DNA from: Flavobacterium sp. HJ-32-4 | GTDB taxonomy: Bacteria; Bacteroidota; Bacteroidia; Flavobacteriales; Flavobacteriaceae | Reading direction: 5' to 3' | Length of the DNA: 64,000 bases | Assembly (NCBI RefSeq): GCF_022532105.1 | Contig: NZ_CP092832.1 | Coordinates: 558,001-622,000, forward strand | Shown here: one piece after another, positions 1-64,000 of the stretch | How the letters are laid out: every line of letters begins with the position of its first letter | Position numbering within the stretch: the stretch's first letter is position 1 | Program-made: the position numbers and the translations under genes | Notes under the pieces: model-generated | Told to the model about the DNA's origin: nothing | The model's database searches: none | Seen by the model: the letters and a program-made list of their open reading frames with translations, nothing else

Positions 1-841
1 TATTGACGGGCACTTTCGCCTCCTCCAGCCCCATCCGGTTAGCGGTCGCATCAATGATGCGTTTATTGGCCTGGTGGGCGATCAGCCAGTCGATGTCTTC
101 CTTTGAAAGACCGTTGCGTTCCATGATGCGTTCGCTGACGTCTGCCATACCGGAAACGGCATACTTGAAAACGGTTTTGCCATCCTGGAAGACAAAATGC
201 TGTTTGTTCTTCACGGTCTCTTCAGATGCCGGCAATATAGAGCCACCCGCATCGATTTTGAGGAATTCGCGCCCCACACCATCTGACCGAAGGAACTCAT
301 CCTGAAGTCCTAATCCTTCATAATTAGGCTCGAACAGCACCGCTCCGGCCCCGTCACCAAAGATGATGCAGGTAGCGCGGTCGGTATAATCGATGATGGA
401 GGACATTTTATCTGCTCCTATAAGCAGTACTTTTTTATAGCGCCCCGCCTGGATGTAGGCAGCGGCGGTCGACATTCCATAAAGGAAACTGGAACAGGCC
501 GCCTGAAGGTCGTAGGCGAAGGCGTTTACAGCGCCGATTTCCGTAGCGACGTAGACGGCGGTAGCGGCAACCGGCATATCCGGCGTGGCGGATGCGACCA
601 GTACGAGATCAATGGTAGCGGGATCAACATTTTTCCGACGGAAAAGATCCTCTGCGGCTTTGATGGCGAGATAAGAAGAGCCTTTTCCCTCTTCTTTGAG
701 AATCCGCCGCTCTTTGATACCGGTGCGGGTGGTGATCCACTCATCGTTGGTGTCCACCATGGTTTCCAACAATTGGTTGGATAATACGAAATCTGGCACG
801 TAGCCCCCGACAGCGGTAATGGCGGCCGTTATGTTGCTCAT
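1..841 (-). CDS. fabH: 3-oxoacyl-ACP synthase III, FabH (partial, C-terminus outside window)
   Basis: This gene encodes beta-ketoacyl-ACP synthase III, which condenses acetyl-CoA (or a branched acyl-CoA) with malonyl-ACP to start fatty acid synthesis in the cytoplasm. The visible 280 residues begin MSNITAAITAVGGYVP. They contain the active-site cysteine in DLQAACSSFLYG and the catalytic histidine in WLIAHQANKRIID. The third catalytic residue, an asparagine, lies past the window edge, so the gene is cut and not truncated. It follows DUF177-rpmF on the same strand, the usual fatty-acid/ribosomal arrangement. A strong hairpin lies between rpmF and fabH, so fabH probably has its own promoter or relies on readthrough. 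Confidence 0.96.
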   Translation of the reverse strand, partial: MSNITAAITAVGGYVPDFVLSNQLLETMVDTNDEWITTRTGIKERRILKEEGKGSSYLAIKAAEDLFRRKNVDPATIDLVLVASATPDMPVAATAVYVATEIGAVNAFAYDLQAACSSFLYGMSTAAAYIQAGRYKKVLLIGADKMSSIIDYTDRATCIIFGDGAGAVLFEPNYEGLGLQDEFLRSDGVGREFLKIDAGGSILPASEETVKNKQHFVFQDGKTVFKYAVSGMADVSERIMERNGLSKEDIDWLIAHQANKRIIDATANRMGLEEAKVPVN

Positions 842-951
842 AGTGATTCAATTATTCCGTTTCAAACCGCTCGATCTGAAAGGAGGTGAAATTACGAATT
901 TTTTTCCAAAAGGGCTTTGGGGCAGGGTTTAATTGCCAAAAAAGCCGATAA

Positions 952-980
952 CAAAAAAAACTCCCATTGCGTGGGAGTTC
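952..980 (-). terminator. Rho-independent terminator after rpmF
   Basis: Read on the minus strand, an 8-bp stem (AACTCCCA paired with TGGGAGTT) around a short loop is followed by eight T residues. It begins about 20 bases after the rpmF stop and separates the ribosomal gene from fabH. Confidence 0.9.
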
Positions 981-1001
981 CTTATATTTTATCGTAAAAT
1001 A

Positions 1002-1196
1002 TTAAGCGACAGCTTCTTGTTTGTCGATTACGACTTGGCCACGGTAATACATTTTACCTTCATGCCAATACGCCCTGTGGTAAAGGTGCGCCTCGCCTGT
1101 TACAGGACAAGTTGCGATCTGTGCAGGCGTTGCCTTATAGTGCGTTCTTCTCTTATCTCTTCTGGTCTTGGAAACCTTTCTCTTAGGATGTGCCAT
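1002..1196 (-). CDS. rpmF: 50S ribosomal protein L32
   Basis: This is ribosomal protein L32 of the large subunit, 64 residues starting [17 protein letters not shown]. The basic N-terminus is typical of the family. Only one cysteine is present ([13 protein letters not shown]), so this is the form without the four-cysteine zinc ribbon. It starts 9 bases after the DUF177 stop, the near-universal DUF177-rpmF pairing, and must be cotranscribed with it. A terminator follows immediately. Confidence 0.97.
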
Positions 1197-1205
1197 CGTT
1201 CAGTA

Positions 1206-1739
1206 TTATTTGTCTTTTAATAACTTTTTCAGTGAATCCCAACGGGGATCCGTTTCTTCTTCTTTTTTCTCGATTTCTCCCACCCGCAACTCATTGAGTT
1301 TATCAAGGGCGGGCGACTTCAATGTGCCGTCTTTCACGCCCGGATGGACGCGTTTAAATGGAACTGAGAGTACAATCATTTCATAGATATACTGCGAAAT
1401 ATCGACTTGGTGTTCACCGTGCGGGAGAATCAACAACTCTTCGTTATCGTTATTGAATTCATCTCCGAACTGCACGACCAGGTGCAGTTTTCCTTTCACC
1501 GGCAGGTCGAACAATTCGCCTGTAAGGTCGCAAGGAACTTCTACCGTGCCTTCATGGCAGAACGCCAGTTCGAGCATCGTCGATTTCTTCTCAAGAACCA
1601 CATGTACTTTGATATCACAACGATCAAATTCGTCGTAATCAAAGCCTTCAAAGAACGTTTCCGTTATCCGGAATTCGAATGGGTGTTTCCCAATCTTCAA
1701 GCCGATGAACGGAATCAGGAATTCATTCGACTGTTTCAT
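1206..1739 (-). CDS. DUF177 (YceD-family) protein
   Basis: This 177-residue protein belongs to the YceD/DUF177 family, which is almost always found just upstream of rpmF. In plants and bacteria the family has been linked to 23S rRNA maturation or accumulation, but no enzymatic role is clear. It has an acidic C-terminal tail (EIEKKEEETDPRWDSLKKLLKDK) typical of the family and two cysteines in the middle (AFCHEGTVEVPC). The ATG start lies 38 bases below a TATCTTTG promoter box, and the gene leads a two-gene unit with rpmF. Confidence 0.9.
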   Translation of the reverse strand: MKQSNEFLIPFIGLKIGKHPFEFRITETFFEGFDYDEFDRCDIKVHVVLEKKSTMLELAFCHEGTVEVPCDLTGELFDLPVKGKLHLVVQFGDEFNNDNEELLILPHGEHQVDISQYIYEMIVLSVPFKRVHPGVKDGTLKSPALDKLNELRVGEIEKKEEETDPRWDSLKKLLKDK

Positions 1740-1776
1740 TTCAATTCCTCCCTTCCCAATTACCTGAAACGGAGTG

Positions 1777-1805
1777 CAAAGATATAAATTTATTAGAATG
1801 GCAAA
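1777..1805 (-). promoter_or_regulatory. Promoter for DUF177-rpmF
   Basis: On the minus strand a -33 TTTG (1802-1805) is followed after 17 bases by TATCTTTG (1777-1784), an exact match to the Bacteroidota TAnnTTTG -7 box. It lies just upstream of the DUF177 start. Confidence 0.75.
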
Positions 1806-1830
1806 AGCGTTATGAACATTTTTTTGTTCA

Positions 1831-2874
1831 TTAGTGCTTCTCCTTGACTTTCAAAGGCTTTTTGCTGATTTCGGCGTACTGTTCCCGCGAGTGGAACACG
1901 TCCATTGCCAGGTACAGCGCCTCACGGAATGAACTCGGATCGGCCATGTTTTTTCCGGCAATATCAAAGCCTGTTCCATGGTCGGGTGAGGTGCGGATTT
2001 TGTTGAGTCCGGCCGTATAATTCACGCCATGTCCGAACGAAAGTGTTTTAAACGGGACCAATCCCTGATCGTGGTAGGTGGCCACTACGGCATCGTACTT
2101 TTCATATTGCCCGCTTCCAAAAAAGCCATCCGCAGGAAAGGGCCCGAAAACCATTGTTCCGGCATCAAACAACTTCTTCAAGACTGGCTTGAGTATTTCT
2201 TCGTCTTCGGTTCCGATAACCCCACCGTCGCCTGCGTGCGGATTGAGTCCGAGTACCGCGATACGGGGCCGGTTTATCGAAAAATCCCGCGTGAGGGTGT
2301 GTTTTACTGTTTCGATCTTCTTGCGGATCAACGCCTCCGTCAGATGTCCCGCCACCTCATTTACCGGCACGTGGTCGGTGAGAAGGCCTACCCGCAGGTT
2401 ACCGTGTACCATGAGCATGAGTGCGTCGCCCTCGAGTTCCTGGTCGAGATAGTCGGTGTGCCCGGGGAAGCGGAATTCATCCGACTGGATGTTGTATTTA
2501 TTGATGGGCGCGGTGACCAATACGTCGATCTCATCGTTCTTTAACGCATCGACTGCCGCCACAAACGATTTCACGGCGTGCTGTCCCACTACCGGATCGT
2601 TCTCGCCCCACTGCAAAGTGAAAGGCTCACGCCATACATTAAGCACGTTGAGCTTGCCGGTGATGGCTTGCGACACGTGGTCGATTCCATGCAGGGCAAC
2701 CGTCGAGTCGAAACTCTTCCGAAGGTGGTTGAGGGTTTTGACGTTCGCAAATATAATGGGTGTGCAAAGCTCGAGCATACGGGTATCTTCGAAGGTCTTG
2801 AGGACGACTTCGCTGCCGATGCCGTTCAGGTCGCCGATCGAAATCCCGACGCGTATATGTTCTTCTCTTTTCAT
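1831..2874 (-). CDS. pdxA: 4-hydroxythreonine-4-phosphate dehydrogenase
   Basis: PdxA oxidises 4-phosphohydroxy-L-threonine in the DXP-dependent pathway to pyridoxal phosphate. The protein opens MKREEHIRVGISIGDLNGIG. It carries the metal-binding histidine regions FPGHTDYLD and TYHDQGLVPFKTL and the GINKIRTSPDHGTGFDIAG-type C-terminal region. I prefer the start at 2874; an in-frame ATG six codons upstream adds MSFPPY, which has no counterpart in the family. It is divergent from riboflavin synthase with 74 bases between starts, so two cofactor pathways share one intergenic region. Confidence 0.95.
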   Translation of the reverse strand: MKREEHIRVGISIGDLNGIGSEVVLKTFEDTRMLELCTPIIFANVKTLNHLRKSFDSTVALHGIDHVSQAITGKLNVLNVWREPFTLQWGENDPVVGQHAVKSFVAAVDALKNDEIDVLVTAPINKYNIQSDEFRFPGHTDYLDQELEGDALMLMVHGNLRVGLLTDHVPVNEVAGHLTEALIRKKIETVKHTLTRDFSINRPRIAVLGLNPHAGDGGVIGTEDEEILKPVLKKLFDAGTMVFGPFPADGFFGSGQYEKYDAVVATYHDQGLVPFKTLSFGHGVNYTAGLNKIRTSPDHGTGFDIAGKNMADPSSFREALYLAMDVFHSREQYAEISKKPLKVKEKH

Positions 2875-2913
2875 GTAAGGTGGGAACGACACAGGCTCTG
2901 CCTGTTTTTGTCG

Positions 2914-2921
2914 TAAATTTG
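2914..2921 (+). promoter_or_regulatory. Promoter -7 box for riboflavin synthase
   Basis: TAAATTTG matches TAnnTTTG exactly and lies 27 bases upstream of the ATG. No clear -33 TTG is seen at the usual spacing. No FMN riboswitch could fit in the 74-base intergenic region. Confidence 0.6.
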
Positions 2922-2948
2922 TGACGCAATTTACTAAATAATACCCTA

Positions 2949-3536
2949 ATGTTTACCGGAATCATCGAATCGATGGGCGTCGTGGGTGCGTTGGAGCACG
3001 AAGGTGACAATCTCCACATCACGATCCAGTCATCCCTGGCCGCGGAATTGAAAATCGACCAAAGTGTCGCCCATAATGGTGTATGCCTTACCGTTGTGGC
3101 TATTGGAGACGGCTCGTACACCGTGACGGCAATCCGGGAGACGCTTGAAAAAACGAACCTACGCCACTGGAAAGTGGGCGATCCGATCAACCTCGAACGC
3201 GGTATGCGGGTCGGCGATCGACTTGACGGGCACATCGTACAGGGCCATGTTGACCAGACGGGCACCTGCCTATCGGTGTCAGAAGCCAATGGTAGTTGGT
3301 ATTATACGTTTGGATATGATCCGGCGCTGTCGAATATTACGATTGAAAAGGGCTCCATCACTGTAAATGGCGTGAGTCTGACGGTAGTCGATTCCAAAAA
3401 GGACGCCTTCAGTGTGGCGATCATCCCATATACTTTCGCCCATACCAACTTTCATCGCCTCGCTGCGGGCGATGTGGTCAACCTCGAGTTTGACGTGATT
3501 GGAAAGTACGTGGCGCGCATCCATTCGCTTCGATAA
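2949..3536 (+). CDS. ribE: Riboflavin synthase, alpha subunit
   Basis: Riboflavin synthase dismutates two molecules of 6,7-dimethyl-8-ribityllumazine into riboflavin and a pyrimidinedione. The 195-residue protein starts with the canonical MFTGIIESMG. It shows the two tandem lumazine-binding halves, each with a VNGVCLTV/VNGVSLTV-like motif (HNGVCLTVVAIGD and VNGVSLTVVDSKK) and the GHIVQGHVD segment. The length is normal for the family. The stop codon directly abuts a half copy of the dispersed inverted-repeat element described below. Confidence 0.97.
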   Translation: MFTGIIESMGVVGALEHEGDNLHITIQSSLAAELKIDQSVAHNGVCLTVVAIGDGSYTVTAIRETLEKTNLRHWKVGDPINLERGMRVGDRLDGHIVQGHVDQTGTCLSVSEANGSWYYTFGYDPALSNITIEKGSITVNGVSLTVVDSKKDAFSVAIIPYTFAHTNFHRLAAGDVVNLEFDVIGKYVARIHSLR

Positions 3537-3580
3537 TTTAACAAAATGTGCGGTTTTCCCGTACCACTTTTTTCCGCATT
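3537..3580 (+). repeat. Half copy of the ~135-bp inverted-repeat element
   Basis: TTTAACAAAATGTGCGG, then TTTTCCCGTACC, matches the left end of the complete copies at 43576 and 43737. The right end is absent here, so this is a solo end. It begins at the base after the ribE stop codon. Confidence 0.7.
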
Positions 3581-3592
3581 TGGCCGACCTTT

Positions 3593-3625
3593 AGACCTCA
3601 AAGGTTTTGAAAACCTTTGAGGTCT
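3593..3625. repeat. Perfect 33-base palindrome
   Basis: AGACCTCAAAGGTTTT and its exact reverse complement flank a single G, giving 16-bp arms. It resembles the two AACCTGCAAGG-type palindromes near 43.4 kb. It may act as a bidirectional mRNA 3' structure between ribE and the glycosidase gene. Confidence 0.85.
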
Positions 3626-3725
3626 AAGCCATCCACCCACGACCCTACCAGTACAAACTGGTTGGGTTGAAAAATCGAGGGGATACGAAATCGTTATTTT
3701 TACCGGTAGCTAAACATTCCCCAGG

Positions 3726-6700
3726 ATGAAACTCCCGTTTTTTGCCCTCGCCCTCATTCTCCTTTCCCTACCTTCTGCCCACGCCCAACGCCGACACACC
3801 GACTTTGATTCGGGATGGAAGTTCCATTTCGGACATGCGGCACTTCCCGAAAAAGACTTCGGGTACGGCATCGCGCCCCTCTATTCGAAATCCGGAAATG
3901 GGCGGATGACGCCGGTCGATCCGAAGTTTGTCGATACGAGCTGGACACGCATCAACCTTCCCCATGACTGGGCGGTGGCGCTACCGTTTATGAAAGTAGA
4001 CAACTTCGATGTGCAATCCCACGGCTACAAGCCGGTGGGCGGCCTCTTCCCCGAGACAAGCATCGGGTGGTACCGAAAATCCTTTACGCTTGATAAAAAA
4101 GACGATGGCCAGCGCTTTGAACTGCAATTCGACGGTATCTACCGCGACGCCGACGTATGGGTAAACGGATTTTATTGCGGCAACAACCAAAGCGGTTACC
4201 TGGGTGTGCATTATGACATCACCGATTTTGTATGGTTCGACAAAGAAAACGTCGTCACCGTCCGGGTCGATGCCACGCAATACGAGGGCTGGTTCTACGA
4301 AGGTGCGGGTATCTACCGCCATGTGTGGCTCAACCAGTATCAAGACATCCACATTCCGCATGACGGCTTGTTCGCACATGCCGTTACGACAGCAAAAAAA
4401 GCCGCTTTGACACTGGAAACATCCGTACGAAACAGCGGCCTTTCTGCAGCGGACGTTTCCGTATCCTATTACATAAAAGACCGGACGGGGAAGGTCGTAG
4501 CTACCTCCTCCCCTACCTCCACCTCACTGAAAACGAACGAGACGCGTTTGGTAAAACAGGACGTTTCGGTCTCCAATCCGCGGCTGTGGTCGCTGGAAGA
4601 TCCGTATCTCTACCGTATTGTCGCCGAAGTACGCCAAAAAGGGAAACTGATCGACTCCCGCACCACCACCTTCGGATTCCGCACGATTGACATCACCGCC
4701 AAGGGCGTCTTCCTCAACGGGAAAAAAATCAAAATCAAAGGGGTCAACAACCACCAGGACCACGCCGGCGTAGGCGCTGCACTTCCGGATCACCTCCACT
4801 ATTACCGCGTCAATCTTATGAAAAGCATGGGCGTAAATGCCTGGCGGATGAGCCATAATGCCCCGGCGCCCGAACTGCTTGACGCCTGCGACAGTCTCGG
4901 TATGCTGGTACTCGATGAACAGCGTTTGTTGAACTCCGGAGCCGAATACCTCGACCAATTCTCCCGTTTGGTAAAACGCGACCGTAACCATCCTTCGGTT
5001 TTCCTGTGGAGTATCGGCAACGAAGAACAAATGATTCAGGCGACGGAGAATGGCCGGAAAATCGCATTGACTCTGTTGGCCAAACAACGTGAACTCGACC
5101 CCACCCGTACGAGCACCTATGCCGCTGACCTTCCGAATGTGTTCAAAGGGGTCAACGAAGTCATCCCTGTGCGGGGGTTCAACTACCGCCAATTTGATGT
5201 GGCGGCGTATCACAACGACCATCCGAACCAACCCATCATCGGCACCGAAATGGGCAGTACGGTGACGACCCGGGGTATTTACGAAAAAGATCCAATCCGG
5301 GCGTATGTTCCCGATCAGGACATCACGGCTCCGTGGTGGGCCAGCCGGGCAGAAGAATGGTGGAAACTGGCCGCCGAAAATGACTATTGGCTGGGTGGAT
5401 TCATCTGGACCGGAATCGACTACCGCGGTGAACCGACGCCCTACCAATGGCCGAATGTCAACTCACACTTCGGTATCCTGGATGTTTGTGGCTTTCCTAA
5501 AAACATCTACTATTACTACCAAAGCTGGTGGACGGATAAGGATGTATTACACATCAGTCCACACTGGAACTGGCCCGACAAACAACGCAAATGGGACGGA
5601 ACGCCGGCCCAAAACGTCGACGTATGGTTAAATTCGAATGCCGATGACGTCGAATTATTCCTCAATGGGAAAAGCCTGGGCAAAAAAGAAATGCCTCGAA
5701 ACGGCCACCTGAACTGGACGGTTCCGTACGAACCCGGCAAGCTAGAAGCCATCGCGTTCAAAAAAGGAAAGAAACTGAAAGCAAAAGTGGAAACGACCGG
5801 TCCGGCGACGGAAATCGTCGTGACACCGTATCGCACCACGATGGCAGCAGACGGCAAAGACATCGCTATCCTCAACATCTCCGCCGTTGACCGTGAAGGT
5901 CGTGAAGTGCCGGATGCGGATAACCTCGTCCGTTTTTACCTAAAAGGCGACGGAAAGATCATTGGGGTAGGAAATGGCGATCCGAGCAGCCACGAACCTG
6001 ACGTGTGTCCCGACGGCGCCTGGCAACGCGCCCTGTTCAATGGCCATTGCCAGGTCATCGTGCAGGCGGGCACCAGCGCTTCGATGTTACAATTCGAGGC
6101 AAAGGCGGCCGGACTTTACAGCGGCGGAACGGACATTGTGACGGTATTGCCTTCGAAGTCTTCGGTCGTGACCCTTGACGGGACGTATGACCTGAAAGGA
6201 GAAGCGGCGAAACCGCGTGAGGTCAGTAAAATGCTGGGCGCCGATATTTCCTTCCTTCCAGAGTTGGAAGCCAAGGGGATGAAATTCACGGATAAAGGCG
6301 TGCAGAAAGACGCCGTCGAAATCCTGAAAGACCACGGATTGAACTACGTCCGCCTGAGGATTTTCCACCATCCGGAAAATGAAAAAGGCTATTCGCCCGG
6401 CGAAGGTTTCTGTGACCTCGAACACACCAAGGCGATGGCCAAAAGGGTGAAAGCAGCCGGGATGAAGCTGTTGCTTGACTTCCACTACAGCGACTACTGG
6501 GCCGATCCGGGCAAGCAATACAAACCCAAAGCATGGGAGGGATTGTCGTTCACCGATCTGAAAAAAGCCCTTTACGACTATACCCGAATGGTGATGCTGG
6601 AACTGCAAAAGCAAGGTACCACACCGGATATGGTGCAGATAGGGAATGAAATCAACCACGGACTCGTTTGGCCGGAAGGGAATGTCAGCGAGCCCGACCA

Positions 6701-7133
6701 AATGGCGCAGCTTTTCAAGGCCGGAACCGCGGCGGTAAAATCGGTCGACCCCACGATTCCGATCATGCTGCATGTGGCGTTGGGCGGACAAAACACCGAA
6801 ACCGTACAGTTCGTCGACGCCATGTTGAAACGCAAGGCGCATTTTGACGTTATTGGCCTTTCCTATTACCCGAAATGGCACGGCACGCTGGCAGATTTAG
6901 AAGACAATATCATCGACCTTACCAAACGTTATGAAAAAGATGTAATCGTGGTGGAGTATTCTGCCCTGAAAGACGAAGTGAATAAAATCGCATTTGAGGC
7001 AGGCGGAGCACATGCCAAGGGGTCATGCATCTGGGAACCGCTCAGCACCTGGGAGAAGTTTTTTGACGACAAGGGTAAGTCCAACGGATTACTGGAGTTG
7101 TATGATGGATTCCGTCTTTACCTGAAGCCCTGA
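3726..7133 (+). CDS. GH2 beta-galactosidase / GH53 endo-galactanase fusion, exported
   Basis: This 1135-residue exported protein joins two glycosidases. After a signal peptide (cleavage near AHAQ, residue 21) come the GH2 sugar-binding, Ig-like and TIM-barrel domains. The predicted acid/base is E433 in WSIGNEEQ and the nucleophile is E508 in IIGTEMGS. Ig-like modules fill about residues 620-820. From about residue 838 a GH53 arabinogalactan endo-beta-1,4-galactanase domain follows, with GADISFLPELEAKG, the acid/base E975 in QIGNEINHGLVWP and the likely nucleophile E1077 in VVVEYSAL. GH53 enzymes cut beta-1,4-galactan and GH2 enzymes remove galactose, so one polypeptide may do both steps. The gene stands alone with no SusCD pair nearby. 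Confidence 0.92.
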   Translation: MKLPFFALALILLSLPSAHAQRRHTDFDSGWKFHFGHAALPEKDFGYGIAPLYSKSGNGRMTPVDPKFVDTSWTRINLPHDWAVALPFMKVDNFDVQSHGYKPVGGLFPETSIGWYRKSFTLDKKDDGQRFELQFDGIYRDADVWVNGFYCGNNQSGYLGVHYDITDFVWFDKENVVTVRVDATQYEGWFYEGAGIYRHVWLNQYQDIHIPHDGLFAHAVTTAKKAALTLETSVRNSGLSAADVSVSYYIKDRTGKVVATSSPTSTSLKTNETRLVKQDVSVSNPRLWSLEDPYLYRIVAEVRQKGKLIDSRTTTFGFRTIDITAKGVFLNGKKIKIKGVNNHQDHAGVGAALPDHLHYYRVNLMKSMGVNAWRMSHNAPAPELLDACDSLGMLVLDEQRLLNSGAEYLDQFSRLVKRDRNHPSVFLWSIGNEEQMIQATENGRKIALTLLAKQRELDPTRTSTYAADLPNVFKGVNEVIPVRGFNYRQFDVAAYHNDHPNQPIIGTEMGSTVTTRGIYEKDPIRAYVPDQDITAPWWASRAEEWWKLAAENDYWLGGFIWTGIDYRGEPTPYQWPNVNSHFGILDVCGFPKNIYYYYQSWWTDKDVLHISPHWNWPDKQRKWDGTPAQNVDVWLNSNADDVELFLNGKSLGKKEMPRNGHLNWTVPYEPGKLEAIAFKKGKKLKAKVETTGPATEIVVTPYRTTMAADGKDIAILNISAVDREGREVPDADNLVRFYLKGDGKIIGVGNGDPSSHEPDVCPDGAWQRALFNGHCQVIVQAGTSASMLQFEAKAAGLYSGGTDIVTVLPSKSSVVTLDGTYDLKGEAAKPREVSKMLGADISFLPELEAKGMKFTDKGVQKDAVEILKDHGLNYVRLRIFHHPENEKGYSPGEGFCDLEHTKAMAKRVKAAGMKLLLDFHYSDYWADPGKQYKPKAWEGLSFTDLKKALYDYTRMVMLELQKQGTTPDMVQIGNEINHGLVWPEGNVSEPDQMAQLFKAGTAAVKSVDPTIPIMLHVALGGQNTETVQFVDAMLKRKAHFDVIGLSYYPKWHGTLADLEDNIIDLTKRYEKDVIVVEYSALKDEVNKIAFEAGGAHAKGSCIWEPLSTWEKFFDDKGKSNGLLELYDGFRLYLKP

Positions 7134-7158
7134 GGATTTTGAATTCCTCATTAAACAA
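7134..7158. other. Non-coding stretch 7134-7469: repeat element plus glyS terminator
   Basis: The 336 bases between the glycosidase stop and the glyS stop hold no credible gene. They contain a full inverted-repeat element (7159-7290), about 130 bases with no recognisable feature, and the glyS terminator. Confidence 0.7.
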
Positions 7159-7290
7159 TTAACAAAAGGTGTGGTTTTACCGTAAAACAGTCTCGCCGGA
7201 AAACCCGAGATTGCGTTAGGGGAGGGGCGGATGCGTCCCTTACGAAACCCTCGCGACAAGCTGATACGGGAAAACCGCATTTTTTGTTAA
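7159..7290 (-). repeat. MITE-like ~135-bp inverted-repeat element, copy 1
   Basis: The ends are TTAACAAAAGGTGTGG and, reading inward from the right, TTTAACAAAAAATGCGG, each followed by a TTTTnCCGTA core. The interior AGGGGAGGGGC...GTCCCTTACGAAA matches the reverse complement of the interior of the two copies at 43.6-43.9 kb, so this copy lies in opposite orientation. It starts 25 bases after the GH2-GH53 stop. No open frame of note is present. Confidence 0.8.
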
Positions 7291-7420
7291 ACTTTTTGTC
7301 TACGTAATCCCGTAATAGCGAGCCCTGTAGTTTCAGGGCTGGCATACCCTTCTCTTTAAACACCACTTTCGCCCTGATCAGGGACATCCCTACGGCTAAC
7401 GGATCGATCAAAACACAAAC

Positions 7421-7447
7421 AAAAAAACCTCCCGAGAAGGAGGTTTT
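7421..7447 (-). terminator. Terminator of glyS
   Basis: On the minus strand a 7-bp stem (AACCTCC paired with GGAGGTT) around a short loop is followed by a run of seven T residues, about 25 bases past the glyS stop. Confidence 0.9.
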
Positions 7448-7469
7448 CTTTTACTATAGTATGGGTGTC

Positions 7470-9017
7470 TTAGGCCTTGGTCTTCAACAACCACGTCTTC
7501 ATCGACACTTCTTTCTCGATAATCGCGCGAAGCTCTGAAATCGCCACGCGGTCTTGTTTCATGGTGTCGCGATGACGAATGGTGACGGTACGGTCCTCCA
7601 GTGACTGATGGTCGACCGTGATACAGAACGGCGTTCCCAGCGCGTCCTGGCGACGGTAGCGGCGACCGACAGCGTCTTTTTCGTCGTATGCCACCGTGAA
7701 ATCCCATTTCAGTTCCTCCATGATTTCGCGTGAAAGTTCAGGTAAACCGTCTTTCTTCACCAAGGGTAACACCGCAGCTTTGGTCGGTGCCAACACTGCC
7801 GGAAGGGAAAGAACGGTTCGGGTAGACCCATCTTCGAGGGTTTCTTCACGCAGGGACGTAGCGAATACCGCGAGGAACATCCGGTCGAGACCAACCGACG
7901 TTTCCACCACATACGGCGTATAGTTCTTGTTCTCTTCCGTATCGAAATACTGCATTTTCTTACCTGAAAACTTCTCGTGCGCCCCCAGGTCAAAATCGGT
8001 GCGCGAGTGAATGCCTTCGAGTTCCTTGAATCCGAATGGGAAATTGAATTCGATATCCGCGGCGGCATTGGCGTAATGCGCCAGTTTTTCATGGTCGTGG
8101 AAGCGATAGTTCTCGTTTCCAAGTCCCAGCGATTGGTGCCATTTCAGGCGCGTCTCCTTCCAGTATTCGTACCACTTCATCTCTTCGCCCGGTTTGACGA
8201 AGAACTGCATCTCCATCTGCTCGAATTCGCGCATGCGGAAAATGAACTGACGTGCCACAATCTCATTCCGGAAGGCTTTACCGGTTTGGGCGATACCAAA
8301 CGGTATCTTCATCCGCCCGGATTTCTGTACGTTCAGGAAATTCACGAAAATACCCTGGGCCGTTTCCGGACGCAGGTACAAATCCATGGCGTTTTCAGCC
8401 GATGCCCCGAGTTTGGTTCCGAACATGAGATTGAACTGCCGCACTTCCGTCCAGTTGCGTGAGCCGGTTTCCGGATCGGCAATTTCGAGTTCCTCGATCA
8501 GTTTCTTTACGTCTTCGAGATCGCCTGAATCCAGCGATCTTGCCATGCGCTCGAGAATTTCCTTCTTTTTGGAAAGGTATTCGACCACGCGGGTGTTGGT
8601 CGTCACGAACTGTTCGCGGTCGAAAGCATCACCGAAACGCGCAGCGGCCTTTTCGATTTCCTTTTCCGCCTTCTGGTTCAGCTTCTCAGCGTAGTCTTCA
8701 ATCAGGACGTCGGCACGGTAGCGTTTTTTGGAATCTTTATTATCGATAAGCGGATCGTTGAAGGCATCTACGTGTCCGGATGCTTTCCAGGTCGTTGGGT
8801 GCATCAGGATAGCCGCATCGAGGCCCACGATGTTATCGTGCATCTGCACCATCGCTTTCCACCAATACTGCCGGATGTTGTTCTTCAGTTCGACTCCGTT
8901 CTGTCCGTAATCATACACGGCACTGAGTCCGTCGTATACCTCGCTCGACGGGAAGATAAACCCGTATTCCTTCGCATGCGATACGACGTTTTTGAAAATA
9001 TCGTCTTGTTTTGCCAT
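7470..9017 (-). CDS. glyS: Glycyl-tRNA synthetase, class II dimeric type
   Basis: This enzyme charges tRNA-Gly. The 515-residue protein is the alpha2 (eukaryote-like) form, not the alpha2-beta2 bacterial form. It starts MAKQDDIFKNVVSHAKEYGF, carries class II motif 2 in FRNEIVARQFIFRMREFEQMEMQFF and motif 3 in VVETSVGLDRMFLAVF, and ends in the anticodon-binding domain. The start is supported by a TATTTTTG box only 8 bases upstream, implying a very short leader. No glycine riboswitch or T-box is seen. Confidence 0.97.
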   Translation of the reverse strand: MAKQDDIFKNVVSHAKEYGFIFPSSEVYDGLSAVYDYGQNGVELKNNIRQYWWKAMVQMHDNIVGLDAAILMHPTTWKASGHVDAFNDPLIDNKDSKKRYRADVLIEDYAEKLNQKAEKEIEKAAARFGDAFDREQFVTTNTRVVEYLSKKKEILERMARSLDSGDLEDVKKLIEELEIADPETGSRNWTEVRQFNLMFGTKLGASAENAMDLYLRPETAQGIFVNFLNVQKSGRMKIPFGIAQTGKAFRNEIVARQFIFRMREFEQMEMQFFVKPGEEMKWYEYWKETRLKWHQSLGLGNENYRFHDHEKLAHYANAAADIEFNFPFGFKELEGIHSRTDFDLGAHEKFSGKKMQYFDTEENKNYTPYVVETSVGLDRMFLAVFATSLREETLEDGSTRTVLSLPAVLAPTKAAVLPLVKKDGLPELSREIMEELKWDFTVAYDEKDAVGRRYRRQDALGTPFCITVDHQSLEDRTVTIRHRDTMKQDRVAISELRAIIEKEVSMKTWLLKTKA

Positions 9018-9024
9018 AGTGGTG

Positions 9025-9032
9025 CAAAAATA
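9025..9032 (-). promoter_or_regulatory. Promoter -7 box for glyS
   Basis: TATTTTTG on the minus strand is an exact TAnnTTTG match ending 7 bases before the glyS ATG. No clear -33 element is seen. Confidence 0.6.
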
Positions 9033-9144
9033 GATAAAAGTACTAAAGTCCGAAGCCGGCGCCCGGTAAAACCCACTTCAATCTTTAACATTTTCTACGG
9101 GAAAGCCGTAACGGTGTTTTTCCGCCACCCGTTACCTTGCCCCC

Positions 9145-9837
9145 ATGAAAAAATGGCTCCACGACTTCCTCTCCCTTTTTTATCCCGATACCTGCGCGGC
9201 CTGTGACGGATTACTGCAAACGGGCGAAATCCTCATCTGCACCGAATGCCGTCACGAACTGCCGTTTACGCAACAGCACCTACATCCCGAAAACGAAGCC
9301 TTCCGCGCCTTTTATGGACGGCTGCCGGTTGAGCACGTCTCCTGCCTGTTGTATTACCACAGGCACGGGCGCGTGCAACGGCTGATCCATAAACTAAAAT
9401 ACAAGGGACGGGAAGATATCGGCACGGCACTGGGGCATTGGGCTGGCCCGGGGTTACAGGAAGCCGGACTTCCCTCCTCCATCGACGCCATCGTCCCTGT
9501 TCCGATGTATCCAAAAAAACAACGGAAAAGAGGCTACAACCAGGTGACGTCGTTTGCCGAGACCCTGTCGGGTTATCTGGGAGTACCGTGCGATCCGTCC
9601 CTCCTCGTGAAAAGCGTACAGTCGAAATCGCAGTCGAAAAAGTCGTTCTTTGAACGCATCGCCACCGAAGACAAAGGGTTTGTCGTGCAATTCGACGCGT
9701 CGCACCACGGGCGGCATTTCCTTCTAGTCGACGACGTGCTGACCACGGGCGCCACCCTCGAAAGCTGCGGAAAGGCGCTGTTACGTATTCCAGATGCCCG
9801 CCTCAGTATCGTGACGATGGCCATGACCTACAAATGA
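9145..9837 (+). CDS. ComF-like amidophosphoribosyltransferase-family protein
   Basis: The 230-residue protein has the ComF layout. An N-terminal four-cysteine zinc finger (CAACDGLL then CTECRHEL) is followed by a type I phosphoribosyltransferase domain, whose PRPP loop is FLLVDDVLTTGATLESC and whose KxxKYxGRxDIG-like segment is HKLKYKGREDIG. ComF proteins are needed for DNA uptake in naturally competent bacteria, but homologues are widespread in non-competent species and the substrate is unknown. A 7-base relative of the promoter box, TACCTTG, ends 5 bases before the ATG, suggesting a near-leaderless message. Confidence 0.88.
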   Translation: MKKWLHDFLSLFYPDTCAACDGLLQTGEILICTECRHELPFTQQHLHPENEAFRAFYGRLPVEHVSCLLYYHRHGRVQRLIHKLKYKGREDIGTALGHWAGPGLQEAGLPSSIDAIVPVPMYPKKQRKRGYNQVTSFAETLSGYLGVPCDPSLLVKSVQSKSQSKKSFFERIATEDKGFVVQFDASHHGRHFLLVDDVLTTGATLESCGKALLRIPDARLSIVTMAMTYK

Positions 9838-9919
9838 GACGCCTACATCGATAACACTTTCCTAAAAATTTCCACCCGACAAAATATAATCGTTATTTTG
9901 TGGGACCAATGATCGTGAG

Positions 9920-11515
9920 TTGAAAAACCGAATCCTCTTTGTCTTCGCCGTACTGCTTTTCGTGCTGACCGGCTGCGCACGCCGCGGCAATATTGACGGT
10001 GGGCCGAAAGACAGCCTGCCTCCTACGCTGGAAGTGAGCCTTCCGAAGAACTTTTCGACCGATTTCAAGGGGCAGGAAATCCGGCTGACCTTCGATGAAT
10101 ACGTCAAGTTAAAAGACGTGAGCAAACAACTGGTCGTTTCGCCTCCGCTCGAACACGCACCGGATGTTCGTCCGCTACTACCGTCGAAGACACTCACGGT
10201 GCGCTTCCGCGATACACTTCGCCCTAATACGACCTATAGCCTGAATTTCGGGCAAAGCATACAAGACAATAATGAAGGTGTGCCGCTGCCGCAATTCCGA
10301 TACGTTTTTTCCACGGGCGCCTATATCGATTCCCTCGAAATCAGCGGCGGCATCAGCGACGCACTTGAGCGGAAAGCGGATAACTTCGTCACGGTGATGC
10401 TCTACGAATTGAACGAGACATTCAACGACTCGACTATTTATAAGGAGAAACCGCGTTATGTTACCAGCACACTCGATAGCGCGGTGGTCTTCAAGCTCGA
10501 GAACCTGAAGGAAGGCCGCTACCAATTGATCGCGCTCAAAGACAAATCGAACAATTATAAGTTTGACCCGCGGAGCGATAAGATTGCCTTCTCTTCGGAA
10601 CCGGTGGTCGTGCCATCTGACAAACCCTACAAACTACGTCTTTTCAAAGAAAACGGATCGTTCCGGGCACTTCGCCCGTCGCAGGCATCAGGCAACCGGA
10701 TGCTGGGCGGTTTTGAGGGTGATCCACGAGGTGCGGTGTATACCGTTCGAAACGGCAATGAAATGGTTCCGTCTATCGTTACGAGAATGCCGGAAAAAGA
10801 CTCGGTGCAAATCTGGTATAAAGCACCTAAAGTCGATTCGTTGCAGGTTGCCATCAAGAAAGACGCCTTCGAAAAAGACTTCTGGGTCAAATTGAAGAAC
10901 CAGAAAAAAGATTCGATTGGATTTACGGCTGAAAAAGCCGGTACGCTTTCCTTCCGGGAACAATTCCAGCTTCGTAGCGCGACGCCGTTGACCGCTTTCG
11001 ACAACACAAAGATCACCATCAGGGACAAAGATTCGGCATCCGTACCTTTTACAACGGACTATGACGCCTTCAACCAAAAGCTTACGGTGGTTTTTGAGAA
11101 GAAGGAAGAACAGCGCTACAAAATCAATATGATGCCGGGCGCTTTGGTGGACTTTTACGGACATGAAAACGACACGCTCGACTATACCGTCGCCACTCGT
11201 CGCCTGGGGGATTACGGAAACATGAAAGTCGTATTGCAAAATGCCAAATCGTTCCCGGTCATACTCGAACTGACCGATGCCAAAGGAAAGGTGTTGGCAA
11301 GGGAGGTGGCGACGAAACCCGAGATCGACTTCCTGTCACTCGACCCCGCTACATGTACCATGCGCCTGATCTACGATACCAACAGCAACGGCGAGTGGGA
11401 TTCGGGCAGTTGGATGGAACACCGGCAGCCTGAAGAGGTGATTTATTTTCCGAAGGACATCATCCTGCGCTCTAACTGGGATATCAACCAGGAATGGGAT
11501 GTCGGAGGCGGCTAA
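9920..11515 (+). CDS. Ig-like (SbsA-type) domain lipoprotein
   Basis: The protein starts with a TTG codon (MKNRILFVFAVLLFVLTGC when read as Met); the only nearby ATG hits a stop after four codons. The lipobox LTGC predicts a lipoprotein. An N-terminal Ig-like domain of about 100 residues (SLPPTLEVSLPKNFSTDF...RDTLRPNTTYSLNFG) is typical of a conserved Bacteroidota family whose role is unknown. The remaining 400 residues are beta-rich and low in cysteine. It converges with the omega-amidase gene, and their stop codons overlap (CTAA). Confidence 0.8.
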   Translation: MKNRILFVFAVLLFVLTGCARRGNIDGGPKDSLPPTLEVSLPKNFSTDFKGQEIRLTFDEYVKLKDVSKQLVVSPPLEHAPDVRPLLPSKTLTVRFRDTLRPNTTYSLNFGQSIQDNNEGVPLPQFRYVFSTGAYIDSLEISGGISDALERKADNFVTVMLYELNETFNDSTIYKEKPRYVTSTLDSAVVFKLENLKEGRYQLIALKDKSNNYKFDPRSDKIAFSSEPVVVPSDKPYKLRLFKENGSFRALRPSQASGNRMLGGFEGDPRGAVYTVRNGNEMVPSIVTRMPEKDSVQIWYKAPKVDSLQVAIKKDAFEKDFWVKLKNQKKDSIGFTAEKAGTLSFREQFQLRSATPLTAFDNTKITIRDKDSASVPFTTDYDAFNQKLTVVFEKKEEQRYKINMMPGALVDFYGHENDTLDYTVATRRLGDYGNMKVVLQNAKSFPVILELTDAKGKVLAREVATKPEIDFLSLDPATCTMRLIYDTNSNGEWDSGSWMEHRQPEEVIYFPKDIILRSNWDINQEWDVGGG

Positions 11516-12273
11516 GGCAGCAGCGTAAAGTCGTCGCGGTCCTGCAAAAAAGCAAAACGTTCCCGAAACGCCTGCATTTTCTGTGTGTCAAGTTCAAAAA
11601 CAAAGACGCCTTCCTCTCCAGTGGAGGCCAGAAGGTCACGGCCGGCAAAATCAAACGCCTGCGTATGCCCCGGATAATGATGGCCGTTGGCATCGTGACC
11701 AACACGGTTTACACCCGCCACATAACAGACATTCTCGATGGCGCGGGCCTTTAGCAACGCATCCCAGGCTTCGATGCGCGGCGCCGGCCAGTTCGCGACA
11801 TACAGCAACAGGTCGAATGATTCAGTATTGCGGGAAAAGACCGGAAATCGAAGATCGTAGCAGATTAACGGACATATCCGGATGCCTTTATAATCAAGAA
11901 CCAGCCGGTCTTGACCTGCCGCGTAGGCAACATCTTCACCCGCCAGGGTAAAAAGGTGTCGTTTGTCATAATACCTTACGTCACCAGAGGGATATACAAA
12001 CAGGAGTCGGTTTCGGAAGCTACCCGCTTCTTCCATTACAACACTTCCGGTAACCGCAGCCGGTCGTTCAGCCGCCATCTCTTTCATCCAACTTAGTGTG
12101 GGGCCGTCCATGGTTTCCGCAACGGCAGCGGGGTGCATCGTGAAACCTGTGGTAAACATCTCGGGCAGTACGATAAGGTCAGCCGTAATGGACTGTAGTA
12201 CTTTCGTAAGCTGCTCGCGGTTTTCGAACGGCTGCTCCCACGCCAGGTCGGTCTGTACGAGCGCGATTTTCAT
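11512..12273 (-). CDS. Omega-amidase / nitrilase-family hydrolase (YafV-like)
   Basis: This 253-residue carbon-nitrogen hydrolase has the nitrilase triad E38 (VLPEMFTTGF), K104 (YDKRHLF) and C138 (LICYDLRFP). The LICYDLRFP signature and length match the YafV/omega-amidase branch, which hydrolyses alpha-ketoglutaramate and alpha-ketosuccinamate to 2-oxo acids and ammonia as metabolite repair. Its ATG overlaps the stop of the GH92 gene as ATGA, so translation is probably coupled, although no shared function is obvious. Confidence 0.88.
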   Translation of the reverse strand: MKIALVQTDLAWEQPFENREQLTKVLQSITADLIVLPEMFTTGFTMHPAAVAETMDGPTLSWMKEMAAERPAAVTGSVVMEEAGSFRNRLLFVYPSGDVRYYDKRHLFTLAGEDVAYAAGQDRLVLDYKGIRICPLICYDLRFPVFSRNTESFDLLLYVANWPAPRIEAWDALLKARAIENVCYVAGVNRVGHDANGHHYPGHTQAFDFAGRDLLASTGEEGVFVFELDTQKMQAFRERFAFLQDRDDFTLLP

Positions 12274-15074
12274 CGGATGGTAATTTCGTCAATAAAGATA
12301 AAAGCATCCCCACCGGCGCCCTGATGCCAAGCGGGCAGTTTACCGAAGTTGCGGGCAATGACTTTCACGTATCGGAACTTCCCAATCGGATCTTTCAAGC
12401 CATATTCTTTGATAAAGGTATCCTCCCGTTGCGGGTCTTCGTCGGTTACGATTTTCTTTCCGACCGGAAAGAACTTCTGCCCGTCGGTCGACACCAGAAA
12501 TTCCACTTCCCGGGGCATCAGTATCCACGAGCGGCTGTCTTGCAGGAAGCCCGCGCTGATTTCCTTTGCGCTCCGCATTTCCTTTAGGTCTACGACCGCC
12601 TCGAAATCCTGTGCCTGGTAGCCCTGCCAATCGCCTTTCCGCCAGTTTTCGCTTCCGCGGATGCCATCCAGTAAGCCTTCAGGACCGCCAGCGTGGTATT
12701 GTGGGTTATAGGTAGAGCGTATCTCCACCGTATACGCATTGGGTTTCCGGATGAACGTTCCCGTTACTACAGTGCTCGCAATACCAGGCACTTTCTCGGC
12801 ATACGTTTCCACCGTGCCGCTCTGTTCAATGAAAAAAGGCCATTGATACACACTAAAATCCTTCTTTTCGTCGCGATGTCCTATTTCCTGGATGCGGTAG
12901 TAACACCTTACGTCGCGATCAACGGTTTTGATCGACACCGGCATCTTCTCGGTGAACACCCGCGAAGGCGACTCAATGACGGGAACCGGAAGTAACACCC
13001 CCGAGGTTTCGGTCGCCAATTCTCGTCGGTAATCAGGAAACCAATATTCGAACGGCGGCGCAACATCAGAAACCGGCTTTTTGGAGCCGTCTTCGAGATG
13101 AACCGTGGCGGAAGCGGAAGGTGCCAAATATGTCCAGGCGGGTTGACCCGGACAAATGGCGTACATCCCCAGAGTAGACAAGACATACCAGGCACTCATT
13201 TGTCCGCAATCTTCATTTCCTATCAAACCATCGGGTGCATTTTTGTAGAAATTATCGAGGATAAACCGGATTTTCTCCTGTGCTTTTTGCGGCTGCCCGG
13301 CCGGCACATACAACCAGGCCATATGGTGACTGGGCTCGTTGCCGTGCGCATACTGCCCGATAAGTCCGGTAATGTCGGCCTGCTCGCGACCCGTGGTTTG
13401 GGTGGGGGCGTTGAACAAGTCGTCTAGTTTTCGAGCCAAGGCCTCTTGTCCGCCCAGCGCGCCCGCGAGCCCTTCGATATCGTGCGGTACGAAGAGTGAG
13501 TATTGCCAGGCATTTCCTTCGGTGAAGTTGTTATTGACCTCCCGCGGATCAAAGGGTTTGTCCCATCCTCCGTTGCGTTTCGGACGCATGAAACCCGTTG
13601 ACGGATCGAACAGGTTCTTCCAGTTCTGCGACCGCATCATGAAATAATCGTAGTCGTCTTTATGACCGGTGAGCTTCGCCATTTGTGCGATGCACCAGTC
13701 GTCATAGGCGTATTCCAATGTCTTCGAGACGCTTTCATGTTCATCATCAATGGCAATGAAGCCGTTCTTCTTATAGGCAGCCAGTCCGAGGTGGTCGAGC
13801 ATCGCGCTGTGTTTGGCCGCCTGGAACGCCTTTTCGTAATCGAAGCCCTTTATACCCTTCGCCATCGCATCGGCCATGACGGAAACGGAATGGTAGCCGA
13901 TCATGCAGTCGGTCTCATTCGAGGCCAGCTCCCAAACCGGAAGCCGGCCGCCTTCTTCGTATTGCCGGAGGAAGGTGTTGATGAAATCGGCGGTGCGCTT
14001 GCGGTCGATGAGGGTATAGAGCGGATGGGCCGCACGAAAGGTATCCCAAAGGGAAAAAACCGAGTAGTACCCAAACCCCGGATTGGGGTGCACCTGGTTG
14101 TCTCGCCCCCGGTATTGCCCGTCGATGTCATGTGCCACATTGGGCTGCGTCATGGTATGGTAGAGCGCGGTATAGAATATGGTTTGTTTATCCGAATTGG
14201 ATTCGTTGAGGTCGATTTTACCCAATTCTTGATCCCAGGCGGCTTCGGCGGCCGATTTCACATTGCCGAAATCCCAGCCTTTTATCTCCGACATGTTGCG
14301 TTCGGCACCTTCATAGGAAGTGGGCGACAACGCGACCTTGACGTTGATTTTTTCTCCGGCACGTACATTGGCGGAAAAGGAAATCGCGAGTACGGAGCCC
14401 GCAAAAAAGGAGTCGGTGTTGCGGGGCCGGGCAAAGGCGTTGTTGTTGAGATCTGTTACTTTTACGGGTTTGCTGAACTCAATCCGGGCGAAAACATACT
14501 GGTCGCGAGCCCACGCCTGACTGCGGCGCATGACCTCGATGGTTTTGTCGTCGATGATGCGCACCTCCCCCATCAGCAGTTTGTCGCGGTGGTTGAGATC
14601 GAGGATGAAATTGGCCTGTCCTTTATTCCGGAAGGTATATTGGTGGAACCCGACCCGGGTAGAAGCCGTAAGGGCGACGTCAATGTCATCATCGTCAAGA
14701 CGGACGGCATAGTAACCCGCCGACGCCTTTTCTGAATTATGGGAAAACCGCGATGCGTACTGCTCTTTGTCGAGCGAGGGCGTTCCCATGGTAGGCATGA
14801 GCATCACATCGCCATAATCGGAGCAGCCGGTGCCGCTCAGGTGCGTATGCGAGAAGCCGTAGATGACATTGTCGGAATAATGATAACCGGAACAGCCGTC
14901 CCAACTTCCGTCGATGCGGGTATCAGGCGACAGTTGCACCATTCCGAAAGGCACGGTTGCCCCGGGAAAGGTGTGCCCATGGCCGCCGGTTCCGATTAGG
15001 GGGTTGACGTGTTGGTGTTGCGTGTGGCCGAAGAAGGAAATCAGAAGGAAGACAAAAAGGATGGGAGACCTCAT
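12270..15074 (-). CDS. GH92 family alpha-mannosidase-like glycosidase, exported
   Basis: This 934-residue exported enzyme belongs to GH92, calcium-dependent exo-acting alpha-mannosidases that trim mannans and N-glycans. The signal peptide MRSPILFVFLLISFFGHTQ precedes the family hallmark HVNPLIGTGGHGHTFPGATVPFG. Further hallmarks are GNEPSHHMAWLY and GNEDCGQMSAWYVLSTLG. A chitobiase/hexosaminidase C-terminal-like module (about residues 700-785) and a discoidin (F5/8 type C) module complete the protein. I chose the start at 15074 because a TATCTTTG box lies 19 bases upstream. The open frame continues 32 codons further but would begin upstream of the promoter and lacks a signal peptide. Confidence 0.94.
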   Translation of the reverse strand: MRSPILFVFLLISFFGHTQHQHVNPLIGTGGHGHTFPGATVPFGMVQLSPDTRIDGSWDGCSGYHYSDNVIYGFSHTHLSGTGCSDYGDVMLMPTMGTPSLDKEQYASRFSHNSEKASAGYYAVRLDDDDIDVALTASTRVGFHQYTFRNKGQANFILDLNHRDKLLMGEVRIIDDKTIEVMRRSQAWARDQYVFARIEFSKPVKVTDLNNNAFARPRNTDSFFAGSVLAISFSANVRAGEKINVKVALSPTSYEGAERNMSEIKGWDFGNVKSAAEAAWDQELGKIDLNESNSDKQTIFYTALYHTMTQPNVAHDIDGQYRGRDNQVHPNPGFGYYSVFSLWDTFRAAHPLYTLIDRKRTADFINTFLRQYEEGGRLPVWELASNETDCMIGYHSVSVMADAMAKGIKGFDYEKAFQAAKHSAMLDHLGLAAYKKNGFIAIDDEHESVSKTLEYAYDDWCIAQMAKLTGHKDDYDYFMMRSQNWKNLFDPSTGFMRPKRNGGWDKPFDPREVNNNFTEGNAWQYSLFVPHDIEGLAGALGGQEALARKLDDLFNAPTQTTGREQADITGLIGQYAHGNEPSHHMAWLYVPAGQPQKAQEKIRFILDNFYKNAPDGLIGNEDCGQMSAWYVLSTLGMYAICPGQPAWTYLAPSASATVHLEDGSKKPVSDVAPPFEYWFPDYRRELATETSGVLLPVPVIESPSRVFTEKMPVSIKTVDRDVRCYYRIQEIGHRDEKKDFSVYQWPFFIEQSGTVETYAEKVPGIASTVVTGTFIRKPNAYTVEIRSTYNPQYHAGGPEGLLDGIRGSENWRKGDWQGYQAQDFEAVVDLKEMRSAKEISAGFLQDSRSWILMPREVEFLVSTDGQKFFPVGKKIVTDEDPQREDTFIKEYGLKDPIGKFRYVKVIARNFGKLPAWHQGAGGDAFIFIDEITIR

Positions 15075-15092
15075 GGTGAAATGGTTGGTACC

Positions 15093-15100
15093 CAAAGATA
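15093..15100 (-). promoter_or_regulatory. Promoter -7 box for GH92 / omega-amidase unit
   Basis: TATCTTTG on the minus strand is an exact -7 box 19 bases upstream of the chosen GH92 start, and it decides that start. Confidence 0.65.
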
Positions 15101-15111
15101 CGGAATCCGCG

Positions 15112-15212
15112 TTACGGATGGGAGCGGCAGCCTTTTTGCGCCGTGGGAACGCCCGGAACCCCGAAACCATCCGCGCAAAAAGCTATAGCGGACAGCCGGG
15201 CCGCGAACCGGA
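15112..15212 (+). repeat. Diverged REP-like element, copy A
   Basis: CGGATGGGAGCGGCAGCC followed by a TTTTTGCGCC arm, and at the right end GCGCAAAAAGC then AGCGGACAGCCGG. The arms pair as an imperfect hairpin. The same two boundary words, in the same order and orientation, bound the element at 34241-34383. Confidence 0.6.
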
Positions 15213-15253
15213 TACGTCCATATAACCCTGGATTCGAATGAGCGGCAACGCCC

Positions 15254-15286
15254 AAAAAAAAAAAACGCCCACCGAAGTGCGCGTTT
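15254..15286 (-). terminator. Terminator of sdhCAB
   Basis: On the minus strand AACGCGCAC, a TTCGG loop and GTGGGCGTT form a stem followed by twelve T residues, about 25 bases after the sdhB stop. Confidence 0.9.
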
Positions 15287-15308
15287 CCTATTAATATCGA
15301 TTGTTTTC

Positions 15309-16067
15309 TTACGACAAGCTGGCCTTGAGGTACTCGCGGTTCATACGGGCGATGTTCTCGAGGGAAATGCCTTTCGGACATTCCACTTCGCAGGCGCCGG
15401 TGTTCGTACAGTTACCGAATCCTTCTTCGTCCATCTGGCGGACCATGTTCAGGACGCGGTCATGTGCTTCTACGCGGCCTTGTGGCAACAGCGCATATTG
15501 TGACACTTTCGCACCTACGAAGAGCATGGCCGAACCGTTCTTACAGCTCGCCACACAGGCACCGCAGCCGATGCAGGCCGCCGCTTCGAACGCGCGGTCA
15601 GCGTCTGCCTTTGGAATCGGTGTTGCGTTGGCGTCGATCGTGCGACCGGAGGTGTTGACCGATACGAAACCACCTGCTTGCTGGATACGATCGAAGGCCG
15701 AACGGTCCACCACGAGGTCTTTGATAACCGGGAAGGCTTTCGAACGCCATGGTTCTACGTAAATCGTCTCGCCGTCTTTGAAGCTGCGCATGTGCAACTG
15801 GCAGGTGGTGATAAAACGATCGGGGCCGTGGGCGCGCCCGTTAATGTAGAGGGAGCAGCTTCCGCAGATGCCTTCGCGACAGTCGTGGTCGAAGGCAATC
15901 GGCGCTTTCCGCTCGTTGATCAACTGCTCGTTCAATTGGTCGAGCATTTCAAGGAAGGAGCTGTCCGTCGACACTTTGTCGAGCTTGTAAGTCTCCATTT
16001 GTCCTTTTGATTGTGCGTCTTTCTGGCGCCAAACCTTTAGGGTGATGTTGATATATTTCGTTGCCAT
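15309..16067 (-). CDS. sdhB: Succinate dehydrogenase / fumarate reductase iron-sulfur subunit
   Basis: This 252-residue subunit carries electrons from the flavoprotein to the membrane anchor through three iron-sulfur clusters. The 2Fe-2S cysteines are in [19 protein letters not shown] plus a downstream TTCQ. The 4Fe-4S/3Fe-4S cysteines are in [15 protein letters not shown] and [12 protein letters not shown]. It lies 15 bases after sdhA and ends the operon at a strong terminator. Confidence 0.97.
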
Positions 16068-16082
16068 AAAAAGCGTCTTTTC

Positions 16083-18092
16083 TTATTTGTAATTCCGTGC
16101 GGCAATCTTGATGAACTCGTACTTCAGTTCTTCTTTGTGAAGGACTTCCTGGCTGATGTCATCGCCTTTGTACTCCCACGCAGCCACGAACTTGAAGTTC
16201 TCATCGTCGCGAAGGGTTTCACCTTCTGCATCCTGGTACTCCTCGCGGAAGTGACCACCACACGACTCGTTCCGCTGGAGGGCATCCTGCGCCATCAATT
16301 GTCCGAGGTCGATGAAGTCGGCTACGCGAAGGGCTTTTTCCAGTTCAGGGTTGAGCTCGTTGGCACTTCCCGGCACGAAGACATCTTTGTAGAACTCGGC
16401 TTTGAGTGCCGCGATTTCGCTGATGGCTTCTTTAAGACCTTTCTCGTTCCGCGCCATACCGACTTTGTTCCACATGATGAGGCCGAGGCGTTTGTGGAAA
16501 TAGTCGACCGAACGTGTTCCGTTGTTGCCGAGGAAACGGTCGATCTGCGAACGGACGTTGTTTTCCGCTTCGGCAAACTCCGGAAGGTCGGTTGAGATTT
16601 TTCCGGTACGGATCTCGTCGGCGAGGTAGTTCGATACCGTGTACGGCAATACGAAATACCCGTCTGCCAGACCCTGCATCAGGGCTGAGGCACCGAGCCG
16701 GTTGGCACCGTGGTCAGAGAAGTTGGCTTCACCGGCCACGAAACAGCCCGGAATGGTACTTTCGAGGTTATAGTCAACCCATACGCCACCCATGGTGTAG
16801 TGCACCGCCGGGTAGATTTTCATCGGTGTTTCGTATGGATTCTCGTCGGTGATTTTTTGGTACATCTGGAAGAGGTTACCGTATTTCTCCTCGATCCAGG
16901 CTTTACCCAGTTTCAGGACGGTCTCTTCAGATGGGTTATGGTCGCCCTGGGCAAACGCCGCCTGACGTCCTTTGCTGCGGATTTCAGACGCGAAATCGAG
17001 GTATACCCCTTCATTCGTGTCGTTGGCCTCGATACCGAAACCAGCATCGCAACGCTCTTTCGCAGCGCGTGACGCTACGTCACGTGGCACGAGGTTACCG
17101 AAGGCAGGATACCTTCTTTCGAGGAAATAATCGCGGTCTTCTTCGGCAATCTGCGTCGGCTTCAGTTTGCCGGCACGGATGGCTTCCGCATCTTCTTTTT
17201 TCTTAGGTACCCAGATACGGCCCGAGTTACGCAACGATTCTGACATCAGCGTCAGTTTCGACTGGTTGGTGCCGTGTACGGGGATACAGGTCGGGTGGAT
17301 CTGTACGAAACAAGGGTTGGCGAACAACGCTCCTTTTTTATGGATTTTCCAGGACGCCGTGACGTTGCTGCCCATTGCGTTGGTCGAAAGGAAGTAGACG
17401 TTTCCGTAGCCGCCTGATGCAATGATCACCGCGTGGGCGGAATGACGCTCTAATTCTCCGGTGACGAGGTTACGGGCGATGATGCCGCGCGCCTTGCCAT
17501 CCACCTTCACGATGTCGAGCATTTCGTGGCGGTTGAACATCTGCACGCGCCCAAGCCCGATTTGGCGGGACAAGGCCGAGTAAGCACCCAACAACAACTG
17601 TTGCCCGGTTTGGCCGGCTGCGTAGAACGTACGCTGTACCTGTGTACCACCGAAGGAACGGTTGTCCAAGAGTCCGCCGTAGTCGCGGGCAAACGGAACG
17701 CCCTGCGCGACACACTGGTCGATGATGTTGGCGGACACTTCTGCCAAACGGTGGACGTTTGCTTCGCGGGCGCGGTAGTCGCCCCCTTTAATCGTATCGT
17801 AGAAAAGACGGTAGGTAGAGTCGCCGTCGTTCTGGTAGTTCTTCGCTGCGTTGATACCGCCCTGTGCTGCAATCGAGTGCGCGCGACGGGGAGAATCCTG
17901 GAAGCAGAAAGCTTTTACATTATAACCCATCTCGCCGAAGGAAGCGGCTGCAGAAGCACCTGCGAGTCCGGTTCCGACGACGATGATATCGATCTTCGGA
18001 CGGTTGTTCGGCGCAACGAGTTTGAGATGGTTCTTATGATTGGTCCACTTGTCGGCAATATCACCCTGTGGTATCTTGGAATCTAGATTCAT
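16083..18092 (-). CDS. sdhA: Succinate dehydrogenase / fumarate reductase flavoprotein subunit
   Basis: This 669-residue flavoprotein oxidises succinate to fumarate in the TCA cycle (or the reverse). The Rossmann motif [21 protein letters not shown] binds FAD, and the histidine in [11 protein letters not shown] is the covalent FAD attachment site. The length and the single cytochrome b partner match the menaquinone-linked type B complexes typical of Bacteroidota. It starts 11 bases after the sdhC stop and is cotranscribed. Confidence 0.97.
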
Positions 18093-18103
18093 GGCGCTAA
18101 GGA

Positions 18104-18994
18104 TTAAAACGTACGGAAAATATCAAAGTGAACACAGAGCGGGATGATCGCAAACGCCAACGGCACGAGAATGGCAAAGCCACGGCCAAAGGCGCTGATG
18201 AGCGGACTCCACTTCGGATGGTTCACACCCAGACTCTGGAAGCCGCTGGCAAAACCATGGTCGAGGTGGAAGGCCAATACAGCCATCGCCAACACATAAA
18301 GCAGCGTGTAAACGAGTCCGAACGATTTGTCTTTGAAGAACGCAATCGTAATCGCATATAGGTCTTTATAGCCCTCTGCATATTGCACGTTGGTGCCTGT
18401 ATACATGAATTTTGTGCGATCTTCGACGTAATAGGTCTTACGGTCTTTCTTCGCCTCTTCATTCGTAGCGCCGACTTTCGCGCTGTCTACCAATACACCT
18501 GGGTTGGTGGTCGTGTAGAGCGTTGGCAGATCCTGTCCGGGCATCATTTGGTCTTTGTCGAGCACCAATTCGAATTTCTCCAGCGGCATCTTGTCGTCAA
18601 AGTGCATCACGGCCCAGAAATTCATCATGTGGGTCACGATGAACACCAACAGCAGTGTCCCGAGGAGGCCCATGTTGCGCGATGACCAGGTGGAGTTCTG
18701 TGACGGATTGTTCTTTACATATCCCACCGGACGCGCCTTCGCGTTCTGGATCGTCAGCAACAGGCCGTCGACCGCGTGGAAAAGAATGGAGAAATACGTC
18801 AGGTACGATAACACTTTCACCGCCGGATTGGTGGTCATGAACAGCGCGTACGCGTTGAATTGATGTGCATCGGCGTAGAGGATCTGGAGGTTCCCCAGCA
18901 AGTGTCCTACAAGGAACAGGCAGAGGAAAAGTCCGGTCATGCCCATCCAGTATTTTTTCGCCAGCGACGACTTCAGTAAAGCGGATTTTGCCAT
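18104..18994 (-). CDS. sdhC: Succinate dehydrogenase cytochrome b subunit
   Basis: This 296-residue membrane anchor starts [25 protein letters not shown] and shows five hydrophobic spans with histidines suitable for two haems (for example VGHLLGN, HAVDG, THMMNFW, FHLDHG). It passes electrons between sdhB and menaquinone. A hydrophilic insertion of about 80 residues (roughly positions 120-205) between the third and fourth spans makes it longer than the B. subtilis or Wolinella proteins and is common in Flavobacteriaceae. It leads the operon from a well-formed promoter. Confidence 0.93.
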
Positions 18995-19020
18995 ACGGAA
19001 TAACGGTTTTAAAAATCAAA

Positions 19021-19051
19021 CAAAAGTAAGGCTTATGACCTTTAACACAAA
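19021..19051 (-). promoter_or_regulatory. Promoter of sdhCAB
   Basis: On the minus strand TTTG (19048-19051), 19 bases, then TACTTTTG (19021-19028) matches the Bacteroidota -33/-7 consensus in sequence and spacing, 26 bases before the sdhC start. Confidence 0.8.
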
Positions 19052-19220
19052 GGGGTTTCGTAATTTATAATCAGTATAAAATGTTGAAGCGAAAACGTTT
19101 CCCCGACGCGAAATTCCGCGTTTTTATCAGCGATTCAAAAAATCGTGTTAAGATTTCCATCATATCCGTAAAAAGTTGGGTGTAAAGGCACTCCGGGTTT
19201 CTTACAGCGTCCGGATATCG

Positions 19221-19228
19221 TATTTTTG
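19221..19228 (+). promoter_or_regulatory. Promoter -7 box for HMG-CoA synthase
   Basis: TATTTTTG is an exact match to the box, 18 bases upstream of the ATG at 19247; it argues against the upstream in-frame ATG at 19226, which overlaps it. Confidence 0.6.
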
Positions 19229-19246
19229 CACCTCAAAATCCTACTT

Positions 19247-20617
19247 ATGACTGTCGGAATCGATGCTGTTGCGTTTGATGTTGCCCGTATCCATTTACCT
19301 ATCACGTCATTGGCCACTGCCCGTGGCATTGACCCGGAAAAGCTTGAAAAGGGACTCGGACTGACCCGAATGACCTTTCCGGATGTGCACCAGGACGCCG
19401 TGGTGTTCGCCGCGAATGCCCTCACGCGGCTCGCCCAGCAGGAAAACCTCGACTTCCGTACGATCACACGGCTGTATGTCGGGTCGGAAAGCGGCATCGA
19501 CAACGCCAAGCCTATCGGGTCGTTCCTGACAGCATTGATGGAGCAACAGTTTGGCGACGGTGTGCTCGAAAACTGCGACACGGTTGATTTTACCTTCGCC
19601 TGTATCGGGGCGGTCGACGCGTTGCAGAATTGCCTCGATTATATCCGTCTTCATCCAACGGAAAAAGCCATTGTGGTAGCCACGGATTTTGCCAAATACG
19701 ATCTCGGTTCCACAGGTGAATATACGCAGGGAGCCGGAGCCGTGGCGTTGCTCGTATCGGCACAGCCCCGGCTGCTGTCGCTGGGCACCGACTGGGCGGT
19801 AAGCACGAAAGGCGTGTTCGACTTTTTCAAGCCGTATCGCACGCTCGCCAAAGCGGAGATCCTCGGCGGAAAGGACAATACACCCTGGTTCGGGCACCTC
19901 GAAGCCCATCTCGAAATACACAAAGACCAGCCGGTATTTGACGGTCAATACTCGAACCAATGCTATATGGACCGCACGCGCCAGGCGTATTTTTCATTGA
20001 AAGGAAAAAAGAATGCTCCGGCTACACTTTACGATTCCTGGAGCCGTATCATCATGCACTTACCTTACGCGTTCCAGGGACGACGGATGCTGACGGAGAT
20101 TTTTGCATTGGACGGTGACTTGTCACTCGACGCTACGGATGCCGAATTCCCGCAAAAACTCAAAGACCTGGCGAAATCGGATGCGTACCGTGGTTTCGTC
20201 ACCGAGAAATTGCAGCCGGCGGAACGGGCGTCTTCCCTTATCGGGAACCTGTATACGGGCTCGATCTTTATGGGCTTGCTGTCGACACTGGCCGATGCGG
20301 CGGAAAAAAACACCGAATTGTCGGGATCGACTTTCGGCTTCATGGCCTACGGAAGCGGATCGAAGTCGAAAGTGTTTGAAGGAACGGTGGAAAATGGCTG
20401 GAAGTCGCAAATCGAAAAAATCCATTTGTTCGAAACCCTCGCGGCAAGCCAGGAAATGGATTTCGACACCTACGAATCATTGCACCGCAAAGAACGTGGG
20501 GAAAGCGTCCGAAAACCCGAAGGGGAATGGCGGTTGGCTTCCATTGAGACGACGCGTCCCAACCTCATCGGAGCGCGGTATTACGAATGGGTGGCGCCTT
20601 CACTCGAAGTCGTCTAA
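19247..20617 (+). CDS. mvaS: Hydroxymethylglutaryl-CoA synthase
   Basis: This 456-residue enzyme condenses acetyl-CoA with acetoacetyl-CoA to HMG-CoA, the entry to the mevalonate route for isoprenoids. It aligns well with bacterial MvaS from memory: MTVGIDAVAFDVARIHLPI at the start, E81 in GSESGID, the acyl-forming C119 in FACIGAV and H271 in IMHLPYAF, so the full triad is present. GEYTQGAGAVA and GNLYTGSIF are further family motifs. Its last 18 bases overlap the convergent membrane-protein gene. Mevalonate use is expected in this family of bacteria. Confidence 0.92.
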   Translation: MTVGIDAVAFDVARIHLPITSLATARGIDPEKLEKGLGLTRMTFPDVHQDAVVFAANALTRLAQQENLDFRTITRLYVGSESGIDNAKPIGSFLTALMEQQFGDGVLENCDTVDFTFACIGAVDALQNCLDYIRLHPTEKAIVVATDFAKYDLGSTGEYTQGAGAVALLVSAQPRLLSLGTDWAVSTKGVFDFFKPYRTLAKAEILGGKDNTPWFGHLEAHLEIHKDQPVFDGQYSNQCYMDRTRQAYFSLKGKKNAPATLYDSWSRIIMHLPYAFQGRRMLTEIFALDGDLSLDATDAEFPQKLKDLAKSDAYRGFVTEKLQPAERASSLIGNLYTGSIFMGLLSTLADAAEKNTELSGSTFGFMAYGSGSKSKVFEGTVENGWKSQIEKIHLFETLAASQEMDFDTYESLHRKERGESVRKPEGEWRLASIETTRPNLIGARYYEWVAPSLEVV

Positions 20618-21751
20618 GAGAAAATGGGTATCATCCTGCAAAGCGGGAAGTTTCCGGATATCGATTGCCTTCCCGTTGAACAGCCAGCCCCTTTCGGGCA
20701 CCTCGAGGCGTAACAAACTGTCTTTTCGGGAAAACTGAAAACGGCCGACCGTCTTTTTTCCTGCGTAATCCTCTACCAAAATAGCAGGGCCCACCACCTC
20801 GAAATGGTAATCCACAAGAGACCCTGTCGTATCCTGTAGGATCAGGTAATCGTGACTGTGGACAAAAAAACGCCGTATGCTGCCCGGCCGGGATGCTACT
20901 CCGGAAACCACTTCATAAGCACCATTTGGAAACGCACGGTGCCGGTCGGTCGGAAGTTGCTGCCAGATCGCCGTCACAACGATCGTCGATGCGAGAAACA
21001 CCTGCTGCCACAGCGTCCAAACAGAACGGATCGACCATTGAGGGAACAGCCCGTTGAGCGATACAACGCCCTTCCCTGCGAAAAAACGACCAAGGGCGGG
21101 CAAAACAGGCCACAGGCAAAACAGGTTGAGCGCCGTAAGCAGCAATGAAAATAATTTGACAGATATATCGAACGTGAAGTTGAGGAGTACGATTCCCAGC
21201 AACACGAACAGGCACAAAAATAGACCCAGCACCCTTGTTCGTCCTAACAGCAACAGCAACGCAATGGCGCACTCTATAATGCCCGTCACCACATTGAAGG
21301 AGTGCGACGTGCCCACCGTGCTCCAGAAGAGGATGTCTTTGGTCAGTTGCCCGAAGGGCGTAAAAAGGACATTGGCTTCGGGGATGTAAAATTGTAATCC
21401 GAGTATTTTCCCGACGCCGTAACACAGCAGGACATAGGCCAGGTAGTAGCTACCCCCGATGCGGACCACTTTGGCAACCCGAAAGCCCGTCTTCAAAGCA
21501 GACAAAATCCAGCCCAGGGCGGCGGCCAGGATCGCGAGTAGGCCTAACAGTATCAAAAGGGACAGGGTGTCGGAAGAGAAATCGGCCGGCAGCGGATGGT
21601 CGTGTACAAAATAGGAAATATGGGTTACGAGATCCCCGAATACGAATAACGAAAGGCCTCGCTGCCAGCCTTCCCCTGCATCGAAGGGAAGGAAGAACAT
21701 CGTTCCCGCAAAGAACAGCGCCGTTGCTGTCGAAACTACCCGCTGTATCAC
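20600..21751 (-). CDS. DoxX-like multi-span membrane protein with C-terminal soluble domain
   Basis: This 383-residue protein starts at a GTG that overlaps the TGA of the upstream gene (GTGA), so the two are translationally coupled. It has about eight hydrophobic segments over residues 5-290. The segment YYLAYVLLCYGVGKILGLQFY followed by an IECAIALLLLLGRTRVLG-type helix recalls DoxX-like proteins. A soluble tail of about 100 residues (SHDYLILQDTTGSLVDYHFEV...) follows. No function is known. The pairing with the signal-peptide protein upstream is the main context. Confidence 0.65.
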   Translation of the reverse strand: MIQRVVSTATALFFAGTMFFLPFDAGEGWQRGLSLFVFGDLVTHISYFVHDHPLPADFSSDTLSLLILLGLLAILAAALGWILSALKTGFRVAKVVRIGGSYYLAYVLLCYGVGKILGLQFYIPEANVLFTPFGQLTKDILFWSTVGTSHSFNVVTGIIECAIALLLLLGRTRVLGLFLCLFVLLGIVLLNFTFDISVKLFSLLLTALNLFCLWPVLPALGRFFAGKGVVSLNGLFPQWSIRSVWTLWQQVFLASTIVVTAIWQQLPTDRHRAFPNGAYEVVSGVASRPGSIRRFFVHSHDYLILQDTTGSLVDYHFEVVGPAILVEDYAGKKTVGRFQFSRKDSLLRLEVPERGWLFNGKAIDIRKLPALQDDTHFLLDDFE

Positions 21752-22338
21752 GCAGCCAGGGGCGTTTTCATACCCCGAAGTCGCCACAGTGAAAACGCCA
21801 CGAGTCCAGACCCAAACGCGAGCATTAGTAACAATCCGACCTGCGGCCACTTGTTTGCAAAAGGAAGGACAACGCCTTTTTTCCTTGCTTTTTTGGGCGG
21901 TTTCTTGTTGTTGTCGTAGCCCACGAACACCACCTCTTCAATGTTATTCCGGAAATTATAGTCCCGCGCCAGGATGTTCTTTATCGAGTCAAGGGAATGG
22001 TAATTTGAAAATAACGGATGCCGACTGACCGTATCGCGACCCGCCGACCATTTTTCTGTTGACACGACCCTACAGGTGCTACGGTTTGTTTCGTCACAAT
22101 ATTCGCTCGTTACCAATATTGCTTTACCATCCGGCAGGCGGATGACGGAGTCAAGTTGTGCGTTCTTTACGGTCTCAGTCGGCGCGATTCCCAAATTGGA
22201 CGCTTCCAGGTCGAAGGCCCGATGTTCAATTGCACTTCGGAAATGCCGCATGTCGCCGCTATGGCTGCGGAAGGAAATAAGCCGGGTTTGGCCCATTGCA
22301 CAAAGTGACACCAATAAAGAAAACACCACTAACCTCAT
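21748..22338 (-). CDS. Exported protein of unknown function with C-terminal anchor
   Basis: I do not recognise this 196-residue protein. It has an N-terminal signal peptide (MRLVVFSLLVSLCAMGQ) and two cysteines in EYCDETNRSTCRVV. A lysine-rich linker (NNKKPPKKARKKG) precedes one C-terminal membrane span (WPQVGLLLMLAFGSGLVAFSLW), so most of it is probably periplasmic. The ATG at 22338 is preferred over a TTG two codons upstream; a TACTTTTG box lies 17 bases upstream. It is coupled to the downstream DoxX-like gene. Confidence 0.7.
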   Translation of the reverse strand: MRLVVFSLLVSLCAMGQTRLISFRSHSGDMRHFRSAIEHRAFDLEASNLGIAPTETVKNAQLDSVIRLPDGKAILVTSEYCDETNRSTCRVVSTEKWSAGRDTVSRHPLFSNYHSLDSIKNILARDYNFRNNIEEVVFVGYDNNKKPPKKARKKGVVLPFANKWPQVGLLLMLAFGSGLVAFSLWRLRGMKTPLAA

Positions 22339-22354
22339 AACCAACGCTTTTGGG

Positions 22355-22362
22355 CAAAAGTA
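22355..22362 (-). promoter_or_regulatory. Promoter -7 box for the membrane-protein pair
   Basis: TACTTTTG on the minus strand is an exact -7 box 17 bases before the ATG at 22338. Confidence 0.6.
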
Positions 22363-22460
22363 TAAAAAAGCGCATACCCGCCTGACGCTTTAACAAAGCT
22401 ATAAGACCATCCAACAATGCAAACTTCAATTATGTAATTTTACCAGGTCAACACAAGGCT

Positions 22461-23021
22461 ATGTATCCCAAAAACGACCCTGACGACGCCAAAGCACTAC
22501 GCCTTTTTATCGAGGGTGGCGCCGTGCATTTTGTGAAGAAGCGGTTTCGAAAAAACGAACTGATCGTTCGACAAGGCGAGGTATGTCCGTGGTTTTGTTA
22601 TGTGGAAAGCGGAATACTACAGCATCTTATAGAGGTCGAAAATGGTGAAAAAACAACGTATTTGGCGCTGCGAAACACCTTTACCTCCTCACTCAGGAGT
22701 TTCCTTTCTGGAACGCCCTCTCGCAAGAGCATCAAAGCGATTGCCGACAGCACGGTTTGGGTCATCGACCGCCCGGGTTTTGAAAAACGCATGGCAGACG
22801 ATCCCACTTTCCGCGATTATTACCACCAACTCATCGAGCGCCAGATCTGCCTCATCGATGAATACAGAATTGACCTGCTTACCCTAACGCCCGAGGCCCG
22901 CTACCGCAAACTGCTGGCGACTGAACCGAAATTGCTGCTAGAAATCCCGCTCCGCCACCTGGCGTCGTTTCTCGGGATATCCGACCGTCACATGAGCCGC
23001 ATCCGGAAAAGTGTACGCTGA
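22461..23021 (+). CDS. Crp/Fnr family transcriptional regulator
   Basis: This 186-residue protein has an N-terminal cyclic-nucleotide-binding-like beta-roll (GEVCPWFCYVESGILQHLIEVENGEKTTYLAL) and a C-terminal winged helix with a recognition helix in LASFLGISDRHMSRIRKSVR. It lacks the four-cysteine iron-sulfur set of FNR and a complete cAMP-binding motif, as in many Bacteroidota members whose ligand is unknown. It is divergent from the membrane-protein pair with 122 bases between starts, which makes those genes possible targets. The only promoter-like box upstream (TAATTTTA) has one mismatch. Confidence 0.88.
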   Translation: MYPKNDPDDAKALRLFIEGGAVHFVKKRFRKNELIVRQGEVCPWFCYVESGILQHLIEVENGEKTTYLALRNTFTSSLRSFLSGTPSRKSIKAIADSTVWVIDRPGFEKRMADDPTFRDYYHQLIERQICLIDEYRIDLLTLTPEARYRKLLATEPKLLLEIPLRHLASFLGISDRHMSRIRKSVR

Positions 23022-23062
23022 TTTTTCGGCCAAATGGCGGCAAGCCGATGCGCCATTCTCGT

Positions 23063-23070
23063 TACATTTG
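23063..23070 (+). promoter_or_regulatory. Promoter -7 box for aminopeptidase P
   Basis: TACATTTG is an exact -7 box 23 bases before the ATG at 23094; it lies inside the longest open frame and so sets the start. Confidence 0.6.
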
Positions 23071-23093
23071 CCTTATATACAAGTTTGCCCACC

Positions 23094-24386
23094 ATGAAAT
23101 ACCATCCTATTCCCAATTCCCTGTTTATCAAAAACCGCCAGAAGTTCATGGCGCAAATGAAGCCGAACGCCGTAGCGGTTTTCAATTCGAACGATATTTA
23201 TCCGATCAGTGCCGACAGCACCATGCCGTTCCAGCAGCATCGGGATATCTTTTACCTGAGCGGCGTCGACCAGGAAGAAAGTATCCTCGTGTTGTTCCCC
23301 GATGCGCCGTACCCGCACCTGAAAGAAGTGCTGTTCCTTACCGAAACCAGCGAGCACATCGCGATCTGGCATGGCGCCAAACTGAACAAAGACCAGGCAT
23401 TTGAAGTGTCGGGAATCAAATCGGTGTATTGGCTACAGGATTTCGAAAAGGTCTTTTTTGAAATCATGACCTACGCCGAGACCCTTTATATCAACACGAA
23501 CGAGCACTACCGTTCGGCCGTCGAAACGCAAACGCGGGAAGACCGCTTCATTGAATGGGCGAAAAAGAAATATCCGGCCCATACGGTAGCGAAAAGCAAT
23601 CCGATCCTGCAGCGCCTGCGGTCGGTGAAGGAAGCGGAAGAACTTGCCCTCATCCAAACAGCCTGCGACATCACGGAAAAAGGGTTCCGGCGATTGCTGT
23701 CGTTCGTCAAACCGGGTGTGATGGAATATGAAGTGGAAGCGGAGCTGCTGCACGAATTCGTCCGCAACCGCGCGCGTGGTTTCGCCTATGGCCCTATCAT
23801 CGCCTCGGGCGCCAACGCCAACGTCCTGCATTATGTCGAAAACAATAAAGAATGTAAAGCCGGCGACCTGCTGCTGCTGGATGTCGCGTCGGAATATGCG
23901 AATTATTCATCTGACCTGACGCGCACCATTCCGGTTTCCGGTCGTTACACCGCCCGGCAGAAAGATGTCTACAACGCCGTGCTGCGCGTGAAAACCGAAG
24001 CTACCAAAATGCTCGTGCCGGGCACGCTGTGGAAGGAATACCATAAGGAAGTAGGAAAACTGATGACGTCTGAACTCCTGGGTCTCGGCCTGTTGGACAA
24101 AGCCGACGTACAGAATGAAAATCCGGACTGGCCGGCGTATAAGAAGTATTTTATGCACGGCACATCGCACCACCTCGGACTCGACACCCACGATTACGGA
24201 CTGCTGCATGAGCCGATGAAGGCGAACATGGTCTTTACCGTTGAACCGGGCATCTATCTCCCGGCAGAAGGTTTCGGCATCCGGATCGAAGACGACGTCG
24301 TGGTGCAGGAAACGGGCGAACCGTTTAACCTCATGCGAAACATACCGATTGAGGCCGACCACATCGAAACGTTGATGAATGCCTAG
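23094..24386 (+). CDS. pepP: Xaa-Pro aminopeptidase (aminopeptidase P)
   Basis: This 430-residue metallopeptidase removes an N-terminal residue that precedes proline. The N-terminal domain (MKYHPIPNSLFIKNRQKFM...) is followed by the pita-bread fold with the five dimetal ligands in LLDVASEYANYSSDLTRTIP (two Asp), HGTSHHLGLDTHD (His), FTVEPGIYLP (Glu) and IRIEDDVVV (Glu). The chosen start lies downstream of the promoter box; a frame extending 20 codons upstream is unlikely. A strong terminator follows the stop at once. Confidence 0.95.
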   Translation: MKYHPIPNSLFIKNRQKFMAQMKPNAVAVFNSNDIYPISADSTMPFQQHRDIFYLSGVDQEESILVLFPDAPYPHLKEVLFLTETSEHIAIWHGAKLNKDQAFEVSGIKSVYWLQDFEKVFFEIMTYAETLYINTNEHYRSAVETQTREDRFIEWAKKKYPAHTVAKSNPILQRLRSVKEAEELALIQTACDITEKGFRRLLSFVKPGVMEYEVEAELLHEFVRNRARGFAYGPIIASGANANVLHYVENNKECKAGDLLLLDVASEYANYSSDLTRTIPVSGRYTARQKDVYNAVLRVKTEATKMLVPGTLWKEYHKEVGKLMTSELLGLGLLDKADVQNENPDWPAYKKYFMHGTSHHLGLDTHDYGLLHEPMKANMVFTVEPGIYLPAEGFGIRIEDDVVVQETGEPFNLMRNIPIEADHIETLMNA

Positions 24387-24423
24387 AAAAAAGCGGATGG
24401 AGCCCAGTTTCATCCGCTTTTTT
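24387..24423 (+). terminator. Terminator of pepP
   Basis: AAAAGCGGATG and CATCCGCTTTT form an 11-bp stem around an 11-base loop, followed by T residues, starting at the base after the pepP stop. Confidence 0.92.
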
Positions 24424-24516
24424 GATTTAAACTGCAACGTTTCATAACAATCCCACAACAACGGCGGAACATGGAGGCGGTACCTTTACGGAGACGTGAT
24501 CGTAATCCCCACTACC

Positions 24517-24666
24517 ATGAGAACCCTACAATTTCCCTACCGGCTGACCGACGCGTACGACGGGCAGCAAGACATCCGCGAAGCCGAAAGCAACGACGAA
24601 ATCACGGATATTACGGAAGACATCCAATACGATTGGTATAACTTCTATCCGGACAGCGCATTCTGA
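24517..24666 (+). CDS. Small acidic protein of 49 residues
   Basis: I do not recognise this short frame, which starts MRTLQFPYRLTDAYDGQQD and ends DWYNFYPDSAF. It is strongly acidic (13 Asp/Glu against 3 Arg) and rich in aromatics. It lies between a terminator and the promoter of the next gene, so it would be a one-gene unit. TACCTTTA, one mismatch from the -7 box, lies 29 bases upstream. The codon use looks like that of its neighbours. It could be a real small protein or a chance frame. Confidence 0.45.
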   Translation: MRTLQFPYRLTDAYDGQQDIREAESNDEITDITEDIQYDWYNFYPDSAF

Positions 24667-24692
24667 GCCTTTGTGTCGGGCAACGGAAGCCC

Positions 24693-24700
24693 TATATTTG
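24693..24700 (+). promoter_or_regulatory. Promoter -7 box for the alpha/beta hydrolase
   Basis: TATATTTG is an exact match to the -7 box, 18 bases upstream of the ATG at 24719; it excludes the longer in-frame start at 24671. Confidence 0.6.
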
Positions 24701-24718
24701 CGCCTCAGTGTGCTTCGT

Positions 24719-25492
24719 ATGACCTATAAAAACATCCCTGTTTCGTTTTCGGATACCGGCAAAGGTACGGCCGTCGTACTACTGCATGGTTTTCTCGAAA
24801 ACAGCACCATGTGGAAGGCGCTCACTCCGGCATTGGCCCGCAAATACCGCGTGGTTTCCATCGACCTGCTCGGGCATGGCGGCACGGACTGCCTGGGGTA
24901 TGTGCACGGAATGGAAGACAATGCCGATTTGGTGCATGCTGTCTTAGCCGAATTGAAGATCCGCAAGGCCGTGTTCGTCGGCCATTCAATGGGCGGGTAT
25001 GTAGCCTTGGCCTTCGCTGAACTATATCCGGATATGGTAAAAGGGATTGCCCTGATCAACAGTACGTCACGGGCCGACAGTGAGGAGCGCCGTGTCAATC
25101 GCGATCGGGCCATCGTGGCGGTCAAGCAAAACCACGCGAACTTCGTGCGGATGTCCATTTCCAACCTCTTCAGCGCCGACAATCGGGCGCGGCTGGCAGA
25201 CGTGATCGAAGAGGTTAAAAAAGAGGCCCTCTCCACGCCTTTACAGGGTATCGTTGCCTCTCTTGAAGGGATGAAAATTCGCAAAGACCGGGAGGTATTG
25301 CTCCACTTTGCGCCCTATCCCATCCTATTGGTACTCGGCGAAAAGGACGAAGTATTGAAATACGATGAGAATCGCGCGCAGGTCGAGGGAACCGATGTGC
25401 GATTGGTGACGTTTCCGGATGGGCACATGTCGCACATTGAAAACCGCGAAGAGTTGGAAAATGCACTGCTTGACTTCCTGAAATCACGCTAA
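24719..25492 (+). CDS. Alpha/beta hydrolase
   Basis: This 257-residue protein has the alpha/beta-hydrolase fold. It shows the oxyanion HGFLENSTMW region, the nucleophile elbow GHSMGGYVALAF with the catalytic serine, a late aspartate (LGEKDEV) and the catalytic histidine in FPDGHMSHIEN. Substrate is not predictable. Family members include esterases, MenH-like and haloalkane-dehalogenase-like enzymes. Its last 9 bases overlap the convergent AddB-like gene. Confidence 0.88.
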   Translation: MTYKNIPVSFSDTGKGTAVVLLHGFLENSTMWKALTPALARKYRVVSIDLLGHGGTDCLGYVHGMEDNADLVHAVLAELKIRKAVFVGHSMGGYVALAFAELYPDMVKGIALINSTSRADSEERRVNRDRAIVAVKQNHANFVRMSISNLFSADNRARLADVIEEVKKEALSTPLQGIVASLEGMKIRKDREVLLHFAPYPILLVLGEKDEVLKYDENRAQVEGTDVRLVTFPDGHMSHIENREELENALLDFLKSR

Positions 25493-28241
25493 TACCGGCT
25501 CGGCAAACGGCACCGTCGGGTCAAGTATCTCCGAAAGCAACCCTACCAATGCCTCTTCATACGCTTCAAGCGCCATTCGGTCGATGACAGCAGGCACTTG
25601 TTCGCCTTTCATGCGGAATCCCAAAAATCCGGATTTGAGGTTTTTGAAGGATACCACACCGGCTTCCATCGGACTACCACCCGCCTCCTCTTCATACATA
25701 TAGGCATACGCCAACACCTGGATGATTTTGTCATGTTCCGGCGCGATAAGCGCGTCCCAATCGCCCAACGTCAGGTTTCGTTGCTCGGCCCGTCCGGTCT
25801 TGAAATCGACGATTCGGATACGCCCATCCCGTCGCTCGATACGGTCGACATTTCCTTTTAACAATACCGGATACGGCAGACGTGGGTGGTGGATCCATCT
25901 TTGGTATTCCTGTTCAAGGGCCAACACCGTGATGTCTGCATTCTCGTCTACCAGCTGTGCTTTCTCCTGTTTCAGGTAATTCGATACGTGCCGACGGGCT
26001 ACTTCAAACGCCAACAGGTTTTTGCCTTTTCGGATATCACCCTCACGGTAGACTTCGCGGAATTGATAGGCAACCTCATCATCCAGCCCCGCTTCGCAGC
26101 CTTCGATATCAGCCACCGTCAGGCGCTTGCCAATCAAGGGGCGGTAGAGTCGTTCCAGTGTGCCGTGTATGATAGTGCCCAGCGTGTTGACCGCGATATT
26201 CTCTTCGACCTCATCGGCCTCGCGGATGCGCAGGATCCGACGGAAGTAGAATTCGATGGGGTTGCGCACATAGGTGGTAAGGGCCGATGGAGAAAAACTG
26301 CTATTGGCAATCTCTCTCAACCGATCCTGGACCGCAGTCGACTTCTCAATAACAACGGGTGTCCCATCGCCCTCAGGAACCGGCGCGTTCCAGATCGTAT
26401 GTGTAAGACGGTGGTTTGCCTGGGTTTCGATTTCGAGTTGGGTGATGAAGCGGCTCTTTTCGCCCGCGTCGAGTCCTTCGCTTTCCGTATTATACAGCAG
26501 ATAGACGTGTTGCGCCCGTTGCAGCAGATGGTAAAAGTGGTACGTGTAAATCGCGTCTTTCTCTTTGTAGGTGGGAAGTCCGAGCTCGCGCTTCACATCA
26601 TGTGGGATGAAGGAATTCGACGATTTCCCCGCTGGGAAACTTCCTTCGTTCACCGATGTCAGGATCACCGTATCGAAATCCAACACGCGACTCTCGAGAA
26701 CACCCATGATCTGTAAGCCGCCGAGGGGTTCCCCTTCAAACGATACCTCGGCCAGTTGTACCGCCTGCCGATAGAGCGCGTAAACGGTTTTCCAGCGACG
26801 TGGCATAGGCGTGCGCGCCACAATAGTGGGCCAATTTGTTTAGGGTTTGGTAGAGTGTATAGACGAAAGCGCCTGTTATGGCGTCCGCATTGTCGTGGGT
26901 GTCGAGAGTATGACGTATGGCCAGCAGGAGCTCCGATAACCGGTTCAGGCTTTGTGTCGGAGCGCCGTCCCAACGTGAAAATACCAACTCGAAGATGGCA
27001 TCCCTTTTGCCGAATAACTCGTGCAATCGTTCAGGGCGTACGAAGGTGAAGTTGTTCCGACGCAACACCGCCGCCAGCGCCCTGTAGTCGCCCAATCGCG
27101 TCATCATCGGATGGTCGAGGATTTCGAGCAGGTCGCGGTGGTAAAACACATAACCCGACTTTCCGGATGCGTTTACGTGCAATCGAAATATCCGGGACAA
27201 AAGGACCTGCACCGGATTGCCTTTTGCCGGATATCCCATTGTGATATTGAGGGCAGAAAAAGCGTCGGGAAGGGCGTGCAACACGGGAAGTAACAGGCTT
27301 TCGTCGCCCAAGACTACGGCTGTATGGTCGGCCACGTTGCCCGGTTGGGCCGCTTCCAGGGTTTCGAGAAGCGAACCTACGATATACGCCTGCCCGACCG
27401 CTTTCGGCGTGCCGATAATGTTGATCTCCTTAGGATCGGAAAAAGCCGTGCCCATCCATTCAAAGGAATGCGAGCGGTAGTAACGCCACGTATCGCGGTA
27501 GCGGCGCAGGAAAAGTCCGGCGTCGTGCAAAGGATCGTCAAGAAAAGTCTTCTCCGCATCCCAGATAACGCGTGCTTTTCCTGTAACTAAGAGATGCTGG
27601 AACAACGTCTCTTCTGCGGCATTGAGTGCGTTGAAGCCGGCAAACAGCAGCGTGCCGTCCGACAATGTGGCCGCCACATGCTCCAGATTGTGAATGGCTT
27701 CGCGGTAGAGCATCCCCTGGTAGCCTTTTCCCTCTGCACGCAGTTTCTGCTGGAGGCCGTCGTAGTAGAGCGGCAATTGTTGCCAGAAGCCGACATACTT
27801 CTCTATGAGAGGGGTTTTCTCGTCTTGCCCGATGTTCCAGCGTTTGATGTCATCGATATCTTTCAGGTACGAGAACACGCGATCGGGGTCGAGTAAATAA
27901 CGGTCTATTTCATTGAAGTCCTGCAACAAGGTCACCGCCCAATTCGAGAACACGTCAAAAGGCTGCGCCTGCCCCACTGGCGTCACCTCAAGGTAAACAG
28001 CATAAAAAACGAACAACAACTCGACATTGTCAACGGCCTTCAAACCCGCCATCTCGGTGACCATCTCTTCGATGCTGACGATGCGCGGTGCCAATAACGG
28101 CTGTGGTGTTTGTTTGCGGATGGCTTCCAACAGGAAAATCCGGGCCCGTTTGTTCGGAAGCACCACGGTCAGGTCAATCGTGTGGGGATACTGCGCCAGG
28201 ATATCGGCAGCAAGGTGATCGAGAAACGTGGGTTGGGCCAT
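25484..28241 (-). pseudogene. AddB-like PD-(D/E)XK nuclease family protein, single-base frameshift
   Basis: Two overlapping minus-strand frames (28241 to 26736 and about 26800 to 25484) together encode one roughly 918-residue AddB-like protein, the partner of AddA in double-strand-break processing. The upstream frame is the inactivated-helicase half (starts MAQPTFLDHLAADIL). The downstream frame ends in the nuclease, with metal ligands in GNVDRIERRDG and IVDFKTG. No iron-sulfur cysteines are seen around FSPSALTTYVRNPIEFY. Dropping one T from the run of four at 26788-26791 joins TSLE to TVYALYRQAV without a break. This is therefore a real disruption, a base-calling error, or much less likely a programmed +1 shift. 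Confidence 0.85.
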
Positions 28242-28251
28242 GCTATAAAAA

Positions 28252-28284
28252 TAAAAAAACGCCCCGAATTACCGGGGCGCTTTT
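28252..28284 (-). terminator. Terminator of ompA
   Basis: On the minus strand CGCCCCG, a 6-base loop and its complement CGGGGCG are followed by a run of seven T residues, about 25 bases past the ompA stop and just before the AddB-like start. Confidence 0.92.
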
Positions 28285-28304
28285 GCTTTTATTGAAGCGG
28301 AGGA

Positions 28305-29699
28305 TTACTTGATCAGTTTAACCTCTACCCTTCTGTTGTTTGCTTTACCAGCTTTGGTTTTGTTGGTGTCAATTGGTTTTGACTCACCGAAACCTGCTGA
28401 TGTCAGCCTGTCAGCTGCGATACCGTTCTGAACCAGGTAGTTTTTCACAGCACCTGCACGGTCTTCTGACAGTTTTTGGTTCTTAGCGTCTGATCCGTCG
28501 CTATCTGTGTGACCTTCGATGCTGAATTTAGCAGTTGGGTACTCTTTCAGGATCGCTACGATAGACTGAAGAACTGGATATGTTTGTTGCAGGAAGGTTG
28601 CTTTTCCGCTGTCGAACAGGATTACTTTAGCATACGCATTCAGTTGGCTGATTGCTGCTTCAGACATTTCAGGACAGCCATTGTTAGCTACAGTTCCTTT
28701 CACATCCGGACATTTGTCGTCTTTGTCAAGAACGCTGTCGCCGTCACGATCTGGCCATGGGCATCCACCGTTTTCTTTTGGACCTGCTGTGTCAGGACAC
28801 TTATCAGACTTGTCGGTGATACCGTCGCCGTCTTTGTCAGGACAACCTTGAAGGTTCTTAAGACCTGCTACGTCTGGACAAGCATCAGCGCTATCCTGAA
28901 CGCCGTCTCCGTCTGTGTCAGGACATCCCTGGAACTGTGGAAGACCTACAGTGTCTGGACATGTATCGTCTTTGTCAAGAACGGTGTCGCCATCGCGGTC
29001 AGGACAACCATTAAGTTCTTTCGGACCTGCATCATCCGGACATGCATCGTATTTGTCATAGATACCGTCGTTGTCTTTGTCGCTACCACCGAATTTGAAG
29101 GTCAGACCTGCAAAGTTCTGGAAATGGATAGGGAAGTTTGCCTGATTGTCAGCAAACGAGTGCTTGTACGTTGAACGAAGCTCAAGACCTACTGTTTCTG
29201 TGAACCAGAAAGTCACTCCGACTGAAGCGTTAGCCGTACCTTGGTTGTAGTCACCCATCCAGGTATAACCACCACCTACAGCAAGTGAAGGATCGAACCA
29301 CTTGGCACCGATCATCTGCATGAAGCTATACTTGATCTGCGCATCAGCAGCGTAGTAGCTAAGGTCGCCAGGGTTGAACGTTTCGAAGTCTTTTGGATTT
29401 GAGGTGCTACGAACGACGAATTTGTCGATCTTGTTTACCGATCCGGTAACGCCGAAAGAGAATCCACCTCCTACATACTTACTTACTGTAAGGTATGAAA
29501 CGGATGGAAGGATGTTCCAGTTGTCTTTAACACTGAAGAACTGGTCGAAACGGTGTAGACCGCCGTCACCAGCACCAGGCCTTGTACTAACGGCATTTGC
29601 ACCGAAACTGACCGCCCATGGATTGTCAGCATCCTGTGCCTGGCTGCCGAAGCCCAATGCCAGAAGCGCCACGACCAGGAATTTGTTAAGGTTTTTCAT
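28305..29699 (-). CDS. OmpA-family outer membrane protein with thrombospondin type-3 repeats
   Basis: This 464-residue protein has a signal peptide ([22 protein letters not shown]) and an N-terminal beta-barrel of about 190 residues. At least five calcium-binding thrombospondin type-3 repeats follow, each of the form DxDxDGxxDxxDxCPD...GCP (about residues 212-340). A C-terminal OmpA domain binds peptidoglycan ([49 protein letters not shown]). It anchors the outer membrane to the wall. The codon use and excellent promoter suggest high expression. Confidence 0.96.
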
Positions 29700-29732
29700 A
29701 CTTGATTTTATTTTTAGTTCTAAATATTAACA

Positions 29733-29763
29733 CAAAGGTAAACTGTAGATTTTGAACGGCAAA
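29733..29763 (-). promoter_or_regulatory. Promoter of ompA
   Basis: On the minus strand TTTG (29760-29763), 19 bases, then TACCTTTG (29733-29740) is a perfect -33/-7 pair, 33 bases before the ATG. Confidence 0.82.
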
Positions 29764-29807
29764 AGTAAGTGTTAAAAAAATAACATATTTTTTCGCCCAT
29801 CTTATAA

Positions 29808-31001
29808 TTATATAACACCTAATTCTTTTCCTGCATCAACAAACGCTTTAATTGCTTTGTCAAGATGTTCCTGTGTGTGGGCTGCGGAAAGTTGCACCCG
29901 GATGCGGGCTTTTTCCCTCGGCACCACCGGGAAGAAAAACCCGATGACGTAAATGCCTTTCGTTAACAAATTTTCGGCCATACGTTGGGCCAGTTTGGCG
30001 TCGTATAACATAACAGGTACGATTGCCGAATCACCGTCGATGATGTCAAAACCGGCCTTCTTCATACCCTCCTTGAAATACTGGGTATTCCACTCCAGGC
30101 GGTCGCGAAGCGTAGTGTCTTTCTCCAACAATTCGAAGACTTTGATGGAAGCGCCGACAATGGAAGGAGCAAGCGAGTTCGAAAACAAATACGGCCGCGA
30201 GCGTTGGCGTAGCATTTCAATGATTTCTTTCTTTCCGGTAGTATAGCCTCCCATGGCACCGCCGAGCGCTTTGCCGAGCGTCCCGGTGATGATGTCGATC
30301 CGGCCCATCACCCCTTTAGCTTCCGGTGTGCCTTTGCCCGTTGCGCCAATAAAACCGGCCGCGTGGCACTCGTCAATCATCACAAGGGCGTCGTATTGAT
30401 CCGCGAGGTCGCAAATTCGGTCAAGTGGCGCCACGAGCCCATCCATTGAGAATACGCCGTCGGTAACAATGATCTTGAAGCGGGCACCGGCTTCGTTCGC
30501 TTTGATTAACTGTTGTTCAAGGTCCGCCATGTCGCTGTTCTCATAGCGGAACCGCATGGCCTTGCAAAGGCGCACACCGTCGATAATCGAGGCGTGGTTG
30601 AGGCTGTCGGAAATAATGGCATCCTGCTCACCGAACAACGGTTCGAACACCCCGCCGTTGGCATCAAAGGCCGCTGCGTAAAGAATGGTGTCTTCCGTTC
30701 CGTAAAAATCGGCGATCTTTTTCTCGAGTTGTTTGTGGATGTCTTGCGTGCCGCAGATAAAACGCACCGACGACATCCCAAATCCGTGGGAATCAAGGGC
30801 GTCTTTCGCGGCCTGGATCACCTCCGGATGCGAGGAGAGCCCAAGGTAGTTATTCGCACAGAAATTCAATACCGTCTCACCGGTTGACACGGTGATTTCG
30901 GCTCCCTGCGGCGACGTGATGATGCGTTCCTTTTTGAAGAGTCCGTTTTCTTCGATGGCCTGCAATTCGGCCGTCAGGTGGTCTTTCAGTTTACCGTACA
31001 T
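29808..31001 (-). CDS. kbl: Glycine C-acetyltransferase (2-amino-3-ketobutyrate CoA ligase)
   Basis: This 397-residue PLP enzyme of the alpha-oxoamine synthase family cleaves 2-amino-3-ketobutyrate with CoA to glycine and acetyl-CoA in threonine breakdown. The PLP lysine is in [19 protein letters not shown]. Substrate motifs [14 protein letters not shown] and [17 protein letters not shown] are typical of Kbl. No threonine dehydrogenase is in the window. Its -7 box overlaps the end of the AddA-like gene. Confidence 0.95.
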
Positions 31002-31021
31002 ATGCTATAGTGTGTTTGTGC

Positions 31022-34000
31022 TTACAAAAGTACGACTTCCGTTTCCGCCCCGGTATATACCAGTGCCTTTTTCACTACGTCGTACCCCATTCCCTGCAGC
31101 AGCGAAGCGTAGTGCTCGATCTGCGTGAGATGGCTATTCGAACGTGCGCCGGTCTTGTAGTCTAGCAGACGGGCTGACTTACCCGAAAGCACGATGCGGT
31201 CTGGACGGGCGATGCCGGCGGGTCCCACGAGGCTGCGTTCGTTAAGGACGACGCTTTCGGCAGAGAAAAACGCCTGCAGGTCCGGATGGGCTACGATACC
31301 CTCGATATCGCGCGTGACTGTCTCGAGTTGATCGGGCGCCAGCCAGCCAGATGATACGGCGTCCTGCACGGCCCATTGGATATCGTCGGCTGTCCGCACG
31401 GATGCCAGTATCTCGTGTAACATCGTGCCATACGCGATGGCTTCCTGCTGCCGGGTGCCCCACATCAAAGCTTCGCGACGGGCAATGCGGATGGCCTGGA
31501 AGTCAAGCGGGCGCGCCACCCTTCTGATAGGGTTGGCCTGGCGCAGCGGCGCGGGTGTTGTCGACAGTCGCGTCGGGTTGCCAAAAACGTAGTCGGTACG
31601 ATTGGATTCGAATAGTCCTTTTTGCTGTAGGTAGCCCAGGAAAAAACCAGATAAGGTGTTGGGTTTGGGTTCGCCTTTCGGACTCAAATTCAGTGAAGAA
31701 ATGACATAGAGCTGTTCTTCGGCCCGGGTCAGTGCAACATACAGTACGTTGACGTTGTCAAGGAGTTCCTCTTGTTTTCGGGCGGTATACACCTCACGCG
31801 CGGCCGGGCCAAATTGCAGCACCGCGGAACTGCTGTCGACCAACACTTTGGGAAGGCCCAATTCAGGATCTTCGGCGTCGAGCCACAGCTTTTCACGGGG
31901 CTTTTTAGCGAAATCTTCCTCCGCAAACGGCATGATGACCACCGGAAACTCGAGTCCTTTTGATTTATGTATGGTCAGGATTCGCACGGCATCACGCCCT
32001 TCCGGCGACGGAATGCTGAACGTTTGGCCTTTCTTCTCCCAATAATCGAGAAAATCGGCAAGGCCGCCCTGCCCCCGTTGCTCGCGTTCGAGCACCAGGT
32101 CAAGAAAATACTGGGTGTAGGCATTGTGACTACCCGTAAGGAAGACACTGGCCAGCAAACCGGCCATTTCGTACATCCCTTTTGTTCGGGCATGGGAAAA
32201 GCGAAATGGTAGTCCTTCGCGTTCGAGCCACTGTTCGAGTGCCGTTTCGTCCCGGCAGTCGAGTCCGGCCGCGATGAAATCGTGCAACGGCGCTTTCCCG
32301 GCTTTTGAACCTATATGGAATAGGAACAACGCCTTTGATTCGGCATCGCCGGGATGGTTCAGGTAGCGAAACGCCGCGAGTAAGAGTTGCACTTCGGGTG
32401 CGTTGGCAATCAACAGCGTCTCTGATGACACGATTGGGATGCCCAACGACGTAAGGTAACGTGCCACCGCAATACCTTGCCCGGTTTTACGCGTCAAAAC
32501 GGCTATGTCGGCATAGGAGAACCCGCGGCCTCGCACCTCCTCTATCGTGGCCGCCGTGGCTTTGGCAAACCGGATATCGGCCGTTTCGTCTTCGTCATCG
32601 GTAGCGATGGTGGGGAGGAAGGAAAGCCGCACGTATCCGCCCACTTTATCGTTTGTTTTTTGGGCGGCCCGGTTTTCATACAGGTCGGCATAATCCGGAT
32701 GCTCGAAGGTACCCGAAAGGTAGCGGAAAAAATCGTTGTTGAAGTGGATGACCTCGGTAGCGCTGCGGCGGTTGGTTTCGAGTGAAAACAGCTTCCAGTC
32801 GGGATTCTTGAACGGATGTTTGCCTTTTGACAGCTCGATGAACTGTTCGGCTTTACCCCCGCGCCAACGGTAAATCGACTGCTTCGGGTCGCCAACAATC
32901 AGCAGCGTTCCCTTTTGTCCGTAGTCGTCGGTGCCGGAAAGGGCATTGTCAATCAACGGCACCAGGTTGCCCCATTGCATTTCGGATGTGTCCTGGAACT
33001 CGTCGATAAAGAAATGCCGGTAACGTTCCCCTATGCGTTCATAGATGAACGGCGCAGGTTGGTTCTTGATTTCGTTATGGATAATGGCATTGAACTCGGA
33101 TATCGGCAGCAGGTTCTGCTCGTCGCGGATGACGGCAAGTTGCTGCGCGACGGTATTCAACAGCGACAAGGGTGTGATATTTCGCGTGAGGGCGGTATAA
33201 AAAAGATGTTTCGCGGCCAGTGCATTCAGGGTCACCAGCATTTCCAGCAGCGTGTCGGCGATGCCGTCGATAGCAGCTTTATCGGATGCCGGAGCCTTCG
33301 CCGGATACCGTTTTCCTTCGGCCGCTTCGAGGTATTTGTAATGGCCTTCCTTGATTTCGATGGCACCCTGTTGCACGCGCAGGAAGTGCTTCGGCACATA
33401 ACTGCTGTAAAAAGAACTCGGGTCGATGCCGTGTTGTGTAATGAGCGCCAGCGCCTGGCCGGCCAGTTCGCGGCTTTCGGCTTCGATGGCGGTGAGGGTG
33501 TCGCGCAATCGGTCGCGGATGGTGCGGAACTGCCCGATGCTGGTTTCCGACAGCAAGGCGATTTCATGTCGGTTGGTTTCGCGTAGCAGCAGTTTGCCGG
33601 TATCGAGGATGTCGCGCGACACGTCCCAGCTTTTGTCGTCGTCGGTTTTTTCGAGGGTATACGACAGCAACAATTCAGTGAGTTCAGGATTTTCGCCCGC
33701 CTGGGCAATCACCGCATCGACCGCCTCGGCCAACAGGTTTTCGGTGTCGAGGCTGACTTCGAACGACAGCGGCAATTCGAGGTCGTGCGCGAAGGTACGG
33801 ATGACCCGGTGCGTGAATTTATCGATGGTGGAAATATCGAAGGCCGCATAGTTGTGGATCAGGTGCCGCAGGATGGCATTTGCCTTCGCTTTCAACTGTG
33901 GAAGCGACCGCCCGGTTTCGTCGGCGAGCACCTCCATGAGCCGGACCGTCTTTTCCGATGGAGTGTCGGAAGCGAAGCCGACCAGACTGTCGACGATGCG

Positions 34001-34174
34001 CGACTTCATCTCGTGCACCGCCTTGTTGGTAAACGTGATCGCCAGGATGTTGCGATACGCGTCGGGGCGGTCGGCGGTGAGGATAATCCGGAGGTATTCC
34101 TTTACGAGCGTGTAGGTCTTACCCGAACCAGCGGACGCATCGTAAACGGAAAAAGAAGGCTGTTCGTAGCTCAT
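31022..34174 (-). CDS. AddA-like UvrD-family helicase-nuclease
   Basis: This 1050-residue protein has a superfamily 1 helicase core. It has Walker A VYDASAGSGKTYTLVKEYL, motif Ia AITFTNKAVHEMKSRI, motif II FIDEFQDTSEMQW, and GDPKQSIYRWRGG; motifs V and VI are in TIHKSKGLEFPVVIMP and YVALTRAEEQLYV. A C-terminal RecB-type nuclease has ligands in RPDRIVLSGKSARLLDYKTGA. It should pair with the AddB-like protein encoded 3 kb downstream for recombinational repair. The start at 34174 gives the family N-terminus; the open frame runs 85 codons further through a repeat element and is not real coding. Confidence 0.92.
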   Translation of the reverse strand: MSYEQPSFSVYDASAGSGKTYTLVKEYLRIILTADRPDAYRNILAITFTNKAVHEMKSRIVDSLVGFASDTPSEKTVRLMEVLADETGRSLPQLKAKANAILRHLIHNYAAFDISTIDKFTHRVIRTFAHDLELPLSFEVSLDTENLLAEAVDAVIAQAGENPELTELLLSYTLEKTDDDKSWDVSRDILDTGKLLLRETNRHEIALLSETSIGQFRTIRDRLRDTLTAIEAESRELAGQALALITQHGIDPSSFYSSYVPKHFLRVQQGAIEIKEGHYKYLEAAEGKRYPAKAPASDKAAIDGIADTLLEMLVTLNALAAKHLFYTALTRNITPLSLLNTVAQQLAVIRDEQNLLPISEFNAIIHNEIKNQPAPFIYERIGERYRHFFIDEFQDTSEMQWGNLVPLIDNALSGTDDYGQKGTLLIVGDPKQSIYRWRGGKAEQFIELSKGKHPFKNPDWKLFSLETNRRSATEVIHFNNDFFRYLSGTFEHPDYADLYENRAAQKTNDKVGGYVRLSFLPTIATDDEDETADIRFAKATAATIEEVRGRGFSYADIAVLTRKTGQGIAVARYLTSLGIPIVSSETLLIANAPEVQLLLAAFRYLNHPGDAESKALFLFHIGSKAGKAPLHDFIAAGLDCRDETALEQWLEREGLPFRFSHARTKGMYEMAGLLASVFLTGSHNAYTQYFLDLVLEREQRGQGGLADFLDYWEKKGQTFSIPSPEGRDAVRILTIHKSKGLEFPVVIMPFAEEDFAKKPREKLWLDAEDPELGLPKVLVDSSSAVLQFGPAAREVYTARKQEELLDNVNVLYVALTRAEEQLYVISSLNLSPKGEPKPNTLSGFFLGYLQQKGLFESNRTDYVFGNPTRLSTTPAPLRQANPIRRVARPLDFQAIRIARREALMWGTRQQEAIAYGTMLHEILASVRTADDIQWAVQDAVSSGWLAPDQLETVTRDIEGIVAHPDLQAFFSAESVVLNERSLVGPAGIARPDRIVLSGKSARLLDYKTGARSNSHLTQIEHYASLLQGMGYDVVKKALVYTGAETEVVLL
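31025..31032 (-). promoter_or_regulatory. Promoter -7 box for kbl
   Basis: TACTTTTG on the minus strand, exact match, 24 bases upstream of the kbl ATG and inside the last codons of the AddA-like gene. Confidence 0.55.
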
Positions 34175-34240
34175 GGTGTTTGCCTCGTAAATGTACGACT
34201 TTGGTGGAATTATTGTGGCGGTTGGATGGTAGAAGGATGC

Positions 34241-34383
34241 AGCCCGGATAGCAGCGGAAAGCCTTTCGAACGGGAGCGGCGCGGCGGCCGGACGGCGGGG
34301 GCGACCAACGGAAGCCGATGCCGGACGATGCCGCCGCCCGCGATCGGAGAAAGCTTGCAGCGGATAGCCGGATAGGCTGCCCA
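34241..34383 (+). repeat. Diverged REP-like element, copy B
   Basis: GCAGCCCGGATAGCAGCGG then AAAGCC at the left, and GAAAGCTTGCAGCGGATAGC then CGGATAGGCTGCCC at the right, form imperfect inverted ends around a very GC-rich centre. It shares boundary words with copy A (15112-15212). It fills most of the 305-base gap between the AddA-like and sod starts; apart from the sod promoter the rest of that gap shows nothing. Confidence 0.65.
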
Positions 34384-34436
34384 AAAAACGAAAATCGGAA
34401 AAATCATCGGGTGTTTTTTTGAATGCCATTAATCCG

Positions 34437-34444
34437 TAACTTTG
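34437..34444 (+). promoter_or_regulatory. Promoter -7 box for superoxide dismutase
   Basis: TAACTTTG matches the -7 box exactly, 36 bases before the ATG. A TTTG lies 15 bases upstream, shorter than the usual spacing. Confidence 0.6.
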
Positions 34445-34479
34445 ATAGGATATTTACAAACCATTAAAAACAGACTATT

Positions 34480-35088
34480 ATGGCTTTTGAGTTACCGAAA
34501 CTGCCGTATGCCTACGACGCGCTGGAACCGCATATCGACGCGCGGACGATGGAGATACACTACACCAAACACCACAATACCTATGTGACCAACCTCAACG
34601 CGGCGATTGCCGGCACGGACATGGAGGGGAAAACGATCGAGAACATACTGATCAACCTTGACATGAAGAATGCGGCGGTACGCAACAACGGAGGTGGTCA
34701 TTACAATCACACCCTATTCTGGAGCATCATGGGACCGAACGGCGGCGGAAAGCCGACCGGGGAACTGGCTGAAGCGATCGAGCGCGAGTTCGGCAGCTTC
34801 GACGAGTTCAAGGCGCGTTTCGCGAAAGCGGGCACCACCCGTTTCGGCTCAGGCTGGGCGTGGCTTTGCGTTCACAAAGGAGGAAAACTGGAAGTGTGCA
34901 GCACCGCCAACCAGGACAATCCGCTGATGCCTGACACCGGTTGCGACGGCACGCCGATTTTGGGTATGGACGTTTGGGAACACGCGTATTACCTGCATTA
35001 CCAAAACCGTCGCCCAGACTACATCGAGGCGTTTTTCAACGTCATCAACTGGACGGAGGTCGCGCGGCGTTACGCGGTTGAAAAATAA
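34480..35088 (+). CDS. sodA: Superoxide dismutase, Fe/Mn family (Mn-like)
   Basis: This 202-residue enzyme converts superoxide to hydrogen peroxide and oxygen in the cytoplasm; there is no signal peptide. The metal ligands are H27, H77, D164 and H168 ([29 protein letters not shown]). GGGHYNH and ANQDNPLM with a glutamine favour the Mn or cambialistic type over the Fe type. It is transcribed alone and ends at a bidirectional-looking terminator. Confidence 0.95.
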
Positions 35089-35111
35089 AGGAGGAAGTAC
35101 TCCAATAGAAG

Positions 35112-35138
35112 ACCCGGCACCCAAAGCCGGGTTTTTTT
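35112..35138 (+). terminator. Terminator of sod
   Basis: ACCCGGC and GCCGGGT form a stem around a 7-base loop, followed by seven T residues. The convergent permease gene stops at 35143, so the hairpin may serve that strand too. Confidence 0.9.
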
Positions 35139-35142
35139 ATGC

Positions 35143-36345
35143 CTATTGGCGAAGGAGGGCGGCGCTGATGCGACGTGACGCGATGAAGGACGCCAGGGTG
35201 CCCAAAGTGCCGATGGTGGCAAACACGATCAGCACATTGACCATTTCGAACTTCACCGGATAGGGCTGCGTCATGGTAATCATAACAAGTTCAAACTGTT
35301 GCTGGACAAAAACAAGCAGTGCGCCGAGCGCGATGCCGAGGAGGCCTCCGAAAACCGTCAGCAACGTGCCCTGTAAAAAGAAGATGCGACGCAATTCGGG
35401 CAGCGTCGACCCGAGGCTGAACAAGGTGCGCAGGTTCGATTGCTTTTCGATGATCATCATGGTGAGCGCACCGACGAGGTTGAAGAGCGCGATGATGATA
35501 ACGAGGGTGAAGATCAGATACAACACCAGGTTCTCGGTATTGAGCATGCGGTAGAGCGAGGCGTTGAGTTCGGCGCGGTTCTTAATCGTAAGCGACGGGC
35601 CGACTATAGTAGTGATGCCTTTGCGTACGGCGGCCTCGTCGGCACCGGGCGCGAGGGCGATTTCAAGCGAGGAAATACGGGTGGGCGGGTATGCGAGTAT
35701 CGCCTGCACGAGGCGGATGTCGGCGAAGACATATTGGCTGTCGAGATCCTCGCTGAGGGCGAAGAAACCTACCGGTACCAATTTGGCGCGGGTGAGTGCC
35801 TCGTCGGGCGAATCAATGGTGCCTGTTCCGGGTCGCGGCACGTAGACCTCGAGTAAGTTATTGGCATCGACGAGTCCGATAGAAAGACGGTCGAGGATGC
35901 CGTAACCGACGACGCACTCAATGGTTTCGGGTGTCCACCATTGCCCATCCTGCAGGGATTTCTCTACGGTGCTTACCTTATTATAAAGCGTATCGGTGCC
36001 TTTGAGGTAGGCGACCATTTCCTTTCCTTTGAACGAGAAGAGCACCCGTTCTTCGACGGTTTTGCTTACCTGCGCGATACCTTTCACCTGCCGAAGCGCC
36101 CGTTCCTGTGCGGGCGTAACGGTAAACGTCTTGCCGATGCGGGCGGTAGCTTTCAGGTCGGGGTCGGAGGTGTTGGAAAAAGAAAGGCTGAAATCGACGA
36201 GTCCGCTGAACACCGACATCACCACGAACAGCGCCATCGCACCCGCTACGACGCCGATGGCCGCGATGCGGTTGATGATGTTGATCGCATTGTTCTTGCT
36301 GGCACTCCGAAGGTAACGCTTCGCGATGTAGAGCGGGAAATTCAC
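35143..36345 (-). CDS. ABC transporter permease, LolC/E (FtsX) family
   Basis: This 400-residue permease starts with GTG (VNFPLYIAKRYLRSASKNNAINIINRI). It has one N-terminal span, a periplasmic domain of about 220 residues, and three C-terminal spans, the FtsX/MacB layout. LolC/E-type permeases with LolD extract lipoproteins from the inner membrane. It begins 3 bases after the rbfA stop, a common flavobacterial pairing; the ATPase is not in the window. Confidence 0.88.
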   Translation of the reverse strand: MNFPLYIAKRYLRSASKNNAINIINRIAAIGVVAGAMALFVVMSVFSGLVDFSLSFSNTSDPDLKATARIGKTFTVTPAQERALRQVKGIAQVSKTVEERVLFSFKGKEMVAYLKGTDTLYNKVSTVEKSLQDGQWWTPETIECVVGYGILDRLSIGLVDANNLLEVYVPRPGTGTIDSPDEALTRAKLVPVGFFALSEDLDSQYVFADIRLVQAILAYPPTRISSLEIALAPGADEAAVRKGITTIVGPSLTIKNRAELNASLYRMLNTENLVLYLIFTLVIIIALFNLVGALTMMIIEKQSNLRTLFSLGSTLPELRRIFFLQGTLLTVFGGLLGIALGALLVFVQQQFELVMITMTQPYPVKFEMVNVLIVFATIGTLGTLASFIASRRISAALLRQ

Positions 36346-36348
36346 GTG

Positions 36349-36741
36349 TCAGGACTTTTTCCGACGGGCCAACAGTTCGGGGTTTTCGAGTGGGTTATCG
36401 GCACCCGTAAGCGCACGGTCAATCTTGGCGATATACTCGAGTGAGTCGTCGATGAAGAATTGCAGGTTCGGCACTTTGCGCAGTTGTTGCCGTACGCGTT
36501 GTGCAAGGTCGTGTTTGATGAGAGGCCCGTTCGACTTAATGGCGGCGAGGGTAGCCTGTGCCTTGTCGCTTGGGAAAATACTCAGGTAGACGTTGGCAAT
36601 GGAAAGGTCGCTGGTAACCGCCACTTTCGAAACGGAAATCACCAGGTTCGGGATGGCGTTTTTGCGCACTTCCCCCTGCAGGATGTCGACCAGATCTTGC
36701 TGCAAGAGGCCTCCTATTTTCTTTTGTCTGTTCGTTTCCAT
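36349..36741 (-). CDS. rbfA: Ribosome-binding factor A
   Basis: This 130-residue protein starts METNRQKKIGGLLQQDLVDIL and has the single KH-like domain that binds the 30S subunit during 16S maturation (VISVSKVAVTSDLSIANVYLSIF, VRQQLRKVPNLQFFIDDSLEY). The start is fixed by a TATCTTTG box that ends only 4 bases upstream, so the message is probably leaderless or nearly so. Confidence 0.94.
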   Translation of the reverse strand: METNRQKKIGGLLQQDLVDILQGEVRKNAIPNLVISVSKVAVTSDLSIANVYLSIFPSDKAQATLAAIKSNGPLIKHDLAQRVRQQLRKVPNLQFFIDDSLEYIAKIDRALTGADNPLENPELLARRKKS

Positions 36742-36745
36742 GGGG

Positions 36746-36753
36746 CAAAGATA
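36746..36753 (-). promoter_or_regulatory. Promoter -7 box for rbfA-permease
   Basis: TATCTTTG on the minus strand, exact match, 4 bases before the ATG. Transcription would start at or next to the start codon. Confidence 0.6.
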
Positions 36754-36764
36754 CGGAAGAGAGT

Positions 36765-36895
36765 TGGGAGTTGGGAGTTCAGGGTTCATAGTTCATGGTT
36801 CATAGTTGATGGTTCAGGGTTCAGGGTTCAGGGTTCATAGTTCGTAGTTCATGGTTCATGGTTCGTGGTTGAGGTTGAGGGACGATGGTTCATGG
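36765..36895. repeat. Degenerate GTTCATGGTTCATAG word repeat
   Basis: Roughly fifteen imperfect copies of a 7-8 base word (GGTTCAT, AGTTCAT, GGTTCAG, AGTTGGG) run head to tail. There is no open frame worth calling on either strand. The stretch 36754-37253 contains only this, about 85 bases of unremarkable sequence, and the perfect 8-bp array. Confidence 0.8.
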
Positions 36896-36980
36896 CATTG
36901 GGTACGATAGCGGGCTGACACCTTGCAGGGAGCCATTGCACCACAAACCGGAATGCTGTATCTTGCATCCCGCAATTTCT

Positions 36981-37236
36981 CAGTTACTCAGTTACTCAGT
37001 TACTCAGTTACTCAGTTACTCAGTTACTCAGTTACTCAGTTACTCAGTTACTCAGTTACTCAGTTACTCAGTTACTCAGTTACTCAGTTACTCAGTTACT
37101 CAGTTACTCAGTTACTCAGTTACTCAGTTACTCAGTTACTCAGTTACTCAGTTACTCAGTTACTCAGTTACTCAGTTACTCAGTTACTCAGTTACTCAGT
37201 TACTCAGTTACTCAGTTACTCAGTTACTCAGTTACT
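36981..37236. repeat. 32 perfect tandem copies of an 8-bp unit
   Basis: CAGTTACT repeats exactly 32 times over 256 bases without a single mismatch, ending 17 bases before the mce start codon. On the plus strand all three frames are open and read the same eight residues (QLLSYSVT). The minus strand has stops. A run this perfect implies recent expansion or ongoing slippage. Confidence 0.97.
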
Positions 37237-37253
37237 CCTTACCCCTCCCTCCC

Positions 37254-37661
37254 ATGAACAAAATCGAACACCTCGGAATCGCTGTCAAAGACCTCGCCGC
37301 TTCGAATGCCCTTTTCGAAAAACTGCTGGGTGTGGCGCCGTATAAAATGGAAGAAGTAGAAAGCGAAGGCGTGCGCACCTCGTTTTTCCTGTCGGGACCG
37401 AACAAGATCGAATTACTGGAAGCCACGCATGACGATAGCCCGATTGCAAAATTCCTGGAGAAAAAAGGGGAAGGCATCCACCACATCGCCTTTGACGTAG
37501 ACGACATCGCAGCGGAAATCGCCCGTTTGAAAGGCGAAGGGTTTACTGTTTTGAACGAAACACCCAAGAAAGGTGCCGATAACAAACTCGTGGCCTTCCT
37601 ACATCCGAAGGGAACGAATGGCGTTTTGGTGGAGTTGTGCCAATCCATCACGCCGGAATAG
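37254..37661 (+). CDS. mce: Methylmalonyl-CoA epimerase
   Basis: This 135-residue VOC-superfamily enzyme interconverts the R and S forms of methylmalonyl-CoA in propionate metabolism. It starts MNKIEHLGIAVKDLAASNALF. Metal-ligand positions are H in EHLGIAV, H in GIHHIAFDV and E in VLVELCQ. The open frame extends 123 codons upstream through the repeat array to 36885, in frame, but that extension is repeat sequence and the ATG at 37254 gives the normal length. No promoter box could be seen next to it. Confidence 0.93.
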   Translation: MNKIEHLGIAVKDLAASNALFEKLLGVAPYKMEEVESEGVRTSFFLSGPNKIELLEATHDDSPIAKFLEKKGEGIHHIAFDVDDIAAEIARLKGEGFTVLNETPKKGADNKLVAFLHPKGTNGVLVELCQSITPE

Positions 37662-37734
37662 CGATGATGTAGTGTTACTGCCGCCTAACGTGGTCAAAAA
37701 GCAGTAAATACGCGAAAAAAATTAGGGGTTGATG

Positions 37735-37742
37735 TAGTTTTG
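37735..37742 (+). promoter_or_regulatory. Possible promoter -7 box for the GH43-like gene
   Basis: TAGTTTTG matches the -7 box, 67 bases upstream of the start at 37809. No -33 element is evident, so this is a weaker call. Confidence 0.4.
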
Positions 37743-37808
37743 AGAAGGTACGCGATCAGCGCCCTCATTTCTCTTTTCGTTATTTTAGCGCTACCAACCA
37801 CACAAACC

Positions 37809-39545
37809 ATGAAGTATTTTTTCGCACTAGTGGCAGCCGTATGGTGCCTATCCGCCACGGCCCAACAACAAACCTTCTGTAACCCCATCAATGTCGATTA
37901 TGGTTACACCCCCTTCGAGAGTTTTACCGAATGGGGGCGCCATCGCGCCACGGCCGACCCGGTAGTGGTGAACTACAAAGGCGACCTTTACCTGTTTTCA
38001 ACCAACCAATGGGGCTATTGGCACAGCAACGATATGTTGAACTGGAAGTTCCACGAAAAGCGTTTCCTCCGCCCCTGGAACCCTGAAAAAGATGAACTGT
38101 GCGCACCGGGTGTAGGCGTTATCGGCGACACGATGGTGGTGTTCGGCAGTACCTATAAAAAGAACTTCAGTCTGTGGGGCAGCACCGACCCCGAACACAA
38201 CAAATGGTTCGTTATCAAAGACTCGCTTGAAATCGGCGGCTGGGATCCGGCCTTTTTTACCGACGACGATGGCCGCTTTTATATGTACAATGGCAGCAGC
38301 AACCGCTACCCGGTGTGGGGCGTCGAGCTGAACCGCAAGACGTTTGAGCCGATTGGCACCCGCATGCCGATGTATCTTTTGGAAGACTGGCGCTACGGTT
38401 GGCAGCGTTTTGGGGAATATATGGACAATACCTTCCTCGATCCGTTCATTGAAGGGGCGTGGATGACGAAGCACAACGGCAAATACTATTTCCAGTATGG
38501 TGCGCCCGGCACCGAATTCAGTGGCTATGCCGATGGTGTTGTCATGGGAAGTAAACCGCTGTTCGACGGCATACAGACCTTTCCTCAATCGGACCCACTG
38601 AGTTTCAAGCCCGGCGGGTTCTCGCGGGGAGCCGGACACGGATCGACTTTTCAGGATAAATACGGCAATTACTGGCACATCTCGACCAGCATCGTGTGCG
38701 TCAAAAACACCTGGGAGCGACGCATGGGTATCTGGCCGACCGGGTTTGACAAAGACGATGTGATGTGGTGCAACACGGCCTTCGGCGATTATCCGCAGTA
38801 CCTGCCGGAGGCGCGCAAAGACGGCAAGACCTTTCCAGGATGGATGCTGCTGAACTACAAAAAACCGGTGACGGTATCGTCGACGCTGGGCAGTTTCTTC
38901 GCCAATAATGCCGTCGACGAAAGCATCAAAACCTATTGGAGCGCCAAGACGGCGAACCCGGGCGAATGGATCCAGAGTGATCTCGGACAAGTCTGTACCG
39001 TCAATGCGATCCAGATTAACTATGCCGACCAGGACGTGGAATTCCTGGGTAAACAAACCACTACCTACCACCAATACCGTCTCTATTGCTCGAATGACGG
39101 CAAGAAGTGGACCTTACTTGTAGATAAAAGCAAGAACAAAACGGATGTGCCGCACGACTATGTCGAACTCGCCCAACCGATAAAAACCCGTTTTATCAAA
39201 CTCGAAAACCTGCACATGCCAACCGGGAAGTTCGCCATCAGTGGACTTCGGGTCTTCGGAAATGGCGGCGGCGCGAAACCCGACGCGGTAAAAGAACTGA
39301 TCGTCCTGCGCACCGAGAAAGACAAACGCAGCGCCTACATCAAATGGTCGCCGGTGGATAATGCATACGCCTATAACCTGTATTACGGAACCGCTCCTGA
39401 TAAGCTCTACAACTGCATCATGGTGCACGACTTCAACGAGTATTGGTTCAAGGCGATGGACCTTCAGAAAACCTATTATTTCACCATCGAAGCCATCAAC
39501 GAAAACGGCGTGTCCGAGCGTACACCGGTTAAAAAAGTAGAGTAA
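37809..39545 (+). CDS. GH43-family glycosidase with discoidin and fibronectin-type modules, exported
   Basis: This 578-residue protein has a signal peptide (MKYFFALVAAVWCLSATAQ) and an N-terminal five-bladed propeller of GH43 type. Probable catalytic acids lie in ATADPVVVNYKGDLY (Asp), GGWDPAFFTDDDG (Asp) and FIEGAWMTKHNGKYY (Glu). An F5/8 type C module (about 360-480, NAVDESIKTYWSAKTANPGEW) and a fibronectin type III module (about 490-578) follow. GH43 enzymes act mostly on arabinosides and xylosides; the exact substrate cannot be read from the sequence. It heads a three-glycosidase locus. Confidence 0.86.
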   Translation: MKYFFALVAAVWCLSATAQQQTFCNPINVDYGYTPFESFTEWGRHRATADPVVVNYKGDLYLFSTNQWGYWHSNDMLNWKFHEKRFLRPWNPEKDELCAPGVGVIGDTMVVFGSTYKKNFSLWGSTDPEHNKWFVIKDSLEIGGWDPAFFTDDDGRFYMYNGSSNRYPVWGVELNRKTFEPIGTRMPMYLLEDWRYGWQRFGEYMDNTFLDPFIEGAWMTKHNGKYYFQYGAPGTEFSGYADGVVMGSKPLFDGIQTFPQSDPLSFKPGGFSRGAGHGSTFQDKYGNYWHISTSIVCVKNTWERRMGIWPTGFDKDDVMWCNTAFGDYPQYLPEARKDGKTFPGWMLLNYKKPVTVSSTLGSFFANNAVDESIKTYWSAKTANPGEWIQSDLGQVCTVNAIQINYADQDVEFLGKQTTTYHQYRLYCSNDGKKWTLLVDKSKNKTDVPHDYVELAQPIKTRFIKLENLHMPTGKFAISGLRVFGNGGGAKPDAVKELIVLRTEKDKRSAYIKWSPVDNAYAYNLYYGTAPDKLYNCIMVHDFNEYWFKAMDLQKTYYFTIEAINENGVSERTPVKKVE

Positions 39546-39648
39546 GTGATCGCAGTGCCGACAGCGCCTCCGTTTGGGGGCTTTGGGGTTTGACACTTCC
39601 TCACCCTTCGGACCTGACCAGAAATTTAGGACCTCTTATTTCCCTCTA

Positions 39649-41904
39649 ATGAAACACTTGTATGCACTTCTGTTGCTGGGCGCCTCGTTTAGCTACGCAC
39701 AGAACACCACCAAAGACGCCTTCCTCGACCAATTGCTGTCTAAAATGACGCTTGAGGAGAAGATCGGGCAGCTTAACCTCATCTCACCCCCGGGGGATAT
39801 CTCTACCGGGGCCGCCGTCAGTTCTGATGCTGAAAAGTACATCATCGACGGAAAACTCGGCGCCGTCCTTAATATGACTTCTATCGATCGCATCCGCAAA
39901 ACGCAGGAAATCGCGGTTACGAAAAGCCGCCTGAAAATCCCGCTTTTGTTTGGGTTGGATGTCATCCATGGCTATAAAACACAATTCCCGATCCCACTTG
40001 GCCTTTCTGCCACCTGGGATCCCGAAGCGGTGCAACGGGCTGCGCGCATTGCCGCGACGGAGGCCACCGCAGATGGTATCGACTGGACCTTCTCGCCCAT
40101 GTGCGACATCAGCCGGGATCCACGTTGGGGACGTGTGGCCGAAGGATTTGGGGAAGACCCCCTCCTGGGCTCGAAAATGGCGGCCGCCATGGTAAAAGGC
40201 TATCAGGGACAATCGCTATCGTCACCTAACAGCATCCTGGCCTGCGTAAAACACTTTGCTTTGTATGGCGGTGCCGAAGCCGGACGCGACTACAATACGG
40301 TCGACATGAGCCTGAACCGGATGTATAACGAGTACTTCCCTCCGTATAAAGCCGCGGTTGACGCAGGTGCCGGCAGTGTCATGACGTCCTTCAATGACAT
40401 CAACGGCGTTCCGTCGACGGCCAATAAGTGGTTGCTGACAAACGTGTTGCGCGACCAATGGCATTTCGGCGGTTTCGTTGTCACGGATTTTACGGCCATC
40501 AAGGAACTTATTGCGCACGGACTCGGCGACAGTCCACAGGTGGCGGCCCGATCGCTCAAAGCCGGAACCGATATGGACATGGTCGGTGAAGACTTCCTAA
40601 ACACCCTGGCCACATCCGTGAAAGAAGGCAAAGTGACCGTCGCGGATATCGACCATGCCTGCCGTCGTATCCTTTCCATCAAATACGACCTCGGACTCTT
40701 CCGCGATCCCTTCCTCAGACTCGACACCAAACGCCGTGATACGGAAATTTTCACCCCCGCCAACCGTTCTGAGGCGCGGCGCACGGCAGCTTCGTCTTTC
40801 GTGTTAATGAAAAACGAACGGAAAGCGTTGCCCCTGCCCACATCCGAACGGGTAGCCTTTATCGGACCGTTGTTGGATGATAAAGCCAATATGCCCGGAA
40901 CCTGGGCGGTGGCCGTGGAATCCGACAAGGCCGTTACGCTGAAACAAGCCCTGAACGAACGTACTGACCGTGAACGATTTTCCTTTGCCAAAGGCTGTAA
41001 CCTTACGGATGACCCGAAAATGGCCGAAAATGTCTGGATCAAGACGCCGATTGACAATCCGGAGAAGTTGTTGGCGGAGGCGCTGGCCGTTGCGAAAAAA
41101 GCCGACCGCATCGTATTAATATTGGGCGAAGCCTCAGAAATGACCGGGGAAAGTGCCAGTCGCTCCGACATCGCCTTCCCGGAAAACCAATTGAAACTGG
41201 TGGCGGCAATGCGGGCACTGGGGAAACCTATGAGTGTTGTGCTGTTCACCGGCCGGCCACTTGACCTCACAAAATTGCTGCCGCTCACCGACGGGTTGCT
41301 GAACGTGTGGTTTCCGGGGACCGAAGCGGGCTATGCGATTGCCGACGTGCTGTTCGGAGACGTCAATCCTTCCGGCAAACTTACGATGACCTTCCCGAGG
41401 GCGGTGGGTCAGGTGCCGATCTATTACAACCACAAAAACACCGGCCGTCCGATTGGCAACCTGGACGGCAAATTCGAGAAATACCGTTCAAACTACCTTG
41501 ATGTTCGCAACGAACCACTGTTTCCGTTTGGGTTTGGCCTGAGCTATACGACCTTCGAGTACTCGAAACTGACCGTATCGAAAGAGCGACTGAACGGCAA
41601 CGAAACCCTTCGGGCGAGCATTACGGTCAAAAACACCGGACGTGTTGACGGCACGGAAGTCGTTCAATTGTACATCCGCGACCAGGCCGCCAGCATTACC
41701 CGGCCGGTTAAAGAACTCAAAGGCTTCCAGAAAATCAGCCTTGCCAAAGGGGAAAGCCGCGTGATCAGTTTTGACATCACGCCTGAACTACTGTCCTTTT
41801 ACAATGAAGACCTTATTTTTGATTGGGAAGCGGGCGCATTCGACATCATGATTGGCACCGATTCTGAAAACCTCCAAACCAAAACCGTAGTATGGGAAAA
41901 ATAA
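39649..41904 (+). CDS. GH3 family beta-glucosidase, exported
   Basis: This 751-residue exported enzyme (signal peptide MKHLYALLLLGASFSYAQ) has the GH3 (alpha/beta)8 domain with nucleophile D280 in GGFVVTDFTAIKEL, the alpha/beta sandwich domain, and a C-terminal fibronectin type III-like domain (DGTEVVQLYIRDQAASITRPVKELKGF). It closely resembles BglX-type beta-glucosidases. An in-frame start 25 codons upstream lacks a signal peptide. Its last 13 bases overlap the next gene, so the two are one unit. Confidence 0.94.
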   Translation: MKHLYALLLLGASFSYAQNTTKDAFLDQLLSKMTLEEKIGQLNLISPPGDISTGAAVSSDAEKYIIDGKLGAVLNMTSIDRIRKTQEIAVTKSRLKIPLLFGLDVIHGYKTQFPIPLGLSATWDPEAVQRAARIAATEATADGIDWTFSPMCDISRDPRWGRVAEGFGEDPLLGSKMAAAMVKGYQGQSLSSPNSILACVKHFALYGGAEAGRDYNTVDMSLNRMYNEYFPPYKAAVDAGAGSVMTSFNDINGVPSTANKWLLTNVLRDQWHFGGFVVTDFTAIKELIAHGLGDSPQVAARSLKAGTDMDMVGEDFLNTLATSVKEGKVTVADIDHACRRILSIKYDLGLFRDPFLRLDTKRRDTEIFTPANRSEARRTAASSFVLMKNERKALPLPTSERVAFIGPLLDDKANMPGTWAVAVESDKAVTLKQALNERTDRERFSFAKGCNLTDDPKMAENVWIKTPIDNPEKLLAEALAVAKKADRIVLILGEASEMTGESASRSDIAFPENQLKLVAAMRALGKPMSVVLFTGRPLDLTKLLPLTDGLLNVWFPGTEAGYAIADVLFGDVNPSGKLTMTFPRAVGQVPIYYNHKNTGRPIGNLDGKFEKYRSNYLDVRNEPLFPFGFGLSYTTFEYSKLTVSKERLNGNETLRASITVKNTGRVDGTEVVQLYIRDQAASITRPVKELKGFQKISLAKGESRVISFDITPELLSFYNEDLIFDWEAGAFDIMIGTDSENLQTKTVVWEK

Positions 41905-43313
41905 CCCTCTCCGCCCTGCTGCTCTCGTGTGCAGCGCTGTTTGCACAGAAGCCGAACGAAGCGAATGTCACCGAAAAAATCCCCGTGGTGGGTGTCGTCA
42001 AAGGACTGACCGACGAACAATTGATGGAAACCGTGCAACGGCAAACGTTCCGGTATTTCTGGCACTACGGCCACCCAGTATCGGGAATGGCCCGCGAGCG
42101 TAGCAATACCGTTACCTGCAACTATTATTGGGATTACATCAATGAGGCCTGGGACGAGCCCAACCTCAGCAAGGGCACCTTCGGCCCCGAAGCGATTGCC
42201 GTGGGAGGCACGGGCTTCGGCATCCTATCCACCGTAATTGCCGTCGAGCGGAAGTGGATCAGCCGCGAGGCCGCACTTGACCGTTTGATCCAGATTGCGG
42301 ACTTTCTCACGAAAGCGGATCGGTTCCACGGTGCCTTCCCGCACTTTATGGACGGTGCAACAGGTAAGACCATCCCTTTTGGCCGTCTGGACGATGCGGC
42401 CGACCTGGTCGAAACCTCCTATCTAATGATGGGATTCCTGTGTGCCCGCGAATATTTTGATGGAAAGACGCAGAAGGAAGTGTACCTCCGCCGTCGTATC
42501 AACGATATGTGGGACACTATCAACTGGAAATGGTTCACCAACAACGAGCCCAAGCTTTACTGGCATTGGTCGCCCTATCAGGGCTTCGACATGAACTTCC
42601 CGATCTGGGGGTGGAACGAGGCACTGATCACGTATATCGTTGCCGCATCGTCGAACTGGCATGCCATTCCGAAGTCGGCTTACGACGGTACCTGGGTCGG
42701 AAGCCAGGGGTTCCGGAATACACAAAAGTATTACGGACTCGAACTCCCCTTGGGCAATTACGGAGAAGACAAGGGCGGTCCTTTGTTCTTCGAGCAGTAC
42801 ACCTTCCAGGGAATCGACCCTAACGGTTTGAAGGACTCGCTGGGCATCGACTACGCCCTGCAAGCCCGCAACCATACGCTGATCAACCGGGCCTACTGTA
42901 TCGAAAATCCGAAGAAATTCAAAGGGTATAGCAGTAAATGCTGGGGATTGACGGCTGGCGACAGCTATAAAGGATACGTCGCGCACAGTCCGTCGAGCGA
43001 CAAAGGCGTCATCCAGCCGACCGCCGCCATTTCGTCGATGCCTTTCACGCCGAAGGAAAGCATGGAAGCGATGCGGTATTTCTATGAAGAACTGGGTGGT
43101 AAGATTTGGGGCGAATACGGCTTTCATGACGGTTTCGACCTCGGACACGACTGGTCGTCGAACACCTATCTGGCGATTGACCAGGGGCCGATTGTGGTGA
43201 TGATTGAAAACCACCGCAGCGGCCTGATATGGAAACTCTTCATGAAGATTCCGGAAATACAGAGGGGATTGAAGCGATTGGGATTCCGGAGTCCGTATTT
43301 CGAGAAGAAGTAA
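41892..43313 (+). CDS. Glucoamylase-family (PF10091; GH144-like) protein, exported
   Basis: This 473-residue exported protein (MGKITLSALLLSCAALFAQ) is an (alpha/alpha)6-barrel of the glycoamylase family. Hallmarks are QRQTFRYFWHYGHPVSGMARER, GTGFGILSTVIAVERKWISR, HWSPYQGFDMNFPIWGWNEALITYI and WGEYGFHDGFDL. Characterised relatives in GH144 are endo-beta-1,2-glucanases, so with the overlapping GH3 gene a beta-1,2-glucan (sophorose) pathway is plausible. The GH144 assignment is inference from family resemblance. Confidence 0.85.
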   Translation: MGKITLSALLLSCAALFAQKPNEANVTEKIPVVGVVKGLTDEQLMETVQRQTFRYFWHYGHPVSGMARERSNTVTCNYYWDYINEAWDEPNLSKGTFGPEAIAVGGTGFGILSTVIAVERKWISREAALDRLIQIADFLTKADRFHGAFPHFMDGATGKTIPFGRLDDAADLVETSYLMMGFLCAREYFDGKTQKEVYLRRRINDMWDTINWKWFTNNEPKLYWHWSPYQGFDMNFPIWGWNEALITYIVAASSNWHAIPKSAYDGTWVGSQGFRNTQKYYGLELPLGNYGEDKGGPLFFEQYTFQGIDPNGLKDSLGIDYALQARNHTLINRAYCIENPKKFKGYSSKCWGLTAGDSYKGYVAHSPSSDKGVIQPTAAISSMPFTPKESMEAMRYFYEELGGKIWGEYGFHDGFDLGHDWSSNTYLAIDQGPIVVMIENHRSGLIWKLFMKIPEIQRGLKRLGFRSPYFEKK

Positions 43314-43575
43314 AGAAAGAGATCGGAAGTTGGGGAGATCGGAAGTTCGGAAGACGGAAAGTCGGGAAGAGACGGATATAACCTGCAAGGTTTTCATAAC
43401 CTTGTAGGTTTTAATGGAGATCGGAAGATGGGGACTCCGAAAGAGAACGATACAACCTGCAAGCGTTTTATAACCTTGTAGGTTTACGAGAAAATTGGAA
43501 GATCGGAAGAATCCGCATGGAAACCTAAAAACCGATTTAACCTAAGCCTTTATACCACCCAAAAACCATGATACA
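43314..43575. repeat. Word-like degenerate repeats and two imperfect palindromes
   Basis: The 617-base gap 43314-43930 has no gene. This part is built of AGATCGGAAG-type words repeated with variations. Two palindromes lie inside it: AACCTGCAAGGTT against AACCTTGTAGGTT at about 43380-43410, and a similar one at about 43455-43486. The rest of the gap is two copies of the inverted-repeat element. Confidence 0.8.
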
Positions 43576-43710
43576 TTTTAAGAAAATATGCGGGTTTCCC
43601 GTACCCACAATTCCGACGCATTTCGTAGCGACTGCCATGGCCCCTCCCCAATGCCAAACTACCGATTCCACCGCACACGGCCGTGCGGGAAAACCGTACT
43701 TATTGTTAAA
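43576..43710 (+). repeat. MITE-like ~135-bp inverted-repeat element, copy 2
   Basis: The left end TTTTAAGAAAATATGCGGG, then TTTCCCGTAC, and the right end GTACTTATTGTTAAA (inverted TTTAACAATAAGTAC) enclose GTAGCGACTGCCATGGCCCC and a TCCCCAAT core. It is nearly identical to copy 3, from which it is separated by 26 bases. Confidence 0.85.
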
Positions 43711-43736
43711 CTATGAAGACGGAAAACAATGCTGAA

Positions 43737-43871
43737 TTTTAACAAAATATGCGGGTTTCCCGTACCCAAAAGTCCGCCGCGTTTCGTAGGGACAGCCATG
43801 GCCCCTCCCCAATACCAAACTACCGATTCCGCCGGACATGGCCGTGCGGAAAAACCGTACTTATTGTTAAA
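43737..43871 (+). repeat. MITE-like ~135-bp inverted-repeat element, copy 3
   Basis: Same length and orientation as copy 2, with TTTTAACAAAATATGCGGG at the left and ACTTATTGTTAAA at the right. Differences from copy 2 are scattered single bases, so this is an older tandem duplication or two insertions, not an assembly repeat. Confidence 0.85.
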
Positions 43872-43930
43872 TTCGTAAGCACCGGAACGTAAAGCGACAC
43901 TCTCTAAAACCACCACACAACCATCAAACT

Positions 43931-44758
43931 ATGGCCTATTCCACACTCACCACCGACCAAATCGCCGCCTATCACCGTGATGGGTATGTGATCGTAAGCG
44001 GCTTTCTTTCCGCAGAAGAAACACGCAAACTGCATGACATTGCGGTAACCGATGATGTCATGCGCCGCAATGCATTCCACCTTAACGACCAAACCGGCAA
44101 AAAGACTAAACTGACCCTGTGGTATACGCCGGGTGACGACATGTATGGCTTGCTCTCAAAATCAGAGCGTATGGTGCACAATGGCGACCTCTTGATGGAC
44201 GGCGACGGCCCAGTCTGCCATTTCCATTCGAAGCTGATGCAAAAAGAACCACGGGTGGGTGGCGCATGGGAATGGCACCAAGACTATGGCTACTGGTATA
44301 AGAATGAATTCCTGTTCCCCGACAAGATGCTGTCGGTGATGGTGGCGATCACCGATGCCAACAAAGAAAACGGCTGCCTGCAGGTCATCCGGGGCACCCA
44401 CAAAATGGGCCGCATCGAACATGGGTTTTCCGGCGAGCAGGTAGGAGCCTCCCAACATTACGTCGACCTGGCGTTGAAGACGATGCCTCTCGTCTATGTC
44501 GAACTCAAAGCCGGCGATGCGCTCTTCTTCCACCCCAACCTCCTGCACCGCTCAGAGGCCAACCTGTCAGACTATCCAAGGTGGAGCCTGATTTCGTGCT
44601 ACAACCGCGCCTCGAATGTGCCCTATAACGAACCCAACCTAAGTTGTATCAAACCCCTCGAGGTCGTACCCGACAGCTCGCTACTCGACTGCGATACGCA
44701 TGGTTTGACCGACAGCATGGACTTTTTAGAAAAGGACAAGGATGAGGCGTTGAAGTAG
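43931..44758 (+). CDS. Phytanoyl-CoA dioxygenase family protein
   Basis: This 275-residue protein is a non-haem iron, 2-oxoglutarate-dependent dioxygenase of the PhyH family. The iron ligands are the His and Asp in WEWHQDYGYW and the His in LFFHPNLLHRSEANLS; the following serine/arginine region (YPRWSLISCYNRASN) would bind 2-oxoglutarate. The usual role is hydroxylation of a small molecule, and the substrate is unknown. It has no signal peptide and no obvious operon partner. Confidence 0.9.
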   Translation: MAYSTLTTDQIAAYHRDGYVIVSGFLSAEETRKLHDIAVTDDVMRRNAFHLNDQTGKKTKLTLWYTPGDDMYGLLSKSERMVHNGDLLMDGDGPVCHFHSKLMQKEPRVGGAWEWHQDYGYWYKNEFLFPDKMLSVMVAITDANKENGCLQVIRGTHKMGRIEHGFSGEQVGASQHYVDLALKTMPLVYVELKAGDALFFHPNLLHRSEANLSDYPRWSLISCYNRASNVPYNEPNLSCIKPLEVVPDSSLLDCDTHGLTDSMDFLEKDKDEALK

Positions 44759-44857
44759 TGGATTGAGAGTTGAGGGTTTAAGGTTCAGAGTTGACAGTTA
44801 ACAGTTCGTACTCTTTCGGACTTCCCTACTCCCGATCTTCTGATCTCCCCAACTCTC

Positions 44858-44888
44858 TTGCACCAAACCGAAAATAGTCGTAATATTG
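44858..44888 (+). promoter_or_regulatory. Promoter of the tRNA gene
   Basis: TTG (44858-44860), 20 bases, then TAATATTG (44881-44888), one mismatch from TAnnTTTG, ends 12 bases before the tRNA 5' end. Confidence 0.7.
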
Positions 44889-44900
44889 CAGCCCTAACCC

Positions 44901-44974
44901 GGTCCTATAGCTCAGTTGGTTAGAGCACCTGACTCATAATCAGGTGGTCCCTGGTTCGAGCCCAGGTGGGACCA
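44901..44974 (+). tRNA. tRNA with CAT anticodon (Met or Ile2)
   Basis: The 74-base cloverleaf has acceptor GGTCCTA paired with TGGGACC, a D-arm containing AGCTCAGTTGGTTAGAGC, an anticodon stem CCTGA/TCAGG around CTCATAA, and a T-arm with GGTTCGAGCCC. The anticodon CAT can be elongator Met or, if modified to lysidine, Ile2; the sequence alone does not settle it. It is not initiator-like. CCA is not encoded. Confidence 0.95.
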
Positions 44975-45017
44975 CTTTTAAGTCGCAGTCTCAGTGAACA
45001 GAGATGCCGAAACAGTA

Positions 45018-45047
45018 AGCCTCCAACTATTGGGGGCTTTTTCTTTT
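45018..45047 (+). terminator. Terminator of the tRNA gene
   Basis: AGCCTCC and GGGGGCT form a 7-bp stem around a 7-base loop, followed by a T-rich run, 43 bases after the tRNA. Confidence 0.82.
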
Positions 45048-45060
45048 TGAAAAAGAAACT

Positions 45061-45152
45061 GCACCTGACTCATAATCAGTCCCGATAGCTATCGGGACAA
45101 GTGGGACACTTTTTAGTCTCAGTCGCAGTATCCGCGGACAGAGATACCGAAA
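45061..45152 (+). repeat. Degenerate partial duplicate of the tRNA 3' half and flank
   Basis: Nineteen bases (45061-45079) repeat the tRNA anticodon arm exactly (44925-44943). Then GTCCCGATAGCTATCGGGAC, a perfect 20-base palindrome (45079-45098), replaces the T-arm. Then GTGGGAC and about 45 bases of flank match the sequence after the real tRNA with changes. It cannot fold as a tRNA. The rest of the 44976-45358 gap holds the terminator, word repeats (CTACTGACTACTGTCTACTG at about 45250-45282) and TATATTTA, a weak promoter box for the next gene. Confidence 0.85.
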
Positions 45153-45358
45153 AGGAGAAACCCTTCGCACTTTAAACACCTCATCCCGGATTGCAATAAA
45201 CCCGCGCAACTGAATTAACTCCGAATTCAATCTCCGGCCTCCACACTGACTACTGTCTACTGACTACTGTCTACTGTCTACTCTCCAGCTTCAACAAATC
45301 TTAACAAATCGCGAATTTATATTCCGTATATTTACATTACAACCTACACGTAACCCTC

Positions 45359-45790
45359 ATGAATGTGTTTTTGGCCGATGATGACGAAGACGACCGCCTC
45401 TTTTTTGAAGAAGCTTTGCGGGAGGTCTGCACCAAGTCGCTACTGATGATGGCCGATAATGGCGAACGGCTGATGGAACTCCTGCGCGACCGCCGCAACC
45501 CGCAGCCGGATGTGCTGTTCCTCGACCTCAACATGCCAAAGAAAAACGGCTATGAGTGCCTGACGGAAATCCGCCGCGATGAAAACCTCCGACACATTCC
45601 GATCGTGATCTTCACCACCAGCCAGCAGGAAGACAGTATCAACGCCGTCTACCAACAGGGCGCGCACTTCTATATCAGGAAACCGAACGATTTTGGCCAG
45701 CTGAAATCGGTCGTGCGCAAGGCGCTTTCCATCGACTGGGCCGCGCAGCACGCACAACCTGAGAAAGAACGCTTTATCCTGACGCCCTGA
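45359..45790 (+). CDS. Single-domain response regulator (REC)
   Basis: This 143-residue protein is only a receiver domain. The phospho-acceptor is D56 in LFLDLNMPKKNGYE. The acidic pocket is ADDDEDD, with the conserved threonine (FTTSQQ) and lysine (IRKP) downstream. It has no output domain and overlaps the following kinase gene by one base (TGATG), so it is probably a phosphotransfer or regulatory partner of that kinase. This Rcp1-like type is common with phytochrome-like kinases. Confidence 0.93.
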   Translation: MNVFLADDDEDDRLFFEEALREVCTKSLLMMADNGERLMELLRDRRNPQPDVLFLDLNMPKKNGYECLTEIRRDENLRHIPIVIFTTSQQEDSINAVYQQGAHFYIRKPNDFGQLKSVVRKALSIDWAAQHAQPEKERFILTP

Positions 45791-48480
45791 TGCAACACCG
45801 AATCGCCGACGCACGCAACGCCCTTTATGACGCTCTGGCATCCGGTGGGAACCATCCGTTACCCGCCCTCGCCAACCCGTTCGGAAAACGGCCGGGCACC
45901 GAGGCACTACCGGAAATCCTCGACTTCCACGACACCTTCCTCAAATTGCGCGAAGCCGGTGACGTGCCCTCTTATTGGCGCGAAATCGGTATCCGTCACC
46001 TAATCACCCTGCTCGATCTCATCACCTTGCGGTGGAACGACAAGGGCGAACACCATCATTCCGACGCCGAATTCGATGAAATCGAACGCCGCATCGAAGA
46101 CCTCAATGCCCGTTACCGCGAGCAGGCCGACGAACTCGACCGCACCCGCGCCCGCACCCAACGCGACCTCGAAGTGTTCTTCCGCCAGGCACCCATCGGT
46201 ATCTTGGTGCTGCGGGGGCCTGAACTACGGGTCGAACACGCCAATCCGCTCTACCTCTCGCTCATCGACAAAGGGCCCGACTTCATAGGAAAGAACTTCC
46301 TCGAGGCCCTTCCCGAACTGAAAACGCAGTCCGTCAAAGACATGCTGTTCGAGGTCTACCAAACCGGGCGGCCACACGTGGGCTATGAACACGGTGTGGT
46401 CCTGCGCCGCCACCAGCGCGAAGAGCAAACTTACTTCAACTTTGTCTACCAACCCCTGCGCGAAGACGACGGCACGGTCACGGGTATCATCGTCGTGTGC
46501 AGTGAAGTAACAGACATCGTCCTGGCCAAACAGGTGCTTTCGGAAAAGGAACGCGAATTCCGCAACATCGTGACCCAGTCGCCTATTGCCATCGCTATCT
46601 TTAAAGGCCCCAACCTTGTAATTGACCTGGCCAACCGCACGATGCTGGAAACGCTTTGGCGACGAACGGATGCAGATGTAATCGGACATCCGCTGATGGA
46701 CGTCTTTCCCGAACTCGAAAACCAGCCCTTTCCGCGACTGCTGCACCATGTAATTGAAACGGGCCAGCCACTCCGCGACCGCGAAGCACTGGCGGTTGTG
46801 GATGGACCTGACGGACGGCGTTCGTTTTACGTTGACTACGACTATACGCCTCTTATGACGTCGTCAGGAAAAGCGGAAGGCGTGATTTGTACGGTAAACG
46901 ATGTCACCGAAAAAGTGCAGGCCCGCAAACTGCTCGAATCCGCCCAAGTGCGCTACAGCCACCTCATCGAAACGCTGCCGGTAGGGATGTACACCATCGA
47001 TGAAAACGGCTATATCGACCTCTACAACCAGGCCGCCGCCTCGGTATGGGGACGGCATCCGGAGCCGGGGGTCGACCGTTGGTGCGGCGCCTATCAGTTA
47101 TATTCCCTTGACGGCGTGCCCATCCCACATGATTCGTGCCCCATGGCCCTGGCCTTCCGCAACGGTCAGTCATTGGAGGAAGAACTGTATATGGTGCGCG
47201 AAAACGGCGAACGGCGCCATGTGATCGTGTATCCACGGATGCTGCATGACGAAGACGGACGCCGGATTGGGGCTTCGAAAGTGATGATTGACATCACCGA
47301 ACGGAAAAAAGCAGAAGAGGCGTTGCGGGAAAGCGAAGAGAAGTTCCGCCTGCTGACCGATACCATTCCACAACTCATCTGGACGGCGGACGCCCTCGGC
47401 AATATCGACTACTACAGCGATTCGGTCTACCAATACTGTGGCAAAAGTCCGGCTGAACTTGCCCGGAAAGGCTGGCTCGAAATTGTCCACCCTGACGACC
47501 GTACGGCCTATCGAAAACGATGGCTGCACTCGTTGCAGTCGGGCGAGGATTATACCTTCGAACACCGCCTGCGTGGCTACGACGGCCAGTATCGCTGGTA
47601 CCTCAGTCGGGCCGTACCGTTGCAGAACGAAAACGGGCAGGTGACGCAGTGGGTCGGAACAGCCACGGATATTCAAGACCAGAAGGACTTCCAACAGACG
47701 CTCGAAAAGGTGGTAGAGGAACGCACCTTCGAACTCAAACGGGCGAATATGGAACTCGAAGGCCGCAATAAAGAGCTGTCGTCGTTTGCCTACATCTCAA
47801 GCCATGACCTGCAGGAGCCGCTGCGGAAAATCCAGACGTTTGTCAGCATCATCATCAAAACCGACCACGACAACCTGTCGGAAGCCGGACGCAGGAACTT
47901 CGAACGCATGCAAGTTGCCGCCAACCGGATGAAGACGCTGATTAACGACCTCCTCACCTACTCAAGGGCCAATAACGGTGAAAAAGTCTTCGAGCCCACC
48001 CACCTCAACACGATACTGGGCGAAATAACGGCGGAACTATCCGATGCGGTCGAGGCGAAAAACGCCCGTATCCTGATAGACGATCTTCCTGTGGTAAACG
48101 GCATCCCCTTCCAGTTACGGCAGCTGTTCATCAACCTGGTATCGAACGCGCTGAAATTCACCCGCCCCGAAGTGCCTCCTGTCATCCGGATTACGTCCGA
48201 ATCGGTCAACGGGAAAGACCTTACACACGAAAAAGCGGATCCGGGTCGCCGCTACGTACACCTCGCGGTAGCCGACAATGGCATCGGGTTCGAACCGGAA
48301 TATGCGACGAAGATCTTCGAAGTATTCCAGCGCCTCCACTCCCGTGGCGATTATGAAGGCACCGGTATCGGCCTCGCCATCTGCAACAAAATCGTCGAAA
48401 ACCACGAGGGCATCCTCTATGCGGAATCGCAACCCGGAGAGGGCGCGACGTTCCACATTTACCTACCTTTGCCGGCATGA
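45790..48480 (+). CDS. Cytoplasmic multi-PAS sensor histidine kinase
   Basis: This 896-residue kinase has no membrane span. After a helical region of about 125 residues come four PAS domains (about 125-250, 262-385, 392-505, 515-635) and a coiled coil. A HisKA domain follows with H672 in YISSHDLQEPLRKI, then an HATPase domain (INLVSNALKF, VADNGIGFEPEY, GTGIGLAICNKIVE). The SHDLQEPLRKI form is that of phytochrome-type kinases. One PAS has a CGAYQLYSLDGVPIPHDSCPM insertion with two cysteines. It should signal through the upstream REC protein and overlaps the downstream gene. Confidence 0.93.
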   Translation: MQHRIADARNALYDALASGGNHPLPALANPFGKRPGTEALPEILDFHDTFLKLREAGDVPSYWREIGIRHLITLLDLITLRWNDKGEHHHSDAEFDEIERRIEDLNARYREQADELDRTRARTQRDLEVFFRQAPIGILVLRGPELRVEHANPLYLSLIDKGPDFIGKNFLEALPELKTQSVKDMLFEVYQTGRPHVGYEHGVVLRRHQREEQTYFNFVYQPLREDDGTVTGIIVVCSEVTDIVLAKQVLSEKEREFRNIVTQSPIAIAIFKGPNLVIDLANRTMLETLWRRTDADVIGHPLMDVFPELENQPFPRLLHHVIETGQPLRDREALAVVDGPDGRRSFYVDYDYTPLMTSSGKAEGVICTVNDVTEKVQARKLLESAQVRYSHLIETLPVGMYTIDENGYIDLYNQAAASVWGRHPEPGVDRWCGAYQLYSLDGVPIPHDSCPMALAFRNGQSLEEELYMVRENGERRHVIVYPRMLHDEDGRRIGASKVMIDITERKKAEEALRESEEKFRLLTDTIPQLIWTADALGNIDYYSDSVYQYCGKSPAELARKGWLEIVHPDDRTAYRKRWLHSLQSGEDYTFEHRLRGYDGQYRWYLSRAVPLQNENGQVTQWVGTATDIQDQKDFQQTLEKVVEERTFELKRANMELEGRNKELSSFAYISSHDLQEPLRKIQTFVSIIIKTDHDNLSEAGRRNFERMQVAANRMKTLINDLLTYSRANNGEKVFEPTHLNTILGEITAELSDAVEAKNARILIDDLPVVNGIPFQLRQLFINLVSNALKFTRPEVPPVIRITSESVNGKDLTHEKADPGRRYVHLAVADNGIGFEPEYATKIFEVFQRLHSRGDYEGTGIGLAICNKIVENHEGILYAESQPGEGATFHIYLPLPA

Positions 48481-49289
48481 TGCGATGGTGTTTGTTTGTA
48501 TGGGGATGGATGTCGGTAGCCGCTTTTGGCCAAACCGTCACCGGGAAAGTGATAGAAGCGGGTTCGGGCGCGCCGGTACCCTATACCAGTATTGGGGTCG
48601 TCGGACGCAATATCGGAACGGTTTCCGGTAGCGACGGATCGTTTTCGCTCTCCCTTCCGGAAGGCGTCGACGGCACGCTACGGATTTCCGCCTTGGGATA
48701 TGTATCGTTCGAAGCATCGGTAGCCGACTTCCGCAAACGCGGTGACAACACCATTATCCAACTAAAACCCGATGTAAAAGCGCTCCGGGAAGTGACCGTA
48801 CGCCACTTCGCGAACGCCGACGAGTGGGGCAACACGCGCATTTCTCGAAAAGAGAAGGTCGACGCCGGTTTCGTCAACAACAAACTAGGCAATGAACTCG
48901 GTATGGTCATCAAAGCACGGCAAAAACCCGTCAAACTGATGAAGTTCAAGGCCCAGGTCGCCTATAACCGGTATGAAGAAATGCGGTTCCGCCTGAATGT
49001 GTATGCCATGAAAGACGGCCTGCCGGGCGAATCATTGCTGACCGACAACATCATCGTAACAAGTACCATCCGCAAGGGCGTATTGGAAGTCGATTTATCG
49101 GATTACGGCATCGTGGCGGAAGGGGATTTCTTTATCTCCCTGGAATGGATTGAGGACTTGGGAGAAGGCGGACTCCACTTTTACGCCGATTATTCCGGAC
49201 CCAAAATCATCACCCGGGCCGCCGCACAGGGCAAATGGAACGAACAGGACGACCTGAGTTTCGCCTTTACCGTTTCGGTGCGCTATTAG
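48477..49289 (+). CDS. Exported carboxypeptidase-regulatory-like domain protein
   Basis: This 270-residue exported protein (signal peptide ending at AAFGQ) begins with the CarboxypepD_reg-like domain seen at the front of TonB-dependent receptors (TVTGKVIEAGSGAPVPYTSIGV). Instead of a plug and barrel it continues with about 170 residues of unrecognised beta-rich sequence. It starts ATGATG across the kinase stop, so it is translated with a cytoplasmic kinase, which is unusual. Its end overlaps the convergent cytochrome gene by 23 bases. Confidence 0.8.
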   Translation: MMRWCLFVWGWMSVAAFGQTVTGKVIEAGSGAPVPYTSIGVVGRNIGTVSGSDGSFSLSLPEGVDGTLRISALGYVSFEASVADFRKRGDNTIIQLKPDVKALREVTVRHFANADEWGNTRISRKEKVDAGFVNNKLGNELGMVIKARQKPVKLMKFKAQVAYNRYEEMRFRLNVYAMKDGLPGESLLTDNIIVTSTIRKGVLEVDLSDYGIVAEGDFFISLEWIEDLGEGGLHFYADYSGPKIITRAAAQGKWNEQDDLSFAFTVSVRY

Positions 49290-50454
49290 CTTTTACCGGA
49301 TATATCCCGATGGTGTGATTCGCCAACCGATAATCGGACGGCTGCGCATGCCCGTCCAGGCGGAAGGTAATCGCCGACGAGGCTTCCTTAGGCATGTGGC
49401 ATTCTACACATTGCGCTACGAGCGTTTTGGCATCGCGCGAAGCGGCCGTTCCGGTCTGGTGTTTGACGCCCGTGTGACATTGCAGGCAGACGTTTCCGAA
49501 AAAGGCCGGATCGTGTGAACTGTCGCCGTGCGAATCATGGCAGGAAACACACGTCATCTTCCCACTTCCCTGAAAACAGGCGCTCTTCGACAAAGCCGCA
49601 TACTGGTTGCCATGTACATCGTATTTTTCCTTGGGGATGATGCGGTAATAGTCTTCCAACACATCGCCCGGCCGGAAATCGAAAGGGGTTTTCACCCGTG
49701 CACCGTCCACACCCGAGTGGCAAATGGCACAGGCATCGTTTTGTTGTTTGGGTGTAAGGGAGGCAAAAGACGTCATAAACCGGGCCGACTTCAGGTTCGG
49801 ATGCTCCCGATGTGCCTCCACATGCTGTTGGGCAGGGCCATGGCAGCGTTCACAGTCGATGCCCAACACCAACGCCTGCGGGTCAATGAAATCCTGGGCG
49901 TCGTAGTCGGCGAAACCACCCGCTCCGGTGCGGGGATGTGCGGCGGCGAAAGAGGCGTGGCACGTATAGCAGTCTTTGGGAATCTTGCGGTCGAAGTAGG
50001 CGCCCACGGGTTCAAATCCCGGACTCATGCCCCATGCACCGGCATCTTTGTAATACGACACCGGCAATTCATAGGTGTTGTGATCGCGCCAGTAGGCAGA
50101 CGTTTGGGCGTGCCTGGAACCGAAGACCACCGCAACCGGATACGCTTTTTTCTCCACCCGGTTTTGGTAGACGACGTGGTAAACGCTATCGCCGCGCTGT
50201 TCGACCTTCACGACGGTGCCGTTGCCGAAATCGAATCCGGTTTTTCCACCCAGGCCCAGCACCTGATCGGGATTTCCGGGCGCTGTGGCAAGCCAGTGCG
50301 CCGTTTGCGTATACTGTTGGTGAATGTCAGCGTGGCATTCCACACACGACGCACTGCCCGCGAACTCCGGTCCGCGCGGGTCATAGTAGTCGGGTTCACG
50401 GTTACAGGAAAAGGCACACGCTGCCGCGATGCTGAAGAGCCACCACTTTTTCAT
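49267..50454 (-). CDS. Seven-haem c-type cytochrome lipoprotein (c554-like)
   Basis: This 395-residue protein has a lipobox (ACAFSCNREP) and seven CxxCH haem sites: CVECH, CYTCH, CERCH, CAICH, CVSCH, CLQCH and CVECH. Several other histidines could be distal ligands. The spacing recalls the cytochrome c554 / multihaem family used in periplasmic electron transfer and nitrogen-oxide reactions, but no substrate is indicated. It lies between two signalling modules and 2.2 kb from a haem-containing operon. Confidence 0.9.
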   Translation of the reverse strand: MKKWWLFSIAAACAFSCNREPDYYDPRGPEFAGSASCVECHADIHQQYTQTAHWLATAPGNPDQVLGLGGKTGFDFGNGTVVKVEQRGDSVYHVVYQNRVEKKAYPVAVVFGSRHAQTSAYWRDHNTYELPVSYYKDAGAWGMSPGFEPVGAYFDRKIPKDCYTCHASFAAAHPRTGAGGFADYDAQDFIDPQALVLGIDCERCHGPAQQHVEAHREHPNLKSARFMTSFASLTPKQQNDACAICHSGVDGARVKTPFDFRPGDVLEDYYRIIPKEKYDVHGNQYAALSKSACFQGSGKMTCVSCHDSHGDSSHDPAFFGNVCLQCHTGVKHQTGTAASRDAKTLVAQCVECHMPKEASSAITFRLDGHAQPSDYRLANHTIGIYPVKANSAPKR

Positions 50455-50484
50455 CCCCTAAATATAGGAGTTTCCGGTTGTATG

Positions 50485-51759
50485 TCAGTCGGCCCGCGTC
50501 AGGCGAAACACGTGCAGGCCGTCTTCAAAATCGTAGCGCAACACCAAACCGCTCGCGTTCGCGATCTCAGCCGCAATGGAAAGCCCGAGGCCAATCGAGT
50601 CTTTGACCTCCGCATTCTTATTGAAGCGTTTGAAGAGTCCTTCTTTCCGCAGCGCTACGGACGGCCCGGTATTGGCGATCTGGAAAAGGTTTTCCTCGAC
50701 CGTTACGTCAATCGAACCGCCCGGATAGTTATACCGGATGGCATTTTGCACGAGGTTATTGACGAGCACCAGGCACAGGTCGGCATTGGCCGTCAATTGG
50801 AAATCGCCTTTTTCTTCCACTTTAAGGGAGAGTCCTTTCTCTTTCAGGTGGTCATCGAACAGGGCGAGCGCGCTCTTTATTTTCTTTAGGAAGGAAACCC
50901 CGTCCGAAGCCGGAAACTGCTTGTTTTCGATCCGCGTCAGCAAAATAAGCGAACGGCTCATCCGGATGAGTTTCGAGCACGCATCATCGATACTGGCCAC
51001 GAGGGGTGCCATCTTGTCGGTGAGGTCGGGCGACTGGATCAGGATATCGATTTTTGACTTGATTACCGCCAACGGCGTTTGGATTTCATGTGAAACCGCT
51101 TCCGAAAACTTTTTCTGGCGGCCATAATCGGCTACCATCGTCTGCATCATTTGCTCGAGTGAAGCGTTCAGTTCTTTGAACTCCGTAATCTTGCTGTCGA
51201 CAAAGACCGGTGTTTCGCCTTCACTCGCCCGGAAACCGCGAAGGTTGTCGAGCGCGCGGTAGAACGGTCGCCAGAGCCATTGTGAGGTATAGTAATTCAG
51301 GATGAAATAAATTCCGCAGAGAAACAACAGCACCGTCAGCACCGCCGCGGAAATGCCCAGCACCAATTGACCCGACTGCATCGTCGTGCGCCATACCTTG
51401 ATGCGATAGCCCTGGTTTCGGATGTTGACGTCGGCCGTGATCATCCGGTTGACGTTCAGTTCGTCTTCACCCGGATCGGCCGGATCGGCAATCAACGTAT
51501 CGGAAAAGGTGACGGTGGGCTCCTCCACCTTGGGTATCCGGCGCACATAGGCTTCGCCGCTGCGTAGAAGAGAATGTAACGAAGCGGTATCCTTCCTTTT
51601 TATCAGTCCTTCCACCTGGTGCCGCACGTGACCGAGCAAAAGGTCGCTGTTTTCCCGTATTTCCTCCGTCGCAATTTTATAGCAGACGAAGCCCGAAATG
51701 ATCATCACCGGGATGCCCGACACAAGGTAATACAGACTGGTGCGCGTTACGAGTTTCAT
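50485..51759 (-). CDS. Membrane sensor histidine kinase
   Basis: This 424-residue kinase has two spans (about 8-28 and 130-155) enclosing a periplasmic sensor of about 100 residues. The HisKA site is H224 in SEAVSHEIQTPLAVI, and the HATPase motifs are NLVQNAIRYNYPG and DSIGLGLSIAAEIANASG. No clear HAMP is seen; the juxtamembrane segment resembles those of OmpR-type partners. Its start overlaps the regulator stop by 4 bases (ATGA). Confidence 0.93.
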   Translation of the reverse strand: MKLVTRTSLYYLVSGIPVMIISGFVCYKIATEEIRENSDLLLGHVRHQVEGLIKRKDTASLHSLLRSGEAYVRRIPKVEEPTVTFSDTLIADPADPGEDELNVNRMITADVNIRNQGYRIKVWRTTMQSGQLVLGISAAVLTVLLFLCGIYFILNYYTSQWLWRPFYRALDNLRGFRASEGETPVFVDSKITEFKELNASLEQMMQTMVADYGRQKKFSEAVSHEIQTPLAVIKSKIDILIQSPDLTDKMAPLVASIDDACSKLIRMSRSLILLTRIENKQFPASDGVSFLKKIKSALALFDDHLKEKGLSLKVEEKGDFQLTANADLCLVLVNNLVQNAIRYNYPGGSIDVTVEENLFQIANTGPSVALRKEGLFKRFNKNAEVKDSIGLGLSIAAEIANASGLVLRYDFEDGLHVFRLTRAD

Positions 51760-52436
51760 TCGGTTGCCTTAAACGTGTATCCCAGGCCGTACACGGTATG
51801 TATATAATCCGTACAGCCCTGTTGCAGCAATTTCTTCCGCAGGTTCTTCACGTGGTTATAAAGGAAATCAAAATTGTCGAGTCCGTCGGCATAATCACCC
51901 CAAATGTGCTCCGCCAGTGAACTTTTGCTCAGCACCCGGTTCTTGTTGGCGATGAAATACATCAAAAGTTCATACTCTTTACCGGTAAGCGTGATGTTTT
52001 TGTGGTGCACCATCACCGTTCGTTCGGCGGGCACTACCGTGATTTCGTTGAACACGATGTCGTTCTCGCCCTGGAATTTCCGTCGTCGTATGAGGGCTTT
52101 TACCCGTGCATTGAGTTCGGGCAGGTAGAAGGGTTTCGGCAGGTAGTCGTCGGCGCCCAGGTCAAGGCCGGCGATTTTATCGTCTAACGAGTCTTTGGCG
52201 GAAATGATGATGACGCCTGCGGGTGATTTCCGGTTTTTGATATCGCGAATCAGGTCAAGGCCCGATCCGTGTGGCAGGGTGATATCGACCAGGATGCAGT
52301 CGTATTCATACTCCGCTATTTTCTGCGCAGCCCGGACGTAGTCAGTGGCCTCTTCGACGATATTTCCTTCCGTTTCGAAATATTGGCGTATGCTGTCGCG
52401 AAGTCCGGGTTCGTCTTCTACTACAAGTATCTTCAT
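51756..52436 (-). CDS. OmpR-family response regulator
   Basis: This 226-residue protein has a receiver domain (phospho-acceptor D51 in CILVDITLPHGSG) and a C-terminal winged helix (LTGKEYELLMYFIANKNRVLSKSSLAEHIWG, HTVYGLGYTF). It is coupled to the kinase downstream and divergent from the ankyrin-led operon with 173 bases between starts, which makes that operon a likely target. CATCTTTG, one base from the -7 box, lies about 37 bases upstream. Confidence 0.95.
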   Translation of the reverse strand: MKILVVEDEPGLRDSIRQYFETEGNIVEEATDYVRAAQKIAEYEYDCILVDITLPHGSGLDLIRDIKNRKSPAGVIIISAKDSLDDKIAGLDLGADDYLPKPFYLPELNARVKALIRRRKFQGENDIVFNEITVVPAERTVMVHHKNITLTGKEYELLMYFIANKNRVLSKSSLAEHIWGDYADGLDNFDFLYNHVKNLRKKLLQQGCTDYIHTVYGLGYTFKATE

Positions 52437-52583
52437 TTGGGTTGGTTCATGTAGGGTTGGCGCGCAAAGATGGCATCCGATTCTATCGCAATCCTGTAGC
52501 GGTTTACCGCATTTTTTGGCAGGGCTTTTTTCATCCTCTTAAATTTCCATTTTTTTCTACAGAATTGAAATAGATTCTGCGAA

Positions 52584-52591
52584 TAGTTTTG
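52584..52591 (+). promoter_or_regulatory. Promoter -7 box for the ankyrin-led operon
   Basis: TAGTTTTG matches the -7 box exactly; TTG at 52565-52567 is 16 bases upstream. The ATG follows 18 bases later. Confidence 0.65.
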
Positions 52592-52609
52592 TAGAGAAAT
52601 TTAAAATAG

Positions 52610-53140
52610 ATGAAAACTCGCCTATCTTTCTTGTTAATTCTTTGCATGTCTTTTAGCACATGGGCGCAACAAACTACGGTTTTCGATGTGGCCCGCAAGG
52701 GAACGCTGGCCGAGATGAAGGCACTGTATGACGCCGACCCTGCTATTACGTCGCAGCTAAATGAGTCTAAAGCCAATGCCCTGATATTGGCTGCCTATCG
52801 TGGAAACCGTGATGTGGCCTTGTTCCTTTGTGATAAAACCGCCGACCTCAACTATAATTGTGGTCGTGGCACGGCACTGATGGCCGCCGTCATGGGAAGC
52901 GACATCGAAATTGTAAAAGCACTGATCGCGCGTCACGTCAACCTTGACACAACGGATGACGACGGCAAAACCGCGCTGATGTATGCTGCTTTCTTCAATA
53001 AAAACGACATCGCGCGCCTGCTTATCAAGAGCGGCGCTGATAAAACCCAAAAAGACCACGAAGGCCGAACGGCGCTTGATGTGGCACGATTTAACCAAAA
53101 TACGGAACTCATCATCTTACTTGACACCTCGAAATCATGA
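52610..53140 (+). CDS. Exported ankyrin-repeat protein
   Basis: This 176-residue protein has a signal peptide (MKTRLSFLLILCMSFSTWAQ) and about four ankyrin repeats (for example KANALILAAYRGNRDVALFLCDK and DGKTALMYAAFFNKNDIARLLIKSGAD). Ankyrin repeats mediate protein binding. Periplasmic members accompany redox enzymes in other bacteria (AnkB with catalase), but the partner here is unknown. It leads a six-gene operon and overlaps the next gene by 4 bases. Confidence 0.9.
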   Translation: MKTRLSFLLILCMSFSTWAQQTTVFDVARKGTLAEMKALYDADPAITSQLNESKANALILAAYRGNRDVALFLCDKTADLNYNCGRGTALMAAVMGSDIEIVKALIARHVNLDTTDDDGKTALMYAAFFNKNDIARLLIKSGADKTQKDHEGRTALDVARFNQNTELIILLDTSKS

Positions 53141-53901
53141 AAAAAATCCTTGTATGTGCGCTTTTGGCGCTTTCTGCCGGTGCCGGTGCCCAGATAAAAA
53201 CCACCGGCGTAAAGAACATCGGTTCCATGACCATTAAAATTGACCTCAACCAGGCAACGTCGGTGGCCACGTTTACCATGACCGGGCCTTCTACAAAATG
53301 GCTTACGGTTGGCCTCCATGCCACCACCATGTCGAGCAACACCCCAATCGACTGTATGACCTTTTCTACCTCGCTGCTCGACCAGCACCTTTCCGGCGGT
53401 CACAACGCGGCCATTACCGATGGCACACAAAACTACACGCTGGTGAGTAACACCGTCAGCGGCACAACGCGCACGGTTGTCGCCACACGTCCGTTCAGCA
53501 CGGGCGATGCCAACGACTACACCCTTACATACTCGATGACCTCCATGAGCATCATCTGGGCTGTCGGGCCATCGACCAACGTAAACAGCGAGCACGCATC
53601 AAAAGGAAGCAGTTCGGTGACATTTACGACCGTACTCGGACTCGACGAGCCTTCGCTTGATGATAAATTGTCGGTCTATCCGAACCCATGTAAGGAAAAA
53701 CTGTCGATTAAAAATGACTTCCACACACGCATCGACCGTATCGCGATTTACAATACTGAAGCGGAATTGGTGAAAGAAATTAACATTAATGCGGATGATG
53801 CCGACATTCCTGTATCTTTATCCGGTATTGCATCGGGCGTTTATTTTGTCGAAATTGCCGCAGATAACAACCGTGCAGTGAAAAAAATCGTAGTTGAATA
53901 G
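53137..53901 (+). CDS. T9SS-secreted DOMON-like protein
   Basis: This 254-residue protein has a signal peptide (ALSAGAGAQ) and a beta-sandwich of about 150 residues resembling DOMON domains. Resembling features are VATFTMTGPSTKWLTVGL, a Met-containing segment, and an IIWAVGPS...EHASKG end in which the histidine matches the DOMON haem ligand. A C-terminal type A T9SS sorting domain (LSVYPNPCKEKLSIKN ... GVYFVEIAADNNRAVKKIVVE) sends it to the cell surface. DOMON domains bind haem b or sugars; the assignment is by pattern and not certain. Confidence 0.75.
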   Translation: MKKILVCALLALSAGAGAQIKTTGVKNIGSMTIKIDLNQATSVATFTMTGPSTKWLTVGLHATTMSSNTPIDCMTFSTSLLDQHLSGGHNAAITDGTQNYTLVSNTVSGTTRTVVATRPFSTGDANDYTLTYSMTSMSIIWAVGPSTNVNSEHASKGSSSVTFTTVLGLDEPSLDDKLSVYPNPCKEKLSIKNDFHTRIDRIAIYNTEAELVKEININADDADIPVSLSGIASGVYFVEIAADNNRAVKKIVVE

Positions 53902-53902
53902 T

Positions 53903-54292
53903 ATGAAGAAACGACTCAAATGGGGGCTTATAGCCCTGGTAGTACTGGCGATAGGGATCGGCGGCGGGTACTATTATGTAATGTATGCCGGTGCCCGTGA
54001 TGTCGCATCCGAAGACGCGGCCTTTACGCTAACGTCAAAGCAGTTGACGGATGCTTTCAGTGCAGACGCAGCCAAATCGACCGCGCTGTATCTGAACAAA
54101 ACCATCGAAGTCACCGGGCCGGTTTCATCGGTCAAAGACAAAGAGGTGGTATTGGATGGTACGATTATCTGCTCGTTCACCGCAGCTACAACCGTTGCTG
54201 AGGGCGCATCTGTCACCGTAAAGGGACGACTGCTGGGCTATGACGACCTGCTGGGAGAAATCAAACTTGACAATTGCTCTTTAACCAACTGA
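53903..54292 (+). CDS. Membrane-anchored OB-fold protein
   Basis: This 129-residue protein has one N-terminal span (WGLIALVVLAIGIGGGYYYVMYAG) and a small OB-fold of the tRNA_anti-like type (YLNKTIEVTGPVSSVKDKEVVLDGTIICSF ... GASVTVKGRLLGYDD). This recurs in Bacteroidota as a periplasmic, membrane-tethered domain of unknown function. It starts one base after the previous stop. Confidence 0.8.
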   Translation: MKKRLKWGLIALVVLAIGIGGGYYYVMYAGARDVASEDAAFTLTSKQLTDAFSADAAKSTALYLNKTIEVTGPVSSVKDKEVVLDGTIICSFTAATTVAEGASVTVKGRLLGYDDLLGEIKLDNCSLTN

Positions 54293-54298
54293 TACAAC

Positions 54299-55159
54299 AT
54301 GAAACACTATGCAATGATGCTGGGTCTGTCGATGCTGTTTGCCGGATCGGCGATGGCCCAGGACGATGACTTAATGAAAGAGATTGACCAAAAAGCTGGC
54401 GATAAGGAAATCGCGACGGCCGCCTTCAAAGGGATACAGGTCGTGACCATGCAGTCGACCAAACTGGCCGCGAAAAATGAATGGTATTTTGTGGTCTCGC
54501 ACCGATTTGGCGATTTGACCAACGGACTCGACAATTTCTTCGGACTCGACAATGCCTATACCAAACTGGGGGGTATTTATGGAGTAACCGACTGGCTTTC
54601 CCTCGGACTTTCCCGCCACACCTATAACAAGGTATTTGAAGGAAGTGCCAAATTACGGTTGTTCCCACAGCAAAACGACGGCTTTCCGGTGACGATCGTG
54701 GCATACGGCACGATGGATGTCAATACCAAGCTCAGTACGGACGAATATCCTAACCTAAGTGGTTCCGACCGTTTGGCGTATACAGCCCAACTGCCGATTT
54801 CGCGGAAGTTCTCGGAGTCGTTTTCAATGGAGTTGAACCCGGTTTACGTACACAAGAACCTTTATGATGCGCTGACGGAGAAGAAAGACCAGTTTTTGGT
54901 GGCTGCCGGCGGACGTTATAAAGTTTCGAAACGCCTGAGCATCAACTTTGAGTATGCCGCGCGTATGGGCCAACCGGAAGTGGACATGTATACCAACCCC
55001 CTTTCAGTAGGACTCGACATCGAAACAGGCGGACACGTATTCCAACTGTTGTTCTCGAACAGCCAGGCCATGAACGATGTGGCCTATTTTACAAACGCAG
55101 CCGGCAACTGGGACGGCGGCGGTATTTTCTTTGGATTTAACATGTATAGAGTATTTTAA
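54299..55159 (+). CDS. DUF5777 family beta-barrel protein
   Basis: This 286-residue protein has a signal peptide (LSMLFAGSAMAQ) and an alternating aromatic/polar pattern ending in phenylalanine (FFGFNMYRVF), as expected for an outer-membrane beta-barrel. It resembles the DUF5777 barrel family of Bacteroidota (AAFKGIQVVTMQSTKLAAKNEWYFVVSHRFGD). Function is unknown. The 6-base gap from the OB-fold gene and a 1-base gap to the cytochrome place it firmly in the operon. Confidence 0.85.
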   Translation: MKHYAMMLGLSMLFAGSAMAQDDDLMKEIDQKAGDKEIATAAFKGIQVVTMQSTKLAAKNEWYFVVSHRFGDLTNGLDNFFGLDNAYTKLGGIYGVTDWLSLGLSRHTYNKVFEGSAKLRLFPQQNDGFPVTIVAYGTMDVNTKLSTDEYPNLSGSDRLAYTAQLPISRKFSESFSMELNPVYVHKNLYDALTEKKDQFLVAAGGRYKVSKRLSINFEYAARMGQPEVDMYTNPLSVGLDIETGGHVFQLLFSNSQAMNDVAYFTNAAGNWDGGGIFFGFNMYRVF

Positions 55160-55160
55160 G

Positions 55161-55502
55161 ATGAAGACGATTGGAACCTTACTTATCGCAGCGGTAGCCT
55201 TTGTGGCCGTATCGTGCGAATCACGAACGTATGATGAAGTGTCGGCCACGGTGACCGACCCCACCTATACGGCAGATGTTAAACCGATCATGAACGGAAA
55301 CTGCACCAGCTGCCACAGCGTAGACGGCAATCAGGAACCGTATCTCGAAACTTACGACCAGGTGCGGAACGCCGTAATCGAAGACGGACTTCTGGATGAA
55401 ATCTCCGCGCCATCGGGTGACGGTATGCCTGAGTCAGGTCGGATGCCACAAAGCAAAATCAATATCGTTACGACCTGGGCCGAAAACGGATTCCCTAATT
55501 AA
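55161..55502 (+). CDS. Mono-haem cytochrome c-like lipoprotein
   Basis: This 113-residue protein has a lipobox (FVAVSCES) and a single CxxCH site (GNCTSCHSVDGNQEP), followed by a possible methionine ligand in MPESGRMPQ. It looks like the short cytochrome c domain that often accompanies DUF5777 and YceI genes. It would carry or sense electrons in the periplasm. Confidence 0.88.
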   Translation: MKTIGTLLIAAVAFVAVSCESRTYDEVSATVTDPTYTADVKPIMNGNCTSCHSVDGNQEPYLETYDQVRNAVIEDGLLDEISAPSGDGMPESGRMPQSKINIVTTWAENGFPN

Positions 55503-55508
55503 GTAGTT

Positions 55509-56051
55509 ATGAAAAAATGGCTTGTTGCCTTGTTGGCGACCCTCCCGTTCGCTGGTGCCTCGGCCCAGAAAATGATTACCCGCTCGGGTGAAATCAGCTT
55601 TGAAGCGTCGATGCCGGCTCTGGAAGAGATCGCGGCGAAGACGAATACGGCTTCCTGCCTGTTCGATACCTCGACAGGGGAGTTCGTGTCGCTGGTGCTG
55701 GTGAAGGCCTTCCATTTCAAAGTCCCTTTGATGGAAGAGCACTTCAATGAGAATTACATGGAGTCTGACAAATACCCGAAAGCCACCTTTAAAGGGAAGG
55801 TCAGCGGTTTCAACCCCAACTCCAAACAGAAGCAGGTGTGCGATGTAGAGGGCGATTTGACCATCCACAACGTAACGAAGCACGTGAAAACGACAATGAC
55901 GTTTGTACCCTCGGGTGACAAGCTATCGGCCAAAGGCACCTTCTCGGTCAAACCGCAGGATTACGGCATTTCGATTCCGGCCGTGGTCAAGAACAAGATC
56001 GCCGACAAAGTGAATATTGTGCTTTCTTTTGATTTGGAGAAGAAGGCGTAA
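55509..56051 (+). CDS. YceI-family periplasmic protein
   Basis: This 180-residue protein has a signal peptide (ATLPFAGASAQ) and the YceI lipocalin-like fold (MESDKYPKATFKGKVSGF, GDLTIHNVTKHVKTTMTF, VKPQDYGISIP). YceI proteins bind polyisoprenoid chains such as quinone tails. In this operon it could bind a quinone or its precursor. It ends the operon at a strong terminator. Confidence 0.92.
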   Translation: MKKWLVALLATLPFAGASAQKMITRSGEISFEASMPALEEIAAKTNTASCLFDTSTGEFVSLVLVKAFHFKVPLMEEHFNENYMESDKYPKATFKGKVSGFNPNSKQKQVCDVEGDLTIHNVTKHVKTTMTFVPSGDKLSAKGTFSVKPQDYGISIPAVVKNKIADKVNIVLSFDLEKKA

Positions 56052-56075
56052 GACGGATATGGAAAAGGAAAAGAG

Positions 56076-56101
56076 AGGACGCTGGGAGGCGTCCTTTTTT
56101 A
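56076..56101 (+). terminator. Terminator of the six-gene operon
   Basis: AGGACGC and GCGTCCT form a 7-bp stem around a 6-base loop, followed by seven T residues, 25 bases after the YceI stop. Confidence 0.92.
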
Positions 56102-56487
56102 TGTACCATACAACTCAAAACGCGGGCCTTCCCATCGACCCCGGTTTGCGCTTTTCCCGATATCTCAAAACGCCCAACCGGAATGTCACTCTGACATTTC
56201 AACTGAGGAAAATTGGCTTTTTCTTTAGTCTGTTTAGCGATAGATAAACTTGTACTGCGTTAGACACATGTTCGTTCCCATCGGATGGAATCCGGGTATT
56301 TAATCGATATTGAATTGGGTTACTGGCAACTGTACGGGCATGCCAAAATTTCTGTTGTGACCCCGGAAATTGTTAAATCTTGGGCGGCTGTATGTTTTTA
56401 AAATAAATAAAGGTTTGTAAAACAATTACTTAACTTGTATCCCAATTTTGAATCTTTAAATTTTCATTAAGATTTTTTTTGTAGGTG
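56102..56487. other. Gene-free stretch at a composition boundary
   Basis: I see no gene, repeat or RNA here. The base composition falls visibly from the GC-rich style of the preceding operon to AT-rich sequence (many A and T runs) and stays so to the window end. Confidence 0.55.
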
Positions 56488-56517
56488 TTGAAGTGTAGCT
56501 CCGAATCGTTATATTTG
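56488..56517 (+). promoter_or_regulatory. Promoter of the OmpH-like / giant surface protein operon
   Basis: TTG (56488-56490), 19 bases, then TATATTTG (56510-56517) is a well-spaced -33/-7 pair, 20 bases before the ATG. Confidence 0.75.
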
Positions 56518-56536
56518 GACTTCACTTACCTTTTGT

Positions 56537-57031
56537 ATGTCCACACAAAAAAAATGGCTGTATACCTTCCTAACGGTTACGACCGTGGGTGCTATAGCCT
56601 TTTTGATTACCTCTGTCTTCACTGCACCTACGATTAAGGTGATAGATAAAAAGATTTTGTTTGAAAAGTTTACCATGACCCTAGAAGCAAAAAAGAGAGG
56701 GGAGGCTGCGTTTAACAGGTTGAACTACGAACTGGACAGTCTCCGGCTTTTGACCGCTGCTGACGAGAACAGGCAGCGCATGCTGACACAGGAGATAGAG
56801 CAAAGATCGCAGGCGTTGGCAGATCTTAACGGGCGTTTTTGGCAAGAGGAGAGTTCCTCTATATGGGAACGAATAGATACTTATGTAGCGGAATACGCCA
56901 AGGAAAAGAAGATCAAAATCCTGCTCGCAAAGGATGTTGTGGGCGGAAACGTGCTCTATTTTGACAAGGAATACGACATCACGGCCGATGTACTACAATA
57001 CGTAAATAAGCGCTATGAGGGTCAAAACTAA
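56537..57031 (+). CDS. OmpH (Skp)-like exported protein
   Basis: This 164-residue protein has an N-terminal membrane segment (WLYTFLTVTTVGAIAFLITSVF) and the Skp/OmpH layout. A short beta-strand (TIKVIDKKILFEKFTMT) is followed by a long coiled-coil of about 60 residues (AAFNRLNYELDSLRLLTAADENRQRML...) and a terminal strand (KIKILLAKDVVGGNVLYFDKEYDITADVL). Skp-like proteins are periplasmic chaperones. Here it precedes a giant exported protein and may help its passage. Its end overlaps the next gene by 17 bases. Confidence 0.78.
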   Translation: MSTQKKWLYTFLTVTTVGAIAFLITSVFTAPTIKVIDKKILFEKFTMTLEAKKRGEAAFNRLNYELDSLRLLTAADENRQRMLTQEIEQRSQALADLNGRFWQEESSSIWERIDTYVAEYAKEKKIKILLAKDVVGGNVLYFDKEYDITADVLQYVNKRYEGQN

Positions 57032-57614
57032 ACATCTGCTAGTAGCGCTGCTTTACATGGTTCTTTTAAGTTGTAAGGAAGAAGCAAAAAAGACACCTGA
57101 TGATAGTGCGATTCGCTATCGCTACTTCAATCTTGAAAAAAGCGGCTGGCGTTCTCGTAACCATACAGAACGATTAGGCGAACTAACCTTCAGCGCGGCA
57201 GAAGTGCCTGTCGAGTATTATATTTTAAAAGAAGAGGGGAATACCGATCTCCTAAAGGTGGACTCATTATATGAAATGCACAAAAACGAGCGAATCATAG
57301 AATTCACATTTCGTTCAAAAGACGACGCAGATGTACTAGAGAGTCGGTTCACAAACCGCGGCTATTCCAAAGCCGTCGAATACATGTCATTCGGGATTGA
57401 GAACGACTTTTCCATAGTGACGGAAAAGCACGATACTATAAAATGCGCTGGGGTACTTTTTGAGCGCAATTTCAAGATTGCCCCTTTCTCAAGAGTTATC
57501 CTGTTTTTTGGTGGGGTTCCTCCAAAAGATAAGATACAGTTAGTATACCGTGACAAGCTCTTTAAAAAAGGCACGATAAAATTCCAATTTAACGACCCAA
57601 TTATTGCATTATGA
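57015..57614 (+). CDS. Lipoprotein of unknown function
   Basis: I do not recognise this 199-residue protein. The lipobox LLSCKEE marks it as a lipoprotein. The rest is mixed alpha/beta with many charged residues and no cysteine pair or repeat. It overlaps the OmpH-like gene by 17 bases and the giant gene by 4 (ATGA), so all three are made together. Confidence 0.75.
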   Translation: MRVKTKHLLVALLYMVLLSCKEEAKKTPDDSAIRYRYFNLEKSGWRSRNHTERLGELTFSAAEVPVEYYILKEEGNTDLLKVDSLYEMHKNERIIEFTFRSKDDADVLESRFTNRGYSKAVEYMSFGIENDFSIVTEKHDTIKCAGVLFERNFKIAPFSRVILFFGGVPPKDKIQLVYRDKLFKKGTIKFQFNDPIIAL

Positions 57615-60600
57615 CCATGATGGACCAAATCAGAAAAAGCCGCGCCACCAAAGTAATCGCGTGCTATCTCGTTTTGATGCTTGTTGTCGAGACGCTGGCT
57701 CCCACAGCCGCATACGCGTTGACCGAAGGGCCATCGCAGCCCGAGTTCAACTCGTTTACTCCGATAGGAACCTCGGATATGGTGAATCTTTCATCTGGGG
57801 ATTTGAATTATAATATTCCGATTATGGATGTGGGTGGTTATCCCATTAACCTAGCCTACCAATCAGGCGTCACCATGGACCAGGAAGCCTCTTGGGTAGG
57901 CTTGGGCTGGAACCTTAACATTGGGCAAATCAATCGGGAAGTAAGGGGGCTGCCAGATGATTTTAAAGGGGATAAAGTCGTCAATCAAAATAAGGTAAGG
58001 CCGAATGTCACAATTGGTGTGACTTCGTATGTTAACCCAAGTTTTATTGCCTTTGGTGATGGCGATAGCATGGGATTGAAGTACGGTGGTGGTCTTGACA
58101 TTCAGTATAACAATTACACTGGTATATCTGTTGTGCCGTCGCTAGGCGCAACTTTTCAGATTGGTGAAAATGTGTCGGTGGGAATGTCTCTTACTGCTTC
58201 TTCTGAAACGGGAGCATCGATTACGCCCTCCATTTCCGCAAAGCTCACGAAAACAGTAAAGGACAACGACTGTAACGAATCCTCGTTTGTTGGCACTTTA
58301 TCTCCCAGTCTCACTTATAATTCCCGTCGAGGACTTGAATCTTTTAATCTAAGCTCGTCCCTCGCTGTAACCACACAGATGCAGAAAACAAGATCCGAAG
58401 GGACAAAGGATTTCACAGTCAGTTCATCGGGGATGGGAACTATGTCTTTTAACCCCGTAAGTTTTTCTCCTACAAAACGTCCTGGTATGAAAAATACCAG
58501 TGCCAGATTCACATTTTCATTTGGTCCCAATGCCTCGGGCCTATCTACGGAATTTAGTCTTGGAGGTTATGGGACGATTCAAAAACTAGCCGAAAATGAG
58601 AGACATATAGCGGCTTATGGATATGAAAATTCTGAGTCTGCAAATGCTGATGATCTTATGGACTTTAATAGGGAAAAAGAGAGGTCTGAGATCACATCCA
58701 ACACACGTGTGCTCTCTCCGTCCGTATACACCCATGATCTGTATTCTATCCAAAGTCAGGTTGGGGGCGGGATGTTTCGCCCGTATCGCTCACAAGTCGG
58801 ATTTGTTTACGACCCCGGCGTATCAGACGGCTCTGGTTCAGCTAGTTTCGGTGCGGAACTCGAAGTTTTGACAGCAGCCCACTATGGCTATAATGCGCGG
58901 GTAACTAAATCAAAAACGAAAACGGGTGTTTGGAATACGACGGCAACTCCTTTTTTTAAGGAGAAAACAGCAAGTGCTTCACGTGATTACGAACCCGTTT
59001 ACTTTGCGAGGGTCGGTGAATGTAAACCCGATCCCGGATATAACTCATTATCTCAGACTCTTCAGGGTAACAAAGCCATTACGCTTAAGTTCGAAAGACT
59101 AAATAAAAGCGCAGTCAACGCCTATCAGTCAAAGGATTCGACTTCCAACCCCCTTGTCTCCAATCTAGGCGCAGCGGTCCCCTTTCTGGCGCCTATTAGG
59201 AGAACTACACGGCAACAGCGCAACACGGTCATTCAAAAAGTAACGAAGGCCGAGGCTATTGCTTATGGCTTGTCCCCATTTATCAACTACAACACGTCTG
59301 TCAGGAAAAGGTTCGGGTCGAATGTATTTAAACCGTTAGCGCCCGGACACCACACAGCAGGTTATATAGTTACGGATGAAAATGGTAGCCGCTCTATTTA
59401 TGGCGAAACTGTCTATAACAAGGAGAAACGAGAGGTAACGTTCAACGTCGGGAACCGTCCCTCTGCAGTCTCTAATGCTACAGGCTTGGTGAAATACGAG
59501 ACACAAGACACTAGTCTTGATAACTCCAATGGAATCGATAACTACTTTAGTCGCGTTATAACTCCTGGATACGCCCATACCTACCTTTTGAGTTCTGTAC
59601 TCTCCCCAGACTATTCGGATATAACAGGCAACGGTCCATCAGACGACGACCTAGGCTCCTACACAAAATTCGTTTACAAGAATTATGGCGACTATCAATG
59701 GCGTGTGCCATTTGGCGTCGTAAAACCTGACAATGCTGACGTATCCTCGAATGGCTATGGTGCCTCTTATAATGAAGGACTCAAGTCTAATAAGAGAGAC
59801 CAAAAGGGCAGTTACCTATACGGCGTAAAGGAAAATAAGTACCTAAAAATGATTGTGACTAAAACACATGTCGCATTCTTTGATTTGTCTGAACGATATG
59901 ATGGATTTGGAACTATGAACGAATATGGAGGTGGAACACCCTTAGCGCCCGCTAACAACCGCACCTACCATCTGGATCAAATCCGGTTGTACTCAAAGGC
60001 CGACGCGCTCCGACTCATGGACAACAATCCTGCAAATGACGCAGGAATACAACCGATTAAAACAGCACACTTCAAATATGATTACTCCCTTTGTGGCCAC
60101 GTAGACAATAATTTGGCTCCGCAGTCGGCCGAAGGAAACGCAAACAAAGGTAAACTAACCCTACGACAGGTATACTTTACATATCGAAACTCCCAAATGG
60201 GCAAATACACTCCGTATAAGTTTGACTATAGCCCACACAACCCGGACTATAACGCAAAGGCATATGACATCTGGGGCAACTATAAACCGTTCGAAGCCGG
60301 GAGCTGGCTTGACTCGAGTTCGAAGACAACGCCACAAGAGTTTCCTTACGTAGACCAGCAGGATAGTCAATTAGATGCATATGCGGAAAGTTGGAGCCTA
60401 AAGACTATAACCCTGCCATCCGGCGGAAAAATCAGTGTTTCGTACGAAGCGGATGACTATCAATATGTGCAGGACAAACCTGCAATGCAAATGTTTAAGG
60501 TCGATGGTGTTACTGATGATATCGGCCGTTATGTGTCGGGAAGCAGTACGAGTCTTTACACCTCAAGCGGGCATAAAAAGTATATTGTTGTAAAACTTCC

Positions 60601-63178
60601 TCCACAGGTGGGTCTCACACCGAATCAAGTAGTTGAGCGCTATACCAAAGGCCTCGACAAAGAGAACGTTTACTTTAACTTTCTAGTAAACATGACTGAC
60701 AGTGATTACGATTACGTGTCGGGATACTTTAAAATGGAGAATAACAAAAATGGATTGCATCCTGAATATCAATCTTCGTCAGGACTTTTATTTATTCCCA
60801 TGAAGATGATAGATAAGGAGGGCGGAAATGGTACAGGCGACAGCAGTCCAATCTCGGTAGCCGGCTGTTTTTTTGGCCGTCAGTATCTAAATACGCAGAT
60901 CAATGGTTTGCCTGACCCGGATGGTTCCATACCGAACATTGCGGATATGGCGAAGAATCTCGTCAAACAAATGGACTTCTTTTCGGAACTCTGGAACGGG
61001 GCTAACGGGCGTCTCCTAAAAAGAGGAATTGCCCGCAACTTTAAGCCAAAAAAATCGTGGATTCGCCTATGGGATGCGTCAGGACATAAAAAAGGAGGCG
61101 GATCTCGGGTTAAGCAAGTCCTTCTTTACGACGAGTGGAATTCGATGCTTGAGAATCCAGCTTCAACCAACCTTGACAGGTACAATAAAAGTTATGGTCA
61201 AAATTATGCCTACACGTTGGCTGACGCTCAGGGAACATCAAGCGGTGTGGCGACTTATGAGCCAAACGCCTGTAAGGAAAATCCATTAATTGTGCCACTT
61301 GAAGAAAAAGCGCAGCGCCTTGCTGCAAAAACGTATGCAGAAAAGCCCTTTGGAGAAAGTTATTTTCCGGCGTCGACCGTGACCTACAGTAGAGTAGTGG
61401 TAACTAACGAGGCGGCTGACGGTAATTCAAAATCGGGAAGCGTCGTTTCAGAGTTTTATACGAGCAAAGACTTTCCAACACTTTCTGACTACACGAACCT
61501 CGCCAAGAGTTCAAAGTATCACAGCGATACTGGTAATTTGCAGAACGCCCTCGCCTCATCATTTTCTTCGCTTTTTGGACTCACTGTCTTCACAAACGAC
61601 TATCTCGTTGGTACGCAGGGCTTTGTAGTGCAAACGAATGACATGAATGGTAAGGACAAAAAGAAATCTGTTCTCGACGCGGGTGGTAAACTTATTTCTA
61701 GCGTTGAATACAGATACAGTACTAATGCAACCGATAACAGGTTACTTAACAACAAGATTCCTACCATCGATGCGACTGGGGCGGTGTCAACCGATAATGA
61801 GGTTGCCACCTCTATGGATGTCGTCAACGACTTCAACGAAAGTTTTGCGCAGACAGAATCATATGGCCTTTCTGCCAACGTTGACTTATTAAATTACGGT
61901 ATTCCGATTATTGTAGGGATTGCGTTGCCCGAGTCGGCAGTCCACAAACAAATACTGCGAACAGCCGTAACTACGAAGGTCATCCACCGCTGCGGAATCC
62001 TTACGGAAACCATCGCGACCGATCTTGGCTCACGGGTGAGCACCCGTAATGTCGCATGGGATGCCAACACTGGCAAAGTGCTCCTCACCCAAACGGTAAA
62101 TGAGTTTGACGACAGTTATTATACGTTCGATTTTCCTGCTTACTGGCATTACAAGGAAATGGGAATGGCGTCAAAGAACATCGACATAAAAGGTGAATTC
62201 GTTAACCAGCCAGAAGGAAGCAATATGTTCTACAGCGCAACCATCAATGGGTTTGCGACGACCAGTGGCATCGACCAATATCTTCGCCCGGGTGACGAAA
62301 TCCTAATTGGCCAACCCCAGCTTCGCGTTTGGGTAGGTGGGTATAACACCTCGAAGACTGCTGTTTTCCTCATAGACGCGATGGGACAACGAATAAATTC
62401 GCTACTGCAAAACGCATCCTATAATCGAAGATTTAGGGTTCTCCGCTCTGGCTTCAAAAATCAGCAGATGGCGTCAATGGCATCGATTACCCTAATGGCC
62501 AATCCAGTAGCAACTAGTTCCATTGTTAATCGATTCAAAAAAACGGCAGCATTTGATCCCCGTGTCATAAATGCCTCCGCGATAGAGTATACGGATATAT
62601 GGCAATCTCAATGTGAAAACGGACTTCCAAGCCCCGGACAAACCGACATCAATGCTTTTCTCTACAACACCCGTAACATCTGGCGTCCTTCAAAATCATA
62701 CGCCTATTTAACTGGGAGGAACCGTAATCTCAACGACAATACGAGGAAGTCTGGATTCTTCAGCGCATTCAGTCCTTTTTACTACTTCGACGACGGTTGG
62801 AAAAAGGACCTGTCCGGATGGGAGTTTGCGAGTGAGGTTACTTTAGTAAACCCCTATGGACCGGAAATCGAGAACCGTGACGCACTTGGCAGATATTCAT
62901 CAGCACAGTATGGCTATGGTTACCAGCTTCCAATGGCAATATCAGCCAACGCGCGCTATCAGGAGATGGGTTATGACGGATTTGAAGATTACAATCCACT
63001 GTATTTTGCAAAGCCAAATCCAAAACGCAGCCACTTTGGGTTCCAAAATGAGGTCAACAACGAAGACGGGACGATCACTGACGAGGCCGCCCATACCGGA
63101 AAACGTAGTTTGCGCGTCCCCCAAGGACATGCAATCTCTGTAAGTCGCGATCTAATTCCTTGCGCCCAAGGCCAATAA
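57611..63178 (+). CDS. Giant exported surface protein, Rhs/SpvB-like flavobacterial family
   Basis: This 1855-residue protein has a hydrophobic export signal (ACYLVLMLVVETLAPTAAYA). It then reads ALTEGPSQPEFNSFTPIGTSDMVNLSSGDLNYNIPIMDVGGYPINLAYQSGV, a start shared by a family of very large Bacteroidota proteins and reminiscent of the SpvB/Rhs shell start. YDIWGNYKPF and LPSGGKISVSYEADDYQYV in the middle belong to the same family. I see no complete YD repeats or Rhs core; a carbohydrate-binding-like module (AAHTGKRSLRV) begins just before the stop. It is AT-rich compared with earlier genes. Function is unknown. Confidence 0.8.
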   Translation: MTMMDQIRKSRATKVIACYLVLMLVVETLAPTAAYALTEGPSQPEFNSFTPIGTSDMVNLSSGDLNYNIPIMDVGGYPINLAYQSGVTMDQEASWVGLGWNLNIGQINREVRGLPDDFKGDKVVNQNKVRPNVTIGVTSYVNPSFIAFGDGDSMGLKYGGGLDIQYNNYTGISVVPSLGATFQIGENVSVGMSLTASSETGASITPSISAKLTKTVKDNDCNESSFVGTLSPSLTYNSRRGLESFNLSSSLAVTTQMQKTRSEGTKDFTVSSSGMGTMSFNPVSFSPTKRPGMKNTSARFTFSFGPNASGLSTEFSLGGYGTIQKLAENERHIAAYGYENSESANADDLMDFNREKERSEITSNTRVLSPSVYTHDLYSIQSQVGGGMFRPYRSQVGFVYDPGVSDGSGSASFGAELEVLTAAHYGYNARVTKSKTKTGVWNTTATPFFKEKTASASRDYEPVYFARVGECKPDPGYNSLSQTLQGNKAITLKFERLNKSAVNAYQSKDSTSNPLVSNLGAAVPFLAPIRRTTRQQRNTVIQKVTKAEAIAYGLSPFINYNTSVRKRFGSNVFKPLAPGHHTAGYIVTDENGSRSIYGETVYNKEKREVTFNVGNRPSAVSNATGLVKYETQDTSLDNSNGIDNYFSRVITPGYAHTYLLSSVLSPDYSDITGNGPSDDDLGSYTKFVYKNYGDYQWRVPFGVVKPDNADVSSNGYGASYNEGLKSNKRDQKGSYLYGVKENKYLKMIVTKTHVAFFDLSERYDGFGTMNEYGGGTPLAPANNRTYHLDQIRLYSKADALRLMDNNPANDAGIQPIKTAHFKYDYSLCGHVDNNLAPQSAEGNANKGKLTLRQVYFTYRNSQMGKYTPYKFDYSPHNPDYNAKAYDIWGNYKPFEAGSWLDSSSKTTPQEFPYVDQQDSQLDAYAESWSLKTITLPSGGKISVSYEADDYQYVQDKPAMQMFKVDGVTDDIGRYVSGSSTSLYTSSGHKKYIVVKLPPQVGLTPNQVVERYTKGLDKENVYFNFLVNMTDSDYDYVSGYFKMENNKNGLHPEYQSSSGLLFIPMKMIDKEGGNGTGDSSPISVAGCFFGRQYLNTQINGLPDPDGSIPNIADMAKNLVKQMDFFSELWNGANGRLLKRGIARNFKPKKSWIRLWDASGHKKGGGSRVKQVLLYDEWNSMLENPASTNLDRYNKSYGQNYAYTLADAQGTSSGVATYEPNACKENPLIVPLEEKAQRLAAKTYAEKPFGESYFPASTVTYSRVVVTNEAADGNSKSGSVVSEFYTSKDFPTLSDYTNLAKSSKYHSDTGNLQNALASSFSSLFGLTVFTNDYLVGTQGFVVQTNDMNGKDKKKSVLDAGGKLISSVEYRYSTNATDNRLLNNKIPTIDATGAVSTDNEVATSMDVVNDFNESFAQTESYGLSANVDLLNYGIPIIVGIALPESAVHKQILRTAVTTKVIHRCGILTETIATDLGSRVSTRNVAWDANTGKVLLTQTVNEFDDSYYTFDFPAYWHYKEMGMASKNIDIKGEFVNQPEGSNMFYSATINGFATTSGIDQYLRPGDEILIGQPQLRVWVGGYNTSKTAVFLIDAMGQRINSLLQNASYNRRFRVLRSGFKNQQMASMASITLMANPVATSSIVNRFKKTAAFDPRVINASAIEYTDIWQSQCENGLPSPGQTDINAFLYNTRNIWRPSKSYAYLTGRNRNLNDNTRKSGFFSAFSPFYYFDDGWKKDLSGWEFASEVTLVNPYGPEIENRDALGRYSSAQYGYGYQLPMAISANARYQEMGYDGFEDYNPLYFAKPNPKRSHFGFQNEVNNEDGTITDEAAHTGKRSLRVPQGHAISVSRDLIPCAQGQ

Positions 63179-63189
63179 AAAGCAAAATT

Positions 63190-64000
63190 ATGAAACAACT
63201 ACTTTTCCTTCTATGCTTTTACCCGTTGATGGGGCATTCACAGGATTTTATGGAGGCCAATTCATCTCTGCTGATTGACCCAACATTCGAGTGTTACTCC
63301 ACGTCTGTTTCAGCAAACGTGTGCCAAGACATACAAGACGTTAGTTGTGCGGGGATGGGAAGTGTTTCCAATGACCCTCTAGAGATTTGTGGGCATGAAA
63401 ATAGCACATCGGACTTAGGTGCTGTATATGTGACGGCATCTTCTTACACAGACGCGTTTGGTAATATAACCATGCCCGAAATTGCGTTTAAAGCATCAAG
63501 CTCCTCTAGTTTTAATTACACATTTTTATGCTCATATTCCCTGTTGTCTGTCCCGGAAGAGGCCACGTTTGACGGAAGTCTCTTCATGGTGATCAGATTG
63601 GGCAACCGGGAGTTTCGTAGGCTCATATCACCAAATGATATGGCGTGGACCAACCTTCAGTACGACTTCTGTACGGACGAGTTCGAAAACTCCTTACCTA
63701 TATCGATTTCGTTTGAGCTCCCCAATATAGAAGAGGGTCAAACAATCCGAGTAGGAATTGATGGCATTTCCTTATTGAAAAAAATGGGCTGCCAGGCGTG
63801 TCACTGTAGTTCATTTGCACCAGTAAATAAGCGGTATGCGATCAGCGGATGGGTCAAAGAGGGGGAGCAATATTACGGTTTTAACTACACATCAACGATT
63901 CATGTATCTATTCAGGGGGCGACCGGTCCGCCAACAACCGAAACATTCGAACCCTCCGGCGAAGTTATAGATGGTTGGCAGCGGATTTTGGGCGTGTTTG
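63190..64000 (+). CDS. Exported protein continuing the giant-protein module (partial)
   Basis: The frame is open from ATG 63190 to the window edge (270 codons) and begins with a signal peptide (MKQLLFLLCFYPLMGHSQ). The segment YAISGWVKEGEQYYGF then FEPSGEVIDGWQRILGVF looks like the binding module that usually sits inside the giant family to which the upstream protein belongs. Here it is a separate gene with its own export signal, 11 bases downstream. Several cysteines (CQACHCSS) stand close together. The C-terminus is not visible. Confidence 0.75.
   Translation, partial: MKQLLFLLCFYPLMGHSQDFMEANSSLLIDPTFECYSTSVSANVCQDIQDVSCAGMGSVSNDPLEICGHENSTSDLGAVYVTASSYTDAFGNITMPEIAFKASSSSSFNYTFLCSYSLLSVPEEATFDGSLFMVIRLGNREFRRLISPNDMAWTNLQYDFCTDEFENSLPISISFELPNIEEGQTIRVGIDGISLLKKMGCQACHCSSFAPVNKRYAISGWVKEGEQYYGFNYTSTIHVSIQGATGPPTTETFEPSGEVIDGWQRILGVF

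Follow-up and report, generated by a model that had tools for sequence, protein, structure and literature searches.

The DUF5777 outer-membrane barrels of Bacteroidota are mostly encoded beside a YceI-family lipocalin and a putative lipoprotein one-electron carrier, and this gene association is more than chance. The carrier slot has been exchanged repeatedly between unrelated protein types, namely mono-haem cytochrome c, Rieske protein and cupredoxin. On balance, we favour the reading that the set relays single electrons through the cell envelope and is linked to quinol. The locus from which the analysis started lies in a stretch of 64,000 nucleotides from Flavobacterium sp. HJ-32-4, called the window hereafter.

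The cluster in the window

Six co-directional ORFs on the plus strand encode an ankyrin-repeat protein, a DOMON/T9SS protein, an OB-fold protein, a DUF5777 barrel, a mono-haem lipoprotein and a YceI protein (Table 1). The spacings between consecutive ORFs are -4, +1, +6, +1 and +6, which bears out the tightly spaced, same-strand cluster of six genes described in an earlier note on this DNA. The end given there, 56051, is correct, but 52436, given as the start, belongs to the divergent response regulator as its start codon; the first cluster gene begins at 52610. The families named in the note are recovered by Pfam, except that the window cytochrome is under every Pfam cut-off and is recognized by its lipobox Cys, CTSCH and MP motifs. 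The note also ascribed a signal peptide, lipobox or membrane anchor to every product. Our reading of the signals by eye agrees: signal peptides are seen on the ankyrin, DOMON, barrel and YceI proteins, a VSC lipobox on the cytochrome and an N-terminal membrane helix on the OB-fold protein.

The note also proposed a single promoter and a single terminator. A terminator-like hairpin (stem and loop AGGACGC-TGGGAG-GCGTCCT, then TTTTTAT) follows the last gene; the terminator scan reports this stem for the minus strand only, with a terminator-like total of 14 against 11.1 expected. The scan for sigma-70-type promoters does not exceed chance, with 7 hits where shuffled sequence leads one to expect 9.6, and gives no support to the single promoter. 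A weak candidate element upstream may be of the Bacteroidota -7 type, judged by the consensus of that group.

Table 1. Features of the cluster and its divergent neighbours. Positions follow window numbering; listed families other than NF052314 are from a Pfam search with cut-offs.
Feature	Position	Strand	Evidence
PorY-family sensor histidine kinase	50485..51759	-	NF052314 394.6 bits, cut-off 350
OmpR-type response regulator, divergent; lineage-local candidate regulator	51756..52436	-	Pfam Response_reg + Trans_reg_C
TAGTTTTG, a weak candidate for a -7 promoter element of Bacteroidota type	52584..52591	+	read from sequence
Exported ankyrin-repeat protein, 176 aa	52610..53140	+	Pfam Ank_2 80.9 bits, cut-off 27.3
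DOMON (haem-b type) with T9SS C-terminal sorting domain; putative surface b-type cytochrome	53137..53901	+	Pfam
OB-fold protein, membrane-anchored (tRNA_anti-like, PF12869), ATG at 53903	53903..54292	+	35.5 bits, cut-off 23.5
DUF5777 outer-membrane beta-barrel with N-terminal segment; core component	54299..55159	+	288.1 bits, cut-off 23.1
Mono-haem c-type cytochrome lipoprotein; core carrier	55161..55502	+	lipobox Cys19, C48-x2-C51-H52, candidate distal Met89
YceI-family lipocalin; candidate quinone/isoprenoid carrier	55509..56051	+	Pfam 62.4 bits, cut-off 23.7
Terminator-like intrinsic hairpin, then T run	56076..56102	+	read from sequence

Conservation of the set and exchange of the carrier

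Conservation was counted in set A (80 loci hand-picked from lists, one per genome, with the best-scoring DUF5777 copy) and set B (the best 80 of 587 confirmed DUF5777 relatives, biased to near relatives). Both were chosen via DUF5777, and set A genomes may recur in set B. Hits within 4 kb of DUF5777 were counted by six-frame searches because the first gene caller missed the barrel in two loci. The search profiles derive from set A and partly set B, the very loci on which they were then run, and may therefore count too many or too few weak members; misses in L103 (9,108 bases) and L152 (3,313 bases) may reflect the shortness of these stretches. Every counted Rieske, cupredoxin, EB_dh, NrfD and 4Fe-4S gene was scanned with Pfam.

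A YceI gene lies no further than 4 kb from DUF5777 in 73/80 loci of set A and 78/80 of set B (151/160 overall, missing in nine), the mono-haem cytochrome in 67/80 and 79/80, and a carrier of any type in 77/80 and 79/80. Joint conservation in other genomes, set as a test beforehand, is thus seen for these members. The 1,240 kb near DUF5777 hold 159 YceI and 167 cytochrome hits, against 0 and 2 in a distal control of 1,091 kb more than 5 kb away. Given three YceI copies in this genome, the chance of one near the barrel is about 0.7%; compared with the 151/160 loci and the control empty for YceI, a chance or merely physical association can be dismissed. The six genes as the unit, as the note had them, find no support: the complete set occurs in only 15 of 160 loci and the window gene order in four. 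Gene order changes among loci and membership persists. Half of the loci (80/160) have the OB-fold gene at most 4 kb from the barrel and the other 80 lack it there, and the ankyrin and DOMON genes are present in 38/160 and missing in 122.

Among 19 aligned cytochromes, C48, C51, H52 and M89 are invariant, and the Cytochrome_CBB3 model hits 13 of the 19 with an E-value no higher than 0.01. The 146 best cytochrome hits carry CxxCH (121) or CxxxxCH (25), and all 146 have MP. With its CxxCH and candidate distal Met, the protein is predicted from its sequence to be a class I c-type cytochrome. A Rieske protein occurs as a carrier in 8/80 set A loci, seven of them without the cytochrome, and a cupredoxin lipoprotein in 4/80, three of them without it. 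Pfam confirms 11/11 Rieske proteins, three of which are set B hits beside a cytochrome, and 4/4 cupredoxins. On the DUF5777 tree the carrier type switches at least six times. The carrier lipoprotein could also sit on the cell surface or at the inner membrane. Our YceI profile matches E. coli YceI (1y0g, 1.4e-11) and BcnB (5ixg, 5e-10), and also 5ixh.

The barrel and its exported partners

At least 7,411 DUF5777 relatives are found among 8,000 scored candidates in the protein collection. Those of the best 120 that are named bear the labels DUF5777, hypothetical, beta-barrel or surface-antigen. The DUF5777 model has 12 strands, counted by eye, and a strong structural match gives FapF and the KdgM/NanC porins as the most similar folds; the PDB sequence search gave one unrelated row (E 0.64), and that with the OB profile weak rows only. 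His68 and His246 are invariant and are candidate haem or metal ligands. The barrel is linked with redox proteins, a point on which the earlier note had staked its reading: carriers are exchanged beside it, a natural cytochrome-barrel fusion exists (P0003), and NrfD, 4Fe-4S and EB_dh genes stand near second copies. MtrCAB-type conduits likewise have an outer-membrane barrel encoded with cytochromes. In MtrCAB, however, a large barrel surrounds a multi-haem protein, whereas 12 strands are modelled here and one haem motif is present. A 12-stranded barrel and single-centre proteins alone make no transmembrane wire.

The DOMON domain (residues about 20-168; 36.5 bits, cut-off 32.7) models as a haem-b cytochrome fold, close to the cytochrome domain of cellobiose dehydrogenase. 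This fold and the conserved Met65 and His153 argue against an unrelated sugar-binding fold, which the note had named as a risk. Met65 is present in 39/39 aligned proteins and His153 in 38/39, the remaining one having His one column on; both are invariant in 31 aligned DOMON members. They would be the axial ligands of the haem. Related haem-b domains are found in ethylbenzene dehydrogenase chain C and nitrite oxidoreductase chain C, from which, as from cellobiose dehydrogenase, the window protein differs by its T9SS tail and ankyrin partner. Por_Secre_tail (PF18962) covers residues 180-253 (52.2 bits, cut-off 27), the model has a sorting-domain (CTD) fold at the C-terminus and SprA is encoded in the genome. 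With a sorting domain and a genomic T9SS, the protein is a predicted T9SS substrate. The PDB sequence search with the DOMON profile gave T9SS tails and weak rows.

The ankyrin gene adjoins DOMON, at most 200 bp apart in each of 38 loci; the 38 DOMON genes were chosen as the hit beside an ankyrin gene, so the rule depends on this picking and on a Pfam check of ankyrin-less hits. The final DOMON profile was rebuilt after splitting off cupredoxins, since the earlier version spanned the T9SS tail and drew other T9SS proteins. The Pfam DOMON model itself recovers 21 of the 31 aligned members. Five profile hits without an ankyrin gene (L071, L186, L194, L195 and L205) were left uncounted because Pfam shows only the sorting tail above cut-off, and its DOMON model finds nothing with an E-value of 0.01 or less. 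In the first three, the gene between OB and DUF5777 codes for a T9SS protein in which no redox domain is recognised; such T9SS genes are also present in L195 and L205. A T9SS-exported cupredoxin is near the barrel in 12/160 loci (Pfam copper-bind 11/12, sorting tail 11/12), and a temptin-domain protein with one CxxCH and a sorting tail in 4/160. Another 17 T9SS-tail-like hits lie near the barrel. Judged by recognised domains, the T9SS-exported neighbour of the barrel is not always a redox protein. The ankyrin protein is a candidate haem-b assembly or delivery factor for DOMON.

A proposed quinol-linked relay and competing readings

In the relay that we favour, a YceI lipocalin with reduced isoprenoid quinone would supply electrons; some second copies would draw them from an NrfD/4Fe-4S complex instead. 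The lipoprotein carrier would act where the DUF5777 barrel faces the periplasm. In Flavobacteriia, the electron carrier on the cell surface would be a b-type cytochrome (DOMON) or a cupredoxin exported by T9SS, and the ankyrin protein would help to load the DOMON partner with haem. Most likely, the relay would send electrons outward and so quench oxidants or radicals both at the outer membrane and on the surface, by analogy with BcnA/cytochrome b561. Published electron routes that involve YceI (PMC9113575, PMC8981235 and PMC8981238) speak for the relay. In PMC9113575, the Burkholderia YceI lipocalin BcnA and cytochrome b561 LcoA are proposed to detoxify lipid peroxyls. As there, an exported YceI lipocalin is genetically tied to a cytochrome, and both systems show fusions, lipocalin-b561 in that account and cytochrome c-barrel here. 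A counterpart of LcoA was not found, since cytochrome b561 (PF01292) has no match in the whole genome and none in the operon. What distinguishes the DUF5777 set from BcnA-LcoA is its outer-membrane barrel, a lipoprotein carrier that can be exchanged and, in many loci, a redox protein exported by T9SS.

A bolder form of the relay can be put forward tentatively. It would be an undescribed, phylum-wide trans-envelope one-electron conduit, in which a small 12-stranded barrel and one interchangeable carrier replace multi-haem porin-cytochrome wires. It would be fed by a quinone lipocalin or NrfD/4Fe-4S and end at the surface in a b-type cytochrome or a cupredoxin exported by T9SS, and the ankyrin protein would be devoted to haem loading. 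A literature search that covered few subscription journals found no published description of the gene set, no paper on DUF5777 and none on YceI with type IX secretion. If the relay reading is right, DUF5777 barrels would obtain a function, a single slot of one electron path could take haem c, Fe-S or copper, and a b-type cytochrome would be present on the flavobacterial surface. Outer-membrane protection or electrical connection in Bacteroidota would also become open to direct study.

A role in energy metabolism, in which the set is part of respiration and passes electrons to an acceptor, or takes them from a donor, outside the cell, seems rather unlikely, and it is the most probable of the alternatives. 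Part of its evidence comes from set C, 20 hand-picked second or further DUF5777 copies. A carrier is nearby in 17 of them and YceI, by the profile built here, is missing within 4 kb in nine; seven of these nine have NrfD and 4Fe-4S and/or EB_dh (Pfam 5/5 for each). The carriers and redox neighbours of second copies speak for the favoured relay too, whereas the main loci and second copies that lack YceI, and L237, which lacks a carrier as well, speak against it. A COX1-family protein is encoded downstream of the second copy in L238 and a six-CxxCH protein upstream in L232. In 22 loci a Crp/Fnr gene comes directly upstream; this and the c-type cytochromes near second copies point to the energy role. 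So does COX1, which is also in line with the relay: of 296 genomes, 11 are COX1-negative and none of these is among the 115 DUF5777 genomes, a weak association because only those 11 lack COX1, most of one family. For Shewanella YceJ-YceI, an extracellular route is proposed in which YceI mediates electrons in the periplasm from the menaquinone pool toward the outer membrane; the inner-membrane partner is a cytochrome b561 (YceJ), and the available part of PMC8981235 mentions no DUF5777 for that route. On the other hand, the window's multi-haem cytochrome, dropped as a set member, is not beside DUF5777 in other set A or set B loci. Carriers with a single haem, a Rieske centre or a cupredoxin domain usually have a high potential and would be poor for mineral reduction.

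DUF5777 might instead be a small-molecule porin or export channel, with the redox proteins sensing or maturing in envelope redox signalling. Its porin-like fold and the T9SS neighbours lacking a redox domain would suit this role, as would regulators that differ by lineage, with a two-component pair here and Crp/Fnr or an ECF sigma gene (with barrel-type partner) near the set in others. We consider it improbable, since repeated carrier swaps in one slot fit electron transfer better than specific sensing and no single regulator is conserved with the set. The divergent kinase/regulator pair is not supported as the natural controller that the earlier note saw in it: this arrangement is found in 1/160 loci (L140), and L080 has a co-directional pair upstream. 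The kinase belongs to the PorY family by NF052314. PorX-type regulators are not OmpR-type, and its partner, with Response_reg and Trans_reg_C, is thus no PorX.

Electron supply to a surface copper oxidase, e.g. a lytic polysaccharide monooxygenase (LPMO), is more improbable still. Fungal cellobiose dehydrogenase, a DOMON protein, supplies electrons to LPMO-type copper oxidases, and our DOMON model is close to its cytochrome domain. YceI, small cytochrome c and DOMON are shared module types. In PMC8981238, Cellvibrio Cbp2D and Cbp2E have a YceI-like X158 domain and CBM2, and Cbp2D, with two c-type cytochrome domains in the same chain, is considered as an electron supply for LPMO. Both systems have YceI and a small c-type cytochrome jointly outside the inner membrane. 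The DUF5777 set, in contrast, has separate genes, a barrel partner and no carbohydrate-binding domain, and LPMO reduction was rejected for this organism as LPMO_10, the family searched, has no match in the genome. Apart from this, a Riemerella iron-limitation table in PMC5429918 includes a YceI gene and an ankyrin gene, untied to this set.

The gene cluster and its conserved core

The products of the six cluster genes are an exported protein with ankyrin repeats, a DOMON protein carrying a T9SS sorting domain, an OB-fold protein with a membrane anchor, a beta-barrel of family DUF5777, a mono-haem cytochrome lipoprotein and a lipocalin of the YceI family. Judged by the intergenic distances of -4, +1, +6, +1 and +6 bases, one promoter likely serves all six. 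The earlier note placed the cluster start at 52436, but the divergent response regulator has its start codon there; the true first gene begins at 52610. The host genome, one contig of 3.53 Mb, has a T9SS (SprA) and one DUF5777 gene; among the matches listed, the named proteins nearest to the barrel are from Flavobacterium. His68 and His246 of the barrel are invariant, lie in HxF motifs of strands 1 and 11 and form a possible metal or haem site.

Features of the cluster and its surroundings
Feature	Position	Strand	Remark
Multi-haem cytochrome lipoprotein	49267-50454	-	behind kinase gene; seven CxxCH, counted by eye
Histidine kinase	50485-51759	-	above PorY-family cut-off
Six co-directional genes	52610-56051	+	sequence, Pfam
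DUF5777 barrel gene	54299-55159	+	
Terminator-like hairpin	56076-56102		3' of cluster; sequence
ORF, 1,855 aa	57611-63178		downstream of cluster; opening RHS/YD-like as judged from sequence

DUF5777 is found in 115 of 296 genomes sampled from the phylum. Among 60 near relatives, 43 have it at E ≤ 0.001 and 41 above the cut-off. Neighbourhoods of DUF5777 genes (L-numbers denote the loci) were searched as six-frame translations with our own profiles, in 80 loci from the sampled phylum genomes and near relatives (set A) and 80 from named genomes (set B). Within 4 kb of the barrel we found YceI in 73/80 (A) and 78/80 (B), the mono-haem cytochrome in 67/80 and 79/80, any carrier (cytochrome, Rieske or cupredoxin lipoprotein) in 77/80 and 79/80, the OB-fold protein in 21/80 and 59/80, and ankyrin in 6/80 and 32/80. 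Near the barrel (1,240 kb) there are 159 YceI, 167 cytochrome, 83 OB-fold, 39 ankyrin and 46 DOMON matches, the last including some rejected afterwards, while 1,091 kb of control flanks, at distances above 5 kb, gave 0, 2, 0, 1 and 0. With three YceI genes in the host genome, the chance of one lying so close to the barrel is about 0.7%.

All six families occur together in 15 of the 160 loci and the gene order of the window in four (L066, L140, L141, L151); membership stays constant while the order changes. Such kept membership, varying order and few complete sets show a smaller core, of which the six-gene set is a flavobacterial version. The association noted earlier is thus conserved, but the six genes as its unit need revision. 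In L182, L192 and L193 a second OB-YceI-DUF5777 set follows the first in tandem, and in L071 a gene judged ferritin-like from its sequence lies immediately behind YceI.

Regulatory genes

The divergent pair, a PorY-family kinase by NCBIfam and an OmpR-type regulator, had been regarded as the natural controller. This is not borne out, as the arrangement recurs among the 160 main loci only in L140; in L080 such a pair lies upstream and co-directional. A Crp/Fnr gene is found directly upstream on the same strand in 22 loci of other lineages, and an ECF sigma gene no further than 1.5 kb from the cluster in 11/80 (A) and 8/80 (B); in set A it is mostly accompanied by a partner protein of barrel type (10/80). 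Regulator types vary by lineage, so different lineages connect the module to different regulators. Since the PorY-family kinase stands beside an OmpR-type regulator, the family so named may not be confined to T9SS control. The multi-haem cytochrome scores below cut-off with the decahaem models listed and was not found beside DUF5777 in the other loci of sets A and B.

Exchange of carriers and candidate quinone-side partners

Thirteen set-A loci are without the cytochrome; seven of them have a Rieske protein and three a cupredoxin, and none of the three carriers was found in L099, L103 and L133. The set-A totals are 8/80 for Rieske and 4/80 for cupredoxin, one locus of each kind (L085 and L112, respectively) having the cytochrome too. 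Three Rieske matches of set B each lie beside a cytochrome (L144, L164, L218). Pfam at E up to 0.001 confirms 11/11 Rieske proteins and 4/4 cupredoxins. A quick tree with 81 DUF5777 proteins (78 labelled), whose deep branches are weak, requires at least six changes of carrier type. One slot filled by unrelated one-electron carriers is best explained by electron transfer. Among 146 cytochromes of both sets, 25 have CxxxxCH instead of CxxCH, by a pattern that also admitted CxxxCH.

Twenty loci surround second or further DUF5777 copies, with a carrier in 17, YceI in 11 and both in nine. Seven of the nine without YceI by our profile have, within 5 kb, 4Fe-4S and NrfD proteins and/or an EB_dh-family protein (PF09459): all three in L232, L233 and L234, NrfD and 4Fe-4S in L235 and L236, and EB_dh in L238 and L239, with none of them in L225 and L237. 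Pfam confirms each family in 5/5 cases. L236 has a YceI-family protein as well, further upstream, and L232 a protein with six CxxCH. In the 160 main loci EB_dh is absent and NrfD/4Fe-4S occurs once (L115). EB_dh is a family of haem-b proteins, and the standard partners on the quinol side include NrfD and 4Fe-4S proteins. Where YceI is missing, another quinone-linked donor thus tends to replace it and a haem-b partner comes back in another form. Downstream of the second-copy DUF5777, L244 (4161-5904) and L238 (10198-11604) encode a small c-type cytochrome and a 469-aa protein, NorC/NorB-like as judged from sequence; the latter is of the COX1 family in L238.

A putative outward electron relay

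From gene content, an outward relay is plausible: electrons would leave the quinone side at YceI or NrfD/4Fe-4S, pass via the one-electron lipoprotein carrier to the barrel and end on an exported haem-b or copper protein. The envelope electron path proposed in the earlier note has strong comparative support, with its unit and controller to be revised. Carriers of these three types are usually high-potential, which makes them better suited to quenching strong oxidants than to mineral respiration. We thus favour a protective outward relay over its main rival, a role of the module in respiration.

Related chains have been described. Octaprenyl compounds or ubiquinone-8 are reported with YceI proteins, and YceI with cytochrome b561 is proposed to quench peroxyl radicals (PMC9113575); that system has a b561 partner, whereas PF01292 has no match in the host genome, nor does LPMO_10. 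In Shewanella, YceJ and YceI are proposed to form a chain that leads from menaquinone toward the outer membrane (PMC8981235), and Cbp2D is described as YceI fused to small cytochromes (PMC8981238).

In all 38 loci with ankyrin near the barrel, a DOMON gene lies within 200 bp of it. The Campylobacter ankyrin protein Cj1386 is credited in a review with haem trafficking to catalase (PMC4518328). Together, this constant pairing and the Cj1386 precedent suggest the ankyrin protein as a candidate haem-delivery factor, a specific and testable role. Five DOMON-profile matches without an ankyrin gene were rejected as not DOMON by Pfam. In L071, L186 and L194 the DOMON/cupredoxin position is taken by T9SS proteins in which no redox domain is recognised, that of L194 with a weak Lamin Tail Domain match.
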